Shown here one piece after another: positions 1 through 46,426 of a stretch of DNA of 46,426 nt. The notes under the pieces were generated by a model that searched no databases, was not told the DNA's origin, and was given only the letters and a program-made list of their open reading frames with translations. A program made the position numbers and the translations under genes. Each line of letters starts with the position of its first letter. The first letter of the stretch is position 1. The stretch comes from a virus. The stretch spans positions 1 to 46,426 of IMG/VR virus record IMGVR_UViG_3300036846_000366; one strand, given 5' to 3'.

Positions 1-418
1 CACCGCCAGTACTACCTGCAACCAATATATGCGGCTGTTCAACCAAATCCAAATTAAAACCTCTTCCATGCGAATCAACTCCGAGCATTATTGGTAGATT
101 TAGTTTATTGTATTCAGGATTCTTAAACAATTCAAAGAGGCATGTATCAAATCCGACTATCTTACGATCAGAATTAGGTATTTCTACCGCTATCTCGCCT
201 CCCTTGCGGAAGACTAGAATTGATTCTACTCCTACTGCTAAGGCTAGGTCTTCTGATTTATTAATGATTTTAGCTAATGGGATATCTAAACCAAGCTGAA
301 AGTAATACGTAGTTACTACTGGCCCTTCTTCTCTTCGTAGGTATTTCGCTGTAACACCTAATGCACCTAATTTAATCGCGAGAGCTTTTACTAATTCCTG
401 CTCTGAAGTTATTTGCAT
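1..418 (-). CDS. FtsK/SpoIIIE-like DNA translocase, 3' end cut by window edge
   Basis: An open frame starts at ATG 418-416 and runs off the left edge after 139 codons. The translation follows the soluble motor of FtsK: an alpha/beta region containing GPVVTTYYFQLGLDIPLAKI and DLALAVGVESI, then VEIPN, then a stretch like the canonical lead-in to Walker A, ending LVEQPHILVAGSTGG at the edge. FtsK-family motors pump double-stranded DNA as hexamers. Nothing resembling the N-terminal membrane domain is present, so this is a soluble form. The start overlaps the stop of the upstream gene by one base (TAATG), which implies translational coupling to the zinc-finger and vWA genes. The Walker A lysine, Walker B and any gamma domain lie outside the window, so ATPase function is inferred. 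Confidence 0.85.
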   Translation of the reverse strand, partial: MQITSEQELVKALAIKLGALGVTAKYLRREEGPVVTTYYFQLGLDIPLAKIINKSEDLALAVGVESILVFRKGGEIAVEIPNSDRKIVGFDTCLFELFKNPEYNKLNLPIMLGVDSHGRGFNLDLVEQPHILVAGSTGG

Positions 419-606
419 TATACTTCTCCATGTATTCCTTTGCAAAGTAGCGTAGCTGGATTTTCCCTAGCATAAATCCCACTAGAATGAGACTTGCCAC
501 AAGAGCAACAAGTCTCGATTCTAGGATTAATTATCTTAACAGGCTTTTTATCAGGATTCAGCTTGGAAAAGCATTTAAGACAAAATGAGTGACGCCATTT
601 GGACAT
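418..606 (-). CDS. small Cys-rich putative zinc-binding protein
   Basis: The product is 62 residues. It has CLKC near residue 9 and CCSC near residue 33, spaced as two metal-binding knuckles, plus a further Cys near the C-terminus. It is basic (SKLNPDKKPVKI). The family is not recognised; a zinc-ribbon DNA- or protein-binding role is the most that can be said. The gene starts immediately after the stop of the vWA gene (TAA then ATG, no gap), and its own stop overlaps the FtsK-like start. The three genes therefore form a coupled block. Confidence 0.6.
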   Translation of the reverse strand: MSKWRHSFCLKCFSKLNPDKKPVKIINPRIETCCSCGKSHSSGIYARENPATLLCKGIHGEV

Positions 607-1350
607 TTATTTTACTTCCCCTCTTTCTATTTTAGCCACGAAGGATTTATCAGCGAGCATGGCTCTATATCCTGGTGTTAAATACTTAAATGCAGTCTTG
701 AAATTCGCTTTCCCAGGTTCAAAAATAAGAAATATCCCTCCGGTTCTCTCAGCGATTTCTTGCATAATAGTCACAGCCTTAGTATCCTCGCGTGAGCCAA
801 TATAAACAGTATCTACTGGGATCTTCTTCTCAATAGCTGTCGCGATAGAAGATTCCTTAAAAGAATCAGTATCTCTAGGATTAGGTTCCCCATCAGAGAA
901 TACTATTCCGCGAGTAAGAGGCTCTGCTCTTAATATCAGCTCTAAAGTCTCATAAAGCGGAGTCCCTCCTGTTGGCCTATATAGTTTTATCCCCGTAGCT
1001 ACTGCATAAAGCTTCCTTGTGAGAGAAAACTGCTGTATAGAACGATCAGCTGCCGCGTTCATTGGATAAACTGCGATAGCAGTTTCTAAAGGATTGCAGT
1101 TCCTAATAAACTCCTCGCATCCTTCATGTGCGTCTGTTATTTTATTGCCATACATAGAACCAGAATCATCGAATACAATCCCGATTCTATGCTTTGCGCT
1201 TTCTGGTGAGCCTTCTACGTTGTCTATAGGAGCAGCTTCCCCCCTAGCCATTGCAGAGGCTTTCCTCGCCGCTAATCCTACAGGTTTTACCTTAAACGGC
1301 AAAGGCTTTTTATCAATAGGGACTATCTTATTATTCTCATTATCGCTCAT
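607..1350 (-). CDS. vWA-domain protein with intact MIDAS motif
   Basis: The product is 247 residues. From about residue 55 the sequence is a von Willebrand factor A domain. It shows RIGIVFDDSGSM (the DxSxS metal site), a downstream threonine in PTGGTPLYETL and the final aspartate in GIVFSDGEPN, which together make a complete metal-ion-dependent adhesion site. vWA domains bind partner proteins through the metal and often work with ATPases. The first 50 or so residues are basic and low in complexity. The gene lies directly upstream of the zinc-finger and FtsK-like genes, so a joint function with that motor is plausible but inferred. An AAGGAG sequence lies about 11 bases before the ATG. Confidence 0.8.
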   Translation of the reverse strand: MSDNENNKIVPIDKKPLPFKVKPVGLAARKASAMARGEAAPIDNVEGSPESAKHRIGIVFDDSGSMYGNKITDAHEGCEEFIRNCNPLETAIAVYPMNAAADRSIQQFSLTRKLYAVATGIKLYRPTGGTPLYETLELILRAEPLTRGIVFSDGEPNPRDTDSFKESSIATAIEKKIPVDTVYIGSREDTKAVTIMQEIAERTGGIFLIFEPGKANFKTAFKYLTPGYRAMLADKSFVAKIERGEVK

Positions 1351-1382
1351 CGCTTTTATTTCTCCTTTTCTTTCTTTTTAAA

Positions 1383-1646
1383 TTACTGAACCTTATCAGA
1401 ACTAGATTCTAAGGTAATTAATAAATGATAATCAATAGCTTCACTTAAAATAGCTAAAGCTCCATTGGAGAAAGCATCTAACATCCCTGCTCTCATTATT
1501 TCATCTCCTGCTACTACAGAAAGAAGCATCAGACCACGAACTTCGTTTGTGTAATACTTCTCAAAAGCTGTTAAAACAACTTTATATATCTCATCAGTTG
1601 CTTTCTTTACTGCTGCTTTATTTCTTTCTCTTTCTTCCTCTGTCAT
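1383..1646 (-). CDS. hypothetical helical protein
   Basis: The product is 87 residues and probably all-helical. It begins with a charged MTEEERERNK segment and continues with a hydrophobic helix around AFEKYYTNEVRGLMLLSVVAG. No family is recognised. The ATG is preceded by GGAG and overlaps the stop of the upstream zinc-ribbon gene by four bases (ATGA), so the pair is probably translated together. Confidence 0.5.
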   Translation of the reverse strand: MTEEERERNKAAVKKATDEIYKVVLTAFEKYYTNEVRGLMLLSVVAGDEIMRAGMLDAFSNGALAILSEAIDYHLLITLESSSDKVQ

Positions 1647-1825
1647 TTTCTTATCTCCTCTCTCGTAACTTTTCCTTTTCCTACTTCAAAAAGCTGCTTA
1701 CAACTCCAGCAGATGTAAAACCAAGGATTTTCTTCGCCGTTTTTTGTGCATAGCAAATCTACTTCTTTATGACAATCAGGACAATAGCTTTTGAAAGATT
1801 TTTGGATAATATACTCACTTGGCAT
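1643..1825 (-). CDS. small zinc-ribbon protein
   Basis: The product is 60 residues with two CxxC knuckles, CPDC near residue 15 and CWSC near residue 39. The 23-residue spacing between them is typical of a one-zinc ribbon. A good AAGGAG lies 5-6 bases upstream of the ATG. The last four bases overlap the next gene. Such ribbons in phages commonly bind nucleic acid or host transcription proteins, but nothing in this sequence specifies the target. Confidence 0.6.
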   Translation of the reverse strand: MPSEYIIQKSFKSYCPDCHKEVDLLCTKNGEENPWFYICWSCKQLFEVGKGKVTREEIRK

Positions 1826-1843
1826 AAAAACTCCTTAGTTTTA

Positions 1844-2338
1844 TTAATTAACTGTACTATTATAAGCTGTCCAGACTGAGTTAAGCTCAGACATAGCAGC
1901 CCCATCGCCTTGATTTCTGTCTGGATGTAATTCGAGAGCTTTCTTTCTATAAGCTTTCTTAGCCTTATTAAAATCAGCTAGTTCCTGCGCAGTAATTCCT
2001 AAAAGAGCTAGTAGCTGATTAGCGAGAGATTCCTTCGATATAATAGTCTCTGAGGCTACTCCTTGATTATAGAAAAAATCCTCTGGAGCTACTATTTTCT
2101 CTTCTACAATCTTAAAATGCCCTGACTGCTTTAACAACATCTGTAACGGAGGCCAAAATGCTTCTAATACAGTCCATTCTTTCGTATTATTATCATAATC
2201 CCTAGCAGATGCCGGGATAGTAGCTCGCATAAGTTGTGTTATAGCAACAATGTTATTCCATTGATGCTTCTGGAAAACGAAAAAGAAATGATAGGCTCCT
2301 AAAGCCTTATCATGCTTGAGTTTAACCTCGATTGCCAT
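1844..2338 (-). CDS. J-domain (DnaJ-like) co-chaperone protein
   Basis: The product is 164 residues. The last 60 or so form a J-domain: LLALLGI, then KAKKAYRKKALELHPDRN with the diagnostic HPD tripeptide at residues 138-140, then a closing helix SELNSVWTAYN. J-domains stimulate the ATPase of host Hsp70 (DnaK). The domain is C-terminal, unlike classic DnaJ. The N-terminal half contains ARDYDNNTKEWTVLEAFWPPL, which resembles the small substrate-recognition domain found before some SNF2 helicases (HARP-like); this likeness is weak and from memory. The ATG follows AAGGAGT. The gene is first after the 2377-2402 terminator hairpin, so it may have its own promoter, which I could not identify. Confidence 0.75.
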   Translation of the reverse strand: MAIEVKLKHDKALGAYHFFFVFQKHQWNNIVAITQLMRATIPASARDYDNNTKEWTVLEAFWPPLQMLLKQSGHFKIVEEKIVAPEDFFYNQGVASETIISKESLANQLLALLGITAQELADFNKAKKAYRKKALELHPDRNQGDGAAMSELNSVWTAYNSTVN

Positions 2339-2369
2339 TTTTCTTACTCCTTCTTGTAGCTGCTGACGG

Positions 2370-2402
2370 AAAAATAGTAAGGGAGTATTTCTACTCCCTT
2401 AC
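2370..2402 (-). terminator. rho-independent terminator
   Basis: A perfect 11-bp inverted repeat (2377-2387 with 2392-2402, GTAAGGGAGTA and its complement) has a 4-base loop. On the minus strand it is followed by TATTTTT (2376-2370). It lies after the stop of the 3131-2514 gene and should end that transcript. Confidence 0.75.
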
Positions 2403-2408
2403 TTGAGC

Positions 2409-2428
2409 GAAGGATTCTAAAATCCTTC
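2409..2428 (-). repeat. second hairpin next to the terminator
   Basis: A perfect 8-bp inverted repeat (GAAGGATT, 2409-2416, with 2421-2428) has a 4-base loop and lies just upstream (minus-strand sense) of the terminator. The two hairpins in tandem may protect the 3' end of the transcript or reinforce termination. The rest of 2429-2513 is AT-rich. It contains an orphan AAAGGAGGAAG (about 2492-2502) with no usable start codon behind it. Confidence 0.45.
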
Positions 2429-2513
2429 CTATTGCCCTTTCTCTTTCTTCTTTTGACTATTTAATTTTCTAGTTTTTTAATTCTTTTATTCTTCTGCTTC
2501 CTCCTTTCTAAAC

Positions 2514-3131
2514 TTAAGCAGGTGCTACTTCAGGCTCAGTTTCTTCAGATTCAATATCCTCTACCATACTCTGAGGAAGTGAAGCTTTCATGTTATCATA
2601 CATAGTAAGTAAAACTGCTTCTGGGAGATTCTCAAATCCTGGGATACCACGGAGATTCTTAATAATCTTCTCCTGTGGTGAAAGATTCTTTCTCTTAGCA
2701 TCCTCACGCATTAGTTCAGTTACATCATATGCGCCATCTACAAAGCCAAATAGCGGTTGAAGAATCCCGTTATCATCCAGCTTCGATTCCTCTAGCTTCC
2801 GGCGGAATCTAGGCCCGATTAGTGAGGACTTCATCCCATTATAGAAACAAGTGCAAGCCTGTTCCTCATCAGGTAGTACGTCCTGAATCCCCTTAAATGT
2901 TTGAGGAATTGGGAACGTAATCGTTTGTACTCCTACAAGTGTTTCATCCTCTTTATAAGGAGCAATTTCTGTCTCCTTAGTATAAACGAAGCTACGAAGA
3001 TTCTGCTCTTCTTTCCCCGTTTTCTTATTCGTTGATGTTTCTACTACCACTGCCCAGTCCATAGTACCCGGCTGTGTATCAGTCTTTACCGAAGTTGTCG
3101 TTGGATCTGTAACCTGCGGATTAGTAGCCAT
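2514..3131 (-). CDS. hypothetical acidic protein, probably highly expressed
   Basis: The product is 205 residues. Its N-terminus is Thr/Pro-rich and disordered (ATNPQVTDPTTTSVKTDTQPG). The middle is folded, with the Cys pair EQACTCFYNGM and FRRKLEESKL, and the tail is acidic (EDIESEETEPEVAPA). No family is recognised. It has its own strong promoter candidate (3237-3266), an AAGGAG Shine-Dalgarno and its own terminator (2370-2402), so it is a single-gene transcription unit. That is unusual in this genome and suggests strong or separately timed expression. Confidence 0.6.
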   Translation of the reverse strand: MATNPQVTDPTTTSVKTDTQPGTMDWAVVVETSTNKKTGKEEQNLRSFVYTKETEIAPYKEDETLVGVQTITFPIPQTFKGIQDVLPDEEQACTCFYNGMKSSLIGPRFRRKLEESKLDDNGILQPLFGFVDGAYDVTELMREDAKRKNLSPQEKIIKNLRGIPGFENLPEAVLLTMYDNMKASLPQSMVEDIESEETEPEVAPA

Positions 3132-3186
3132 TATAAATACTCCTTCTGTTATATTGCGTTATGCTTTGCTCTATTTTGCGAAGCAC

Positions 3187-3203
3187 CTAAGTATCGTACT
3201 TAG
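3187..3203. repeat. small leader hairpin
   Basis: A perfect 7-bp inverted repeat, CTAAGTA (3187-3193) with TACTTAG (3197-3203), has a 3-base loop. It lies in the 5' leader of the 3131-2514 gene, downstream of the promoter. A second weaker stem (TGCTTTGC with GCGAAGCA, about 3164-3187, one G-U pair) abuts it. Both could shape the leader RNA. Confidence 0.4.
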
Positions 3204-3214
3204 TACCGGAAGAG

Positions 3215-3273
3215 AAAAACCTTCACATCAGAGGCTATTCTAGAGGGCGATAGCCTCTCATGTCAAGGTTTTT
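3215..3273 (-). promoter_or_regulatory. sigma70-type promoter inside a 24-bp inverted repeat (operator and/or terminator)
   Basis: On the minus strand TTGACA (3266-3261) and TAGAAT (3242-3237) are separated by 18 bases: six of six and five of six consensus matches. This promoter serves the 3131-2514 gene. The same bases lie in a long inverted repeat, 3215-3238 with 3250-3273, with two mismatches in 24. Any transcript arriving from upstream would form this hairpin followed by TTTTTC, so it may also terminate the 3609-3343 operon. As DNA, the symmetric arms covering -35 and -10 look like an operator. Confidence 0.65.
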
Positions 3274-3280
3274 TGAGGCT

Positions 3281-3334
3281 TTTAGGGGATTTTTCCACAG
3301 ATTTTTTTGCTTTCCTGTGGAAATCCCCCCTAAA
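3281..3334. repeat. imperfect inverted repeat with paired DnaA-box-like 9-mers
   Basis: TTTAGGGGATTTTTCCACAG (3281-3300) is inverted at 3315-3334 with small bulges around a T-rich loop. The inner ends read TTTTCCACA and TGTGGAAAT in opposite orientation. The first differs at one position from the DnaA box consensus TTATCCACA. The element lies between the end of the 3609-3343 gene and the promoter above. It could be a terminator stem without a U-tract or a protein-binding site. The origin idea is speculative. Confidence 0.35.
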
Positions 3335-3342
3335 TTCAGCCC

Positions 3343-3609
3343 CTAGAAAACTATTCTTTCTAGCCTTATGGACGCTCCTGTTACATAATACTTATCCTTA
3401 TCCGTATTTAACTCCCCAAACCTATCAGCATCTAAAGGATTATCAAAAATAGGGAAGAAGATTCCTATTTCTTGATTCTTTAATTTCATAAGAATAGGCT
3501 CGTCTGTAGATTTATAAACAGCGATATAGCCTTCTTTAGATTTAAAAACAGCGATATAGCCTTCTTTAGATTTAAAAACAGAGATATAGCCTTCCTTTGG
3601 ATTAGGCAT
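3343..3609 (-). CDS. hypothetical protein with triplicated N-terminal decapeptide
   Basis: The product is 88 residues. Residues 5-34 are three near-identical copies of KEGYIAVFKS, encoded by the 30-bp DNA tandem repeat at 3511-3600. The remainder (residues 35-88) is an ordinary mixed sequence, for example IGIFFPIFDNPLDADRFGEL. No function is recognised. The start overlaps the stop of the upstream membrane-protein gene by one base (TAATG), with GGAG about 11 bases before it. Repeat number could vary between relatives by slippage. Confidence 0.55.
   Translation of the reverse strand: MPNPKEGYISVFKSKEGYIAVFKSKEGYIAVYKSTDEPILMKLKNQEIGIFFPIFDNPLDADRFGELNTDKDKYYVTGASIRLERIVF
3511..3600. repeat. 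30-bp tandem repeat, three copies, in-frame
   Basis: Three consecutive 30-bp units start at 3511, 3541 and 3571, each containing gatatagcctt. Units one and two differ at one base; unit three has a few substitutions. The period is a multiple of three, so copy-number changes keep the reading frame of the 3609-3343 gene and add or remove ten residues. Confidence 0.85.
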
Positions 3610-3806
3610 TATTCTAAATCTCCTTCCTCTTTTTCCTTAGCTAAAATAACTCTATGCTTCGCCCTTAAAATTCTATCTTTAGAGAATCTTTGTTTCCAGT
3701 AAATATAAGAACATAGTTCTATACAGCCTACTATTATAAGGAACGATAACATAGCAGAAGCGAGGAACCATAACCCACTGAGAGGACTTATATTAATATC
3801 ATGCAT
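3609..3806 (-). CDS. small single-span membrane protein
   Basis: The product is 65 residues. A hydrophobic stretch of about 22 residues (GLWFLASAMLSFLIIVGCIE, residues 11-30) is followed by aromatic and basic residues (YIYWKQRF) and a charged tail. This fits an N-out, C-in inner-membrane protein. It has GGGGAG before the start and a TAATG junction with the next gene. The role is unknown. Early phage proteins of this shape often act on the host envelope, but this is only a possibility. Confidence 0.55.
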   Translation of the reverse strand: MHDINISPLSGLWFLASAMLSFLIIVGCIELCSYIYWKQRFSKDRILRAKHRVILAKEKEEGDLE

Positions 3807-3808
3807 TT

Positions 3809-4147
3809 TTACTCCCCTTCTTTCTTTACCCTAAATACAAAATCACCTATTTTAACTTCCCTAGTATTAGGAGAAGTAGGAGAATCTATAGAAGATTCTG
3901 TAGGAGATTTTGAATCTGATTCTCTAGTAATTTTAGGCTTTAGAGTAGAAGCGAATCTCTCTTCTGCTTCTATAGCTTTCTGCATTTGCTCATTATTATA
4001 ATTATAACAATCCTCAGAACAGAACGTCCCTCTATATTCCTCTGGCGCAGAACTTTTTCCCGCAATGTATTCAGAGCCACAAAGAAAGCACTCTTTTACA
4101 TCCTCTGGAGAATTACCCCATATATCAAGATTATTAGAATGGCCCAT
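3809..4147 (-). CDS. treble-clef/FCS-like zinc-finger protein
   Basis: The product is 112 residues. CFLCG near residue 20 and TFCSEDC near residue 42 make a CxxC...CxxxC finger like the FCS/MYM-type treble clefs, which often mediate protein binding. A short helix follows (NNEQMQKAIEAEERFAS), then a Ser/Thr/Pro-rich linker and a C-terminal strand-rich piece (REVKIGDFVFRVKKEGE). It has a strong AAGGAG. The first bases overlap the end of the small membrane-protein gene 4259-4134. Confidence 0.6.
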   Translation of the reverse strand: MGHSNNLDIWGNSPEDVKECFLCGSEYIAGKSSAPEEYRGTFCSEDCYNYNNEQMQKAIEAEERFASTLKPKITRESDSKSPTESSIDSPTSPNTREVKIGDFVFRVKKEGE

Positions 4148-4259
4148 GTGTTTCTCCTTTCAGAGATAGATAGATGTAATTAAAAATTAGGAATATCTTC
4201 ATCACGAAGAAGCAGATAAGGATTAAGGTAGAAATAAATTCAAGGATATCTGAAAGCAT
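4134..4259 (-). CDS. tiny membrane protein (41 residues)
   Basis: An ORF too short for usual cut-offs starts at ATG 4259-4257 and stops at TAA 4136-4134. The translation is dominated by one hydrophobic helix (ILEFISTLILICFFVMKIF, residues 5-23), followed by NYIYLSLKGETHGPF. AAAGGA lies about 6 bases before the start. It overlaps the next gene by 14 bases in another frame, so translation may be coupled. It is a plausible real gene because the frame, ribosome site and membrane helix agree. The function is unknown. Confidence 0.5.
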   Translation of the reverse strand: MLSDILEFISTLILICFFVMKIFLIFNYIYLSLKGETHGPF

Positions 4260-4298
4260 CTAAGTTCCTTTCTAAGTAATTAGATTATTTCTATGCTT

Positions 4299-4394
4299 CT
4301 ATTAGGGGATACCAGCGAGCGTCCATAGGACGCATATGTAGGAAAATGGCCGTAAACCTAAATAGCTCCTACGGAGCGCGATATCCCCTAATAG
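4299..4394. ncRNA. cloverleaf-like structured element (candidate ncRNA or cis-regulator)
   Basis: A perfect 13-bp outer stem pairs CTATTAGGGGATA (4299-4311) with 4382-4394. Inside are a 6-bp GC-rich hairpin (GCGTCC, 4319-4324, with 4328-4333, loop ATA), a 5-bp hairpin (GCTCC, 4365-4369, with 4373-4377, loop TAC) and a weak central arm (TAGG, 4339-4342, with 4357-4360). This is a four-way-junction fold. It has no U-tract, so it is not a simple terminator. It is not a recognisable tRNA. The strand is undetermined. On the minus strand it would lie in the leader of gene 4259-4134. Confidence 0.45.
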
Positions 4395-4410
4395 CTGCAT
4401 AAATAAGTTT

Positions 4411-4650
4411 CTATACGGCTTTGTGGCTATTTATCATTTCTAGCTTCTCTCCTCCTGTTTTTTTAATATGACAAATAGGTATTCCAAGAGACTTAAAAAT
4501 TGCTGCTTGTTTACGAGCAGATTGTAATGGATTAAACCAATTTGCTGCGAAGTAAATCCATTCCTGATCTAGCTCTGACCAGAAAAGCCATTCGTTTGAG
4601 TGTTTAATACCAGCACCTTTTAACTTCTGCTTCCTAGCGGTCATTTGCAT
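4411..4650 (-). CDS. hypothetical small aromatic-rich protein
   Basis: The product is 79 residues, basic at the start (MQMTARKQKLKG) and rich in Trp and aromatics in the middle (NEWLFWSELDQEWIYFAANW). This suggests a small globular fold or a peptide that binds a surface groove. No family is recognised. GGAGG lies 8 bases upstream of the start. The gene stands alone between two large intergenic inverted-repeat structures (4299-4394 and 4680-4766). Confidence 0.5.
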   Translation of the reverse strand: MQMTARKQKLKGAGIKHSNEWLFWSELDQEWIYFAANWFNPLQSARKQAAIFKSLGIPICHIKKTGGEKLEMINSHKAV

Positions 4651-4679
4651 CTTTTTGTTCCTCCAAAGTCTTTATATAA

Positions 4680-4766
4680 CCATTAGGGTGCTCTTTAATG
4701 TCCTACTTTCGGACTCTCTTATTTCGGACTAGTTTAGTATAAGTCTGATAAAGAGCACCCTAATGG
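4680..4766. repeat. 18-bp perfect inverted repeat enclosing smaller hairpins
   Basis: CCATTAGGGTGCTCTTTA (4680-4697) is perfectly inverted at 4749-4766. Flanking bases extend the pairing imperfectly (CTTTATATA outside left, TATAAAAG outside right). The 51-base interior contains TTTCGGACT twice, as CTTTCGGACT and ATTTCGGACT, and can form GTCC/GGAC and GACT/AGTC stems. It lies in the leader of gene 4650-4411. It has the same architecture as the 4299-4394 element: a long outer stem with several small inner arms. It is a candidate structured leader or protein-binding site. Confidence 0.5.
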
Positions 4767-4783
4767 GCATATAAAAGCCCCAT

Positions 4784-4801
4784 TAGCTTCTAGCGAAGCT
4801 A
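4784..4801 (-). terminator. hairpin at the 3' end of gene 5167-4799 (possible terminator)
   Basis: TAGCTTC (4784-4790) is inverted at 4795-4801 with a 4-base loop, overlapping the TAG stop of the 5167-4799 gene. On the minus strand it is followed by AATGGGGC and TTTTATAT. The U-run is poor, so termination is uncertain. Confidence 0.35.
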
Positions 4802-5167
4802 TTTGTAATAATCTTCATACTCCGAAGGCTTATCAAGTTTTTCCATCTCTTCCTCATCAGAAGGAGAGAGAATAGAATCACATTCATATACCGCAGGAAT
4901 TGCAGGAGTTACTAATTTACAAGCATTACTCTGTGGAATAGAAGCCCTAACTAGAATGTTATCTGATCTATAAGTCATAGCTAGTTCTTCATATTCATTA
5001 CTCTTCTGAATAGGTCGTGGAATCAATCTCGCTGTCGCGAGGAATCTTTCTTTCTCATCGTAATAGGAAAAACTAACAAACGGTCTATTAACTTCTGCTT
5101 CTGGGTTTTTATCTAGCGAATCTGCTAGCTTCCTAAACTCTACTGCTACGTTTTTAGCTAGTGCCAT
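4799..5167 (-). CDS. hypothetical protein
   Basis: The product is 122 residues, apparently alpha/beta. The N-terminal part is helical (KNVAVEFRKLADSLDKNPEA), followed by strand-rich segments (PFVSFSYYDEKERFLATARL and ILVRASIP) and an acidic tail (SPSDEEEMEKLDKPSEYEDYYK). The N-terminus resembles short phage proteins that regulate or bind partners through a helix, but no family can be named. It has a good AAAGGAG before the ATG and forms an operon with the two genes upstream. Confidence 0.5.
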   Translation of the reverse strand: MALAKNVAVEFRKLADSLDKNPEAEVNRPFVSFSYYDEKERFLATARLIPRPIQKSNEYEELAMTYRSDNILVRASIPQSNACKLVTPAIPAVYECDSILSPSDEEEMEKLDKPSEYEDYYK

Positions 5168-5186
5168 TTTCTTTCTCCTTTTTTAT

Positions 5187-5441
5187 TTAGTACTGGTTAT
5201 ACACTTTCCTATATGCTACTCGTTCATATTCCTTAATCGCTTCCACTTCCTCATCTTCTGATGGCGAAACGCCATCATAAAGAAATCTTTGAATCTTCTC
5301 TTGGTCTGAATTAGAAATGTAATCATATTCCGTAGTAATTATATCTACTAACTCATTGTTTTTATTAAAATAAGCTACGACAAGACTCTTATCCTTTGGA
5401 TCAGAGTGAGCAGTTATTTTTATATAATTCTTATTAGTCAT
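5187..5441 (-). CDS. hypothetical protein
   Basis: The product is 84 residues. The first 45 read as beta strands with an internal repeat-like pattern (NYIKITAHSDPKDKSLVVAY, then NKNNELVDIITTEYDYI). The C-terminus is an acidic helix (SPSEDEEVEAIKEYERVAYR). It shares an SPS-DEEE acidic element with the neighbouring 5167-4799 product, which may point to a common partner. The start overlaps the upstream gene by 8 bases, with GAGGAG about 12 bases before it. Confidence 0.5.
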   Translation of the reverse strand: MTNKNYIKITAHSDPKDKSLVVAYFNKNNELVDIITTEYDYISNSDQEKIQRFLYDGVSPSEDEEVEAIKEYERVAYRKVYNQY

Positions 5442-6018
5442 TTTTTATTTCTTTCTCCTCTTCTTTTTCTTTTTCTTTTTCTTCTTCTTTTTCTTCTAAC
5501 TCTTCTCTCTTAGGCATTGCTTTAGTAATAGCTTCTAAATCTACAACAGTATCTAATGTAGTTTTAAATTTACCAGCCATGAAATCTTCCATATTGATAC
5601 GATTCTGCTCTCTATCTTTTCTCTTTTGCTCATTAAAATGAGCAACTATAGGAGCGATATCTTCTTCTTGCGCGTTAAATTCATTAATTCTTCTTACTGT
5701 CTGTCTATTATATAATTTCACTCGCGCAATTTCCCATTTTTCTACTATCCTGCGCGATTCAGCGAATAAACTAATCTCCTGAATACTATTTCTCGCCAAT
5801 ACGCTCGTAGCACTTAATGGGTGTATGAAATTATAATTATCCTCAATATCCAACACTTCTCTCAACCTATTCTCAATATCATAAGAAATAGACTTAGAAG
5901 GCTTATATCTATTACTAGCCCATCCAGCCTCTCTTATTCTCTGATTTCTATATTTATCCTCTAATCTTCCTAAATCTCTTAGTCTTTTTAAAATCTTCAT
6001 CCTAGTATTAGAATCCAT
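5434..6018 (-). CDS. hypothetical coiled-coil protein with Glu/Lys tail
   Basis: I start the gene at ATG 6018 (194 residues), preceded by GGGGATAATATT. The longer frame to 6090 would begin inside the promoter. The protein is helical and basic at first (MKILKRLRDLGRLEDKYRNQ), with a long predicted coil in the middle (ERRIVEKWEIARVKLYN-like region and EQKRKDREQNRINMEDF). It ends in a low-complexity EKEEEKEKEKEEEKE tail encoded by a TTCTTTTTC microsatellite at about 5455-5495. No family is recognised. It is the first gene of the 6018-4799 operon. Confidence 0.55.
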   Translation of the reverse strand: MDSNTRMKILKRLRDLGRLEDKYRNQRIREAGWASNRYKPSKSISYDIENRLREVLDIEDNYNFIHPLSATSVLARNSIQEISLFAESRRIVEKWEIARVKLYNRQTVRRINEFNAQEEDIAPIVAHFNEQKRKDREQNRINMEDFMAGKFKTTLDTVVDLEAITKAMPKREELEEKEEEKEKEKEEEKEIKND

Positions 6019-6061
6019 AATATTATCCCCATTCTTGAATATAAAAAGAGATGCCTCATTT

Positions 6062-6090
6062 ATTATGGGGGAACGTGCATGGAATGTCAA
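6062..6090 (-). promoter_or_regulatory. sigma70-type promoter for the 6018-4799 operon
   Basis: On the minus strand TTGACA (6090-6085) and CATAAT (6067-6062) are separated by exactly 17 bases, which is near-consensus. Transcription should start near 6055, about 40 bases before the ATG at 6018. The -35 context CCTTGACAT is shared with the promoter at 3237-3266. Confidence 0.75.
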
Positions 6091-6106
6091 GGGGTAGTAA
6101 CCCCTT
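6089..6106. promoter_or_regulatory. palindrome touching the -35 box (candidate operator)
   Basis: AAGGGGT (6089-6095) is perfectly inverted at 6100-6106 around AGTA. It overlaps the first bases of the -35 hexamer of the 6062-6090 promoter. A dimeric regulator bound there would block or assist RNA polymerase. It is purely a symmetry-based suggestion. Confidence 0.4.
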
Positions 6107-6168
6107 TCATATCAACATCTTACCTTAAGGGTTCAGCGATCTCTTCATTTTCTCTTGGCACTAAAATT

Positions 6169-6262
6169 TAGGTAGTACGTATTTTATTTATTTTTTTTTT
6201 TTTTTTTTTAATAAAAGAAGAAAGAAGCTAAATAAGCCAAGTTTTATTCTACCTACTACCTA
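6169..6262. repeat. inverted repeat around a T20 tract
   Basis: TAGGTAGTA (6169-6177) is inverted at 6254-6262. Between them lie an uninterrupted run of 20 T (6191-6210) and then a purine-rich stretch (AATAAAAGAAGAAAGAAG). Homopolymers this long are not seen elsewhere in the window. The rest of 6107-6168 shows nothing I can name. Confidence 0.5.
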
Positions 6263-6281
6263 TTTATAGGAGGATGTAAAA

Positions 6282-6356
6282 ATGAAGACTTCTTTGAACC
6301 TATGGGATAAACCATTGATTCGAGAGGGTTTATTCCCTATTGAGAGAGAGGCATAA
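6282..6356 (+). CDS. possible 24-residue peptide on the opposite strand
   Basis: ATG at 6282 follows ATAGGAGGATGTAAAA, a strong Shine-Dalgarno with 8-base spacing. It opens a 24-codon frame (MKTSLNLWDKPLIREGLF, then PIEREA) ending in TAA at 6356. It is the only plus-strand coding candidate in the left arm. The hairpin at 6372-6427 follows closely and carries TTTATTTA in its right arm. It could be a small peptide gene or a leader peptide. No clear plus-strand promoter is visible. Confidence 0.35.
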   Translation: MKTSLNLWDKPLIREGLFPIEREA

Positions 6357-6371
6357 GATATTCTAATACAA

Positions 6372-6427
6372 TAAATAAAGCCTTGCTTCGCATCCCTTAT
6401 TAGGAATACGCTACAAGGCTTTATTTA
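6372..6427 (-). terminator. terminator, probably bidirectional
   Basis: TAAATAAAGCCTTG (6372-6385) is perfectly inverted at 6414-6427 (14 bp). The 28-base interior folds further (ATCCCT with AGGAAT). Both strands end in CTTTATTTA, and on the minus strand the stem continues into TTGTATT. It lies 6 bases after the stop of gene 6651-6433 and ends that transcript. Confidence 0.75.
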
Positions 6428-6432
6428 GGGTA

Positions 6433-6651
6433 TTAGTTTCTACGAATCAGAGTAAAGGCGTATTGGTTCTTTTCCTCTTTATTGACTATATCCAAAACTG
6501 GGATATTCTCGCTGATTCTGTAATCGCCAAAGGTTCGCAGTACAAACGTGCGAGCTTCGATATAAGTATCTGCATTAGATATTAGGACGTTTGCTTTTAG
6601 CATTATCTGGTGATAATCCACGATAATTGCTTCTACATACGCGTTTATCAT
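6433..6651 (-). CDS. hypothetical small protein
   Basis: The product is 72 residues of mixed alpha/beta (MINAYVEAIIVDYHQIMLKA, then AFTLIRRN at the end). No domain is recognised. An AGGAG lies about 9 bases before the ATG. A strong terminator precedes it (6703-6732, minus sense) and another follows it, so it appears to be its own transcription unit, though no convincing promoter is visible in the 50 bases upstream. Confidence 0.5.
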   Translation of the reverse strand: MINAYVEAIIVDYHQIMLKANVLISNADTYIEARTFVLRTFGDYRISENIPVLDIVNKEEKNQYAFTLIRRN

Positions 6652-6702
6652 TTTTCTATTCTCCTGAGTGAGAGGTTGGGAATCTTTATTACAGAAAACA
6701 AA

Positions 6703-6732
6703 AGGATACAGGGAATTTCTCCCCTGTATCCT
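6703..6732 (-). terminator. rho-independent terminator
   Basis: AGGATACAGGG (6703-6713) is perfectly inverted at 6722-6732 (11 bp, 8-base loop). On the minus strand it is followed by TTTGTTTTC. It lies just after the stop of gene 7269-6739. Confidence 0.8.
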
Positions 6733-6738
6733 CTGTGC

Positions 6739-7269
6739 TTACTTGCTGGCTTGTGTTGCTGGCTTTTTCGTATCCGCGTATAGCTCTTTCACGAATGCAG
6801 CGGATTCTGCAAGCATGGATTCGGTTGGTTTAGCTGGTATGTCTACCTCAGCAAGCTTCGCCGCAGGATTCTGTTTCGGCGGAAGTACTGCGAGCTTGCA
6901 TCCAAGGTCAGTCATCGCCTTCCAACCAGAAGCGGGTACATACTTGTGCATGTACTCCGTTTCCGTGCCTTCTACGACCTTATTGGTACGGGAACATACC
7001 TTCGTGTGATTCTTCCATTCAGTCTCAAACGGAGTGTAGAAGGTCGTTTTCGCCTTGGTTGCCAAAGCTTTGCGAATCTCCTGTACTACCTCCGTAGAGG
7101 ATACTGGCTTACGATCGGTGGACATCGAACGCGCTATTGCACGAATCGCGCTAAGCTCCTCAGCCGTCCATTCAATAGCAGGTACAGGTTCTAGTACCGA
7201 ACCGTTAGCTGTTACCGTCACGGGTTGACCAGCTACGCCAACCCCTTTGAGCGTGTCATTGTTAGCCAT
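6739..7269 (-). CDS. hypothetical protein, higher GC than neighbours
   Basis: The product is 176 residues. The disordered N-terminus has VGVAGQPVTVTANGSV. A helical segment follows (EWTAEELSAIRAIARSMSTD), then a middle region with two widely spaced Cys (VCSRTN, LGCKLAV) and an Ala/Lys-rich C-terminus. No family is recognised. Sampled 60-base stretches are 48-57 percent GC, above the flanking genes, and codon choice differs accordingly. This hints at separate origin or strong expression. It has its own long leader with an inverted repeat (7285-7345) and its own terminator. Confidence 0.6.
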   Translation of the reverse strand: MANNDTLKGVGVAGQPVTVTANGSVLEPVPAIEWTAEELSAIRAIARSMSTDRKPVSSTEVVQEIRKALATKAKTTFYTPFETEWKNHTKVCSRTNKVVEGTETEYMHKYVPASGWKAMTDLGCKLAVLPPKQNPAAKLAEVDIPAKPTESMLAESAAFVKELYADTKKPATQASK

Positions 7270-7284
7270 TTGATTACTCTCCTA

Positions 7285-7345
7285 TGTACTGCTTTCCGTG
7301 TCCTCTGTAGTGCCTGGACTAATAGAGGACATGCAAAGCAGTACA
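7285..7345 (-). repeat. 22-bp inverted repeat in the leader of gene 7269-6739
   Basis: TGTACTGCTTTCCGTGTCCT and two further bases (7285-7306) are inverted at 7324-7345 with two mismatches and a 17-base loop. The element lies directly before the AGGAG of gene 7269-6739, so the transcript would carry a long hairpin just upstream of its ribosome site. A weak promoter (TTGAAA, 17 bases, TACTAG) lies just upstream in minus sense. I give that little weight. Confidence 0.55.
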
Positions 7346-7415
7346 CAAGTTAGCTAGTAAGCAGTTGCGATTCAGTTTTCAAATACTACCGGGGTCGTTA
7401 TGGGCGTAGCTGCCA

Positions 7416-7466
7416 GTCACGCGCAGACACGTAGCGCCTAAGCGTACGAACGTCTGCTCGCGTGAC
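7416..7466. repeat. GC-rich long hairpin
   Basis: GTCACGCGCAGAC (7416-7428) pairs with GTCTGCTCGCGTGAC (7452-7466) with one bulged base. The interior can pair again (CGTAGCGC with GCGTACG). It is markedly GC-rich for this AT-rich genome. It could be a structured RNA element or a protein-binding site. No U-tract follows on either strand. Confidence 0.45.
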
Positions 7467-7510
7467 CCGAACTCCCGGCCAGTGAGGTTGGGTCTATCGA
7501 CCCGCTGTCA

Positions 7511-7529
7511 CCATGTACAGAGTACATGG
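7511..7529. repeat. 8-bp hairpin with triloop
   Basis: CCATGTAC (7511-7518) is inverted at 7522-7529 with a 3-base loop. It is near-perfect symmetry around AGA in the control region. Confidence 0.4.
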
Positions 7530-7677
7530 GTTATCGTTTCAATACAGAATACGGCGATTATCGCACGGGTTATTTACGACCTACAAGTATGCTTGTATAT
7601 ACAGGCTAAGTTACTGATTACAAAGGGCTTACTACTGACTTCCAATAGAGAAACACCTAATTTACCTATTGGTCGTG

Positions 7678-7720
7678 CCCCTATTGAAACTCGATTCCTC
7701 TTATGGAACTTCAATAGGGG
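7678..7720. repeat. 11-bp perfect inverted repeat with inner stem
   Basis: CCCCTATTGAA (7678-7688) is perfectly inverted at 7710-7720. The loop contains TTCC and GGAA, which can pair. Just upstream CCAATAG (7642-7648) pairs with CTATTGG (7666-7672). The core CAATAG therefore occurs four times in alternating orientation, which allows mutually exclusive folds or multiple protein sites. Confidence 0.5.
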
Positions 7721-7922
7721 AATCCAATACGTAAACAGTTTCAATCCAGACACATTCACTAATGAAAGTAAAAGCTGGTTTTCATAGGCGAAAGTGCTAT
7801 CTCCTGTCGAATCAGTCACTTAGCGAGAGGCCGACCCTCCGGGTCAAAAAACCCTCCGAGTAACTCATCGGGGAGTATGACTAAAAATAAATTTTTACTA
7901 AAATCGTGCTTCGCCCCTAAAT

Positions 7923-7953
7923 TAAGTAATAAAACCAAATAAGTAATAAAACC
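7923..7953. repeat. 14-bp direct repeat, two copies
   Basis: TAAGTAATAAAACC occurs at 7923-7936 and 7940-7953 (17-bp period, three-base spacer) within an AT-rich patch that begins near 7880. Two spaced direct repeats beside AT-rich DNA are iteron-like, but two copies are few. Confidence 0.45.
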
Positions 7954-8063
7954 TCCCCTATGTAGGAATGACTTGCTCGATCCGCCCCGGAAGTAGGCCG
8001 CAGGATTTATTTTTTGCGCCTCGCAAGTAGCTGATTTCAAAGTACTTCCCGGCCTGAAGGGAC

Positions 8064-8092
8064 TTGACAGCTTCGCCTTGCTTCGCTATGGT
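8064..8092 (+). promoter_or_regulatory. sigma70-like promoter of the late (rightward) operon
   Basis: TTGACA (8064-8069) and TATGGT (8087-8092) are separated by 17 bases, six of six and four of six matches. Transcription should begin near 8099, leaving a leader of about 120 bases before the first ATG at 8219. The leader can fold at GGGCTG-TGTTCT-CAGCTC. This is the only good rightward promoter seen ahead of the structural genes. Confidence 0.65.
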
Positions 8093-8218
8093 GAAACCAA
8101 AGGGCTGTGTTCTCAGCTCTCCCCACGATATTATATGGCGTCCAATATTATGAAATTGCTCCTAGCACATCAGGAGAAGTACTATAGCAAGGCTCCAAAG
8201 GAGCTTGAAGGAGATAGT

Positions 8219-8425
8219 ATGGCTGTCGATAAATACAAGAAGGCAGTTCCTAAGTATCCTAAGGAAGAGCTAGAATTAGATAATTTAGATCTTGACTTAG
8301 GGGCTTTGCGAGAAGAAGGTGGGGAACATTCGCTAGAGGCTTCTAATGAAGAAACTTCTAAGAGCTTAATAGAGGAATCGCCTTTATTAAGAAGGATTAC
8401 TTTGGGTAATAATAAAATTAATTGA
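8219..8425 (+). CDS. hypothetical acidic protein, first gene of the late operon
   Basis: I choose ATG 8219 because it follows CTTGAAGGAGATAGT, a strong ribosome site. The open frame upstream would overlap the promoter. The product is 68 residues: a basic start (MAVDKYKKAVPKYPKEE), an acidic leucine-rich middle (LELDNLDLDLGALREEGG) and a Ser/Glu-rich region. It is probably largely disordered. No function is recognised. Its position ahead of the terminase suggests a packaging-related or regulatory role, which is inference. Confidence 0.5.
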   Translation: MAVDKYKKAVPKYPKEELELDNLDLDLGALREEGGEHSLEASNEETSKSLIEESPLLRRITLGNNKIN

Positions 8426-8445
8426 GAATTAAGAAGGAAGCCATA

Positions 8446-8775
8446 ATGACAACTAAGCCCTCCCCTCCCTCCACGCCTCCGGCTCCGCCTGAAGTAGTTT
8501 CATCCGCTTATTCTTTGTCTAATCTAAGCCAGAGTCTCGCTGATCCTACGGTCGCGAACGGGATAGCGACTGGAGCTAATCCTGGGATCACTCCGGCCAA
8601 TTACATCCTCGCAGCCCATTACGCCTATCATCATAGGACGGGCGAGAATGTAAGATGTGCGCCAGTTTTATTAGGTATGGAAGATCCTACCAAAGATCTT
8701 GGTTATCCATCTAAGAATGATATCACTGTCCTTGGCCCTCCAGAGTGGCTGTTAGGGAATAAGCAGACCCTGTAA
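8446..8775 (+). CDS. hypothetical protein with Pro-rich N-terminus
   Basis: ATG 8446 follows AAGGAAG. The product is 109 residues. The first 15 are TTKPSPPSTPPAPPE, followed by a folded-looking part with ANYILAAHYAYHHRTGENVR and ending GPPEWLLGNKQTL. The His/Tyr-rich segment is distinctive, but no family is recognised. An alternative TTG start at 8422 overlaps the previous stop and would add eight residues. Confidence 0.5.
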   Translation: MTTKPSPPSTPPAPPEVVSSAYSLSNLSQSLADPTVANGIATGANPGITPANYILAAHYAYHHRTGENVRCAPVLLGMEDPTKDLGYPSKNDITVLGPPEWLLGNKQTL

Positions 8776-8836
8776 TAGTAAAAATTACTTTCTTTATAGC
8801 CTCGAATTTTCCCTTGGAAAGAGAGTGCTATAAGAA

Positions 8837-8892
8837 CAGCTAGGAAAAGGGATAGCTTAAAACCTCCACGGTACGCTATCCCATCCTAGTTG
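8837..8892 (+). promoter_or_regulatory. large stem-loop just upstream of the terminase small subunit gene
   Basis: GGGATAGC (8849-8856) is perfectly inverted at 8875-8882. An outer stem CAGCTAGGA (8837-8845) pairs with TCCTAGTTG (8884-8892) with one G-U. There is no U-tract. The element abuts AATAGGAGTTTTAATG, the terminase small subunit start. It may control translation or transcription of packaging genes or be part of a packaging site (pac or cos). The latter is a positional guess. Confidence 0.4.
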
Positions 8893-8911
8893 CTTCCTAA
8901 TAGGAGTTTTA

Positions 8912-9571
8912 ATGAATCCATCTCAGAGCGCGTTGCATAAAGGAAGACAGTGGAAGCGCATAATGAGGATCGAGAAAGCTGCGCTTCTTTCCTCTAAAGG
9001 AATTTTCTCGAATGAGCAAATAGCTGCCTTCATAGGGATTCATCCCCAAACACTAGTTTATTTAAAGCAGACACCTGAATTTAAATCTAGGATGATTTCC
9101 CTCCAAACTGGTATCATAGAGCAGCATGACCTATCGGTACGAAGTGATGAAGATTTTCAGGCGCAGGAATTAAAAGGAATGGTTCCTATGGCTCTCCAAA
9201 AGCTAAAGGAATTGCTTCTATCTGGAAATCAGCATGTAGCATTAAAGGCTACTCAGGATATCCTCGATAGAGAAGGTACTCATGCTAAAGTTTCGCGGAC
9301 AGCTATAGATATTAAGGATAATACGGATATTAATATTTTAGATGCCGTAGCTAAGAGTATCCAAGATGTTTTAACTAGTGCGCCCAAAAGTCTAGCTATG
9401 CAGGAGGAAGAAGATAAATTAGCAAAAGAATTAATACAATCGGCTGAAGAAATAGATTCAGAGTTTACCAAGGGTGCGACAGATAGTACATCCCAGTTGT
9501 ATATTATGGAAGAGTCTATTACAAAAGAGACTCTTGAGAATTTGGATGTAAAGAAGTTGAAGATAAATTAA
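8912..9571 (+). CDS. terS: terminase small subunit (putative)
   Basis: The product is 219 residues. Residues 17-60 look like a helix-turn-helix: RIEKAALLSSKGIFSNEQIA, then AFIGIHPQTLVYLKQTPEF, as in small terminase proteins that recognise the packaging site. The middle is helical (PMALQKLKELLLSGNQHVAL, KATQDILDREG), a pattern I know from phage small terminases. The acidic C-terminus (MQEEEDKLAKELIQSAEEID) would bind the large subunit. It has AGGAG before the start. A Pro/Gly-rich gene separates it from the large subunit. The call rests on the fold pattern plus position. Confidence 0.65.
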   Translation: MNPSQSALHKGRQWKRIMRIEKAALLSSKGIFSNEQIAAFIGIHPQTLVYLKQTPEFKSRMISLQTGIIEQHDLSVRSDEDFQAQELKGMVPMALQKLKELLLSGNQHVALKATQDILDREGTHAKVSRTAIDIKDNTDINILDAVAKSIQDVLTSAPKSLAMQEEEDKLAKELIQSAEEIDSEFTKGATDSTSQLYIMEESITKETLENLDVKKLKIN

Positions 9572-9586
9572 AAGGAGATTCATATT

Positions 9587-10159
9587 ATGATAGGCGAGTA
9601 TATTTCAGGATTTCTTATTACTAGCCCCGGTGGGCCAGATCAGGGTTTGCCAATTCCGCCGGTATATCCTAGCCACCCACTACCACCAGTAGAAGGGCCA
9701 GTAGATCCTGGTTATGGTGTACCACTGCCACCAGTAGTAGATAATGGTTTGCCAAATATTCCCGGTTATCATCCTGGTGGCGGCCCGATTCGTCCTACCT
9801 ATCCGGTTGATCCTGGTTACGGAGTTCCTATTACTCCCGGTGTATGGCCTAGCCCGCCGGTTGGTATATGGCCTCCTCCGCAGCCAGTATTCCCCGCGCA
9901 TCCTATTTACCCCGGTGGTGGCCCTGACAATACTTTGCCAGTACCTCCCGGTTCCCCTAGCCACCCGATTGTACTACCTCCCGGTTCAGTATGGCCTCCC
10001 TTGCCTCCACAGGTTCAGGGGAAGATACTGGCTTTTTGCTGGCTAGTAGGTATCGGCTACCGCTGGGTCGTTATTGATCCTAGCTTAAAGCCTGATATTG
10101 GCTTGCCGGGTTCAGGTAATAAACCATCAACTCCGCCAACGCCCCAACCCAAAAGTTAA
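9587..10159 (+). CDS. Pro/Gly-rich low-complexity protein between the terminase genes
   Basis: The product is 190 residues. Residues 14-145 are an irregular Pro/Gly array with recurring pieces: VDPGYGVP twice, PSHP twice, GGGP repeatedly, and GPDQGLP and GPDNTLP as variants. A short folded segment follows (KILAFCWLVGIGYRWVVIDP) and then another Pro-rich tail. AAGGAG precedes the ATG. I remember comparable proline-rich proteins beside terminases in other environmental phages but cannot name a family. It could be a flexible virion component or scaffold. Its composition makes open frames on the other strand and in other frames that are not genes. Confidence 0.6.
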   Translation: MIGEYISGFLITSPGGPDQGLPIPPVYPSHPLPPVEGPVDPGYGVPLPPVVDNGLPNIPGYHPGGGPIRPTYPVDPGYGVPITPGVWPSPPVGIWPPPQPVFPAHPIYPGGGPDNTLPVPPGSPSHPIVLPPGSVWPPLPPQVQGKILAFCWLVGIGYRWVVIDPSLKPDIGLPGSGNKPSTPPTPQPKS

Positions 10160-10215
10160 ACTGGGCCGAATACTAAAAAGATTAAAAAAGAGATTTAGAT
10201 AAGTAAATAAAACTT

Positions 10216-12057
10216 ATGTCTTATACTTTAGATGATATTTCGTCTATGATAGATGATGAAAACCTAGATCATCTGAGGACTGGCTCAGGTGGTCTAGGAG
10301 TTTATTATCCAAGAAGTACTACTAATTCATTTCAAGTAATTCCTCTCTCAGATAAACTAGATCAGAAGACTAAGAAAGCAGTGCATAGGATAAATGGGTT
10401 TGGGTCGCTTTATTATTTTCTTAAAGTAATTCTTAAGAAAACAAAGATGCAAACTAATCCTAATCGTGCTAAGAATCTGCATTTTCAAATGTGTCGTTCT
10501 ATAGAAAAAGATGGAATACAAGATGTGTTTGAAATACCTCGCGATCATTTTAAGTCCACAATATTTAGCGAAGGTTTACCTATGTGGAGGTCGCTCAGAT
10601 TTGGCCCGGAGGATGAGCAGCTATTTAGGGCACTAGGTGGGGCGTATGGTACGGACGAATTTATCCTCTGGATGCAAAGAGCGCATCAGCAAGATTTTAG
10701 GTGGCTTATAGTTTCGGAAGTAATTAAAAATGCCGTAAAGCTTGGGCGAAGAATATCTAGTCACTACGAGAATAATGAGATATTTAGGTATATTTATTCA
10801 GATGTATTACCAGATCCAGGTGGTACTTGGAATAATGAAAGTCTCCATCATAAAAGAAGCCCTGCCGGGACAGCACATGGAGAAGGTACTTATGACTTCA
10901 TCGGCGTAGGAGGTGCTCTTCAATCTAGGCACTATGATGGTATGGTGCAGGATGACTTAGTAGGAAAAGAAGCTATTGAATCTGAGATAGAAATGGATAA
11001 GACGATAGAGTATCATAAGCTTCTCGTAGGAGCTTTCGACGCGATAGCAGATGGTTCAGGACGGGAGAATGATGAGTTAGTAGTAGGGAACAGGTGGGCG
11101 TGGAATGATCTCAACTCATGGATTAGAGCTAATGAGACATACTTTTCATTCACTACTCACTCAGCTCTTGGAGGATGCTGTAAGCTCCATCCTTACGGGA
11201 CTCCTATTTACCCGGAAGCTTTTAGTTACGAAAAACTGGACAAGTGGAAAAAAAGGCTTGGTACTTATCATTTTTCTTGCCAGTTCCTTAATATGCCTAT
11301 TAATCCTGCGGAGCTTAAGTTAGATAAAAAAGATCTTCGCTATTTTGAATTCGTAACATGCGCGGAGGATTCGGAAAATTTAGTTATTACCCATAAGAAA
11401 AAGCGGATCGCGATAAGACATCATGTGCATGAGGGAGATATCATAAAAGATGTAATGCCTCGTACTCTTCGTCGCTATATGATCGTAGACCCAAATCATG
11501 CTGAGAACAAGGGCCGATGCAGACATGCTATTACGGTAACTGGAGTGATGGATGACCCGCGAAGAATTTATTTATTAGATGTATGGGCTAAGGCTTGTTC
11601 TATAGAAATTTTTATAAATGCTTTATTTATCATGGCGAAGCAGTGGAAGATAAATGAAGTTTATTTAGAAACTATCGCGGCCCAAAGATATCTTAAGTAT
11701 CATTTAGAATATCGCCAATCTATTACTGATCCTGCTTCTGATGATGCTTATATTAAGAATATTACTTTTAAAGAATTAGTTACTCCGAGAACAGCTAATG
11801 CGAAGCAGCTTCGTATAGAATCCTTAATTCCTATTATTGAAAGGCATGAGCTGTGGGTTAATTCTTATGGACAGTCAGAATTTATGGAAGAAGTAGAAAG
11901 CTATCCAAATGGAAAGTTACGGGATGTTTTAGATACAATAGGCTATGGCCCCCAAGTTTGGGATTTCCAAGAGACTGATGAGGATATAGAAGAGTTCCTT
12001 AACAAAGGTCTTCTAAGCTGGAAAAGGAATAATAAACAGGAAGTCGAGGCTTATTAA
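10216..12057 (+). CDS. terL: terminase large subunit
   Basis: The product is 613 residues, usual for the family, and drives DNA into the head. The N-terminal ATPase has a Walker A-like EIPRDHFKST (residues about 106-115) and a Walker B at YDGMVQDDLV (about 240-249). The C-terminal nuclease shows RRYMIVDPNHAENKG with a catalytic Asp near residue 425, then ITVTGVMDDPRRIYLLDVWA and NEVYLETIAAQRYLKYHL. No clear Shine-Dalgarno precedes ATG 10216, unlike most neighbours. The stop is directly followed by the portal ATG. Confidence 0.88.
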   Translation: MSYTLDDISSMIDDENLDHLRTGSGGLGVYYPRSTTNSFQVIPLSDKLDQKTKKAVHRINGFGSLYYFLKVILKKTKMQTNPNRAKNLHFQMCRSIEKDGIQDVFEIPRDHFKSTIFSEGLPMWRSLRFGPEDEQLFRALGGAYGTDEFILWMQRAHQQDFRWLIVSEVIKNAVKLGRRISSHYENNEIFRYIYSDVLPDPGGTWNNESLHHKRSPAGTAHGEGTYDFIGVGGALQSRHYDGMVQDDLVGKEAIESEIEMDKTIEYHKLLVGAFDAIADGSGRENDELVVGNRWAWNDLNSWIRANETYFSFTTHSALGGCCKLHPYGTPIYPEAFSYEKLDKWKKRLGTYHFSCQFLNMPINPAELKLDKKDLRYFEFVTCAEDSENLVITHKKKRIAIRHHVHEGDIIKDVMPRTLRRYMIVDPNHAENKGRCRHAITVTGVMDDPRRIYLLDVWAKACSIEIFINALFIMAKQWKINEVYLETIAAQRYLKYHLEYRQSITDPASDDAYIKNITFKELVTPRTANAKQLRIESLIPIIERHELWVNSYGQSEFMEEVESYPNGKLRDVLDTIGYGPQVWDFQETDEDIEEFLNKGLLSWKRNNKQEVEAY

Positions 12058-14010
12058 ATGCCTAAAGTCAGGTTAGTAAAGGTTAATTTTGGCAAGGATG
12101 CAGAAGCTGAGATGTGGCAGTATGTGGAAGACCAGTGTAATTATTGGCTTGATAAAACAAAGAATTTTCGTACGAATACCTTAAAGAAATATGCTAGGCT
12201 TTATAAAGGCGTCCCGCTAGGGGGCGAATCTAAATCTACTCCCTGGCCTAATGCATCGAATAATATCATTCAAGTCGTTGCTACTCACTGTGACCAGCTC
12301 CTCTCTCGCGTAATGTCTATTTATATGGTCGAACCTTTATGGCCGGTGAAGTTACTAGGTGAGTTAGCTGAGGAAGAGGATAGTACAGAATTAAAAGATG
12401 TACTAGAAGGCTTCCTCGGAGATGCAGCCCTAGATTCAGATGAACTAGATATGTACAGAACCGAACAGACTTGGTTTTCTAGTGCATGTCGTAACGGAAC
12501 AGGTGTAATAAAGCTTCCTTATCAATACACTGTCGAATCAGAACTTATCCAAATTACAGGATATGATTCTGCTACTGCCAAGGCAAATTTTAGAGACTTT
12601 ACTAAATACGACGGCCCAAGGCCAACCAATGTTCCTCTTAATAAGTTCGTAACTAATTTGAACTTCTCTAAGCTTAGAGACTCCCCAATAAGAATTGAAA
12701 TAGCTACTCTAAGTTCCTGGCAAATACGAGAGCGGGGAGAGTTAGGACTGTATTCGCAAGAGGATGTGGATTTGATAATATCCCAACCTGATCGTACAAA
12801 TTCCCATGAAGAAGTACAGGAATATATAGAGAAGACTCAGGGTATTACTGACTCTCCCTCTGTTCCAAGTGTAGGGGATGAGTATGATATTTTAGAGGTA
12901 GAATTCGATTACTGGCATAATAGCCAGAAGTTTTCGCTTCGTGCTCATTTACATTTGCTATCCTCTACTTATTTGCTCTGTTATTATAACTATTATCCAG
13001 GGAATATGAGTATTTATGAAGATGCAAAGCTAGCCTATGATGACGACCAGTATCTAGGCTATGGTCTTGCTGAAATGCTTAAAGGGTATCAGGATGAAGT
13101 ATCTACTACTCACAATCAGCGAACTGATGCCGGGACGCTTAACAATACTACAGCCTTCAGGATCAACAAAAATTCCAAATTACGTTCTATACTTACTTTT
13201 TATCCTGGTGTTATGGTTCCTGCTGATAAGGAGGAGATAGAGAGGTTGGATACTAGCAATCCGTATGCGGTGCATACTGAGTCAGAGAGCCTTACAGTAG
13301 CTTACGCACAGCAAAGAAGTGGAATTGATCCTGCCATCGGTGGAGCAGGAGGTGGGATTGTTAATGCCAAGCGCGGCGTATATTCCGCCCAAGGTACTTT
13401 TGCAGTTATGCAGCAGCAGAATAATAGGACAAGTCTCCGAACTAGTGATATGAGAAATGCTCATACTAGAGCGGGTGATAAAATATCTAAGATCTATGCT
13501 CACTTCGGTTTAGGAAATAAAGTTCGCGGGTATGGGTCAGATACAGAGATTTTAGCTAAAGCTTTCCAATATCTTCGCCAAGGCAAACTAGGTTTACTTA
13601 TTCGGCCCTCCTCAGCTTCTATTAATAAGGAAATGGAAAAGCAGAATGACTTACTGCTAACGCAGCATCTAGAGCGTCTCTACGCCGGGGATGCTCAGAT
13701 AATTCAAGTTCTAAGCAATCAGGGAATCCCTCCAGAACTAAAGCAGTATTATATGGATATGTTAAAAGCGAAGAATCTTTTAATGAAACATATCCTTAGA
13801 AGCTACGGCCATGAAGATGTTAAGTCTTTAATTCCTGTACCAGTTTTTCTTAAAGGAAAAAGACAAGGAGTACCAAATGTCATCGCAGGAGCAGCCGGGG
13901 GAGCAGGAATTCAGGGAGCTATTAGCCAACCGGGACAAAATCAACAGTCTATACCAGGAGGAAACGTTCCAAATACTCCTACGATACCTCAAGGTGGAGC
14001 TGTCCAATAA
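12058..14010 (+). CDS. portal protein
   Basis: The product is 650 residues and forms the dodecameric DNA channel at one head vertex. The N-terminus (ARLYKGVPLGGESKSTPWPN, ASNNIIQVVATHCDQLLSRV) matches the entry motif of podovirus-type portals. A central helical region and a Gly/Gln/Pro-rich C-terminus (GAAGGAGIQGAISQPGQNQQ) follow. It starts one codon after the terminase stop, with GAGG about nine bases upstream. Its last 134 bases also encode the start of the next gene in another frame. Confidence 0.85.
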   Translation: MPKVRLVKVNFGKDAEAEMWQYVEDQCNYWLDKTKNFRTNTLKKYARLYKGVPLGGESKSTPWPNASNNIIQVVATHCDQLLSRVMSIYMVEPLWPVKLLGELAEEEDSTELKDVLEGFLGDAALDSDELDMYRTEQTWFSSACRNGTGVIKLPYQYTVESELIQITGYDSATAKANFRDFTKYDGPRPTNVPLNKFVTNLNFSKLRDSPIRIEIATLSSWQIRERGELGLYSQEDVDLIISQPDRTNSHEEVQEYIEKTQGITDSPSVPSVGDEYDILEVEFDYWHNSQKFSLRAHLHLLSSTYLLCYYNYYPGNMSIYEDAKLAYDDDQYLGYGLAEMLKGYQDEVSTTHNQRTDAGTLNNTTAFRINKNSKLRSILTFYPGVMVPADKEEIERLDTSNPYAVHTESESLTVAYAQQRSGIDPAIGGAGGGIVNAKRGVYSAQGTFAVMQQQNNRTSLRTSDMRNAHTRAGDKISKIYAHFGLGNKVRGYGSDTEILAKAFQYLRQGKLGLLIRPSSASINKEMEKQNDLLLTQHLERLYAGDAQIIQVLSNQGIPPELKQYYMDMLKAKNLLMKHILRSYGHEDVKSLIPVPVFLKGKRQGVPNVIAGAAGGAGIQGAISQPGQNQQSIPGGNVPNTPTIPQGGAVQ

Positions 14011-14200
14011 GGTTGATGATTTAATTTTTAACAAGCATGACGAATATGAGCGCGGGAAAATACAAGGAAGTGCTCAGACATTGCATAATGTAATTCATTT
14101 GCCACAAGAATTGAAAGAATTAAAAAGTATGAAAGAAATAGAAGAGAAAAGAAGAAGGGAAATGTATCCAGAACCAAGTGACTATTCGGATGAGGTGTAG
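13877..14200 (+). CDS. small helical protein overlapping the portal gene
   Basis: The product is 107 residues. ATG 13877 is preceded by AAGGAGTACCAA, a strong ribosome site inside the portal gene, and the frame runs 190 bases beyond the portal stop. The unshared part (VDDLIFNKHDEYERGKIQGS, AQTLHNVIHLPQELKELKSM) is helical and resembles small proteins found after the portal in many podovirus-like genomes, which supports the reality of the gene. It ends in TAG. The role is unknown, possibly head assembly. The first 45 residues are out-of-frame portal sequence. Confidence 0.65.
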   Translation: MSSQEQPGEQEFRELLANRDKINSLYQEETFQILLRYLKVELSNKVDDLIFNKHDEYERGKIQGSAQTLHNVIHLPQELKELKSMKEIEEKRRREMYPEPSDYSDEV

Positions 14201-14202
14201 AG

Positions 14203-14895
14203 ATGGCAACTAAATGGTGGAATAATAGAGAAGAAGAAGGCGTTAAGGAAGAAACTTCAGCTAAGAGTGATCTGCGAAGTATTGAAATTAAGCCAGAGAT
14301 AATAACCGCCGCAGTAAAACCTCATCTAGATTCCATGAGGACTGAATTATCTTCTACGATGGATGAGAAATTAAAACCAATGAATGATTTCTTCGCGGAG
14401 CAGAATCGTCAGCGCGCGGAGGCTGCTAGAAGGCAGCAGGTAGAAGCTGAAAATGTAGATGAGCTAGACTATGCTACTGATCCCGCCGCGGCTATTGATA
14501 AAAAGCTAGCTCCACTAATTAGGAATCAGCAGGCGGCTAATGCTATGCTTATGATTAATGAGACAATAGGCGAGATGGAACTATATAAGAATCCTGAGTT
14601 TAAGGCGAAAGTCCTAGCTAAAATTAATAGCCAGCCTCTCCAGCTACGCAGTAATGCGGAGATTATCCTAAATTGCTACAAACTAATCGCCTTCGACGAG
14701 AAGGAAGCGATTCAAGAAGGTAAATATAGGTCAGCAGTTGGCGCGGCTAGTACCTCTGGAACTGGAGGACATTCTGGATCTTCTAAGAGCGAATCCGAAG
14801 TAACTATCTCAGATGAAGAGAAAGTTTATGCCAGGAAGATGGGCATTTCGGACGAAAATTGGGTTAAGAGCAAGAAAACGCTAGAATTCGTCTAA
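14203..14895 (+). CDS. scaffold-like helical protein
   Basis: The product is 230 residues. It is rich in charged helices (MRTELSSTMDEKLKPMNDFF, AEQNRQRAEAARRQQVEAEN), with a central helical region and a Ser/Gly-rich linker (STSGTGGHSGSSKSESE). It ends in a short helix (EEKVYARKMGISDENWVKSK) like the C-terminal capsid-binding motif of phage scaffolds. Size, helicity and position between portal and capsid fit a capsid scaffold. No protease domain is seen. GAGG precedes the start. Confidence 0.55.
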   Translation: MATKWWNNREEEGVKEETSAKSDLRSIEIKPEIITAAVKPHLDSMRTELSSTMDEKLKPMNDFFAEQNRQRAEAARRQQVEAENVDELDYATDPAAAIDKKLAPLIRNQQAANAMLMINETIGEMELYKNPEFKAKVLAKINSQPLQLRSNAEIILNCYKLIAFDEKEAIQEGKYRSAVGAASTSGTGGHSGSSKSESEVTISDEEKVYARKMGISDENWVKSKKTLEFV

Positions 14896-14908
14896 AGTAG
14901 GAGGAATT

Positions 14909-15754
14909 ATGAAGATGGTATATGGAAAGCCAGAGGATTCAAAAGAAAAATCTGATGTAATAGAAGCCAAGGAAACTGATGTTATTACCTCTGGCGACGA
15001 TATTCGTGTCGATGATTTACTAACTGGCACAGAAGGATTTAAAACTGCTGAAGTAGAGCCGCCTAAAGTAGCGACCCCGAAGCGAAAGATCACCCAGGAG
15101 GAACTACTTGAGGGAGCTACGGGCCATCTGAAGATAGCCATTGATGGGCATGAGTTATCTGCCGACCAAATATTAGCTGCGGCTGCTGCCTTGCAACAAC
15201 AAGTGGTTAGGGACGCTAAGGGCAAGAAGCTAGATTTAAATGCGGCTGCTCAGGTAATGAATATCAAGAATCTAAAAACTAAAGATGGTAAGTTAGATTT
15301 TAATAACATGACTGAGGAAGCGGCTTATGATTTAGATATTCCTATTATTGCCAAGCCCTTCTCAAATGAAGACGCGCTGGATGTAGACCTAGTAGATAAA
15401 TCTTATGTTCCACGATGGGTTAATGTTAATCCTATGAGATTAGGTTCTATGAAGTCGCGTGGATTTATATTCGTTACTGAAGCAGACTTGGCGAAGTCTC
15501 TTAATATGGATATAGAAGTAGACGCGCAAGGACATTACCGTTGTAACGATGTTGTCCTTATGCGTATTACCAAAGACAGATACTTCTCCGCCCTAAGAGC
15601 AGCTCATATTCGAGCTACTGCTGCCGTTTCCGCACTAGGAGCGCACAAGGCTGCGACTAATGTTGCTACTCAGTATATGGAGAAAGAAACAAGCGGAGAT
15701 TTCGTAGAATATGCGAATCGTGGAAAAATTAAGTTCTATCAAGTTGCAGGATAA
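14909..15754 (+). CDS. head-assembly region protein of unknown function
   Basis: The product is 281 residues. The first 70 are acidic and disordered. Then come an Ala-rich helix (ADQILAAAAALQQQVVRDAK) and a compact C-terminal domain beginning SYVPRWVNVNPMRLGSMKSR, with VLMRITKDRYFSALRAAHIR and TAAVSALGAHKAAT. The RW(V)N and MRITKDRY pieces look like a conserved fold that I have seen annotated only as hypothetical in phage head clusters. It may be a second scaffold or an internal head protein. AGGAGG precedes the ATG. The 101-base gap to the next gene holds only a ribosome site. Confidence 0.5.
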   Translation: MKMVYGKPEDSKEKSDVIEAKETDVITSGDDIRVDDLLTGTEGFKTAEVEPPKVATPKRKITQEELLEGATGHLKIAIDGHELSADQILAAAAALQQQVVRDAKGKKLDLNAAAQVMNIKNLKTKDGKLDFNNMTEEAAYDLDIPIIAKPFSNEDALDVDLVDKSYVPRWVNVNPMRLGSMKSRGFIFVTEADLAKSLNMDIEVDAQGHYRCNDVVLMRITKDRYFSALRAAHIRATAAVSALGAHKAATNVATQYMEKETSGDFVEYANRGKIKFYQVAG

Positions 15755-15855
15755 AAGTAAAAATAGTCTCTACTGAACGATTAGCTCGCTTCGGAGAATT
15801 GCTTGTAGTAAAAAAGAATATGCAGTCGCAAACGCAGTGAAAGGAGCCAATTACT

Positions 15856-16515
15856 ATGGCGGCTAATCTTACGGTGCATGGCCCTATGGGGTCTGTTCAG
15901 ACTATAAGCGGGAATACCGCGCTAACTCAAGCACTTCCTGAGTTAGCAGGACAAACATTCCTGCAAGGTGTCCCAGTTCAAATAGCTACTACTGGCTATG
16001 TTAAAAAGTGGGACGGAGTTACTGTCGCGAATGGAATTGCAGGTATCTCGCTGCAACCAGGAGCTAATCTTAATACTAACGGTCGCGGTTCGCCAGGATG
16101 GTATTCGCAAGTAGGGCCACCTGCTGCTATGCAGACTTATGGCAACGTACCTAATCAACCTCCTGCTTACAATATCGCCGTTGGTTCGCCAATGACTGAT
16201 GGACGCAATTATTTTGAGCGCGCCGTAGGAGATACTGTATTTGAGGGACAATTCGATAACTCTGCTGGCTCTGTCGCAGCAGATTTCACTCCTACTATTA
16301 CTGACATAGGCAAAGAGTATGGTATTTCTTTTGACTCTTTTGGTACTGCCTATGTCGATAAAGGTTTGGCGGTTTCTGGTACTAGCACAGTTCTAAAAAT
16401 CGTAGGAATTAATCCTAACGATCTTACGCATGATGGAACTCCAAATACATATATTCTGAACGCTCGTGTTCGCTTCGTCTTCCTACCTTCAGCGATGCAA
16501 TTATACGGCGGATAA
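15856..16515 (+). CDS. head decoration-like protein (putative)
   Basis: The product is 219 residues, beta-rich and Gly/Ala/Thr-rich. It starts ANLTVHGPMGSVQTISGNTA and includes QTFLQGVPVQIATTGYVKKW and VANGIAGISLQPGANL, with an end of ARVRFVFLPSAMQLYGG. This pattern and its position just ahead of the major capsid gene fit a capsid-stabilising decoration protein. AAAGGAGCC precedes the ATG. Confidence 0.6.
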   Translation: MAANLTVHGPMGSVQTISGNTALTQALPELAGQTFLQGVPVQIATTGYVKKWDGVTVANGIAGISLQPGANLNTNGRGSPGWYSQVGPPAAMQTYGNVPNQPPAYNIAVGSPMTDGRNYFERAVGDTVFEGQFDNSAGSVAADFTPTITDIGKEYGISFDSFGTAYVDKGLAVSGTSTVLKIVGINPNDLTHDGTPNTYILNARVRFVFLPSAMQLYGG

Positions 16516-16551
16516 GTAGTATAAAGAAATTCTAAAAAAGGAGATCTAGCT

Positions 16552-17511
16552 ATGGCAACTCAAGTTCGAGGAGCGTTCCCTAAGCTACTCGCCGCCGGTC
16601 TTAATCACATCTATATGGATGCTGTTGATACAGAACAAAGGGCGGAAGAGTATACGAAGATTTTCAACTCAGAAACAGACGACGGTGCATATGTGCAAGA
16701 TGCTAAGATGGGTACTTTTGGCCCTTTGCAAGAAAAGCCAGAAAATACCCCCGTCGCCTATACTAACATGAAACAAGGTGGTGATAAGCGGTATGTGCAT
16801 CTTACTTATGGACTCGCTGTCAGGACAAGTAGAGAACTCTACGATGACGATAAGTATGGTATTATTAAAAAGGCACCTGTCGCTTTGGCAAGGAGTGAGA
16901 GATATACTAAAGAAATGGTAGCGATGAATATTCTGAACCAAGGCTTTACTGCTAATGTTACTACCGTTGATGGAGTATCTCTTTTTAATACCCAACACCC
17001 GCTCCTAGGAGGTGCGCAGGCTACTAACATTGGCCCGGGAGTAGGTAATGTTATCTACGCAGTAGGAACCTATCCTAACAGGCCAGCTACCGATGTGGAT
17101 CTTTCGATTACTGCTCTACAGCTTGCTACTAATCATTATGAGCGTCTTATTGATAGTGAGGGGATGCCTATTACTATAAGGCTGAAGCTTATTATTATTC
17201 CTCCAGAACAGAAATTCATAGCCAGGGAGATATTAGGAAGCTCCGGTAAGACTGGCTCGGATTTCAATGATATCAACAGCATGATTGGTGAGGATTTAGC
17301 TTTTATGGTTTCTCACTATACTACTTCTCAAGGAGCATGGTGGATTGTTGCTGATAAGCAGTATCACTATCTCAAAGTCTATATGAGACAAGCTCCAAAA
17401 TCTAGCTATGACGATGATTTTGATACTGATGCGATTAAGCAGAAGACAGTTATGAGAATGAGTGCGGGAGCTACTGATTGGCTTGGTACTTGGGGTTCAA
17501 ATGGCCCATAG
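16552..17511 (+). CDS. major capsid protein (HK97-fold type)
   Basis: The product is 319 residues, typical of the short capsid proteins of podovirus-like phages. Recognisable pieces are VDTEQRAEEYTKIFNSETDD, YVHLTYGLAVRTSRELYDDD, SRSERYTKEM-like helix sequence (LARSERYTKEMVAMNIL), VDGVSLFNTQHPLLGG and IIIPPEQKFIAREILGSSGK. No delta domain or cleavage site is obvious, which fits use of a separate scaffold. AAAAGGAGATC precedes the ATG. A strong hairpin terminator or attenuator follows directly, so capsid transcripts are probably more abundant than those of later genes. Confidence 0.85.
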   Translation: MATQVRGAFPKLLAAGLNHIYMDAVDTEQRAEEYTKIFNSETDDGAYVQDAKMGTFGPLQEKPENTPVAYTNMKQGGDKRYVHLTYGLAVRTSRELYDDDKYGIIKKAPVALARSERYTKEMVAMNILNQGFTANVTTVDGVSLFNTQHPLLGGAQATNIGPGVGNVIYAVGTYPNRPATDVDLSITALQLATNHYERLIDSEGMPITIRLKLIIIPPEQKFIAREILGSSGKTGSDFNDINSMIGEDLAFMVSHYTTSQGAWWIVADKQYHYLKVYMRQAPKSSYDDDFDTDAIKQKTVMRMSAGATDWLGTWGSNGP

Positions 17512-17517
17512 CTAAAT

Positions 17518-17568
17518 TAGCCCCTGAGGTAGGGGCTAAAGTTATTTTAGCCCCAGTTTTACTTTTTT
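17518..17568 (+). terminator. terminator/attenuator after the capsid gene, two alternative stems
   Basis: TAGCCCCT (17518-17525) pairs with 17531-17538. Alternatively GGGGCTAAA (17532-17540) pairs with 17546-17554. The three segments TAGCCCC, GGGGCTA and TAGCCCC are mutually exclusive. The second stem is followed by a U-rich run (GTTTTACTTTTTTG). Since essential virion genes follow without another clear promoter, partial read-through is likely. Confidence 0.75.
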
Positions 17569-17583
17569 GTTTAAGGAGTTTAT

Positions 17584-17784
17584 ATGCCTATTAGACGAAG
17601 AGGAATAAGTTCTAGGAAACTTCAAGAATATGGTAATGAGAAGAGATATAGAGAAAATATAGTAAAAGATTATCCTAAAGTAGATGTTAAAGATGCCCCT
17701 AAAGAAATGCTTAAACGGGATGCTGCTAGTATGAGAGAGCAAGCATCAAAAGCAGCGCAAAAAACTAAGAAGGGAGGAAAATAG
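17584..17784 (+). CDS. small basic protein
   Basis: The product is 66 residues, strongly basic (MPIRRRGISSRKLQEYGNEK, ending AQKTKKGGK), with a helical middle (DAPKEMLKRDAASMREQASK). AAGGAG precedes the start. It is the first of three small Lys-rich genes after the capsid terminator. A nucleic-acid-binding or packaged role is possible. No family is recognised. Confidence 0.55.
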   Translation: MPIRRRGISSRKLQEYGNEKRYRENIVKDYPKVDVKDAPKEMLKRDAASMREQASKAAQKTKKGGK

Positions 17785-17785
17785 T

Positions 17786-17869
17786 ATGGCAAAGAAAAAG
17801 AGCAAGAAAACAATGAAAGAAGAAATGTATGAGAAGAAAGAAGAGAAGAAGATTCCGAAGAGAAAGTAG
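17786..17869 (+). CDS. 27-residue lysine-rich peptide
   Basis: ATG 17786 follows GGGAGGAAAATAGT. The frame reads MAKKKSKKTMKEEMYEKKEE, then KKIPKRK, and stops at TAG 17869. About half of the residues are lysine. It lies two bases after the stop of the previous gene and nine before the next start, so it fits the operon exactly. It is very short, but the ribosome site and spacing support it. It could bind DNA in the virion or act as an assembly peptide; this is inference. Confidence 0.5.
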   Translation: MAKKKSKKTMKEEMYEKKEEKKIPKRK

Positions 17870-17877
17870 GTATTTTT

Positions 17878-18195
17878 ATGCCTATAGGTAAAGGTAATCA
17901 TCCCGGTACGCATGGGCCTACTTATGGTAGTACTCTAGGAAAACAAGCTGCTAAGAGTAAAAGCTTGTCTAAAGACATAGAAGATAGACGTGCTGATACA
18001 CCAGATTCTACTGGAAAGGGTATGTATAATCCTCCTAAACCTAAAATGGGACATGACCCTAATACTGGAGAATATGGACAAACAGAATCAGATCCTAAAT
18101 ATATGAGAAGAGCAGCAGAGGATTTGGCGAGTAGGACTACTAGTTATGGTAGTTATGTAGCTAGGAAAGAGTATGAGAAGAAAATAAAGAAATAG
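17878..18195 (+). CDS. small basic Gly/Lys-rich protein
   Basis: The product is 105 residues of low complexity. The N-terminal half is Gly/His/Pro-rich (GKGNHPGTHGPTYGSTLGKQ), with a mid region YNPPKPKMGHDPNTGEYGQT and a helical basic end (RRAAEDLASRTTSYGSYVAR). The ribosome site is weak (AGG). No family is recognised. The compositional match to the two genes before it suggests a shared role, perhaps as DNA-associated virion proteins. Confidence 0.5.
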   Translation: MPIGKGNHPGTHGPTYGSTLGKQAAKSKSLSKDIEDRRADTPDSTGKGMYNPPKPKMGHDPNTGEYGQTESDPKYMRRAAEDLASRTTSYGSYVARKEYEKKIKK

Positions 18196-18203
18196 GTACT
18201 AAT

Positions 18204-18476
18204 ATGCCCTCCGATGGAGTTCATACTTTTAACCAAAACACATGGCACTACTGCTCTCGCTGTGGCGCAAAGGCCGATTTAAGCAGCGAGCTAGAATGGC
18301 AATATGGCTCCTTACTCTGTTTTGATTGTTTCGATCATTATCCAGTACTACAAGGGGCCATAGAAGCTCAGCAGGCGAAGGCATTAGAGCAGATAGATAT
18401 CGCTCCAGATATGCGCCCGCATGAGAAACTAGTAAAACCGACCGAACAAATTGCTTCAGATGATATTTTCATTTAA
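18204..18476 (+). CDS. zinc-ribbon protein in the structural cluster
   Basis: The product is 90 residues. CSRCG (residues 17-21) and CFDC (about 39-42) form a zinc ribbon. It is flanked by HTFNQNTWHY and an acidic helical tail (GAIEAQQAKALEQIDIAPDM). Similar short ribbons occur beside capsid and tail genes of environmental phages; their function is unknown. The ribosome site is weak. The next gene follows after 30 bases containing GGAGG. Confidence 0.55.
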   Translation: MPSDGVHTFNQNTWHYCSRCGAKADLSSELEWQYGSLLCFDCFDHYPVLQGAIEAQQAKALEQIDIAPDMRPHEKLVKPTEQIASDDIFI

Positions 18477-18506
18477 AAACTAGAAAGGCCTGGAGGTAAT
18501 AACTTT

Positions 18507-18773
18507 ATGGCGAACGATATATCAGGAAATCCTTGGAGTTTAGATACTTCAGGAGTAATTTCTAGAAGCCAGACTCATATTAAGAATTTAGTATGGGCCA
18601 ATGGCGCGGCTGATGGTGATGCGCTCTTAATACAAGATAATGTAGGTAGGGACATTCTTCGAGCTAAATACGCTACACAAGGTAATAATAACTTTGGTGT
18701 ATTTAGCTGGGTCGAGGGATTTAATCTAGTTACTATTGGCTCAGGTAAGGTATTTGTTGTTATTCATAAATAA
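18507..18773 (+). CDS. small beta-rich virion protein (putative)
   Basis: The product is 88 residues, predominantly strands: GVISRSQTHIKNLVWANGAA, DGDALLIQDNVGRDILRAKY, then FVVIHK. The layout (IKNLVW, D-x-LLIQD) matches a short protein often seen between capsid and tail-connector genes in podovirus-like genomes. A minor head or connector role is plausible. GGAGG precedes the ATG. Confidence 0.5.
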   Translation: MANDISGNPWSLDTSGVISRSQTHIKNLVWANGAADGDALLIQDNVGRDILRAKYATQGNNNFGVFSWVEGFNLVTIGSGKVFVVIHK

Positions 18774-18790
18774 GCTTTTGGAGCTTCGCT

Positions 18791-20623
18791 ATGCCTTCTG
18801 GCTTGGAGAATCTGGATGGTAATAGGTTCATACTTAGATATGAACACCCTTGGGGTGGTATCGCTTCTAATGCTGCTCCAGAAGATTTAGCACCTAATCA
18901 ATTTGTAAGTTGTGATGGATTATTTATAAAAAATGGCAGACTTTGCTCTATTAATTATTATCCTTTTGATCCTAATTACTTTAAATTTAGTCTAGATGGG
19001 GTGAAAACCTATGTAGCTCAAAGTGTAAATGGGATAGATTTTGTAGCTATTTATACCATAGTTGACCCTTCTACAGGAGAGAATATACTAGGAATTGATG
19101 GTAATTGTAATACATATTACTATGATTTCGTCAATCTAAAATGGGTTCTTGATAAAACTGCTCCTACTGGTTATGTGTATAGCTGTTCTCAGATGATTCG
19201 AGGAATTATTTATATCTTTGACTGGATTGATGGGGTTCAGTTAGAGTATATTCCTAAAGTCAGTTTAGCTCTTTCTAGTTCCTTTGTAGGTGGAAAGTAT
19301 TGCATGACTTTGGATCAGTATTTAATTACTGCAAATACTGATATGGAAGTATGGAATGATGGAACTGTTACGTATGATGCAAGTAATAATCCTACATATA
19401 CAGATCCAGTTAATACTGGAAAAAGAGAAAGACACGCAAATAGGTATAATTGGAGTCAAGCTCAGGAAGGGTATACTTCTTTTAATCCAGTTACTAGAAA
19501 AGACCCAAATGCTCCTCTTTGGGTAGATACTACTAATGGCTTAGCTACTGATAAAACATCAGGATTTAACGCGATTCCAGAGGTGCAGCAAGAGATAACA
19601 GGTTGTTTTTCAATGGGTAATGTTGGATATATTCTGCACGATACTGGAGTAACTCAATTAACTCCTACTGCAAGTGCTATTTTAGGAGAAACTTCCATAC
19701 AACCTTTTGATGCTACTTTGCTTTGGGATGGTAAAGATGGCCTCGGTTGTACTATACCAAAAAGTTTAGCAGTATATGGACACCTAGCGATATGGGGAAA
19801 TACTAATGGATTTTATCTTTTTTCCGGTTCAGGTGTTCCAAATGATATAACAGGATTGGCGAAAGCAGATATATTTATAGATATTAATAGATTTCATTAT
19901 AAAGATCAGAGGACTCTTAATATTTGTGGTCAAATATGCAATATGGGAGTCGATTGCCAAGCTCCTGAGTTGGTTTATAATCTTTATATAATTTATACCG
20001 CAGTTGGAGTAAGTGTTTTGCCTATTCAAATGATTGTCTGGAGTTATGTTTTTTCTACTAAAACATGGACAAGGCACACAATAAATTTAACTCAATTAAT
20101 GCAACAAATTACGGGAAATTCTAGTTATGCAAAAGTTCTAAGACAAAGTAATACAGCTATTTCTACTCAGACATTTAAATTCCCTAGTAATTTTTCTGAC
20201 TTACCAGGTGCTTTTTTTAATAGTCCGATTTATGGGGGAATTATAATAAATGTCGTTTCTCCTAGCGCATCGGATACGGATTCTTTTTATTTATGTCAGT
20301 ATATAAATGATGGTATTACCAGTATTCCAGATTTACCTCCAGTTACGAATTTAGTTTTTAAGACAGAGGAATTTCAGCTATATAGAAAGCCAACTGTTAG
20401 GGGAGTTATTTTAAGGGCTTATGGAACTGGAACATTAAATATAAACATAAATGGCTTCGCGTTTAGTCCTATTCCAGTTAATTCTATTGTTCCGAAGCTT
20501 TATAGGAGTTTTGGAATATATACGGATATGGCTCCTACGATTCATATTACTAGCTCGAATTTTAATGGTTTTATAACTAAAGTACATGCCTTCGGGACAT
20601 ATGCAGAAGGGGAGCCTATATAA
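18791..20623 (+). CDS. large beta-rich tail/stopper protein (putative tail hub or nozzle)
   Basis: The product is 610 residues, beta-rich, with scattered aromatic and Gly/Asp turns consistent with a propeller. The N-terminal HPWGGIASNAAPEDLAPNQF, VSCDGLFIKNGRL is the pattern I associate with phage tail-tube/stabilisation proteins (T7 gp12-like or P22 gp10-like). Other pieces are TGCFSMGNVGYILHDTGVTQ and LAVYGHLAIWGNTNGFYLFS. It would close the portal channel. GGAG precedes the start. Its stop overlaps the next start (TAATG). Confidence 0.6.
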   Translation: MPSGLENLDGNRFILRYEHPWGGIASNAAPEDLAPNQFVSCDGLFIKNGRLCSINYYPFDPNYFKFSLDGVKTYVAQSVNGIDFVAIYTIVDPSTGENILGIDGNCNTYYYDFVNLKWVLDKTAPTGYVYSCSQMIRGIIYIFDWIDGVQLEYIPKVSLALSSSFVGGKYCMTLDQYLITANTDMEVWNDGTVTYDASNNPTYTDPVNTGKRERHANRYNWSQAQEGYTSFNPVTRKDPNAPLWVDTTNGLATDKTSGFNAIPEVQQEITGCFSMGNVGYILHDTGVTQLTPTASAILGETSIQPFDATLLWDGKDGLGCTIPKSLAVYGHLAIWGNTNGFYLFSGSGVPNDITGLAKADIFIDINRFHYKDQRTLNICGQICNMGVDCQAPELVYNLYIIYTAVGVSVLPIQMIVWSYVFSTKTWTRHTINLTQLMQQITGNSSYAKVLRQSNTAISTQTFKFPSNFSDLPGAFFNSPIYGGIIINVVSPSASDTDSFYLCQYINDGITSIPDLPPVTNLVFKTEEFQLYRKPTVRGVILRAYGTGTLNININGFAFSPIPVNSIVPKLYRSFGIYTDMAPTIHITSSNFNGFITKVHAFGTYAEGEPI

Positions 20624-21117
20624 TGGCCTCTAGAGATACTACAACGACGGCGACTAGTGGAACTGTGGCGCAGAAAATAGGTATCCCTCGTCCTAGCGCA
20701 CCGGGAGCATTAACTGATCCTTTAAGACAAGATGTTTCTATGTATAAAAGCCTCCGTAGCGTAGTTGATGTACTTAATCAGCCGCCTCCTCCTATTGCTA
20801 CTGGTTCTATAAGTTTTGGCTCTGTAGCTAGTACTTTACCGGATGGTTCACCAGCTACGTTTACGCAAGGTACGATAGATTGTGTAATGATAAGAATTGG
20901 GCCTGCTGGTTCAAGTTTAGGACTAGCTCATACGTGGGTAGCAGGTGGAGGGGATACTACAATTCCTCATGGTCTAAATAGGATACCTCTTGGATATTGG
21001 GTAGTTAAGCAATCTCAGGGATGTGAAGCATCCAATGGTTCTACGGCTTGGACTACTACTAATATCTACTTTAAAATAGATCACTCAGATACGGATGTAA
21101 TTATATTAATATTCTAA
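20623..21117 (+). CDS. putative tail accessory protein
   Basis: The product is 164 residues. The N-terminus is Ser/Thr/Pro-rich (ASRDTTTTATSGTVAQKIGI), followed by a small beta domain (TWVAGGGDTTIPHGLNRIPL, GYWVVKQSQG, NIYFKIDHSDTDVIILIF). IPHGLNRIP-GYWVVKQ resembles short modules in fibre or tail-tip proteins that cap beta structures. It starts one base into the previous stop, after GGGGAG. It is likely a virion protein of the tail. Confidence 0.5.
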   Translation: MASRDTTTTATSGTVAQKIGIPRPSAPGALTDPLRQDVSMYKSLRSVVDVLNQPPPPIATGSISFGSVASTLPDGSPATFTQGTIDCVMIRIGPAGSSLGLAHTWVAGGGDTTIPHGLNRIPLGYWVVKQSQGCEASNGSTAWTTTNIYFKIDHSDTDVIILIF

Positions 21118-21118
21118 T

Positions 21119-21892
21119 ATGCCAAATACACTATATACTCTCCAAGATCTGATGTATGGCATAGGAGCTACCTCAGCAGCTCCTAAGGGCGGGGTAATGG
21201 CTAAATTAGCTTCTAGGACTGATTTAGAAGCTCTAGGCAGCCTTACTTGGCTAATGGATGGTATTATGGAGCTTTCTAGAAACTATCGCTTCCAGTTTCT
21301 AGAAAAAACTGGCCCTACATTTAGCACTACGGCGGGTGTTTATAGCTATCCTTTAGATAATTTCTTACTTACTGGCGATGCGGGGAAAATAGCTAATGTA
21401 GTACCTTCTCTATTCAGATACTTCATCCCATATAATCCAATCGCCGGAGTTGTTAATCCGGGTTCGGAGTTACTATGGCGATCTGTTGATGCCTTAGAAT
21501 TGCTCTTTAATACCCCCGGAATCCCTTCTTATTTTACTCGCTATGGCGGGAATATCCTAATAGCACCCATTCCACAGGCTGCATATCCGATATTCCTTCG
21601 CTACCAAGTAGAACATCCTTTTAGCAACCCTCCTTCCTTAACTGATAAATTCATGCTCGATAATGACTGGCGCGAAATAGCAGAATTCGCTGCCGCAGAG
21701 CGTGGAGCGATTAATATTAGAATGATGGACTATGCCTCCCAATACCATCAAACTCTCTTCGGCGACCCAGAATTTGAGCGAACTACAGGAGCAAAAGGGA
21801 TGCCGGGACTAATTTTTCGTAAAATTACTCAGCTAGAATCAGATTCCCAAGATCATATGAAAGCCCTAAAGCCTATGGTCGCGCGAGTTTAG
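21119..21892 (+). CDS. head-tail adaptor protein (putative)
   Basis: The product is 257 residues. The C-terminal half (LDNDWREIAEFAAAERGAIN, IRMMDYASQYHQTLFGDPEF) is the hallmark helix pair of podovirus head-to-tail adaptors of the P22 gp4/T7 gp11 type. The N-terminal half has strands (SYPLDNFLLTGDAGKIANVV) as in that family. It would bind under the portal. It ends in TAG, showing that TAG works as a stop here. The ribosome site is weak and starts are nearly contiguous with the previous gene. Confidence 0.65.
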   Translation: MPNTLYTLQDLMYGIGATSAAPKGGVMAKLASRTDLEALGSLTWLMDGIMELSRNYRFQFLEKTGPTFSTTAGVYSYPLDNFLLTGDAGKIANVVPSLFRYFIPYNPIAGVVNPGSELLWRSVDALELLFNTPGIPSYFTRYGGNILIAPIPQAAYPIFLRYQVEHPFSNPPSLTDKFMLDNDWREIAEFAAAERGAINIRMMDYASQYHQTLFGDPEFERTTGAKGMPGLIFRKITQLESDSQDHMKALKPMVARV

Positions 21893-21904
21893 TAGGAGTT
21901 TATT

Positions 21905-22684
21905 ATGGCTACAGCTCCAGTTATAAGCAATCCGTCTACTCAAACAGTCCCTGGTGGTTCTCAGAATGTTAATCCATTGGGGAGTTCTGTATTTAGCAAT
22001 TTAGCTTCTACCAGTCCCGTCGTAGCTACTCTTCCCGGCGGCCCTACTTCTCATATGAATATGGTTTCCGGCAGTCTCCCTACTGGAAATCCAGCACCCG
22101 GAGCTGGTGGAGGATTTGTTCCAGGTGGTAATATAAATGCCTCTACTAGCGAGGGAGGTTCAAAAACTCTTTTAGGTGATTTCCAAGCTACCTATGGCCA
22201 AGGAACTGGTACTGCACTCGCAGGTACATTAGGAAATTTAGGTACTGCAACCAGCAATGCAGAGCAACTAATGATTAATCCTACTATGCAAGCGGCAGAA
22301 CGTGGGTGGGGAGATATACAGGCGAGTATGGGTTCTCGTGGCGTTAGCGCAGATAGTTCAACCGCTGGCTTAGCCGCTGGTGATTATTGGGGTCAGGTAT
22401 CACAAGGAATAAGTTCTGCGTCAGGAAATATAGCACTTAATGAACAACAGCAGTTACTTTCTGGTCTTACCGGTGAAGGGCAAGCACATGGTTCTGATGT
22501 AAGTGGTTGGGATCAGTTCGGAGATGTGATGAAGGGAGTAGGAAGCGCGGCCCTAGAATTAGGCGGAGCTTTCTTAGGTGGCCCTGCTGGAGCAGCTATT
22601 GGTGGAAAATTAGCTGGTTTAATTCCTGGTGGAAGTGGTAGTAAGGGCTATCAAGGTGGTTATTTTGGCGAAGGTGGTGGATAG
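21905..22684 (+). CDS. DNA-ejection-type internal virion protein with glycine zipper
   Basis: The product is 259 residues, rich in Gly/Ala/Ser. The C-terminus has a small-residue hydrophobic segment (ALELGGAFLGGPAGAAIGGK, LAGLIPGG), a glycine-zipper pattern that can insert in membranes. The middle has AGTLGNLGTATSNAEQLMIN, typical of short ejection proteins (P22 gp7 or T7 gp14-like). It would be injected ahead of DNA to form a channel with the two larger neighbours. AGGAG precedes the ATG. Confidence 0.6.
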   Translation: MATAPVISNPSTQTVPGGSQNVNPLGSSVFSNLASTSPVVATLPGGPTSHMNMVSGSLPTGNPAPGAGGGFVPGGNINASTSEGGSKTLLGDFQATYGQGTGTALAGTLGNLGTATSNAEQLMINPTMQAAERGWGDIQASMGSRGVSADSSTAGLAAGDYWGQVSQGISSASGNIALNEQQQLLSGLTGEGQAHGSDVSGWDQFGDVMKGVGSAALELGGAFLGGPAGAAIGGKLAGLIPGGSGSKGYQGGYFGEGGG

Positions 22685-22693
22685 GAGATAACT

Positions 22694-25228
22694 ATGGGAC
22701 AACAAAACGTACCTACTAATACGCCACCTCCAGCTCCTACGCCTGCTACTACGCCACTTTATGACCCAGGCATTAATCCAAATGTTGGGCCTTCTTTCGA
22801 TCAGTTATTTAAAGAAAATGAAGCAAGAATAGCCCAATTAAGAGCGATGCCAGGAGCTACTGTGCCGTATATGGCGACGCCAACTCCTTCCATGAGGATG
22901 CCAGCACAGCCTACTCAACTACCTACTAACGCACCCATAAATCCTCCCGTAGCTTCTGGGGCTTCGCTCGAAGAAAGAAGAAGAGCTAGGTCACAAGGCT
23001 GGGGTAATATGATTGGTAATGCATTAGGACAAGTTGTTAATAGGAAGAACGAGCAAGATTATAATGACAAATTAACTACAGGGAAACAATTCGCTGACGC
23101 ACAAATTCATCGTGATGAAGCCTTACGAGTCCTAAAACTTTATCCAAATGATCCAGCAGCTAAGCAGGTATTAAAAGATGCGGATGCTGAAATATCGCAA
23201 ATGCAGAATGACCCAAAGACGTTTAAAATACTAAAAGGTTTAATGCCTAATTATGTAGATCCTACAAAAGATAAAGATAAACAGGCACGAGAAGCATCAT
23301 ATAATGCTGCTTTCCAATCTGATATGCAGGGATTAAATAACGATACTCTGCAACAGAGACAAGTATCTAATACTGCTGATAAAACTTCTGGATTACCACC
23401 TGCGGGAGCACAGCAGCAACAGCAGACAGTACCTAGTGCACAGCCGCAACAAGCGCAAGCACAGGGACAACCTCAACAACAGCCACAGCAAGGACTACCA
23501 CCAATTCCATTTAGAGGTGCTAACGAAGGTGCTTGGCAACCTCCGGGGCCAAAAGTAGCTATTCCTACTCAGCTACAAACACAACCACAGGAAATGGCAG
23601 TTCGACAACAACAAGAAGAAGCAGCAAGACAAATGGGTGTTGTTCGCCCTAGTGCTAGTAGTGTCGCGCAACAAAGTCCTGAATTAAGGCGTCAGTTAAC
23701 TAACGTAGGGGCTGGCGAACCTTCTAATGAAGAAAGGGCAAGAAGAGCATTAAAAGAGGCAGGAGGAGGGCAAGCAGCAGGAGCGAAAGACTGGCAGAAA
23801 TTTCATATTCCTACTCAGTTACAAATGACTCCTGAATACAAATTTGCCACTGAGGAAGAGAATAAGCTTAGGGATGATTTTATTACAAAAACTATGCCTA
23901 AAGCTTATGAGAAAGCTATTGAGATTTATAAAGAGTCTTTAACCCAAGGGAATCAGAACTATCGCAGAGCAGAGCAGGAATTTGGTGCTACTGTTCGCAA
24001 GGGAATGGATGATATAACTAGGCTTAAAATTCAAGATTCTAGAGCTGATGCTGAGATACGAAGACAAACAATAGCTTCTGCTGCTACTGTTAGAGCAGCG
24101 CAGATTAAAGCGGGAGTATTAGAAGAAGCTATGCTTTCTGATCCTAGGCTTGCTCCTTATATGAACGGGATGGTTAATAGGCAAACGAGAGATAATAATA
24201 CAGAAATAGCTAGATTACAAGCCTCGAATAAGCAGGTTCAAGCGACAATAGATGATTTAAAGCTTTCTCTAGGAAATGATCCTCTACATCCGGGGCATCC
24301 TATTAAACCAGGAAGCCAGGAAAGGCAGAAGATAGAAGGGGAAATACAAAGATTAAGTCTTGGTTTTGATCATAATAATGATGAAGTTGATAGATTACAA
24401 ACAATTAATGATAAATTGTCTGCTCTAGCTCAAGGTGCTGGTTTGAGAATCCAAGGAGGTACTGGAGGCGGTGGAGTAGGAGCTGGATTTAGCTTGCAAG
24501 CACCTCAAGGTACTAACCAAAGTTATATAAAAGGAGTTTCTGATTTAGCAAATAATCCCAGTCGCGAATCAGGAATGGCAATGACTAAGAGTTTTGAAAC
24601 TTTGCGATTAACTCCTTATAGAGACATGGGTAAAGAGAAGAGATGGGATATTGGTATTGGTCATTCATATCCGCTTGGATCTAATGTACCTAAAGAAATA
24701 ACTCCTGCTCAAGCTGAGCAGTTATATCAGCAGGATTATAGCGATGCGGAGCATAGAGTGACTAATGCGCTACAAGGAACTAAAGTTCCTATGGTGGCTG
24801 GCGCGATACTTACTGATTTAGCTTTTCAGAGCGGTTATGTACCTAAAGATTTAGTCAAGGCAATACAAGCTGGCGACTGGAATAAGGCCGCAGATGTATT
24901 ATATGAACAACGTAATAATTCTGGCCCTGATGCAGTAAAAACACTAACGCAGAGATTTGGTCTAGAATCGCAAGTACTTAGAGCATTAGCAGGAGGAGGT
25001 GGTACGGATGGCGGTGCAGGAACAGGAACAGTCAGTACCAGTGGACAGCCAGCAGGTAGCACGGCCAAACCTAGCGCGGCCATCCCAATTACGCCCGCAG
25101 AAGGAGCACTTAGCAACCTCGCCTTTAGGTACGTCTTCGGCCAAGACCCAATTAGTCCCTACATCACCCCAAGTCCTGAAGAGCCAGAACCTACAGAACC
25201 AGAACCAACAAGCGACGATAAAGAATGA
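22694..25228 (+). CDS. internal virion protein with GH24-type lysozyme domain
   Basis: The product is 844 residues. It opens with a Pro-rich N-terminus, then a Gln/Pro-rich stretch around 235-280, long helices (about 370-580) and a lysozyme domain at about 620-770. Motifs are KSFETLRLTPYRDMG with Glu635 and Asp644 at T4 lysozyme spacing (9), then RWDIGIGH, where Asp652 occupies the usual Thr position. VAGAILTDLAFQSGY follows. Such virion lysozymes open peptidoglycan during DNA entry. The tail (PSPEEPEPTEPEPTSDDKE) is acidic and disordered. The last 221 bases overlap the next gene. AGGAG precedes the start. Confidence 0.8.
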   Translation: MGQQNVPTNTPPPAPTPATTPLYDPGINPNVGPSFDQLFKENEARIAQLRAMPGATVPYMATPTPSMRMPAQPTQLPTNAPINPPVASGASLEERRRARSQGWGNMIGNALGQVVNRKNEQDYNDKLTTGKQFADAQIHRDEALRVLKLYPNDPAAKQVLKDADAEISQMQNDPKTFKILKGLMPNYVDPTKDKDKQAREASYNAAFQSDMQGLNNDTLQQRQVSNTADKTSGLPPAGAQQQQQTVPSAQPQQAQAQGQPQQQPQQGLPPIPFRGANEGAWQPPGPKVAIPTQLQTQPQEMAVRQQQEEAARQMGVVRPSASSVAQQSPELRRQLTNVGAGEPSNEERARRALKEAGGGQAAGAKDWQKFHIPTQLQMTPEYKFATEEENKLRDDFITKTMPKAYEKAIEIYKESLTQGNQNYRRAEQEFGATVRKGMDDITRLKIQDSRADAEIRRQTIASAATVRAAQIKAGVLEEAMLSDPRLAPYMNGMVNRQTRDNNTEIARLQASNKQVQATIDDLKLSLGNDPLHPGHPIKPGSQERQKIEGEIQRLSLGFDHNNDEVDRLQTINDKLSALAQGAGLRIQGGTGGGGVGAGFSLQAPQGTNQSYIKGVSDLANNPSRESGMAMTKSFETLRLTPYRDMGKEKRWDIGIGHSYPLGSNVPKEITPAQAEQLYQQDYSDAEHRVTNALQGTKVPMVAGAILTDLAFQSGYVPKDLVKAIQAGDWNKAADVLYEQRNNSGPDAVKTLTQRFGLESQVLRALAGGGGTDGGAGTGTVSTSGQPAGSTAKPSAAIPITPAEGALSNLAFRYVFGQDPISPYITPSPEEPEPTEPEPTSDDKE

Positions 25229-28200
25229 GCAAGTAACGCCTCTGATTCATAACGACAGGAAAGCGAGACTAGCTCAGACAGTAACAGCGAAAAGTCCTAA
25301 CGAACTCCCTGATTATAATTCTAGATCAGCTTGGCTTGAGAATAGGATATTTAAATTTACTAGAAATAATGATTTTCAAAACCTAAGTCCTGAAGGCCAG
25401 AGATATGCTCTAGGTCAAGTGTATGATACTTTTACGTTTCCTAACTGGCAGAAGTTTAATTATCCTATAATGCCTAAAGAGAAATGGGTAGAAGCTGCTT
25501 TAGAGACTAGTAAGCTTAATTTAATTGATCCATCTGCTAATTTTAGAAGCAATTATGAAGACTATAACCAACATAGCCTCTATGGAGGAGTAAGGGATTT
25601 TACTGCAAAAATGGCCGAAGGGATACAGTTTGGACATAGAGAATTTAATAAGGCTTATACTAGTATCTGGGACTCTGCTTTCGTCCCTGATGGCGTACCT
25701 ACTCCGCATGGGGATGAAGGATTAGCTAGGGGAGTCGCTAGGCATGTAGATACTTGGCTCGATAAAGCTGCTGGATTATTTACTACGGGAGCAAGTGTCG
25801 CTGAGTATAATTTATTCATGCATCCTTCTGAACATTGGTATTCTACAGCGGGCCAGAGAGCCTCTGGTTTTGCAGCTACGTTACCTTATTACATGGCTCT
25901 CGGCGAAGGATTAGCTGCCGGAGGTAGTAAGGTATTTGGAGGATTTCGCTACGGTGCTAGGACGATGGAGGTTCTAGGAGCACCTCGCGAGCAAGTACTT
26001 GGGCGAATAGCAGGATCTACTTTAGATGCTGGCTCGAATTTGACAAGACTTCTTGGAGCTACTAAGACAGGAGCTGTAGTAGGACTCGCACTTAAAGGGG
26101 CCGCGGAAGGATATACTAATGCGGTCATAGAAGGTGGACATACTCAGAAAGAAAAATTAACACAAGCTGCCGAGTGGGCTACTTTTAATGCTGCTTTTGG
26201 CCTAGCTGGAATTAAGGCACAAGATTGGGAACTAGGACAAAAAGCAACTAAACTACTTTCTACAATAACAGCCTACGGTGGTAAGGCTTTAGGATATTCA
26301 TTTTTTGAAAGTGGTATTAGTAGGATATTCAATAGCCAATGGGGAATAGATATAGAACCAACTATGTCCCCATACGTTCCTTCATCTGGAACTGGGCCTC
26401 CTATAGCTCCTTTAAGAGAAGGAAGAACGGGAGTACCAGATAGATTTAGTCCTGAAAGAGTAGCTCCTTTTCAACGAACACATCAAGAAATGCGTTCTGA
26501 TATAAAAGAACAATCAAGAGAAAAAGAACTGGAATATTATGACCACCTACTTCAAGATAGGCCAGGTGGGTTCGTATATGACGTTACTAGAGCAGTAGAT
26601 GAATTTAGAGATCAAATGTGGGAAAGAAGTAGATTTGAAGAACGAGAACATACCGCGAGGGGTATTACTTATAAAAGCAGATATATTCTGGGTGATTTTA
26701 CGGAAGGAAAACGATATATACAAGTTAATGCTTATGATTCCGCAGGAAATCGGATTGGGCAAGTAGATTTATACAGTACTCCTGCGAAACCTGAAGTAGC
26801 AAAAACAAGTTGGCCTAGAGTAGCAGAAGTAAATCAAAGACAAGGAATTGCTTCTGAGATATATAAAGAATTACCTTCTATAGCAAAAAGTTATGGTTTT
26901 ACAAGCCATCGTTCGGAATTTGGAAGAACTGGTGCAGGAGAAGCTTTATGGCGTTCTCTAGCTTTAGGAGGACATGCGAGGCCGTTGTTTAATCTTATGA
27001 CTCCTGCGTCAAATGCTTTAGCACATGATATGTGGTTAAGAGGAGGAACTAAACCATCTTATTACGAAATGGATTGGTCTTTAGCTAAAGATGTTCACGC
27101 ACCTAAAGGTTGGTATTCTCCCTTTGGCGACCCAGTAGGGGTTGATAATAATTTTTCATGGACTCCTTTTACTAGAGAGCAGATTCCAGAAGGTATGTTA
27201 GGCCCGTTAGAGCCTTTTGGAGAAGGTGAAGGAAGACATAATATCTACGATTCTCAGCACCCAAATGCACCACAAGCAGGGCATTTGGTTTATAATAATA
27301 AATATTATAGATACAATAACATTAATGAACTTAATAAGATGTATACGCATTTAAGATTTAAAGCAGAAGCTGAAATGAGACAACATGATCCCATAAGAGC
27401 TTCCCTAGATGCTGCTGCGGAAAGGCTTATTTATGATACGGCTTATAGGGAATTTGGGCGTCGCGATATAGCTAATTTTAATCGTGAACAACTCCAGAGG
27501 CTTTACGCTCGCTTTGCTTTTGAACTAAATAAGGCAGCAGAAGCGGCTCCTAAGAATAATCCTCAAGTAGTACTACAGGAAGCTTCTAAAGAAGTCCAAG
27601 AACACGCTGCGGCGAATCCTATGTTTGCGGGTAATGTAGAAAGAGGAAAGCAACTTGGTGTAGATATAACCCAAGTATCCGCAGAGCATCAGATACATCA
27701 AAATACAGTAGAGACTCGCCCTTCCTTCGGAAGCGTATTAGGAAAAGTCTGGAACATAGTTCGCGGTAGAGGAGGCGAAGCTGCTGGTGGGGCTATGGGG
27801 AATGTAGCCGATGATCCTAATTCTATCCCCGGCCAGATATTCACTCCAGAAGAGCAATACGAACACGAACCAGTAGAAGGCGCGGCTGCTAGTTTCGGAG
27901 TACAGCCTAATATAGTCCGTATGCTTCGCACTGCGAGAGAAGCTAATGTAGCGAAAGTAAAAACAGCTAGGGTTAATAGTAGCAGATTTATAACAGACGA
28001 ACTTGAACGAGGAGCTAGATTAAGTTCTGAAAGACGCGCTTCTGATAGAACCAGAGTAGGTCGTCGAGATATCCGTACCTATTCTGAAAGACTAAGTGAT
28101 GAACGAATGGATGATTTACTAACTGCTTTAGAGCGAAAAATGTACGGTAATGATTCAACTGAAGGTGGTGTTAATTTCGAGAAGCCATTATCAGGATTTT

Positions 28201-28793
28201 TGTTCTACTGGGGCGATAGAGCAAAACTAGGTGCGGAGCATCCTAATGTAGTAAAGAGAATAGCAGCTAATATTAGAAAATTAGCTAATAATAGAAATCT
28301 AACTTATTCCCAAATGGATAGAGCCTCCGACATGCTAGGGCGAGATTTGATCCAACTTGCAAAAATAGGTGCTACCAGAGCCGATGGTCGTATTCATGTT
28401 TTTAAATCTAATGAATATTTTGGAAATCCTAGCATCTGGCAGACTAGGTTAACTACGGAAGTAGAGCAGCATGAAATTAGGTTGCTAGAGCATATCCTCT
28501 CTGAGCATCAACCAGCTCTTACTATGATGAAGAACTTCGTCCAAGGTCAATTATTTCCAAAGCGAAATGCTTCTTATGGAATCGAGGAATGGATTAAGTG
28601 GAATAGGGCAATAGATGATGCGATGAGGGGAATGATTACGCCAGAGACGGCGCAAGAGTTAGGGCCAGAAATAGAGGCTAGAAGAGCGGCTGCTGTTAGG
28701 GCTGCTGGTACTACTCAAACTGCGACTCCTACTCCTAGACCAAGACGTAGCAGGAGAAGCCCGCAAGAACCACCACAAGGAGTACCTAACTAA
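25008..28793 (+). CDS. giant internal virion protein with embedded GNAT-like domain
   Basis: ATG 25008 is preceded by AGGAGGAGGTGGTACGG, the strongest Shine-Dalgarno in the window, and begins inside the preceding gene (221-base out-of-frame overlap). The product is 1261 residues. The first 75 are Gln/Ser/Pro-rich. A helical and Gly/Ala-rich part at about 240-450 may contact membranes (GASVAEYNLF, ALKGAAEGYTNA). About 550-655 looks like a GNAT fold (RYIQVNAYDSAGNRIGQVDL, then RVAEVNQRQGIASEIYKELP with the Q-x-x-G-I-A loop). The C-terminus is helical and basic. Size and position fit an ejection protein; the acetyltransferase likeness is inference. Confidence 0.7.
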   Translation: MAVQEQEQSVPVDSQQVARPNLARPSQLRPQKEHLATSPLGTSSAKTQLVPTSPQVLKSQNLQNQNQQATIKNEQVTPLIHNDRKARLAQTVTAKSPNELPDYNSRSAWLENRIFKFTRNNDFQNLSPEGQRYALGQVYDTFTFPNWQKFNYPIMPKEKWVEAALETSKLNLIDPSANFRSNYEDYNQHSLYGGVRDFTAKMAEGIQFGHREFNKAYTSIWDSAFVPDGVPTPHGDEGLARGVARHVDTWLDKAAGLFTTGASVAEYNLFMHPSEHWYSTAGQRASGFAATLPYYMALGEGLAAGGSKVFGGFRYGARTMEVLGAPREQVLGRIAGSTLDAGSNLTRLLGATKTGAVVGLALKGAAEGYTNAVIEGGHTQKEKLTQAAEWATFNAAFGLAGIKAQDWELGQKATKLLSTITAYGGKALGYSFFESGISRIFNSQWGIDIEPTMSPYVPSSGTGPPIAPLREGRTGVPDRFSPERVAPFQRTHQEMRSDIKEQSREKELEYYDHLLQDRPGGFVYDVTRAVDEFRDQMWERSRFEEREHTARGITYKSRYILGDFTEGKRYIQVNAYDSAGNRIGQVDLYSTPAKPEVAKTSWPRVAEVNQRQGIASEIYKELPSIAKSYGFTSHRSEFGRTGAGEALWRSLALGGHARPLFNLMTPASNALAHDMWLRGGTKPSYYEMDWSLAKDVHAPKGWYSPFGDPVGVDNNFSWTPFTREQIPEGMLGPLEPFGEGEGRHNIYDSQHPNAPQAGHLVYNNKYYRYNNINELNKMYTHLRFKAEAEMRQHDPIRASLDAAAERLIYDTAYREFGRRDIANFNREQLQRLYARFAFELNKAAEAAPKNNPQVVLQEASKEVQEHAAANPMFAGNVERGKQLGVDITQVSAEHQIHQNTVETRPSFGSVLGKVWNIVRGRGGEAAGGAMGNVADDPNSIPGQIFTPEEQYEHEPVEGAAASFGVQPNIVRMLRTAREANVAKVKTARVNSSRFITDELERGARLSSERRASDRTRVGRRDIRTYSERLSDERMDDLLTALERKMYGNDSTEGGVNFEKPLSGFLFYWGDRAKLGAEHPNVVKRIAANIRKLANNRNLTYSQMDRASDMLGRDLIQLAKIGATRADGRIHVFKSNEYFGNPSIWQTRLTTEVEQHEIRLLEHILSEHQPALTMMKNFVQGQLFPKRNASYGIEEWIKWNRAIDDAMRGMITPETAQELGPEIEARRAAAVRAAGTTQTATPTPRPRRSRRSPQEPPQGVPN

Positions 28794-30685
28794 TGCCTGA
28801 GATGCCTAAATTCGAGATAGATCCTTCTGTATCTAGAAGGGCATTTGAAGCCATAGAATCCAGTTTCAAACCATCTGGATGGGCTTCTAGGATGCTCGAT
28901 TCTCTAGGTCAAAAAGGGCTATTACCCGGTGGCTCACAGAATAGAATCATAGATGGTACAGCGAGTTTAGCTAGTACTGTCGGGCATAATTTAGGTCGCT
29001 TTGATACTATCGCTACTGGAGCATCTGGCAAGTGGGGTCGTGATATGTGGCGACAGGTTTGGATGGAGGGAAAGAACCAGCAGGCTATGATTAATAATCA
29101 TAATGCCTCAATAGGAAAACAAGTTCCTGAGCATATAGTACGTAATAACGCTATGCGAGCAGCGAATAAAGCGGTTTCTGGCCCTAATAACGAAGCTTGG
29201 GTAGGTTTCTTAAGGGCTGTAATAAAGGAGCATGGCCCAGTATATGGCCCACAAAAAGCAGCTTTTTTAGCTACTAACCTCCAATTAATGATGGGCGATC
29301 AGCCTTACTCACCTGTAAAGTTTTCTTATGATGGGGATGGTAATATCAAGTGGGAACCAGAAGGCCGGTATGAGACTAGTGATTTGTTTAAAAATGTAAT
29401 GGGGCATCAAGATTTATATGAGGCTTTAAAAGGTAAATATCATCCTGCGAGGCCGCCGAGTACATTAACTAAAGGAATGTCTCAGCTAACTCGATGGGGG
29501 CATTATTCCTTAGCTCCTGCTGCCGCTCTAAAGCACATGGCGCAAGTACCAGGTCTTTTATCCAATATGACCAGCTTCCAAAATGGTTATGTGACTCTAG
29601 GAGCTTTGCATGGTACTGGACGTGCGGATGCAATAGCTCTGCTACATAATAACAACGCCGGAGCTGAGATGTTCACGGATATACAAGCAGATGAGCTTAG
29701 GTATAAGCTCGGATGGTATTCTAAGGCGAAATGGTTAAATCCTAAAGTAGGTAGGTGGCTCGCGCAACAAGGAGCTACGCCGGGTTTGAAAGGCTTGCGT
29801 TATAGATTAATCCCCGCGGCAGGTGCTCAGGGGAATTTTGTACTACATGAAGCTGCTACAATACTAGAGCGTTATCCTAATGATGTAGCCGCTAAAATTA
29901 ACTTAAAATTTCTAGGCTTAGAGCCTTCTGAGGTAATGCACGAATGGTATTCAAATAATAGAGCCTTCGCTAGAGATGCTAATGGCGTAAGCGAAACTAT
30001 AAAGACTGCGATTAATAATAACATCGAACAACGAGTTTTCTTCAATAACCCAGGTCTTCGCTCAGCCCTTGCACTCTCTCCTATGGGACGAATCGGGACA
30101 GTATATCACTGGATGGGCCAGAACGAAAAAAGTTGGTTTCAGAGAGAATTAGTTAGGGCGTATCAAAGCAAAAATCCAGTTCAGATAGCTTCCTTGATCG
30201 CGACTATGGGAATCCTTTATCCAGGGACTCATTGGATTATGGCGAAACTTAATGAAGCATGGAGCGGAAAAACTAGCCCGATGCAAGCTGCTAAGGAAAT
30301 GGTAGACCCAACTGAGGATGCTCAGATGCAAGCTCATATACTACAAACCTATGTAGATATGATGGGCGTCGGCGTAGAATGGTCTAAAATAAATGCTGCC
30401 GCGAATCATCAATTACTTGAGGAAGGCGTAGGAGCGCATATTAAGGCTGGAGGTAATTTAATCCAAGACTCCACCGCTGGTGCTGTCGGTATCTTTGAAG
30501 GCGAGCCTCATAAAGCATATCCTTTCTATCGTGACGTATTAGAAGATATGCCATTCCACGTAGGAGGTTGGGCTGCTCATACTTGGTTCCCAACTAGGAA
30601 AGAAATCGAAGCTAAGAAGCCGATGACTTCCAAACGAAGAGCTGCTCAAAAGGCAGCGGAAAAACGTAAGTACTCGCAACAGTAA
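28793..30685 (+). CDS. large internal virion / ejection protein
   Basis: The product is 630 residues, largely helical. Amphipathic and small-residue segments include RWGHYSLAPAAALKHMAQVP and RIGTVYHWMGQNEKSWFQRE, with hydrophobic IASLIATMGILYPGTHWIMA near residue 470 that could insert in a membrane. It ends in a basic tail (TSKRRAAQKAAEKRKYSQQ). The start overlaps the previous stop (TAATG), so the two are translationally coupled and are probably partners, as with the multi-protein ejection channels of T7 and P22. No enzymatic motif is seen. Confidence 0.6.
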   Translation: MPEMPKFEIDPSVSRRAFEAIESSFKPSGWASRMLDSLGQKGLLPGGSQNRIIDGTASLASTVGHNLGRFDTIATGASGKWGRDMWRQVWMEGKNQQAMINNHNASIGKQVPEHIVRNNAMRAANKAVSGPNNEAWVGFLRAVIKEHGPVYGPQKAAFLATNLQLMMGDQPYSPVKFSYDGDGNIKWEPEGRYETSDLFKNVMGHQDLYEALKGKYHPARPPSTLTKGMSQLTRWGHYSLAPAAALKHMAQVPGLLSNMTSFQNGYVTLGALHGTGRADAIALLHNNNAGAEMFTDIQADELRYKLGWYSKAKWLNPKVGRWLAQQGATPGLKGLRYRLIPAAGAQGNFVLHEAATILERYPNDVAAKINLKFLGLEPSEVMHEWYSNNRAFARDANGVSETIKTAINNNIEQRVFFNNPGLRSALALSPMGRIGTVYHWMGQNEKSWFQRELVRAYQSKNPVQIASLIATMGILYPGTHWIMAKLNEAWSGKTSPMQAAKEMVDPTEDAQMQAHILQTYVDMMGVGVEWSKINAAANHQLLEEGVGAHIKAGGNLIQDSTAGAVGIFEGEPHKAYPFYRDVLEDMPFHVGGWAAHTWFPTRKEIEAKKPMTSKRRAAQKAAEKRKYSQQ

Positions 30686-30711
30686 AAATTAAAAAAGAAA
30701 GGAATAATACC

Positions 30712-31089
30712 ATGCACGTTATGCTATCGAAGGAACAGTTTGAAGCCCTAGTAAAGAAATCTGAGGGAAAAGTGGAGGTAAAACCTCCAGCTATTTTTGT
30801 GAAACCAGATGACGATACTCACGGGACTATTAATACAGATGACGTATCCGTAGAGTATTTCTATAACGAACTAGAGCAGAGGCTTTATTTTTCCGTTATC
30901 AAAAGACACTCCCTTGCTGCTTACGTCGCGCCAGATAATATCTGTAGCACGTACGTTATGGAAATACTATCAGATATCGCCGCCACCTCAGTCAAGAAAC
31001 CTACTAGCAATGACGGAGGAGGAGATAAGAAGTCTAATGCTGGAGGTTCGGGAGAGGAAGCAAAAAAAGAACAAACCCAGTCGGTGTAG
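30712..31089 (+). CDS. hypothetical protein with -1 frameshift signal near its 3' end
   Basis: The product is 125 residues. A compact N-terminal part (MLSKEQFEALVKKSEGKVEV) leads to a mixed domain (VSVEYFYNELEQRLYFSVIK) and a disordered Gly/Ser/Asp-rich tail. At codons 117-119 it reads GCA AAA AAA, a slippery A-AAA-AAA heptamer followed by a stem-loop. A -1 shift would bypass TAG 31089 and add 38 residues ending at 31184, giving a 157-residue product. AAGGAAT precedes the ATG. The role is unknown. It lies between ejection proteins and the ATP-grasp/fibre genes. Confidence 0.6.
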   Translation: MHVMLSKEQFEALVKKSEGKVEVKPPAIFVKPDDDTHGTINTDDVSVEYFYNELEQRLYFSVIKRHSLAAYVAPDNICSTYVMEILSDIAATSVKKPTSNDGGGDKKSNAGGSGEEAKKEQTQSV

Positions 31090-31106
31090 CTCCTAACCCG
31101 ATTGGG
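31062..31106 (+). promoter_or_regulatory. programmed -1 ribosomal frameshift signal (candidate)
   Basis: Seven A at 31062-31068 are in phase as A-AAA-AAA relative to ATG 30712. A 7-base spacer follows. Then a 9-bp stem, CCCAGTCGG (31076-31084) with CCGATTGGG (31098-31106), has one G-U pair and a 13-base loop. The zero-frame TAG (31087-31089) lies in the loop. GAGAGGAAG just upstream could act as a stimulating Shine-Dalgarno. The -1 frame continues RTNPVGVAPNPIGTPTKLPT, RMGVYKHPVAPKFKPTRK to TAA 31184. It has no start codon of its own until its last 17 codons. Confidence 0.65.
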
Positions 31107-31198
31107 ACTCCTACAAAGCTTCCAACCAGAATGGGTGTTTATAAACATCCTGTCGCGCCAAAATTTAAGCCAACTAGAAAGTAAGAAGGAGAGATAAT

Positions 31199-31357
31199 AT
31201 GAGCGGTCAATCAGCAAGAGAAGGTATTGCAGCGGTTAAGGCATGTATTGATAAAATCGAAACAAACCAGCAAACGAAGCCTTTTGGAAAAAACTCAGGA
31301 GCAGAAACGAATCAGCAGTTAAAAAAGACTAATGAGAAGCAGCCTTATTACAAGTAA
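31199..31357 (+). CDS. small hypothetical protein (52 residues)
   Basis: ATG 31199 follows GAAGGAGAGATAAT, a strong ribosome site, 14 bases after the end of the -1 frame of the preceding gene. The translation is MSGQSAREGIAAVKACIDKI, then a Gln/Asn/Lys-rich tail ending EKQPYYK. It is a short helix plus a polar tail. It is too short for standard cut-offs, but position and ribosome site support it. No family is recognised. Confidence 0.55.
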   Translation: MSGQSAREGIAAVKACIDKIETNQQTKPFGKNSGAETNQQLKKTNEKQPYYK

Positions 31358-31397
31358 TAAAAACGAATTAGGAAGCGGAGCTTGGAGCGGAGCGGAT

Positions 31398-32678
31398 ATG
31401 CCATTAAGAATTGCATTTAATAGCTATACTGGTTGCGGAGCATGGTTCATCCTTCGTCTTCTTGAGGAAGGCCATTCTGTTGATTACTTCATATCAAAAC
31501 CAGATTGCGAAAATATTCTTAATGGTATTATCCCCTCGCCAGTTATTATTGACCGATCTAGCTTACCTAATTATTCTAGATATGATCTTTCTATATTTGA
31601 TACCACTGGGAGAAAAAAGCAAGCGGAGTATAGTGCTGATCTTTGTCCTACTATTGGGGATGGTAATTTTAATTGTGAGCTAGAGGATAATAGGGAATTT
31701 GGCATTAAAATAATGGAGGATTGCGGGATTTTAGTACCTCCATATGAAAAATTCTCTGACCCAAAGGAGGGGAAAAAATATGTACGGACTACAGGGAAAT
31801 GCTATGTCTATAAACCTGACACTCCCGCAGGCCAAGAGCAAGATACTGATACTACTTTTGTTAGTTGTTCCGTCGAAGATATGCTGGAACATATTGATAA
31901 GCTTTTTGAAGATAGTAAGAGACAACCTTTTATTCTACAAGAGGTTATTAAAGGATGCGAGGTGTCTACAGAAGGCTGGTTTAATGGGGAAGATTTCTTC
32001 ATTAGAAATTCCACTCTCGAACTTAAGAAATTTATGAACGACGACAAGGGGCCAGCGACAGGATGTTCTGGAAATATGGTTTTTATCCACGGTTTAGGCG
32101 AGCCAAAGATTTATCGCGAAGGTTTGCGAAAAACCAAAGATTATTTAAAAGAAATAGGTTTTACTGGGATGCTAGATTTAAATTCCATAGTATCTGACGA
32201 TAAGCTTTATGGAATCGAATGGACGCCTAGATTCGGATATGATGCTACGGCGGCTTTAGCTACTATGTATGCGGGAGATTTCGGTAATTTGCTAGAAGCA
32301 ACCGCGAGAGGTGAGAGGCCGGAGCAGTCTTATAGAGCTGAGTTCTGTGCCTCTGTCCGGCTTAGTATTCCTCCTTATCCAGTAAAAGACCGGGATATTA
32401 AAGAGCGCGGAAATGTAATAGAAGGCATTGACGAGGAAGATTTTTGTTATACCTATCTCTATGATGTAGAGAAAACCAATGGCTGCTTACATAGCGCAGG
32501 ACATAATGGCTTTATCGCCTCCCCTATGGGAGTGGGAAATACTCCCGGCGAAGCTTTCCATGATGTTTCTAAGAGAGTAGATCATGTAAAAGCAGCCGGG
32601 TTGCAATATAGAACCGATGTAGAAAAGAAAATTCTTAAGCGGTATGCGGAACTCCAAGAAGGCGGGTGGCTAAGATGA
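31398..32678 (+). CDS. ATP-grasp enzyme, PurD-like
   Basis: I start at ATG 31398 (426 residues) after GGAGCGGAGCGGAT; the longer frame from 31332 overlaps the previous gene. N-terminal MPLRIAFNSYTGCGAWFILR is a nucleotide-fold start. Then come TTGKCYVYKPDTPAG (Lys139, ATP grip), FILQEVIKGCEVSTEGWFNG, and GFTGMLDLNSIV with LYGIEWTPRFGYDA, matching the end of the ATP-grasp fold of phosphoribosylamine-glycine ligase. PurD has EFN-x-RFGD at the last motif; here it is EWTPRFGYD (Asn replaced by Thr). ATP-grasp enzymes join a carboxylate to an amine or thiol using ATP. The substrate is unknown. Its stop overlaps the fibre start (ATGA). Confidence 0.75.
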   Translation: MPLRIAFNSYTGCGAWFILRLLEEGHSVDYFISKPDCENILNGIIPSPVIIDRSSLPNYSRYDLSIFDTTGRKKQAEYSADLCPTIGDGNFNCELEDNREFGIKIMEDCGILVPPYEKFSDPKEGKKYVRTTGKCYVYKPDTPAGQEQDTDTTFVSCSVEDMLEHIDKLFEDSKRQPFILQEVIKGCEVSTEGWFNGEDFFIRNSTLELKKFMNDDKGPATGCSGNMVFIHGLGEPKIYREGLRKTKDYLKEIGFTGMLDLNSIVSDDKLYGIEWTPRFGYDATAALATMYAGDFGNLLEATARGERPEQSYRAEFCASVRLSIPPYPVKDRDIKERGNVIEGIDEEDFCYTYLYDVEKTNGCLHSAGHNGFIASPMGVGNTPGEAFHDVSKRVDHVKAAGLQYRTDVEKKILKRYAELQEGGWLR

Positions 32679-35600
32679 ATGGGATTGAAGAGCTAGCGAC
32701 AGCTACTACGACTGCTGTGACTTGCACCTTAATGGATGCGAATAATATCCTATGGCTTAGGGCTAAAGCAGTTATAACCTTCGTAGCTGCTCCTAACACA
32801 GCTGAGCCTTATCTATGGAATGGTAGTACTTTCCAGATGCATTATTACATGGAAAACATAGGCCCATCTGGACAGATTAATGTTGATTTACCTAGTAATT
32901 TAGACATTACCCCCGATGGCTTTAATTCTAGATGGCGATTCGATATAGCTCCTAATTGGGATGACTCTAGGTCTGTTACTTTTACTTTGATGGTATCAGG
33001 CACGAGCATGGATTTATCAAGCGCTTTTCAATATGCGAGTCAATTTGTCCTAACTGATTTAGTCCCTTCTCTCCCGATTCCTAGGGCTTCCGGGGATACT
33101 TATGTAGAGACTGTTCCTAACGAGGGCCAAATCTATTTTGACACTGCGAATCAGGTAATAAAATTTTGGAGTAATAATCAATGGCTAGCACTAAGCACAG
33201 CAGTCGCCGCTGGAGGGATGGTATATCCTCCTACTGGAATAGCAGTCTCTACTGGTAATGGATGGGATACTTCTATTGCTCCAGCAACTTTAACTCCTTA
33301 TCCTCCAGTTGGTATTGGGGTATCTACTGGTACTTCTTGGGGGGCTTCGATAGATCCCGCTACATTAGTACTGACCAATGTAGCCAATACCTTTACCGCA
33401 GATCAGACTATAAGTACTTATCTCTCTGTTGGTAATGCTTTATCAGTTCCAAATGTAATAACCTATTCGATTAATGCCCAAAGTACCGGATTAACGCTAA
33501 ATCCTGGGGCTGGTTATAATGTCACTTTGAATTGGTCTAGTAATGGGCATGGTGTTGTTTTTGGTAGTGGTCAAGCAAGTGTAGTTGGGTCGATGGATAA
33601 TGCAGGTAATTTTTCTTGTAATGGATTAGTAACTAGTGCTGGCTTAGATGCTACGTCACATAAAATAGTTAACGTTGCTAATGGTGTAAACCCAACTGAT
33701 GCTATTAATCTAAGCCAACTTACTAGTGGTGCTGGTACGGTGTATCCTCCTGCTGGTATAGGAGTATCTACTGGTAGTGCTTGGGGAACTTCGATAGACC
33801 CTGCTACAGTACCACGTCTTAATGTAGCAAATACTTTTACGTTAGCAAATACATTTAATAACAACATTGGCGTACAAGGTGATGAGTACGTTGCTGGAAT
33901 GTCTCACCTTGCTAATGGGTGGTTGCGTCTTGGTGTACATCCAATTGCAACAGGAACACCAAGTATTAGCAGCGACGGAACACAACTATTCATTGAAAAT
34001 ACTTCTTCTACGACTACTACCGGAGCAATACAGACACTCGGCCCTGCTGGTTCTTATATCAACTTGCATATTGTTAGTGGTACGCCGTTAATAGATTATT
34101 GGAACGCTGGAGCTGGAACTGATTTAAAAGCTTGGGAAGTAGGTGCTAGTAGTACTGGCACACTTCACTTCACTATGCTAAATGATGCTGGAACACAGGC
34201 TAATGATTGGATGGCGGTTACTCGTAGCGGATTTGTACCAACTCTTATAACGATGGGGTCAGCAATTCAAGTTAATGGTTCTATTACTGTGGCGGCAAAT
34301 AGTTCAACACACTTTCCAAGCGGTGAACCTGCTACTGCTAATGGCAGTGGTGGCAAAATAACTTGGAATATTAGCGGATCGGGCGAAGTAGATTCTATCT
34401 GTTATCGCGGTGGTGGTAGTGGTGGCTATAATTGGTATAATGTTCCAGGAAATTATACAGTTACATCTGCGACTGTGCCGTCGATGCAAATTGATAGTAA
34501 TGACGATCTTTGGGTAAAAAGTAACATCACAGCGGGCGGTAACATAACTTCGGGTTCTGCATCTCACGTTAATTTTCCTACTACTATTGCACCGAGTCAG
34601 GGATTAGCTATCGGATGGAACGCTGGTGCCGGTAGTAAGGGAGAGACTGATTTCATCAATGCGTATGGAGGCGGTGTAGGAGGATTCAACTGGTACAACG
34701 TCGCCAATAATGTAACCGTCACCACATCTACTCCTTATCTTATGAATCTGGACAGCGGTGGGAACGTGAGTTTTGGTGGCACGTTTCTTAATATGGGCAC
34801 AAATTCTACGACCTTAAAATTTGGGATATGTGCTTACGATTCGCCGTGGAACCCAGGTTTTCCATATATACGCGCAGATGCTAGCGGAAACCTTGTTTTC
34901 AATGCCTATGCTGGCGGGGCTGTGTTTTTTAATCATGATGCCGGTGTTGGTGGTGCATTTTTTAGGAATGGGTCAGGTGGAGATATTATAGCAATCACAA
35001 CCCGCACAGCTCTAGCGTCCGCTGCCCCTGCTAGCATTAGTGCCGACACTTCCAATTGCGTCTTCAACGCACCGGGAAGTGGTACACTTTACTTTAACTG
35101 GGATCATGGTTATGGCGTGATCTTTGGTAATGGAGCAGGAACGCAGGTTGCGAAGGTAGATCAAGTAGGTAATTTTACCTGCAACGGAAATATTACGCCC
35201 AGCGGCAGCGTTATCGCGAATAGTGGCATTGCAGCCCATGGCCCAGGCCCTAACCTAGTGGGCGCGGCAAGTGGAGTTTACTTGCTATCCAACACTAGTC
35301 AACCTCAAATAGTTATGATGGCAGCCACAGCACCAGTAGACTCAAAGTACTCCGACTGCTACGCTGATACAGTGAGCGGGGCACTTCACTATCGCTTTGC
35401 TACCGATGCGTTGACTGGCGTTAACGAATGGATGACAGTTGGCCGCAGTGGACTGACTATGAATGGCATGACAATTAATGGTGACTTGCATGTAAATGGC
35501 AATCTAAGTGCTGGTGGAGCTAAGCCTTTTATTATTACCCATCCTTTAGATCCCACTAAGAACCTAACTCATGCCTGTATTGAGGGGCCGGAAGCAGCAG

Positions 35601-35911
35601 TCTATTATAGGGGCGAAGGAATGACTATTAAAGGCTTCTCAGATATCATCCTACCTGATTACTTTGAGGCTCTTACTAGACTTGAAGGACGTACAGTAAT
35701 ACTAACCCAGCTAGCTCCTGAAGAACCTCCTGCTTTTGTGCAATTAGCAACCAGCGCAATTAGCTACGGTCGCTTCAAAGTCTTCTCAAGCGCACCATCA
35801 GCTAGATTTTATTGGGAAGTAAAAGCTATTAGGAAAGATATTCCTGAGCTAGAAGTAGAAACAAATAAACCGGAGGATTCAAAAGATGAGCCAGAACCAA
35901 GATCCAAATAA
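32675..35911 (+). CDS. tail fibre protein 1 (receptor-binding candidate)
   Basis: ATG 32675 overlaps the ATP-grasp stop. The product is 1078 residues. Residues 1-175 are an anchoring domain shared with the next two fibres. The motif YPPxGIxVSTGxxWxxSIxP occurs near residues 182, 208 and 355. A module reading HGVVFGSGQ...GNFSCNG near 290 recurs as YGVIFGNGA...GNFTCNG near 810. The body is Gly/Ser/Thr-rich beta. The C-terminus, KPFIITHPLDPTKNLTHACI, EGPEAAVYYRGEG, is a conserved end domain of phage fibres. The middle DNA (about 33870-35500) is GC-richer than the ends. It probably binds the host surface. Confidence 0.75.
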   Translation: MNGIEELATATTTAVTCTLMDANNILWLRAKAVITFVAAPNTAEPYLWNGSTFQMHYYMENIGPSGQINVDLPSNLDITPDGFNSRWRFDIAPNWDDSRSVTFTLMVSGTSMDLSSAFQYASQFVLTDLVPSLPIPRASGDTYVETVPNEGQIYFDTANQVIKFWSNNQWLALSTAVAAGGMVYPPTGIAVSTGNGWDTSIAPATLTPYPPVGIGVSTGTSWGASIDPATLVLTNVANTFTADQTISTYLSVGNALSVPNVITYSINAQSTGLTLNPGAGYNVTLNWSSNGHGVVFGSGQASVVGSMDNAGNFSCNGLVTSAGLDATSHKIVNVANGVNPTDAINLSQLTSGAGTVYPPAGIGVSTGSAWGTSIDPATVPRLNVANTFTLANTFNNNIGVQGDEYVAGMSHLANGWLRLGVHPIATGTPSISSDGTQLFIENTSSTTTTGAIQTLGPAGSYINLHIVSGTPLIDYWNAGAGTDLKAWEVGASSTGTLHFTMLNDAGTQANDWMAVTRSGFVPTLITMGSAIQVNGSITVAANSSTHFPSGEPATANGSGGKITWNISGSGEVDSICYRGGGSGGYNWYNVPGNYTVTSATVPSMQIDSNDDLWVKSNITAGGNITSGSASHVNFPTTIAPSQGLAIGWNAGAGSKGETDFINAYGGGVGGFNWYNVANNVTVTTSTPYLMNLDSGGNVSFGGTFLNMGTNSTTLKFGICAYDSPWNPGFPYIRADASGNLVFNAYAGGAVFFNHDAGVGGAFFRNGSGGDIIAITTRTALASAAPASISADTSNCVFNAPGSGTLYFNWDHGYGVIFGNGAGTQVAKVDQVGNFTCNGNITPSGSVIANSGIAAHGPGPNLVGAASGVYLLSNTSQPQIVMMAATAPVDSKYSDCYADTVSGALHYRFATDALTGVNEWMTVGRSGLTMNGMTINGDLHVNGNLSAGGAKPFIITHPLDPTKNLTHACIEGPEAAVYYRGEGMTIKGFSDIILPDYFEALTRLEGRTVILTQLAPEEPPAFVQLATSAISYGRFKVFSSAPSARFYWEVKAIRKDIPELEVETNKPEDSKDEPEPRSK

Positions 35912-36134
35912 GCCAGAACAGCTAACTGAATTAGAGCAGCTTCGGATGGAGAATATCGCTCTTAAATATCAAAACCTCCAAACTCAGCTAAAGTCTTTAG
36001 TAGAAGAGAGACAAGTTATTATCATCGGAATTAACCACAACCATCCTGGCTATGAATGGAACGATAACTCTGGCCTAGTTCCTATTGGTGGAGTTAATCA
36101 AGCTCAAGCGGAGAAAGTACAAGTTATTAAATAA
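35886..36134 (+). CDS. small coiled-coil protein between fibre genes
   Basis: The product is 82 residues. A heptad-like helix (LEQLRMENIALKYQNLQTQL, KSLVEERQ) is followed by a strand and His/Asn-rich IIIGINHNHPGYEWNDNSG. It starts 26 bases inside the previous gene after GGAGG. It might be a fibre chaperone or a small trimeric fibre component; this is a position-based guess. Confidence 0.5.
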   Translation: MSQNQDPNKPEQLTELEQLRMENIALKYQNLQTQLKSLVEERQVIIIGINHNHPGYEWNDNSGLVPIGGVNQAQAEKVQVIK

Positions 36135-36149
36135 GGACGGAGGTTTAGT

Positions 36150-37883
36150 ATGGCAGATACAGTTAATCCTCTTGCCCTATCAACTACAGTAACAGCTACT
36201 CTAACAGACCAAAGTGGACAACTTTGGATATCGGCGTTTATAACTATTATATTCTTCCCTACTCCTAGTACCCCAGGGCCGTATATCTGGCAAGGGGGAG
36301 ATTTTACTCAAATGTATAATCTCATGTCAGATGCTAATGGGGCGTTTAGTATTACCTTACCAGATAATATGACTATCGCTCCTAGTGGGAGTATGTGGCA
36401 ATTTATCATATCCCCAAGTGCCACAATGCCAGCAGTGGTATTTTCTATATCACTAGCCGGGCCTAGTAAAGATATAAGCGATATTTTTACAAGCCAAAGT
36501 AGCCAACTACAAAATACCCTAGTTCAATCTATCTCAATACCAAGAGCTTATAAAAACGCTGAAGTAGCTATTCCACCTTATGAGGGGCAATTATACTTTG
36601 ACACTAAGTTAAAATCTTATAAAGTCTGGTATAATAATATGTGGAATCCAGTAGGAGGTGGTAGTGGTGGGAGTGGATGTATAGGATCAGCCGGTCAGAT
36701 TTTATGGTTGCCTAGTAATAATCAGTGTGGCGGAGATCCATTATTTATAGAGCAAGGAAATCCGGCTGGTTCAACCGGAGGAGGACTTCATTACACTGGT
36801 AATGGTGCTTATTTCGATGCAGAACAAGGAGGGTCTTATTATTTCACCGCTAATGATCCTACAAACAGCGTTGGTACTAGCCTAGCTCAATTTAATCTCA
36901 CTAGTGGTGGTACTAATGCAGCTACTTTTGGAGTTCGCGTAGATACTAGCGGCGGCTCTGGAAGTGAGGCTAACGCGGGGAATATAAATTTATATACTAC
37001 TGGCAATAGTACAAACGGCAATAATATTTTTATAACAGCCGTAACTAATCCCCTAAAAGGAGGTTCTGGAAGAATAGTTATTGAAAGTTACGGACAGCTT
37101 TTAATGAAAACTGATTATAATGATATTATTATCCAGTCTGGTGATCCAGTAGGAGGTATCACTCTTGTTTCTGGTAACTCACCTACTTCTTTCAGCGGCG
37201 GTATAGCACCGCAGACATATTTAACAACTGGCGGCCCATATGCAGTAGGCTCTAATCGTGAAACTACTATTTTCTTAAGTGCCGACGGTGGCGCAATTAC
37301 TGCGAATCTCCCCACTAATGCAGTTGATGGGCGGATTTATATTTTTAAGAAAATGGATAATACTAGCAACACAGTTACTATATCCGCTCCTTCTGGTGGT
37401 ATTGACTCCGCAGCAACTTATGTTTTATCTAAGCAATATTCATTTGTAACACTACAATTCGACGGTAGAGCGACATATGGTTGGTATGTTATAGCTGCTT
37501 CTCCTACTCCTCTTCCACCTACTCCACCTTTGCCAACTTTTAATACTGTAGTTACAGATTATACTGGCGGTAATCGTGGTTTTAATGTTGAATATCAAAA
37601 TACTGGTTCAGGCCCGCTAGTAGTAAGTGGCACAGGTAGAACAAATGGCAGTTCAGTAGGTTCGACCCAAGGTCTTATTGGCCCATCTTCTCCTCCTACA
37701 ATCCAAGCTTGGGGAATGACTGGCGCAGCTACTATTAGCCAAGGAGTTATTGGATTTTATTTTACAGTACCTTCAGGATGGTACTATACAGTAAAACCCA
37801 ATACTCTCAGTACTGGTTCTGGTGGAGGAACTGCTGTCTTTGCTGTAGGAAATTGGATAGAAGAACAAATGTATCTTTCTTAA
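36150..37883 (+). CDS. tail fibre protein 2
   Basis: The product is 577 residues. Residues 1-165 (TVTATLTDQSGQLWISAFIT, PGPYIWQGGDFTQMYNLMSD, MWQFIISPSATMPAVVFSIS, SIPRAYKNAEVAIPP) are paralogous to fibre 1 and fibre 3. A Gly-rich hinge (GGGSGGSG) follows, then a beta-rich shaft and tip including a LTTGGPYAVGSNRETTIFLS segment and a Pro-rich LPPTPPLPT. The leader GGAGGTTTAGTATGGC is nearly the same as that of fibre 3, a sign of gene duplication. Confidence 0.7.
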   Translation: MADTVNPLALSTTVTATLTDQSGQLWISAFITIIFFPTPSTPGPYIWQGGDFTQMYNLMSDANGAFSITLPDNMTIAPSGSMWQFIISPSATMPAVVFSISLAGPSKDISDIFTSQSSQLQNTLVQSISIPRAYKNAEVAIPPYEGQLYFDTKLKSYKVWYNNMWNPVGGGSGGSGCIGSAGQILWLPSNNQCGGDPLFIEQGNPAGSTGGGLHYTGNGAYFDAEQGGSYYFTANDPTNSVGTSLAQFNLTSGGTNAATFGVRVDTSGGSGSEANAGNINLYTTGNSTNGNNIFITAVTNPLKGGSGRIVIESYGQLLMKTDYNDIIIQSGDPVGGITLVSGNSPTSFSGGIAPQTYLTTGGPYAVGSNRETTIFLSADGGAITANLPTNAVDGRIYIFKKMDNTSNTVTISAPSGGIDSAATYVLSKQYSFVTLQFDGRATYGWYVIAASPTPLPPTPPLPTFNTVVTDYTGGNRGFNVEYQNTGSGPLVVSGTGRTNGSSVGSTQGLIGPSSPPTIQAWGMTGAATISQGVIGFYFTVPSGWYYTVKPNTLSTGSGGGTAVFAVGNWIEEQMYLS

Positions 37884-37899
37884 AAATAGGAGGTTTAGT

Positions 37900-38703
37900 A
37901 TGGCGGATGCAGTATTAGAAAAGCCTAAGAGTAAAGCAGTAGTTACTCTTGCTGTTGCCCCTACTACGACTACGGTAACAGGAACTTTAACAGACATAGG
38001 TGGGCAGCTATGGGTATCCGCTTATATTACTGCTCTTTTTTATCCTGTGCCTAACGTTCCTGGCCCTTATCTATGGGGAGGGGAAACTTTTTCACAAGTG
38101 GTTCAATTTAAATCCGGTATTGATGGGACATTTAGTGTTAGCTTACAAGATAATTTAACCATAACTCCCTTAGGTAGTATGTGGCAATTCATAATCTCTC
38201 CAAACGCCACTATGCCAGCAGTAGTCTTTAACCTGATGATAGCTGGCACTTCGATGGATATTTCCAGCGTCTTTACTAATCAAAGTTATCAGGTACAAGG
38301 AAGCTTAGTACAACCTATTGTTCTTCCTAGAGCATATACTGATAACGAAGTAGTATTTCCACCATTTGCGGGAGGACTTTATTATAATGCTACTAATCAC
38401 CAGCTAATGCTTTTTACTGGCGCAGGTGGTTGGATTTCAACAGGAGGTGGCTATAAAGAAGTTCCTCCTAATACTGATGCAAATAGTACGACATTAAGCG
38501 GCTTTGTTCATTGTCAAACCGGATTTCTTAATGGCCCGACTGCGTTTAATGGACAGCCTACTACTATAATGAGTATAGTAGGTATGCAGCTTTGTACTTC
38601 CGGTGTGACAGATAATACTAGTTTTTATTATCGAGTATTTTATAACTTCATCCCACCAAGTACAGGAGTCTATGGTGCTTGGCTAAAAGTTACAGGAATT
38701 TAG
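37900..38703 (+). CDS. tail fibre protein 3 (short)
   Basis: The product is 267 residues. Residues 1-185 are the shared anchor domain (TVTGTLTDIGGQLWVSAYIT, PGPYLWGGETFSQVVQFKSG, MWQFIISPNATMPAVVFNLM). The remaining 80 residues form a different small tip (HCQTGFLNGPTAFNGQPTTI). It is much shorter than fibres 1 and 2, so it may be an alternative receptor-binding module or a remnant. It has the same GGAGGTTTAGT leader as fibre 2. It ends in TAG, followed by the operon terminator. Confidence 0.65.
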   Translation: MADAVLEKPKSKAVVTLAVAPTTTTVTGTLTDIGGQLWVSAYITALFYPVPNVPGPYLWGGETFSQVVQFKSGIDGTFSVSLQDNLTITPLGSMWQFIISPNATMPAVVFNLMIAGTSMDISSVFTNQSYQVQGSLVQPIVLPRAYTDNEVVFPPFAGGLYYNATNHQLMLFTGAGGWISTGGGYKEVPPNTDANSTTLSGFVHCQTGFLNGPTAFNGQPTTIMSIVGMQLCTSGVTDNTSFYYRVFYNFIPPSTGVYGAWLKVTGI

Positions 38704-38736
38704 ATTTTCTAAGTTGCATCCTCCGTAGCTGACTAA

Positions 38737-38767
38737 AGGCCGCCCTTATCAGGCGGCCTATTTTTTG
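38737..38767 (+). terminator. late operon terminator, convergent position
   Basis: AGGCCGCC (38737-38744) is perfectly inverted at 38752-38759 (7-base loop) and followed on the plus strand by ATTTTTTG. It separates the rightward late genes from the leftward replication genes that end at 38774. The minus side has only three T, so termination is mainly rightward. Confidence 0.85.
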
Positions 38768-38773
38768 TCTAAT

Positions 38774-38977
38774 TTATTTATCTTTCTCTATTTGCCATAG
38801 GTGAAAACAATAATTATGAATATTTACATATTCTTCTTTTGGAGGTAAGATCATCGCCATCGTTATTTCATCAGGTATGAAATCATACCTCGCGGTATGT
38901 ATCTCCTCCCATGTAGGATTACGATAAGGAGTAGAGATTGATAAATGATAATTACCACCCTCAATCCCTACGAACAC
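38774..38977 (-). CDS. conserved phage protein, N-terminus interrupted by an in-frame amber codon
   Basis: The frame from GTG 38977 gives 67 residues (GGNYHLSISTPYRNPTWEEI, HTARYDFIPDEITMAMILPP, KEEYVNIHNYCFHLWQIE), a small conserved protein family common in phages. I recall it as a DUF, function unknown. The conserved region clearly extends further upstream in the same frame: KEIPCPVPDCKAYQWGYVRV, back to TAG at 39037-39035. Before that lies ATG 39049 (MKAN), placed exactly after the previous gene's stop. So the gene is either broken by a nonsense codon, started at a rare codon (ATT 39028), or read through. Confidence 0.65.
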   Translation of the reverse strand: MFVGIEGGNYHLSISTPYRNPTWEEIHTARYDFIPDEITMAMILPPKEEYVNIHNYCFHLWQIEKDK

Positions 38978-39049
38978 GCGAACATAACCCCATTGATAAG
39001 CTTTACAATCAGGTACAGGACACGGAATTTCTTTCTAATTAGCTTTCAT

Positions 39050-39211
39050 TTAATACCTAACCTGCCCCAAATATAGCCCTAGAATTACATACAGAGTTGC
39101 TAGGACATAAACAATTACTTTAGCAAAATATTGAATCCTCTCTATAAGAACTACTTCTATAAGAGGAATAATAAGATAGGCTACTAGAAGAATAACGACG
39201 ATATAAATCAT
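39050..39211 (-). CDS. small two-span membrane protein (53 residues)
   Basis: ATG 39211 follows GGTAAGGAGAA, a strong ribosome site. The frame ends at TAA 39052-39050, directly before an ATG. It has two hydrophobic helices, IYIVVILLVAYLIIPLIEVV and FAKVIVYVLATLYVILGLYL, joined by LIERIQY. Small two-span proteins of this size in phages can be holins, but the position in the replication operon and the lack of an adjacent endolysin gene leave that open. It is missed by length cut-offs. Confidence 0.6.
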   Translation of the reverse strand: MIYIVVILLVAYLIIPLIEVVLIERIQYFAKVIVYVLATLYVILGLYLGQVRY

Positions 39212-39241
39212 TTCTCCTTACCTTTCTTTTTTCTTGCTTTT

Positions 39242-39901
39242 TTATAAACTACCTGTGTTATCAGGGTTCTCGTCTACTTGTAGAAAATCTCCGAGTACCT
39301 TCTGAGTATCTGCTTCAGTATCTAAAATAAATAACTGACAGAGCGGTTCATATTCTCTCATCATTCGTAGGCGAACATTTCCTTTAAAAGGTAAAAAGAA
39401 TCCTACATGCGCCCCAAATACGACCCTTTCTCCTACTTTCCTCTTCGTACATTGTGGCCCGATTGATACTATCATTCCAGATGTAGGCAGAGCTTTCGCA
39501 GAATCAGGGATTATAATGCTAGAACCTCTTCCCTTACATACTGGACAAGTTTTTCCTATAAACCTTTCAGGATCGCCGTCACAAGTTTTGCATTTGAACC
39601 CGCGAAAATTTATCCCATTTACACAATCCTTACATTTTTCTCCTATCCCGGTTCCGCCACAAGCAGAGCACTCGTAGCCAGAGCGGAATTTGTCTAAGAG
39701 AATTATAATCTTATCCTCAATAGCTTGTAAGGCAATTTTGCCTCCTACTATGAGGACGATATTTTTCTCCTCTTTTATTTCATATTCCTTCGCATATTTT
39801 TCGCGAAGTTCTCGATCATGTCTAGTTACTAATTCACCTAAGTCATCAAATCCTGTAGGATTATTAAGGGCCGACGAATTTATAGAGCTTGATTCTTCCA
39901 C
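39242..39901 (-). CDS. GroES-like co-chaperonin with inserted DnaJ-type zinc finger
   Basis: GTG 39901 follows AGGAGGTTCCTA; the product is 219 residues. Residues 55-71 (KIALQAIEDKIIILLDK) resemble the first strand of GroES. Four CxxC knuckles follow: C78/C81 (CSACGGTG), C90/C93, C104/C107 and C119/C122 (CPVCKGRG), as in the DnaJ cysteine-rich domain. GroES-like sequence then resumes: SSIIIPDSAKALPTSGMIVS, IGPQC, KVGERVVFGAHVGFFLPFKG, RLRMMREYEPLC. The finger thus sits where GroES has its mobile loop, the part that binds GroEL. It is probably a phage folding factor. It overlaps the upstream ATPase gene by 38 bases. Confidence 0.65.
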   Translation of the reverse strand: MEESSSINSSALNNPTGFDDLGELVTRHDRELREKYAKEYEIKEEKNIVLIVGGKIALQAIEDKIIILLDKFRSGYECSACGGTGIGEKCKDCVNGINFRGFKCKTCDGDPERFIGKTCPVCKGRGSSIIIPDSAKALPTSGMIVSIGPQCTKRKVGERVVFGAHVGFFLPFKGNVRLRMMREYEPLCQLFILDTEADTQKVLGDFLQVDENPDNTGSL

Positions 39902-41084
39902 TAGGAACCTCCTGTATGTATGCGCAATTTATTAAGGCAGCTATTACTTTCTCCAAATCATCAGGACTAACGTGCCTCAAGTTATCTCGAAGCATGTCTT
40001 TTTTAGAGCAGATTTTCTTCCGTTCCATATATGTCAAGATACGACCAATAGCCTCCGCGAGAGGACTATCTCCGACACCTCTAAAACAAATATCTAGAGT
40101 CGCCAGAATCCCATCTACGAAGACTATCGCTGTACTCATATCCCATTGGCTAATCGTTAAACTATCCGAGGAGGCCGCGCTTAAGGCCATAGCTACTTTA
40201 AGAATATGAATCGGTTGTCTAGATTTAAAATTCTTAATAACATCCGAATCCCTCTCATCTGTATAGATTGATTTGTATTTTTGTTCAAATATAACCTGAG
40301 CTACTGGCTCAAGGCAAAACTCTCCATGTAGCCTAGAGATCATTTGTAAATCATTAGAAAGCCTCGCATTAAGAGTAATATCTATTCCCTTCGGCCATAC
40401 TATGCTCTGGCTTTTCTCATTAGCAAAAACAAAAATAGTCCTCGCGGTAAAGCCATTATTTACTGCCTCATTACCATTCCTATTCATACTTCTCACGAAA
40501 TCAGGGACGCAAGCTCCTACTAGCGACACGCACATATTCTTTATCGTATTTTTTCCCTTAGTCTTAGTATCATAAGTATACTCATTCCTATCCCATGTAT
40601 CACATAGGAATGTACTCATCCAGTCGGAGCTATTAATTAGGGACGCCAGTTCGGAGGCTTGTAAAATACAAGTCGCCTCTTTAGCTCCTATTAAAGAGCC
40701 ATTAGAGCTAAGAGCTATGCGAGGAAATCCTGTAGCAAGTATTTCAGCTAATTTTGGCGCGGTAACTCTATCTTGAATGTAGTTTGCAAGCGGGATGTTT
40801 GAGGGAGGATTCTTTACAAAATGGTGCGCGGGATGTATGGCGTTCCCTTTTCCAATTCCAGGCGGGCCTACTAAAACAATATACTGATTAGGAAACACCT
40901 TATAAAGTCCTCTATTAATCCATACATTGTCTTTTAAAACCGAAGAAATTACAGAAATTGCAGCCCAGGTATTATATGCAATCGGCGACTCAGAAATTCT
41001 ATTAACTGCATTTGTATAATCAATAATCCAATTAGCTAGCTGCCTTTTCTGTATTTGATTCTGATTCTGATTCACTATGCTCAT
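39864..41084 (-). CDS. P-loop replication ATPase (DUF3987-like)
   Basis: The product is 406 residues. The N-terminus (ANWIIDYTNAVNRISESPIA, YNTWAAISVISSVL) leads to a Walker A, YIVLVGPPGIGKGNAI (residues 73-80). The later region has SLVGACVPDFVRSMN and GFTARTIFVFANEKSQ, the pattern of DUF3987-type ATPases associated with phage or plasmid replication. A small C-terminal winged-helix-like part (SKKDMLRDNLRHVSPDDLEK, VIAALINCAYIQEVPSGRIK) follows. It may serve as replicative helicase or loader. It starts 53 bases inside the polymerase gene with only a weak GAAGAG. Confidence 0.65.
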   Translation of the reverse strand: MSIVNQNQNQIQKRQLANWIIDYTNAVNRISESPIAYNTWAAISVISSVLKDNVWINRGLYKVFPNQYIVLVGPPGIGKGNAIHPAHHFVKNPPSNIPLANYIQDRVTAPKLAEILATGFPRIALSSNGSLIGAKEATCILQASELASLINSSDWMSTFLCDTWDRNEYTYDTKTKGKNTIKNMCVSLVGACVPDFVRSMNRNGNEAVNNGFTARTIFVFANEKSQSIVWPKGIDITLNARLSNDLQMISRLHGEFCLEPVAQVIFEQKYKSIYTDERDSDVIKNFKSRQPIHILKVAMALSAASSDSLTISQWDMSTAIVFVDGILATLDICFRGVGDSPLAEAIGRILTYMERKKICSKKDMLRDNLRHVSPDDLEKVIAALINCAYIQEVPSGRIKLYKFVGP

Positions 41085-42567
41085 TATCTATCTCTTCTCT
41101 AATATCTTCTCCTCTTGTTTCGCTAATTGCTCTAAGCTGCTCATAGGCTTCTTCCAAGTCTGTAAAAGATATATCCGACAATCTTTTACTGCCGGTATCG
41201 TTGTTCTTAAGAGTGACCGTCGTATTAAAGTCAAAGCCGATCTTCCCTTCTATTGGGATTTTTAAACTTATGCCATTATCAAAACTCATTTCCCTATCAA
41301 AAGCGTCTATAGTATTGCGAATAGCTCTTCCAATCGCATTTAAATTATCATCCACTTCCTGTATTAATGAGTCATGCCCCTCTTGGATGATCTTTCCCCT
41401 AGCTTGAGATTCGAGTAGGAAAACTGCAAATCCAGTATTATCTGCAACTGCTGATTGGGGGATGAAAGCATATGCGTCTCTAAAAACTTTCTGATTACTC
41501 CCGCTATCTCCTGCTCTAAGCCCGAAGAATTGTCTCTCCCGTCCAAAAGGATTTCTAAGCGTTCGTGTACTGTAAAGTTGCTGCTGGACATAATTATGAA
41601 ATACTCCTTTTACTGAAGGATCTATTTTGGCGATAGAATCAAGGAGGAATCGACAGACTGGGGGTGGGATAGAATATCCCTCAGCCGCGAGACTATCGGA
41701 CATAGTAACTTCGCGCATATCATAATTGGAAGCATGTCTTACCTTTTTTCCTAGAAATCTCTGGTCTTTAGTTACTTGCGCCTGGGATATGTTAAATAAC
41801 ATAGAGGCTAATTTAGTATGGCGATCAATCCCATCGCGAAGCTCTGTTAGGGCATTTAAATTCCCTGCTAATGCTGAAACAGGCCAATCCTCAGCTTGCA
41901 TCTGGTCTACGAATAGAAGAATTTTACCCGGATGAGATACTAAGCATCTCTTGAATATAGCTGCTTCTTCTCCTCTAGCTGGAAGATTCTGTCCATTATT
42001 TCCAAATCCGAATACGTGCTTTTTAGAAGCACGTCTACCAGTTGTTGTTCCGGCGACATTATACGAAGATAAATAGTAAAAGCTTCCATTTCTGTAATAT
42101 AATCTGGCGTTAATATATCTATTTTTAAGAGTGACCAATTCCCTAATTTTAAGAAGGGCTTTAATAACAGGGTCGCCACCTGGAATACCAAATTGATTAG
42201 CAGAGAGGAGCTTTTGCAAAGACAACTCAGCCAGAGATTCTTTAGATTCATATTCTCCCTCTTCGTTCCTTTTAGCTATTTTAGGTATTTTATAACCCAA
42301 ACTCTGTAGCTTTAATAAAGGAGTCCTTTGGCCGGAGGAGGCATTTAAATTTACTGAGTCTTTAGTCCCATCATCATTTGCCGCGCCTACATACACATGA
42401 CACTTCCAAGCTGCGCTAATGATTGCGATTTCCTTCATAATAGAAGCATCGACATAAATTCTCGCTTGATCTAGTCGATGCATGTTCATTAGGATTCCGC
42501 GAGAGGAAATAGCTCGGTAGATCATTTGAAGTTTTTCTAAGTAACTAGCGCAAATGCGGTCTGTCAT
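41032..42567 (-). CDS. family A DNA polymerase (polymerase domain only)
   Basis: The product is 511 residues, lacking an exonuclease domain. Motif A is LLFVDQMQAEDW (Asp221, Gln224, Glu226; canonical D-x-S-Q-x-E-x-R, here ending in Trp). Motif B is RFLGKKVRHASNYDM (Arg270, Lys274/275). Motif C is QEGHDSLIQEV with His398-Asp399-Ser400, where most family members have HDE. The C-terminus is an acidic Ser/Glu tail. AGGAGG lies about nine bases before the ATG within the exonuclease gene (23-base overlap), so the split from the exonuclease is a deliberate gene boundary. It replicates phage DNA. Confidence 0.82.
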   Translation of the reverse strand: MTDRICASYLEKLQMIYRAISSRGILMNMHRLDQARIYVDASIMKEIAIISAAWKCHVYVGAANDDGTKDSVNLNASSGQRTPLLKLQSLGYKIPKIAKRNEEGEYESKESLAELSLQKLLSANQFGIPGGDPVIKALLKIRELVTLKNRYINARLYYRNGSFYYLSSYNVAGTTTGRRASKKHVFGFGNNGQNLPARGEEAAIFKRCLVSHPGKILLFVDQMQAEDWPVSALAGNLNALTELRDGIDRHTKLASMLFNISQAQVTKDQRFLGKKVRHASNYDMREVTMSDSLAAEGYSIPPPVCRFLLDSIAKIDPSVKGVFHNYVQQQLYSTRTLRNPFGRERQFFGLRAGDSGSNQKVFRDAYAFIPQSAVADNTGFAVFLLESQARGKIIQEGHDSLIQEVDDNLNAIGRAIRNTIDAFDREMSFDNGISLKIPIEGKIGFDFNTTVTLKNNDTGSKRLSDISFTDLEEAYEQLRAISETRGEDIREEIDNEHSESESESNTEKAAS

Positions 42568-43639
42568 TAAATTCTTCCTCCTGCGCTAGAAATACTTCAA
42601 AAGTTATCGCAGCATCTAAAGCATTATATCTTTTAAGGCCATCCATATTCTTTATACTCCACCCTTGGCCTTCGTCCTTGTAATAAGGTTCTCTAGTATA
42701 TTGCCGGGTCATATATTGAAGCGTATGCGACAGCTCAGGCCATAAAACATGATGTCTTATTAAAGTATCCTTTATTTCCTTGAACTCAAATCCTAGCATC
42801 TCGTAATAAAAAGAATCAAAATTCATAAAATTCTGGCCGATAGTAATGCAGTTCCGAAAGAGAATATCTAAATGAGTCCATAGCTCTTTTGTCTCAGAAA
42901 TAGAATCGCGAAAAATCTCAAATGAGATTGAGTAGGAAGGAGAGCTAGCAAGTGCGATAACTATTGGCAGCCCCGGACTCTTTCCATAAAGAGCCTCTTT
43001 CGCTTTTGGATAAATTGTTTCTATATCGTTTGAGATAAAAGGATAATTATTAAACCCATCTATAATAGCTAGCAATTCATCAAAACTATCAAATCTAGTT
43101 ACTAACTTCCTATCTGGCAATGGCTGCAAAGCCCCATTAGCCTTAAAATAATCCAACTCACACTTTGCCTTCGCTAAATCTAATAAAATCTGATCTCTCA
43201 ATTTATACTGCTTAGCAATACTATCTGCACCAATGATCGGTATGACGTAATGGGAATGTCTAAGAAATGCACTATGTAATAACGAGCCACAATATTTTGA
43301 AATCTCTGAATCCGATTCGGGATCATAGTTTTTACCTTGTCTTTTAGGAATCATCTCATCGCACAAACGCGAGCCGTAAGAATCTATCGCTAAAATTACC
43401 TTCGGTTGATAATGATTAAGCTCACCTTCTACATTCCGAAATGAATTAGGATTCGCGAGATCAGGACAAAGGCATGTGACATAATAATCCTCAAGTCCTA
43501 CATCGCGCATCATTTTATCAAACATAAAACCCAACCCTCCAGAGAAGATATAATTTCTCTCCATATCTGAAGGGTAGGGTTTATTAGTAATAACCCATAT
43601 ATCACAGGAAGGGTTGCCTTTGTTATGGATATAGCTCAT
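42545..43639 (-). CDS. UDG-like domain fused to a DEDD 3'-5' exonuclease
   Basis: The product is 364 residues. The N-terminal part (CDIWVITNKPYPSDMERNYI, FSGGLGFMFDKMMRDVGLED) resembles a family-4 uracil-DNA glycosylase, but its signature GEAPG and HPS motifs are degraded, so it may be only structural. The C-terminal exonuclease has ExoI FISNDIETIY (Asp205, Glu207), ExoII IGQNFMNFDSF (Asp275), a further Asp291 and ExoIII YNALDA (Tyr338, Asp342). It supplies proofreading to the separately encoded polymerase. SPO1-type polymerases carry UDG, exonuclease and polymerase on one chain; here they are split. The start overlaps the upstream gene by four bases (ATGA). Confidence 0.72.
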   Translation of the reverse strand: MSYIHNKGNPSCDIWVITNKPYPSDMERNYIFSGGLGFMFDKMMRDVGLEDYYVTCLCPDLANPNSFRNVEGELNHYQPKVILAIDSYGSRLCDEMIPKRQGKNYDPESDSEISKYCGSLLHSAFLRHSHYVIPIIGADSIAKQYKLRDQILLDLAKAKCELDYFKANGALQPLPDRKLVTRFDSFDELLAIIDGFNNYPFISNDIETIYPKAKEALYGKSPGLPIVIALASSPSYSISFEIFRDSISETKELWTHLDILFRNCITIGQNFMNFDSFYYEMLGFEFKEIKDTLIRHHVLWPELSHTLQYMTRQYTREPYYKDEGQGWSIKNMDGLKRYNALDAAITFEVFLAQEEEFNDRPHLR

Positions 43640-43995
43640 TTTTGCCTTTTATCTGCTTCGTCTTCTCTTTTCTCGATTTCTTCATCTTTGTCTTCGTCTG
43701 GAAAATCTTCCTCATGCTCGTCTTCCTCTGCTTCTTCCTCTTCTTCTAAATCTTCCTCTAAATCATCTTCTACAGGCTTTAAATCATCATTTATTAAAAC
43801 CAAATTCGTACTACAATACGGACACTCCACCTCGTCATCTTCTGTCATTATTTCTTTAATAATAAAATCATCATCGCACGTCGGACAAGTAACTTCTGCG
43901 CCTGCTGGTAGCATATGTTTTTCCTCCCTTAATTGATCTTCTCCATAATGACCTGTTATATAATTATCCAAATCAGTTTTCATCCTAGAGTCCAT
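43636..43995 (-). CDS. zinc-ribbon protein with acidic tail
   Basis: The product is 119 residues. The N-terminal DLDNYITGHYGEDQL is followed by a zinc ribbon with C37/C40 (CPTC) and C58/C61 (CPYC). A 45-residue tail is almost entirely Glu/Asp (EEDLEEEEEAEEDEHEEDFP). Acidic tails mimic DNA and often bind replication or transcription proteins. Its place directly before the exonuclease suggests a replication accessory role, which is inference. GAGG lies about seven bases before the ATG. Confidence 0.6.
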   Translation of the reverse strand: MDSRMKTDLDNYITGHYGEDQLREEKHMLPAGAEVTCPTCDDDFIIKEIMTEDDEVECPYCSTNLVLINDDLKPVEDDLEEDLEEEEEAEEDEHEEDFPDEDKDEEIEKREDEADKRQK

Positions 43996-44094
43996 AATAA
44001 ACCTCAGAATGGTTTTAGAAAAAAGAAGCTAGGGAGTTTTTTCTTCCGGCTTAATTGTAGCAGTCCTAATCAGCTCACTCCCCCCAAGAAAAAA

Positions 44095-44646
44095 TCAAGC
44101 TCTGATAAGATTTTGGCTATGCCTTATCATCGGGAAATTCTTCGCGCAATCAGGCACAGCACAGAACCATCTACGAGGCTTTACCTGCGGTTTCCCGTTA
44201 AATAGTTTATGCCCAATTTCTACCTGAGCGACACGTCCTAGCAGCGGCCCACGATAATCCCAAGTTTCTGGTTTTTCTGGGTCATAGCCAGGAGAATTAG
44301 TTATAGAATCCATCCCCGGAATATCATACTGCTCCGTAGTTGGGTCATAATCTAGAGGAAGTCCAAATCCATGACACATATCCGTAAGCCCAAAAAGAGG
44401 TGTCTTTGGCCCTACGTTCAAGGTGTCAAAAATAATCCTCCCTGCGTAGTCTGGATGTTCAAGTACCTCATACTCCCCGTTCAAATTAATTGAACGAGAA
44501 GCAAGCCACTGTTGTTCTGACAACTGATTCTGTCTAGTCCACTGTGGATTAAAGCGAGAGAAACGTACCTTATACAACCCTTCAGGTATTTGTTCTCTTC
44601 CTTCTATTTGCTCTCTTCCGATGTGTAATTTAAATGCTAATGCCAT
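44095..44646 (-). CDS. putative ssDNA-binding-type protein (DUF669-like)
   Basis: The product is 183 residues. The start (LAFKLHIGREQIEGREQIPE, GLYKVRFSRFNPQW) and the GEYEVLEHPDYAGRIIFDTL, NVGP pattern follow the layout of DUF669-type phage proteins, which usually lie beside Sak4-like ATPases as here. The C-terminal VAQVEIGHKLFNGKPQVKPR, RWFCAV supports this. It likely binds single-stranded DNA and helps recombination. The likeness is moderate. AAAGGAG precedes the ATG. The roughly 100-base gap after it holds a possible weak terminator (GGGAGT with ACTCCC, then CTTCTTTTTTC) on the minus strand. Confidence 0.5.
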   Translation of the reverse strand: MALAFKLHIGREQIEGREQIPEGLYKVRFSRFNPQWTRQNQLSEQQWLASRSINLNGEYEVLEHPDYAGRIIFDTLNVGPKTPLFGLTDMCHGFGLPLDYDPTTEQYDIPGMDSITNSPGYDPEKPETWDYRGPLLGRVAQVEIGHKLFNGKPQVKPRRWFCAVPDCAKNFPMIRHSQNLIRA

Positions 44647-44662
44647 TGTATTTCTCCTTTAA

Positions 44663-45535
44663 TTACTGTTTAGTTTCTGTCCCAGTTACTACTATTGGAT
44701 TAGTTAAATTACTAACTACAGTATTGCTTACTACTCCGCCTTTAAGAGCGGAGGATTTAGCGAGGAGCTTTTTTATGTCTATATCAGACTGCTCCCCTTC
44801 TAAACTTAAGGTATTTTTACCTATTTCAAAATCTCTGCTCAAATTCATAGTCAAAGAGCGATAGCCAGATTCGCCATGAAGCCACCATACATCATTAAAA
44901 GTAGCTAAACAAGGTGCTAGGTGCTGCGGTTCGACTGTAATTTTCCCCGTATAACCCATAACAGGCTTCCCCGTTTTAGGGTCTTTCCCAGTAGGATCTC
45001 TTTCATCCCTATCGAGAAAAGTTACTATTAGATTTCCTATTGCACTAAGCCTAGAGACGATGTTGTTAAAATACTCCCTATTAATCTTCGCCCAATCATA
45101 TCCAGTCCCGATCTTAATAAAACGCCCTTCCTTTGGCCCTCCGGGGACTCTTATAATATTCCTTCCATTAGTCGGCTCTTGCCTAATAGCTTCTCTTTCT
45201 ATTGACATGACCATATAAGTAGCTGAATCAAGTATAAATGTTCCGATTTCTAATTTACCTTTGGAATATTCGTACTCCCAAGTGTTAATATCAGATTCAA
45301 GCTCTGTTATCGCTTTAGGAGTATCTGCGCTAGAATCAAAATAACTTTTAACGAATATATTCTTCTTCCCCGCTAGCGAAGCAGAGCGTCCATCGAAATC
45401 TAAATCTAACACTTTATGGTTTTCATCCGCGATACTAGTCGCCAACCAGCTCTTACCTATTCCTGTATTACCAACTATTGCTATTTTTAATCTAGGCATA
45501 ACTATATCCGTAGCTGCTATCATTCCAGGTATCAT
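44663..45535 (-). CDS. Sak4-like RecA-family recombination ATPase
   Basis: The product is 290 residues. Walker A is AIVGNTGIGKSWLATSIA (residues 22-29). KVLDLDFDGRSASLAG follows, and TFILDSATYMVMSIEREAIR gives the Walker B region, followed by NLIVTFLDRDERDPTGKDPK. This is the arrangement of phage Sak4/AAA_24 ATPases, which promote single-strand annealing or recombination. AGGAG lies nine bases before the ATG. The start overlaps the stop of the upstream gene (TAATG). Confidence 0.72.
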   Translation of the reverse strand: MIPGMIAATDIVMPRLKIAIVGNTGIGKSWLATSIADENHKVLDLDFDGRSASLAGKKNIFVKSYFDSSADTPKAITELESDINTWEYEYSKGKLEIGTFILDSATYMVMSIEREAIRQEPTNGRNIIRVPGGPKEGRFIKIGTGYDWAKINREYFNNIVSRLSAIGNLIVTFLDRDERDPTGKDPKTGKPVMGYTGKITVEPQHLAPCLATFNDVWWLHGESGYRSLTMNLSRDFEIGKNTLSLEGEQSDIDIKKLLAKSSALKGGVVSNTVVSNLTNPIVVTGTETKQ

Positions 45536-45756
45536 TATGGTTTACTCCTATCATGTAGGTCATAAAGAAGCTGCATATTATTTACATCTTCTAAATTAAC
45601 AGGAAAACTTTCTTTATCGCGAAAGAGAGGCTCATTAAGCCGGAACGAAAAATGAAGCCTACAGAGGTATAAATCCTCTGTAGGCGTGATACTATACAGC
45701 TTGTTTTTGCATTTCTGTTTGGTTAATGGTATTATTTCTTGACACTGGCGAATCAT
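45535..45756 (-). CDS. small Cys/His protein (possible zinc finger)
   Basis: The product is 73 residues. RQCQEIIPLTKQKCKNKL and LYLCRLHFSF give Cys5, Cys16, Cys32 and His35, a C-x10-C-x15-C-x2-H finger like those in small phage and GcrA-type tails. It starts 65 bases inside the upstream nuclease gene with AGGAG about eight bases before the ATG. It would be translated in a coupled way. The function is not known. Confidence 0.5.
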   Translation of the reverse strand: MIRQCQEIIPLTKQKCKNKLYSITPTEDLYLCRLHFSFRLNEPLFRDKESFPVNLEDVNNMQLLYDLHDRSKP

Positions 45757-46426
45757 TATCCGAATCTCCTATCTCCTCTGGATTCCAGTACTCGCCGGAG
45801 GTAAAATCATTATTAAGTACTATTAACTGCGAATTAGCATCTGGTAACCTATGAACAGGTTGATAAATGCATGTAGAACCATACCAGTGAGTACATACTT
45901 CTGTATTCCAAGTAGCAGTTCTATCCCAATGTAAATAGAAGAATATATCTCTAAATGTCTCCACTTGTCTAATACGATACTGCTCTAGCTGCTGGTCTGT
46001 TCGCATTACTATAATACGCCTGAATCTTTTCGTAACATCCGATTCATTCGTAACTTGGATAAAATTCATCCAAGCTGAGTTAGTCTGCAAATGCGACATT
46101 TCAGGGATTTTAGATACTAACTGCTTCGCTGCATAAATATATCCCGACATACCTTCATGCGGGTTATATTGAATGGATAAGTCTTTTTTACCAAAGACAG
46201 CTCTTGTTTTATGATCTACCGGCCCGATCTTCCTGCCATCCTCAGCTAAGAAATCAATTCGACCAGAAAGATAGCAGTTTACTTTTATTAGCTCTGCTTG
46301 ATTGACAGTAATGTAAAAAGTACCTAAAGACACATCCTTATCGCGCCCAAAGCCTATCTCAGTCCCTACTATGCGAAGTCGTTCAGTATCATTTGTATAG
46401 TATTGAACATATTGCAAGCATAAAGT
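45692..46426 (-). CDS. PD-(D/E)XK nuclease (RecB/Cas4-like), 5' end beyond window
   Basis: The frame is open to the right edge, so the gene is partial. The first in-window start-like codon (TTG 46417) lacks a visible ribosome site. The nuclease core is LSGRIDFLAEDGRKIGPVDH, KT: Asp in GRID, then VDHKT giving the D-x-K of the fold. Later NFIQVTNESDVTKRFRRIIV and the C-terminal EVCTHWYGSTCIYQPVHRLP resemble the Cys-containing end of RecB/Cas4-like exonucleases; only two Cys are obvious. It likely resects DNA ends for the Sak4 pathway. Confidence 0.65.
   Translation of the reverse strand, partial: TLCLQYVQYYTNDTERLRIVGTEIGFGRDKDVSLGTFYITVNQAELIKVNCYLSGRIDFLAEDGRKIGPVDHKTRAVFGKKDLSIQYNPHEGMSGYIYAAKQLVSKIPEMSHLQTNSAWMNFIQVTNESDVTKRFRRIIVMRTDQQLEQYRIRQVETFRDIFFYLHWDRTATWNTEVCTHWYGSTCIYQPVHRLPDANSQLIVLNNDFTSGEYWNPEEIGDSDNDSPVSRNNTINQTEMQKQAV

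Follow-up and report, generated by a model that had tools for sequence, protein, structure and literature searches.

The open reading frame at positions 30712–31089 of an environmental phage sequence raises the question of whether its translation always ends at its own stop codon, or whether a run of seven adenines shortly before that stop allows a second, longer protein to be made. The sequence is the IMG/VR virus record IMGVR_UViG_3300036846_000366, analysed here over its whole length of 46,426 bases (the window), and it has no close named phage. The terminase encoded in the window shares 21–24% identity with its counterparts in Pf-WMP3, A-4L and related cyanophages, which we take to be podoviruses. 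An SU10-type adaptor, a lysozyme-domain protein and a major head protein (16552–17511) are also encoded, a setting that fits a short-tailed-like phage. The gene of interest, which encodes 125 residues and, like the elements of its shift site and the next ORF described below, lies on the plus strand, is preceded directly by an AAAGGA ribosome site. It is situated after the long ORFs at 22694–30685 and before ORFs for a 52-residue protein and an ATP-grasp enzyme. A preliminary description of this DNA had placed it between ejection and fibre genes; a fibre-like ORF does follow, only past the 52-residue and ATP-grasp ORFs, and the ‘ejection’ label is without a family match.

Direct codon reading of the 3′ end of the gene gives GCA (31060) AAA AAA GAA CAA ACC CAG TCG GTG TAG (31087–31089). 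The heptamer A_AAA_AAA (31062–31068), which is followed by G, therefore stands in phase as X_XXY_YYZ close to the zero-frame stop, the TAG being reached after six further codons, as in a bacterial -1 frameshift cassette. A stem-loop is predicted by folding at 31076–31106, 7 nt 3′ of the heptamer and with the zero-frame TAG inside it. Its stem pairs CCCAGTCGG (31076–31084) with CCGATTGGG (31098–31106) over 9 bp, and two inner pairs beyond a bulge bring the total to 11 bp. In the -1 frame, the sequence is open for 38 codons (31068–31184, including the TAA at 31182–31184) and translates as RTNPVGVAPNPIGTPTKLPTRMGVYKHPVAPKFKPTRK. This TAA is located directly 5′ of GAAGGAG and the ATG (31199) of the next ORF. 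The computed length of the fused product is 157 residues, and residues 1–119 are common to the 125-residue and shifted forms. The zero-frame part up to the shift point is acidic (pI 5.3) with a Gly/Ser-rich linker, and the -1 extension is strongly basic (pI 11.8) with 21% proline. The open stretch of the -1 frame does not reach upstream of 31038, and its sole ATG (31131) is not preceded by a Shine-Dalgarno sequence. On these points the preliminary description was accurate throughout: the in-phase heptamer, the 7-base spacer and 9-bp stem, their closeness to the TAG, the 38 open codons ending directly before the next ribosome site, the lack of a useful -1 start and the fused length were all found as it had given them.

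The site also stands out against the rest of the window. In a scan of 43 ORFs (39.9 kb) it was the sole in-phase A_AAA_AAA, and among the listed shift-prone heptamers it alone both lies close to the end of its gene and leads into a lengthy open -1 frame (38 codons; elsewhere 16 at most). The 45-nt segment starting 5–7 nt past the heptamer has a folding energy of -16.6 kcal/mol, within the lowest 0.55% of late-region segments, and none of 300 shuffles was equally stable (z = -3.3; z = -2.0 for a longer segment). An intrinsic terminator was ruled out as the identity of this stem, there being no T-run after it and no match at 31076–31106 in a terminator scan. A pseudoknot between the loop AGCU and AAGCUU near 31118 was considered and would comprise merely 4 bp.

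A purine-rich, Shine-Dalgarno-like sequence had been noted just upstream of the heptamer in the preliminary description. Indeed, GAGAGGAAG is present at 31052–31060; however, GGAGGT at 31042–31047 pairs more strongly with the anti-Shine-Dalgarno and gives the strongest such duplex at the site (-10.5 kcal/mol, in the lowest 2.2% of background). At 1–3 nt from the heptamer, GAGAGGAAG is too near for -1 stimulation and was ruled out as the main stimulator. GGAGGT ends 14 nt 5′ of the heptamer, which is at the edge of the 9–14 nt spacing range described for -1 stimulation by internal Shine-Dalgarno sequences (PMC5009743). This optional element of the cassette is probably a stimulator of the shift in the window phage, and in that phage only, as is discussed below.

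Comparison with a relative bears most directly on whether these elements function together. Searching with the portal protein brought up 18 related fragments, among them IMGVR_UViG_3300043765_000011 (here G001), which spans the region and is the single relative found to carry the gene. Its homologue of the 125-residue protein is 48–53% identical over residues 1–97, depending on the alignment. On the minus strand of the G001 locus (L022) this gene ends GCA AAA AAA GCA GAG CCA CAA CCA GCG TAA, such that the ten bases GCAAAAAAAG are identical and in phase in the two phages and the stop again follows six codons on. With Ala-Lys-Lys held fixed, codon usage would predict GCA AAA AAA in just 8.7% and 8.4% of cases in the two genomes, so the A run is no mere by-product of the amino acids encoded. 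A stem is again predicted, 5 nt past the heptamer, by pairing of GCCACAAC with GTTGTGGC (11 pairs including the flanking AGA/UCU), and its z value of -4.6 is better than that of the window, with none of 300 shuffles equally stable. Both genomes thus have a downstream RNA structure at about 5–8 nt, and since the stem sequences differ between them the structure has been kept while its letters changed. Examination of anti-Shine-Dalgarno pairing revealed no internal Shine-Dalgarno at the G001 shift site, and so this element is not conserved.

The -1 frame of G001 reads SRATTSVNKEEKPVVASTLHPPIKMGVFKAPPVPPEKETKH... and resembles that of the window. Alignment of the two -1 peptides scored 49 (3 of 2000 shuffles) vs at most 31 for all other frame pairs, although proline-rich composition lifts peptide scores of this kind and an unrelated proline-rich segment scored 47. 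The syntenic -1 segment ranked first of the 4,446 six-frame segments of G001 DNA examined, and a comparison with 18,612 segments of further related phages gave no score as high as that of the window and G001 pair. What convinces in the -1 homology is the common block MGV[YF]K.P..P at the syntenic place (MGVYK in the window, MGVFK in G001). Conservation of -1 coding is seen in one relative. In G001 no stop closes the -1 frame where the gene ends, and translation across the next ORF would give a 182-residue fusion; the two phages therefore share just the first half of the extension, and the C-terminus of the fusion is not conserved. Within L022 (1899–2180, minus strand) the -1 frame is open for 93 codons past the heptamer, through the whole of the next ORF, and stops directly 5′ of the ATP-grasp start, which creates a second overlapping reading.

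The methionine that begins the conserved -1 block in both phages could be taken to indicate that the -1 frame is expressed alone, as a short peptide from ATG 31131 and without any frameshift. However, neither the window ATG nor its G001 counterpart is preceded by a Shine-Dalgarno sequence, the resulting window peptide would be only 17 residues long, weak homology extends also to the 5′ side of the -1 ATG, and the heptamer and stem would be left unexplained. Expression from this ATG is therefore scarcely credible.

Conservation in G001 bears equally on whether the site is accidental or an artefact, be it an A7 that fell close to the end of a gene by chance, a miscounted homopolymer (the true run being A8 and the ORF continuous) or a phase-variable A7/A8 tract. 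The run length is known here from the record sequences of two genomes. Against this, the genomes are divergent and come from separate records, yet have A7 at the equivalent place, with an equal distance to the stop and a stem, and chance is low by several independent measures. We consider coincidence or artefact very improbable. The preliminary description had named as the case against itself relatives that keep the protein and lose both the run and the -1 frame; in G001 the opposite was seen, the heptamer, its phase, the stop distance, the stem spacing and a homologous -1 peptide all being kept at about 50% protein identity.

The main rival explanation is transcriptional slippage, in which RNA polymerase would add an A within A7 and normal translation would then yield a 157-residue fusion identical to that of a frameshift. 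An A7 run is able to slip, and the depletion of such runs in all frames in Escherichia coli, possibly through slippage (PMC4066793), was counted in its favour. Conservation of the A run in G001 is compatible with slippage as well. However, A7 is, as a matter of general knowledge, short for efficient polymerase slippage, and a slipping polymerase needs neither codon phase nor a stem at 5–7 nt, whereas both phages keep the two features with stems of differing sequence. Transcriptional slippage is for these reasons unlikely, though less so than the readings above.

A functional -1 programmed ribosomal frameshift, giving 125-residue and ∼157-residue forms, is very probably the correct reading of this site, and the interpretation offered in the preliminary description is supported by conservation in the one relative. 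We infer from the sequences the slipping itself, the ribosome as its place, its efficiency and the use of both products. In the proposed mechanism, most ribosomes would end at the TAG at 31087 and release the 125-residue protein. A ribosome paused by the stem-loop at 31076–31106, with lysine tRNAs on AAA AAA, could in a fraction of cases re-pair one base back at 31062–31068 and enter the -1 frame, a slip that GGAGGT upstream would probably aid in the window phage. The shifted ribosomes would read on to the TAA at 31182 and produce the 157-residue protein with its basic, proline-rich tail. The most likely use of the shift would be to keep two forms of a small late protein (of the virion or of its assembly) at a fixed ratio, the tail serving as a sub-stoichiometric interaction module. 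Our best guess is of a small virion-associated or assembly protein, a minority of whose copies must carry the tail.

The likeness to bacterial -1 site architecture that had been claimed is borne out, the heptamer and stem being of the dnaX/insertion sequence type. The E. coli dnaX site (A_AAA_AAG) likewise has a poly-A heptamer read by lysine tRNA and a hairpin of ∼11 bp located 5–7 nt 3′, reported as 11 bp with a 5-nt spacer (PMC8861025), as well as an internal Shine-Dalgarno, which in the window is 14 nt 5′ (PMC5009743). The two differ in that the dnaX heptamer ends in AAG and its shift truncates the product, whereas the window heptamer ends in AAA and its shift extends the product; homology between the two proteins is not to be expected. 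In bacteria, -1 shifting at A_AAA_AAA with a stem-loop has been proven for an insertion element (PMC4066793, A_AAA_AAA_1 cluster, citing IS150 work). The heptamer is identical and the stimulator is again a stem-loop; however, the window gene is no transposase gene, and no transposase was recognised adjoining it.

Among phage systems, gene 10 of T7/T3 (10A/10B) is alike in being a late gene of a short-tailed phage with a short C-terminal extension made by frameshifting. T7, however, uses a G_GU-type slip codon with a distant element (PMC5009743), and the window gene does not encode a coat protein: the major head protein is that at 16552–17511, and 30712–31089 has no such match. In lambda G/GT, too, ribosomes shift to -1 close to the end of a small late gene and make two products in a ratio. 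G/GT adjoins the tape measure from upstream, whereas the window gene has no tape measure after it, follows the long ORFs and has no chaperone match in PHROG, Pfam or NCBIfam, and so the earlier statement that this is not the tail-assembly-chaperone case holds by position. A frameshift-appended Ig-like domain was likewise rejected, the 38-residue basic, proline-rich extension being too short and without a family match.

The distribution of the gene was surveyed through its surroundings. About 80 related IMG/VR records share the ATP-grasp gene, and the window and G001 alone were found to have the frameshift gene as well; none was found in ∼75 of the records sharing the ATP-grasp gene, an empty result that is weak in this search. 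Since it was found just in these two, the gene is, as far as the sequences indicate, an accessory gene. A first round of direct scans with the 125-residue protein gave no match, nor did comparison of this protein, its homologue, the -1 peptide or the DNA of the region with named phages, or of the family alignment with genome contigs. When viral contigs were searched with two patterns and the family alignment, G001 was the sole match. The region and protein had no match in Rfam or PDB sequences, the 125-residue protein had no meaningful match in Pfam, PHROG, NCBIfam or PDB sequences, and no family match was found for the -1 extension. An AlphaFold2 model of the 125-residue protein from a two-sequence input was unusable (pLDDT 43).

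Further features of these genomes were observed. The next ORF (31199–31357; 52 residues, MSGQ...IETNQQTKPFG) is conserved family-wide, and with a GARS-like ATP-grasp enzyme this MSGQ/MAGQ-type ORF occupies 31199–32678, 3′ of a late ORF. The pair is kept in many of the ∼80 records, the enzyme being an unusual one for a structural operon, and most of the closer records among those listed have a late ORF with an MSGQ/MAGQ-type small ORF directly 3′ of it, then ATP-grasp. Elsewhere in the window, the lysozyme-domain ORF (22694–25228) overlaps the next large ORF (ATG 25008 or GTG 24999, to 28793) by ∼220–230 nt. The two ORFs use different frames across the overlap (24999–25228), and the first gene contains a strong AGGAGGAGG ribosome site. 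G001 has this overlap as well, at 233 nt (L022 7055/6823, minus strand), and there GGAGGAGG precedes a GTG start; the long dual-coding overlap is thus conserved. Directly 5′ of the large terminase lies a 190-residue ORF that is very rich in proline and glycine (9587–10159), and the relative has a similar proline-rich reading (L002, near 1083–1187).

Overall, the mechanism is well known in other genes, and the gene family in which it is seen here appears to be new. The chances are about even that short-tailed-like environmental phages have here a new protein family, with an optional gene situated 3′ of a long late ORF and 5′ of the conserved 52-residue/ATP-grasp pair, in which a -1 shift adds a basic, proline-rich tail to a small acidic protein at a set ratio. 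Tail-assembly chaperones make up the bulk of annotated phage frameshifts, with 2397 of the 2476 joined genes in the SEA-PHAGES training set (PMC10885494). If true, the present case would be a use of frameshifting by phages that is separate from the tail chaperone, the coat protein and the Ig-like domain. The shift site is compact and could readily be tested with a standard reporter. Good support for a -1 site in a late gene of a short-tailed-like phage that is unrelated to the chaperones suggests that further trans-frame products of small phage genes escape gene callers.
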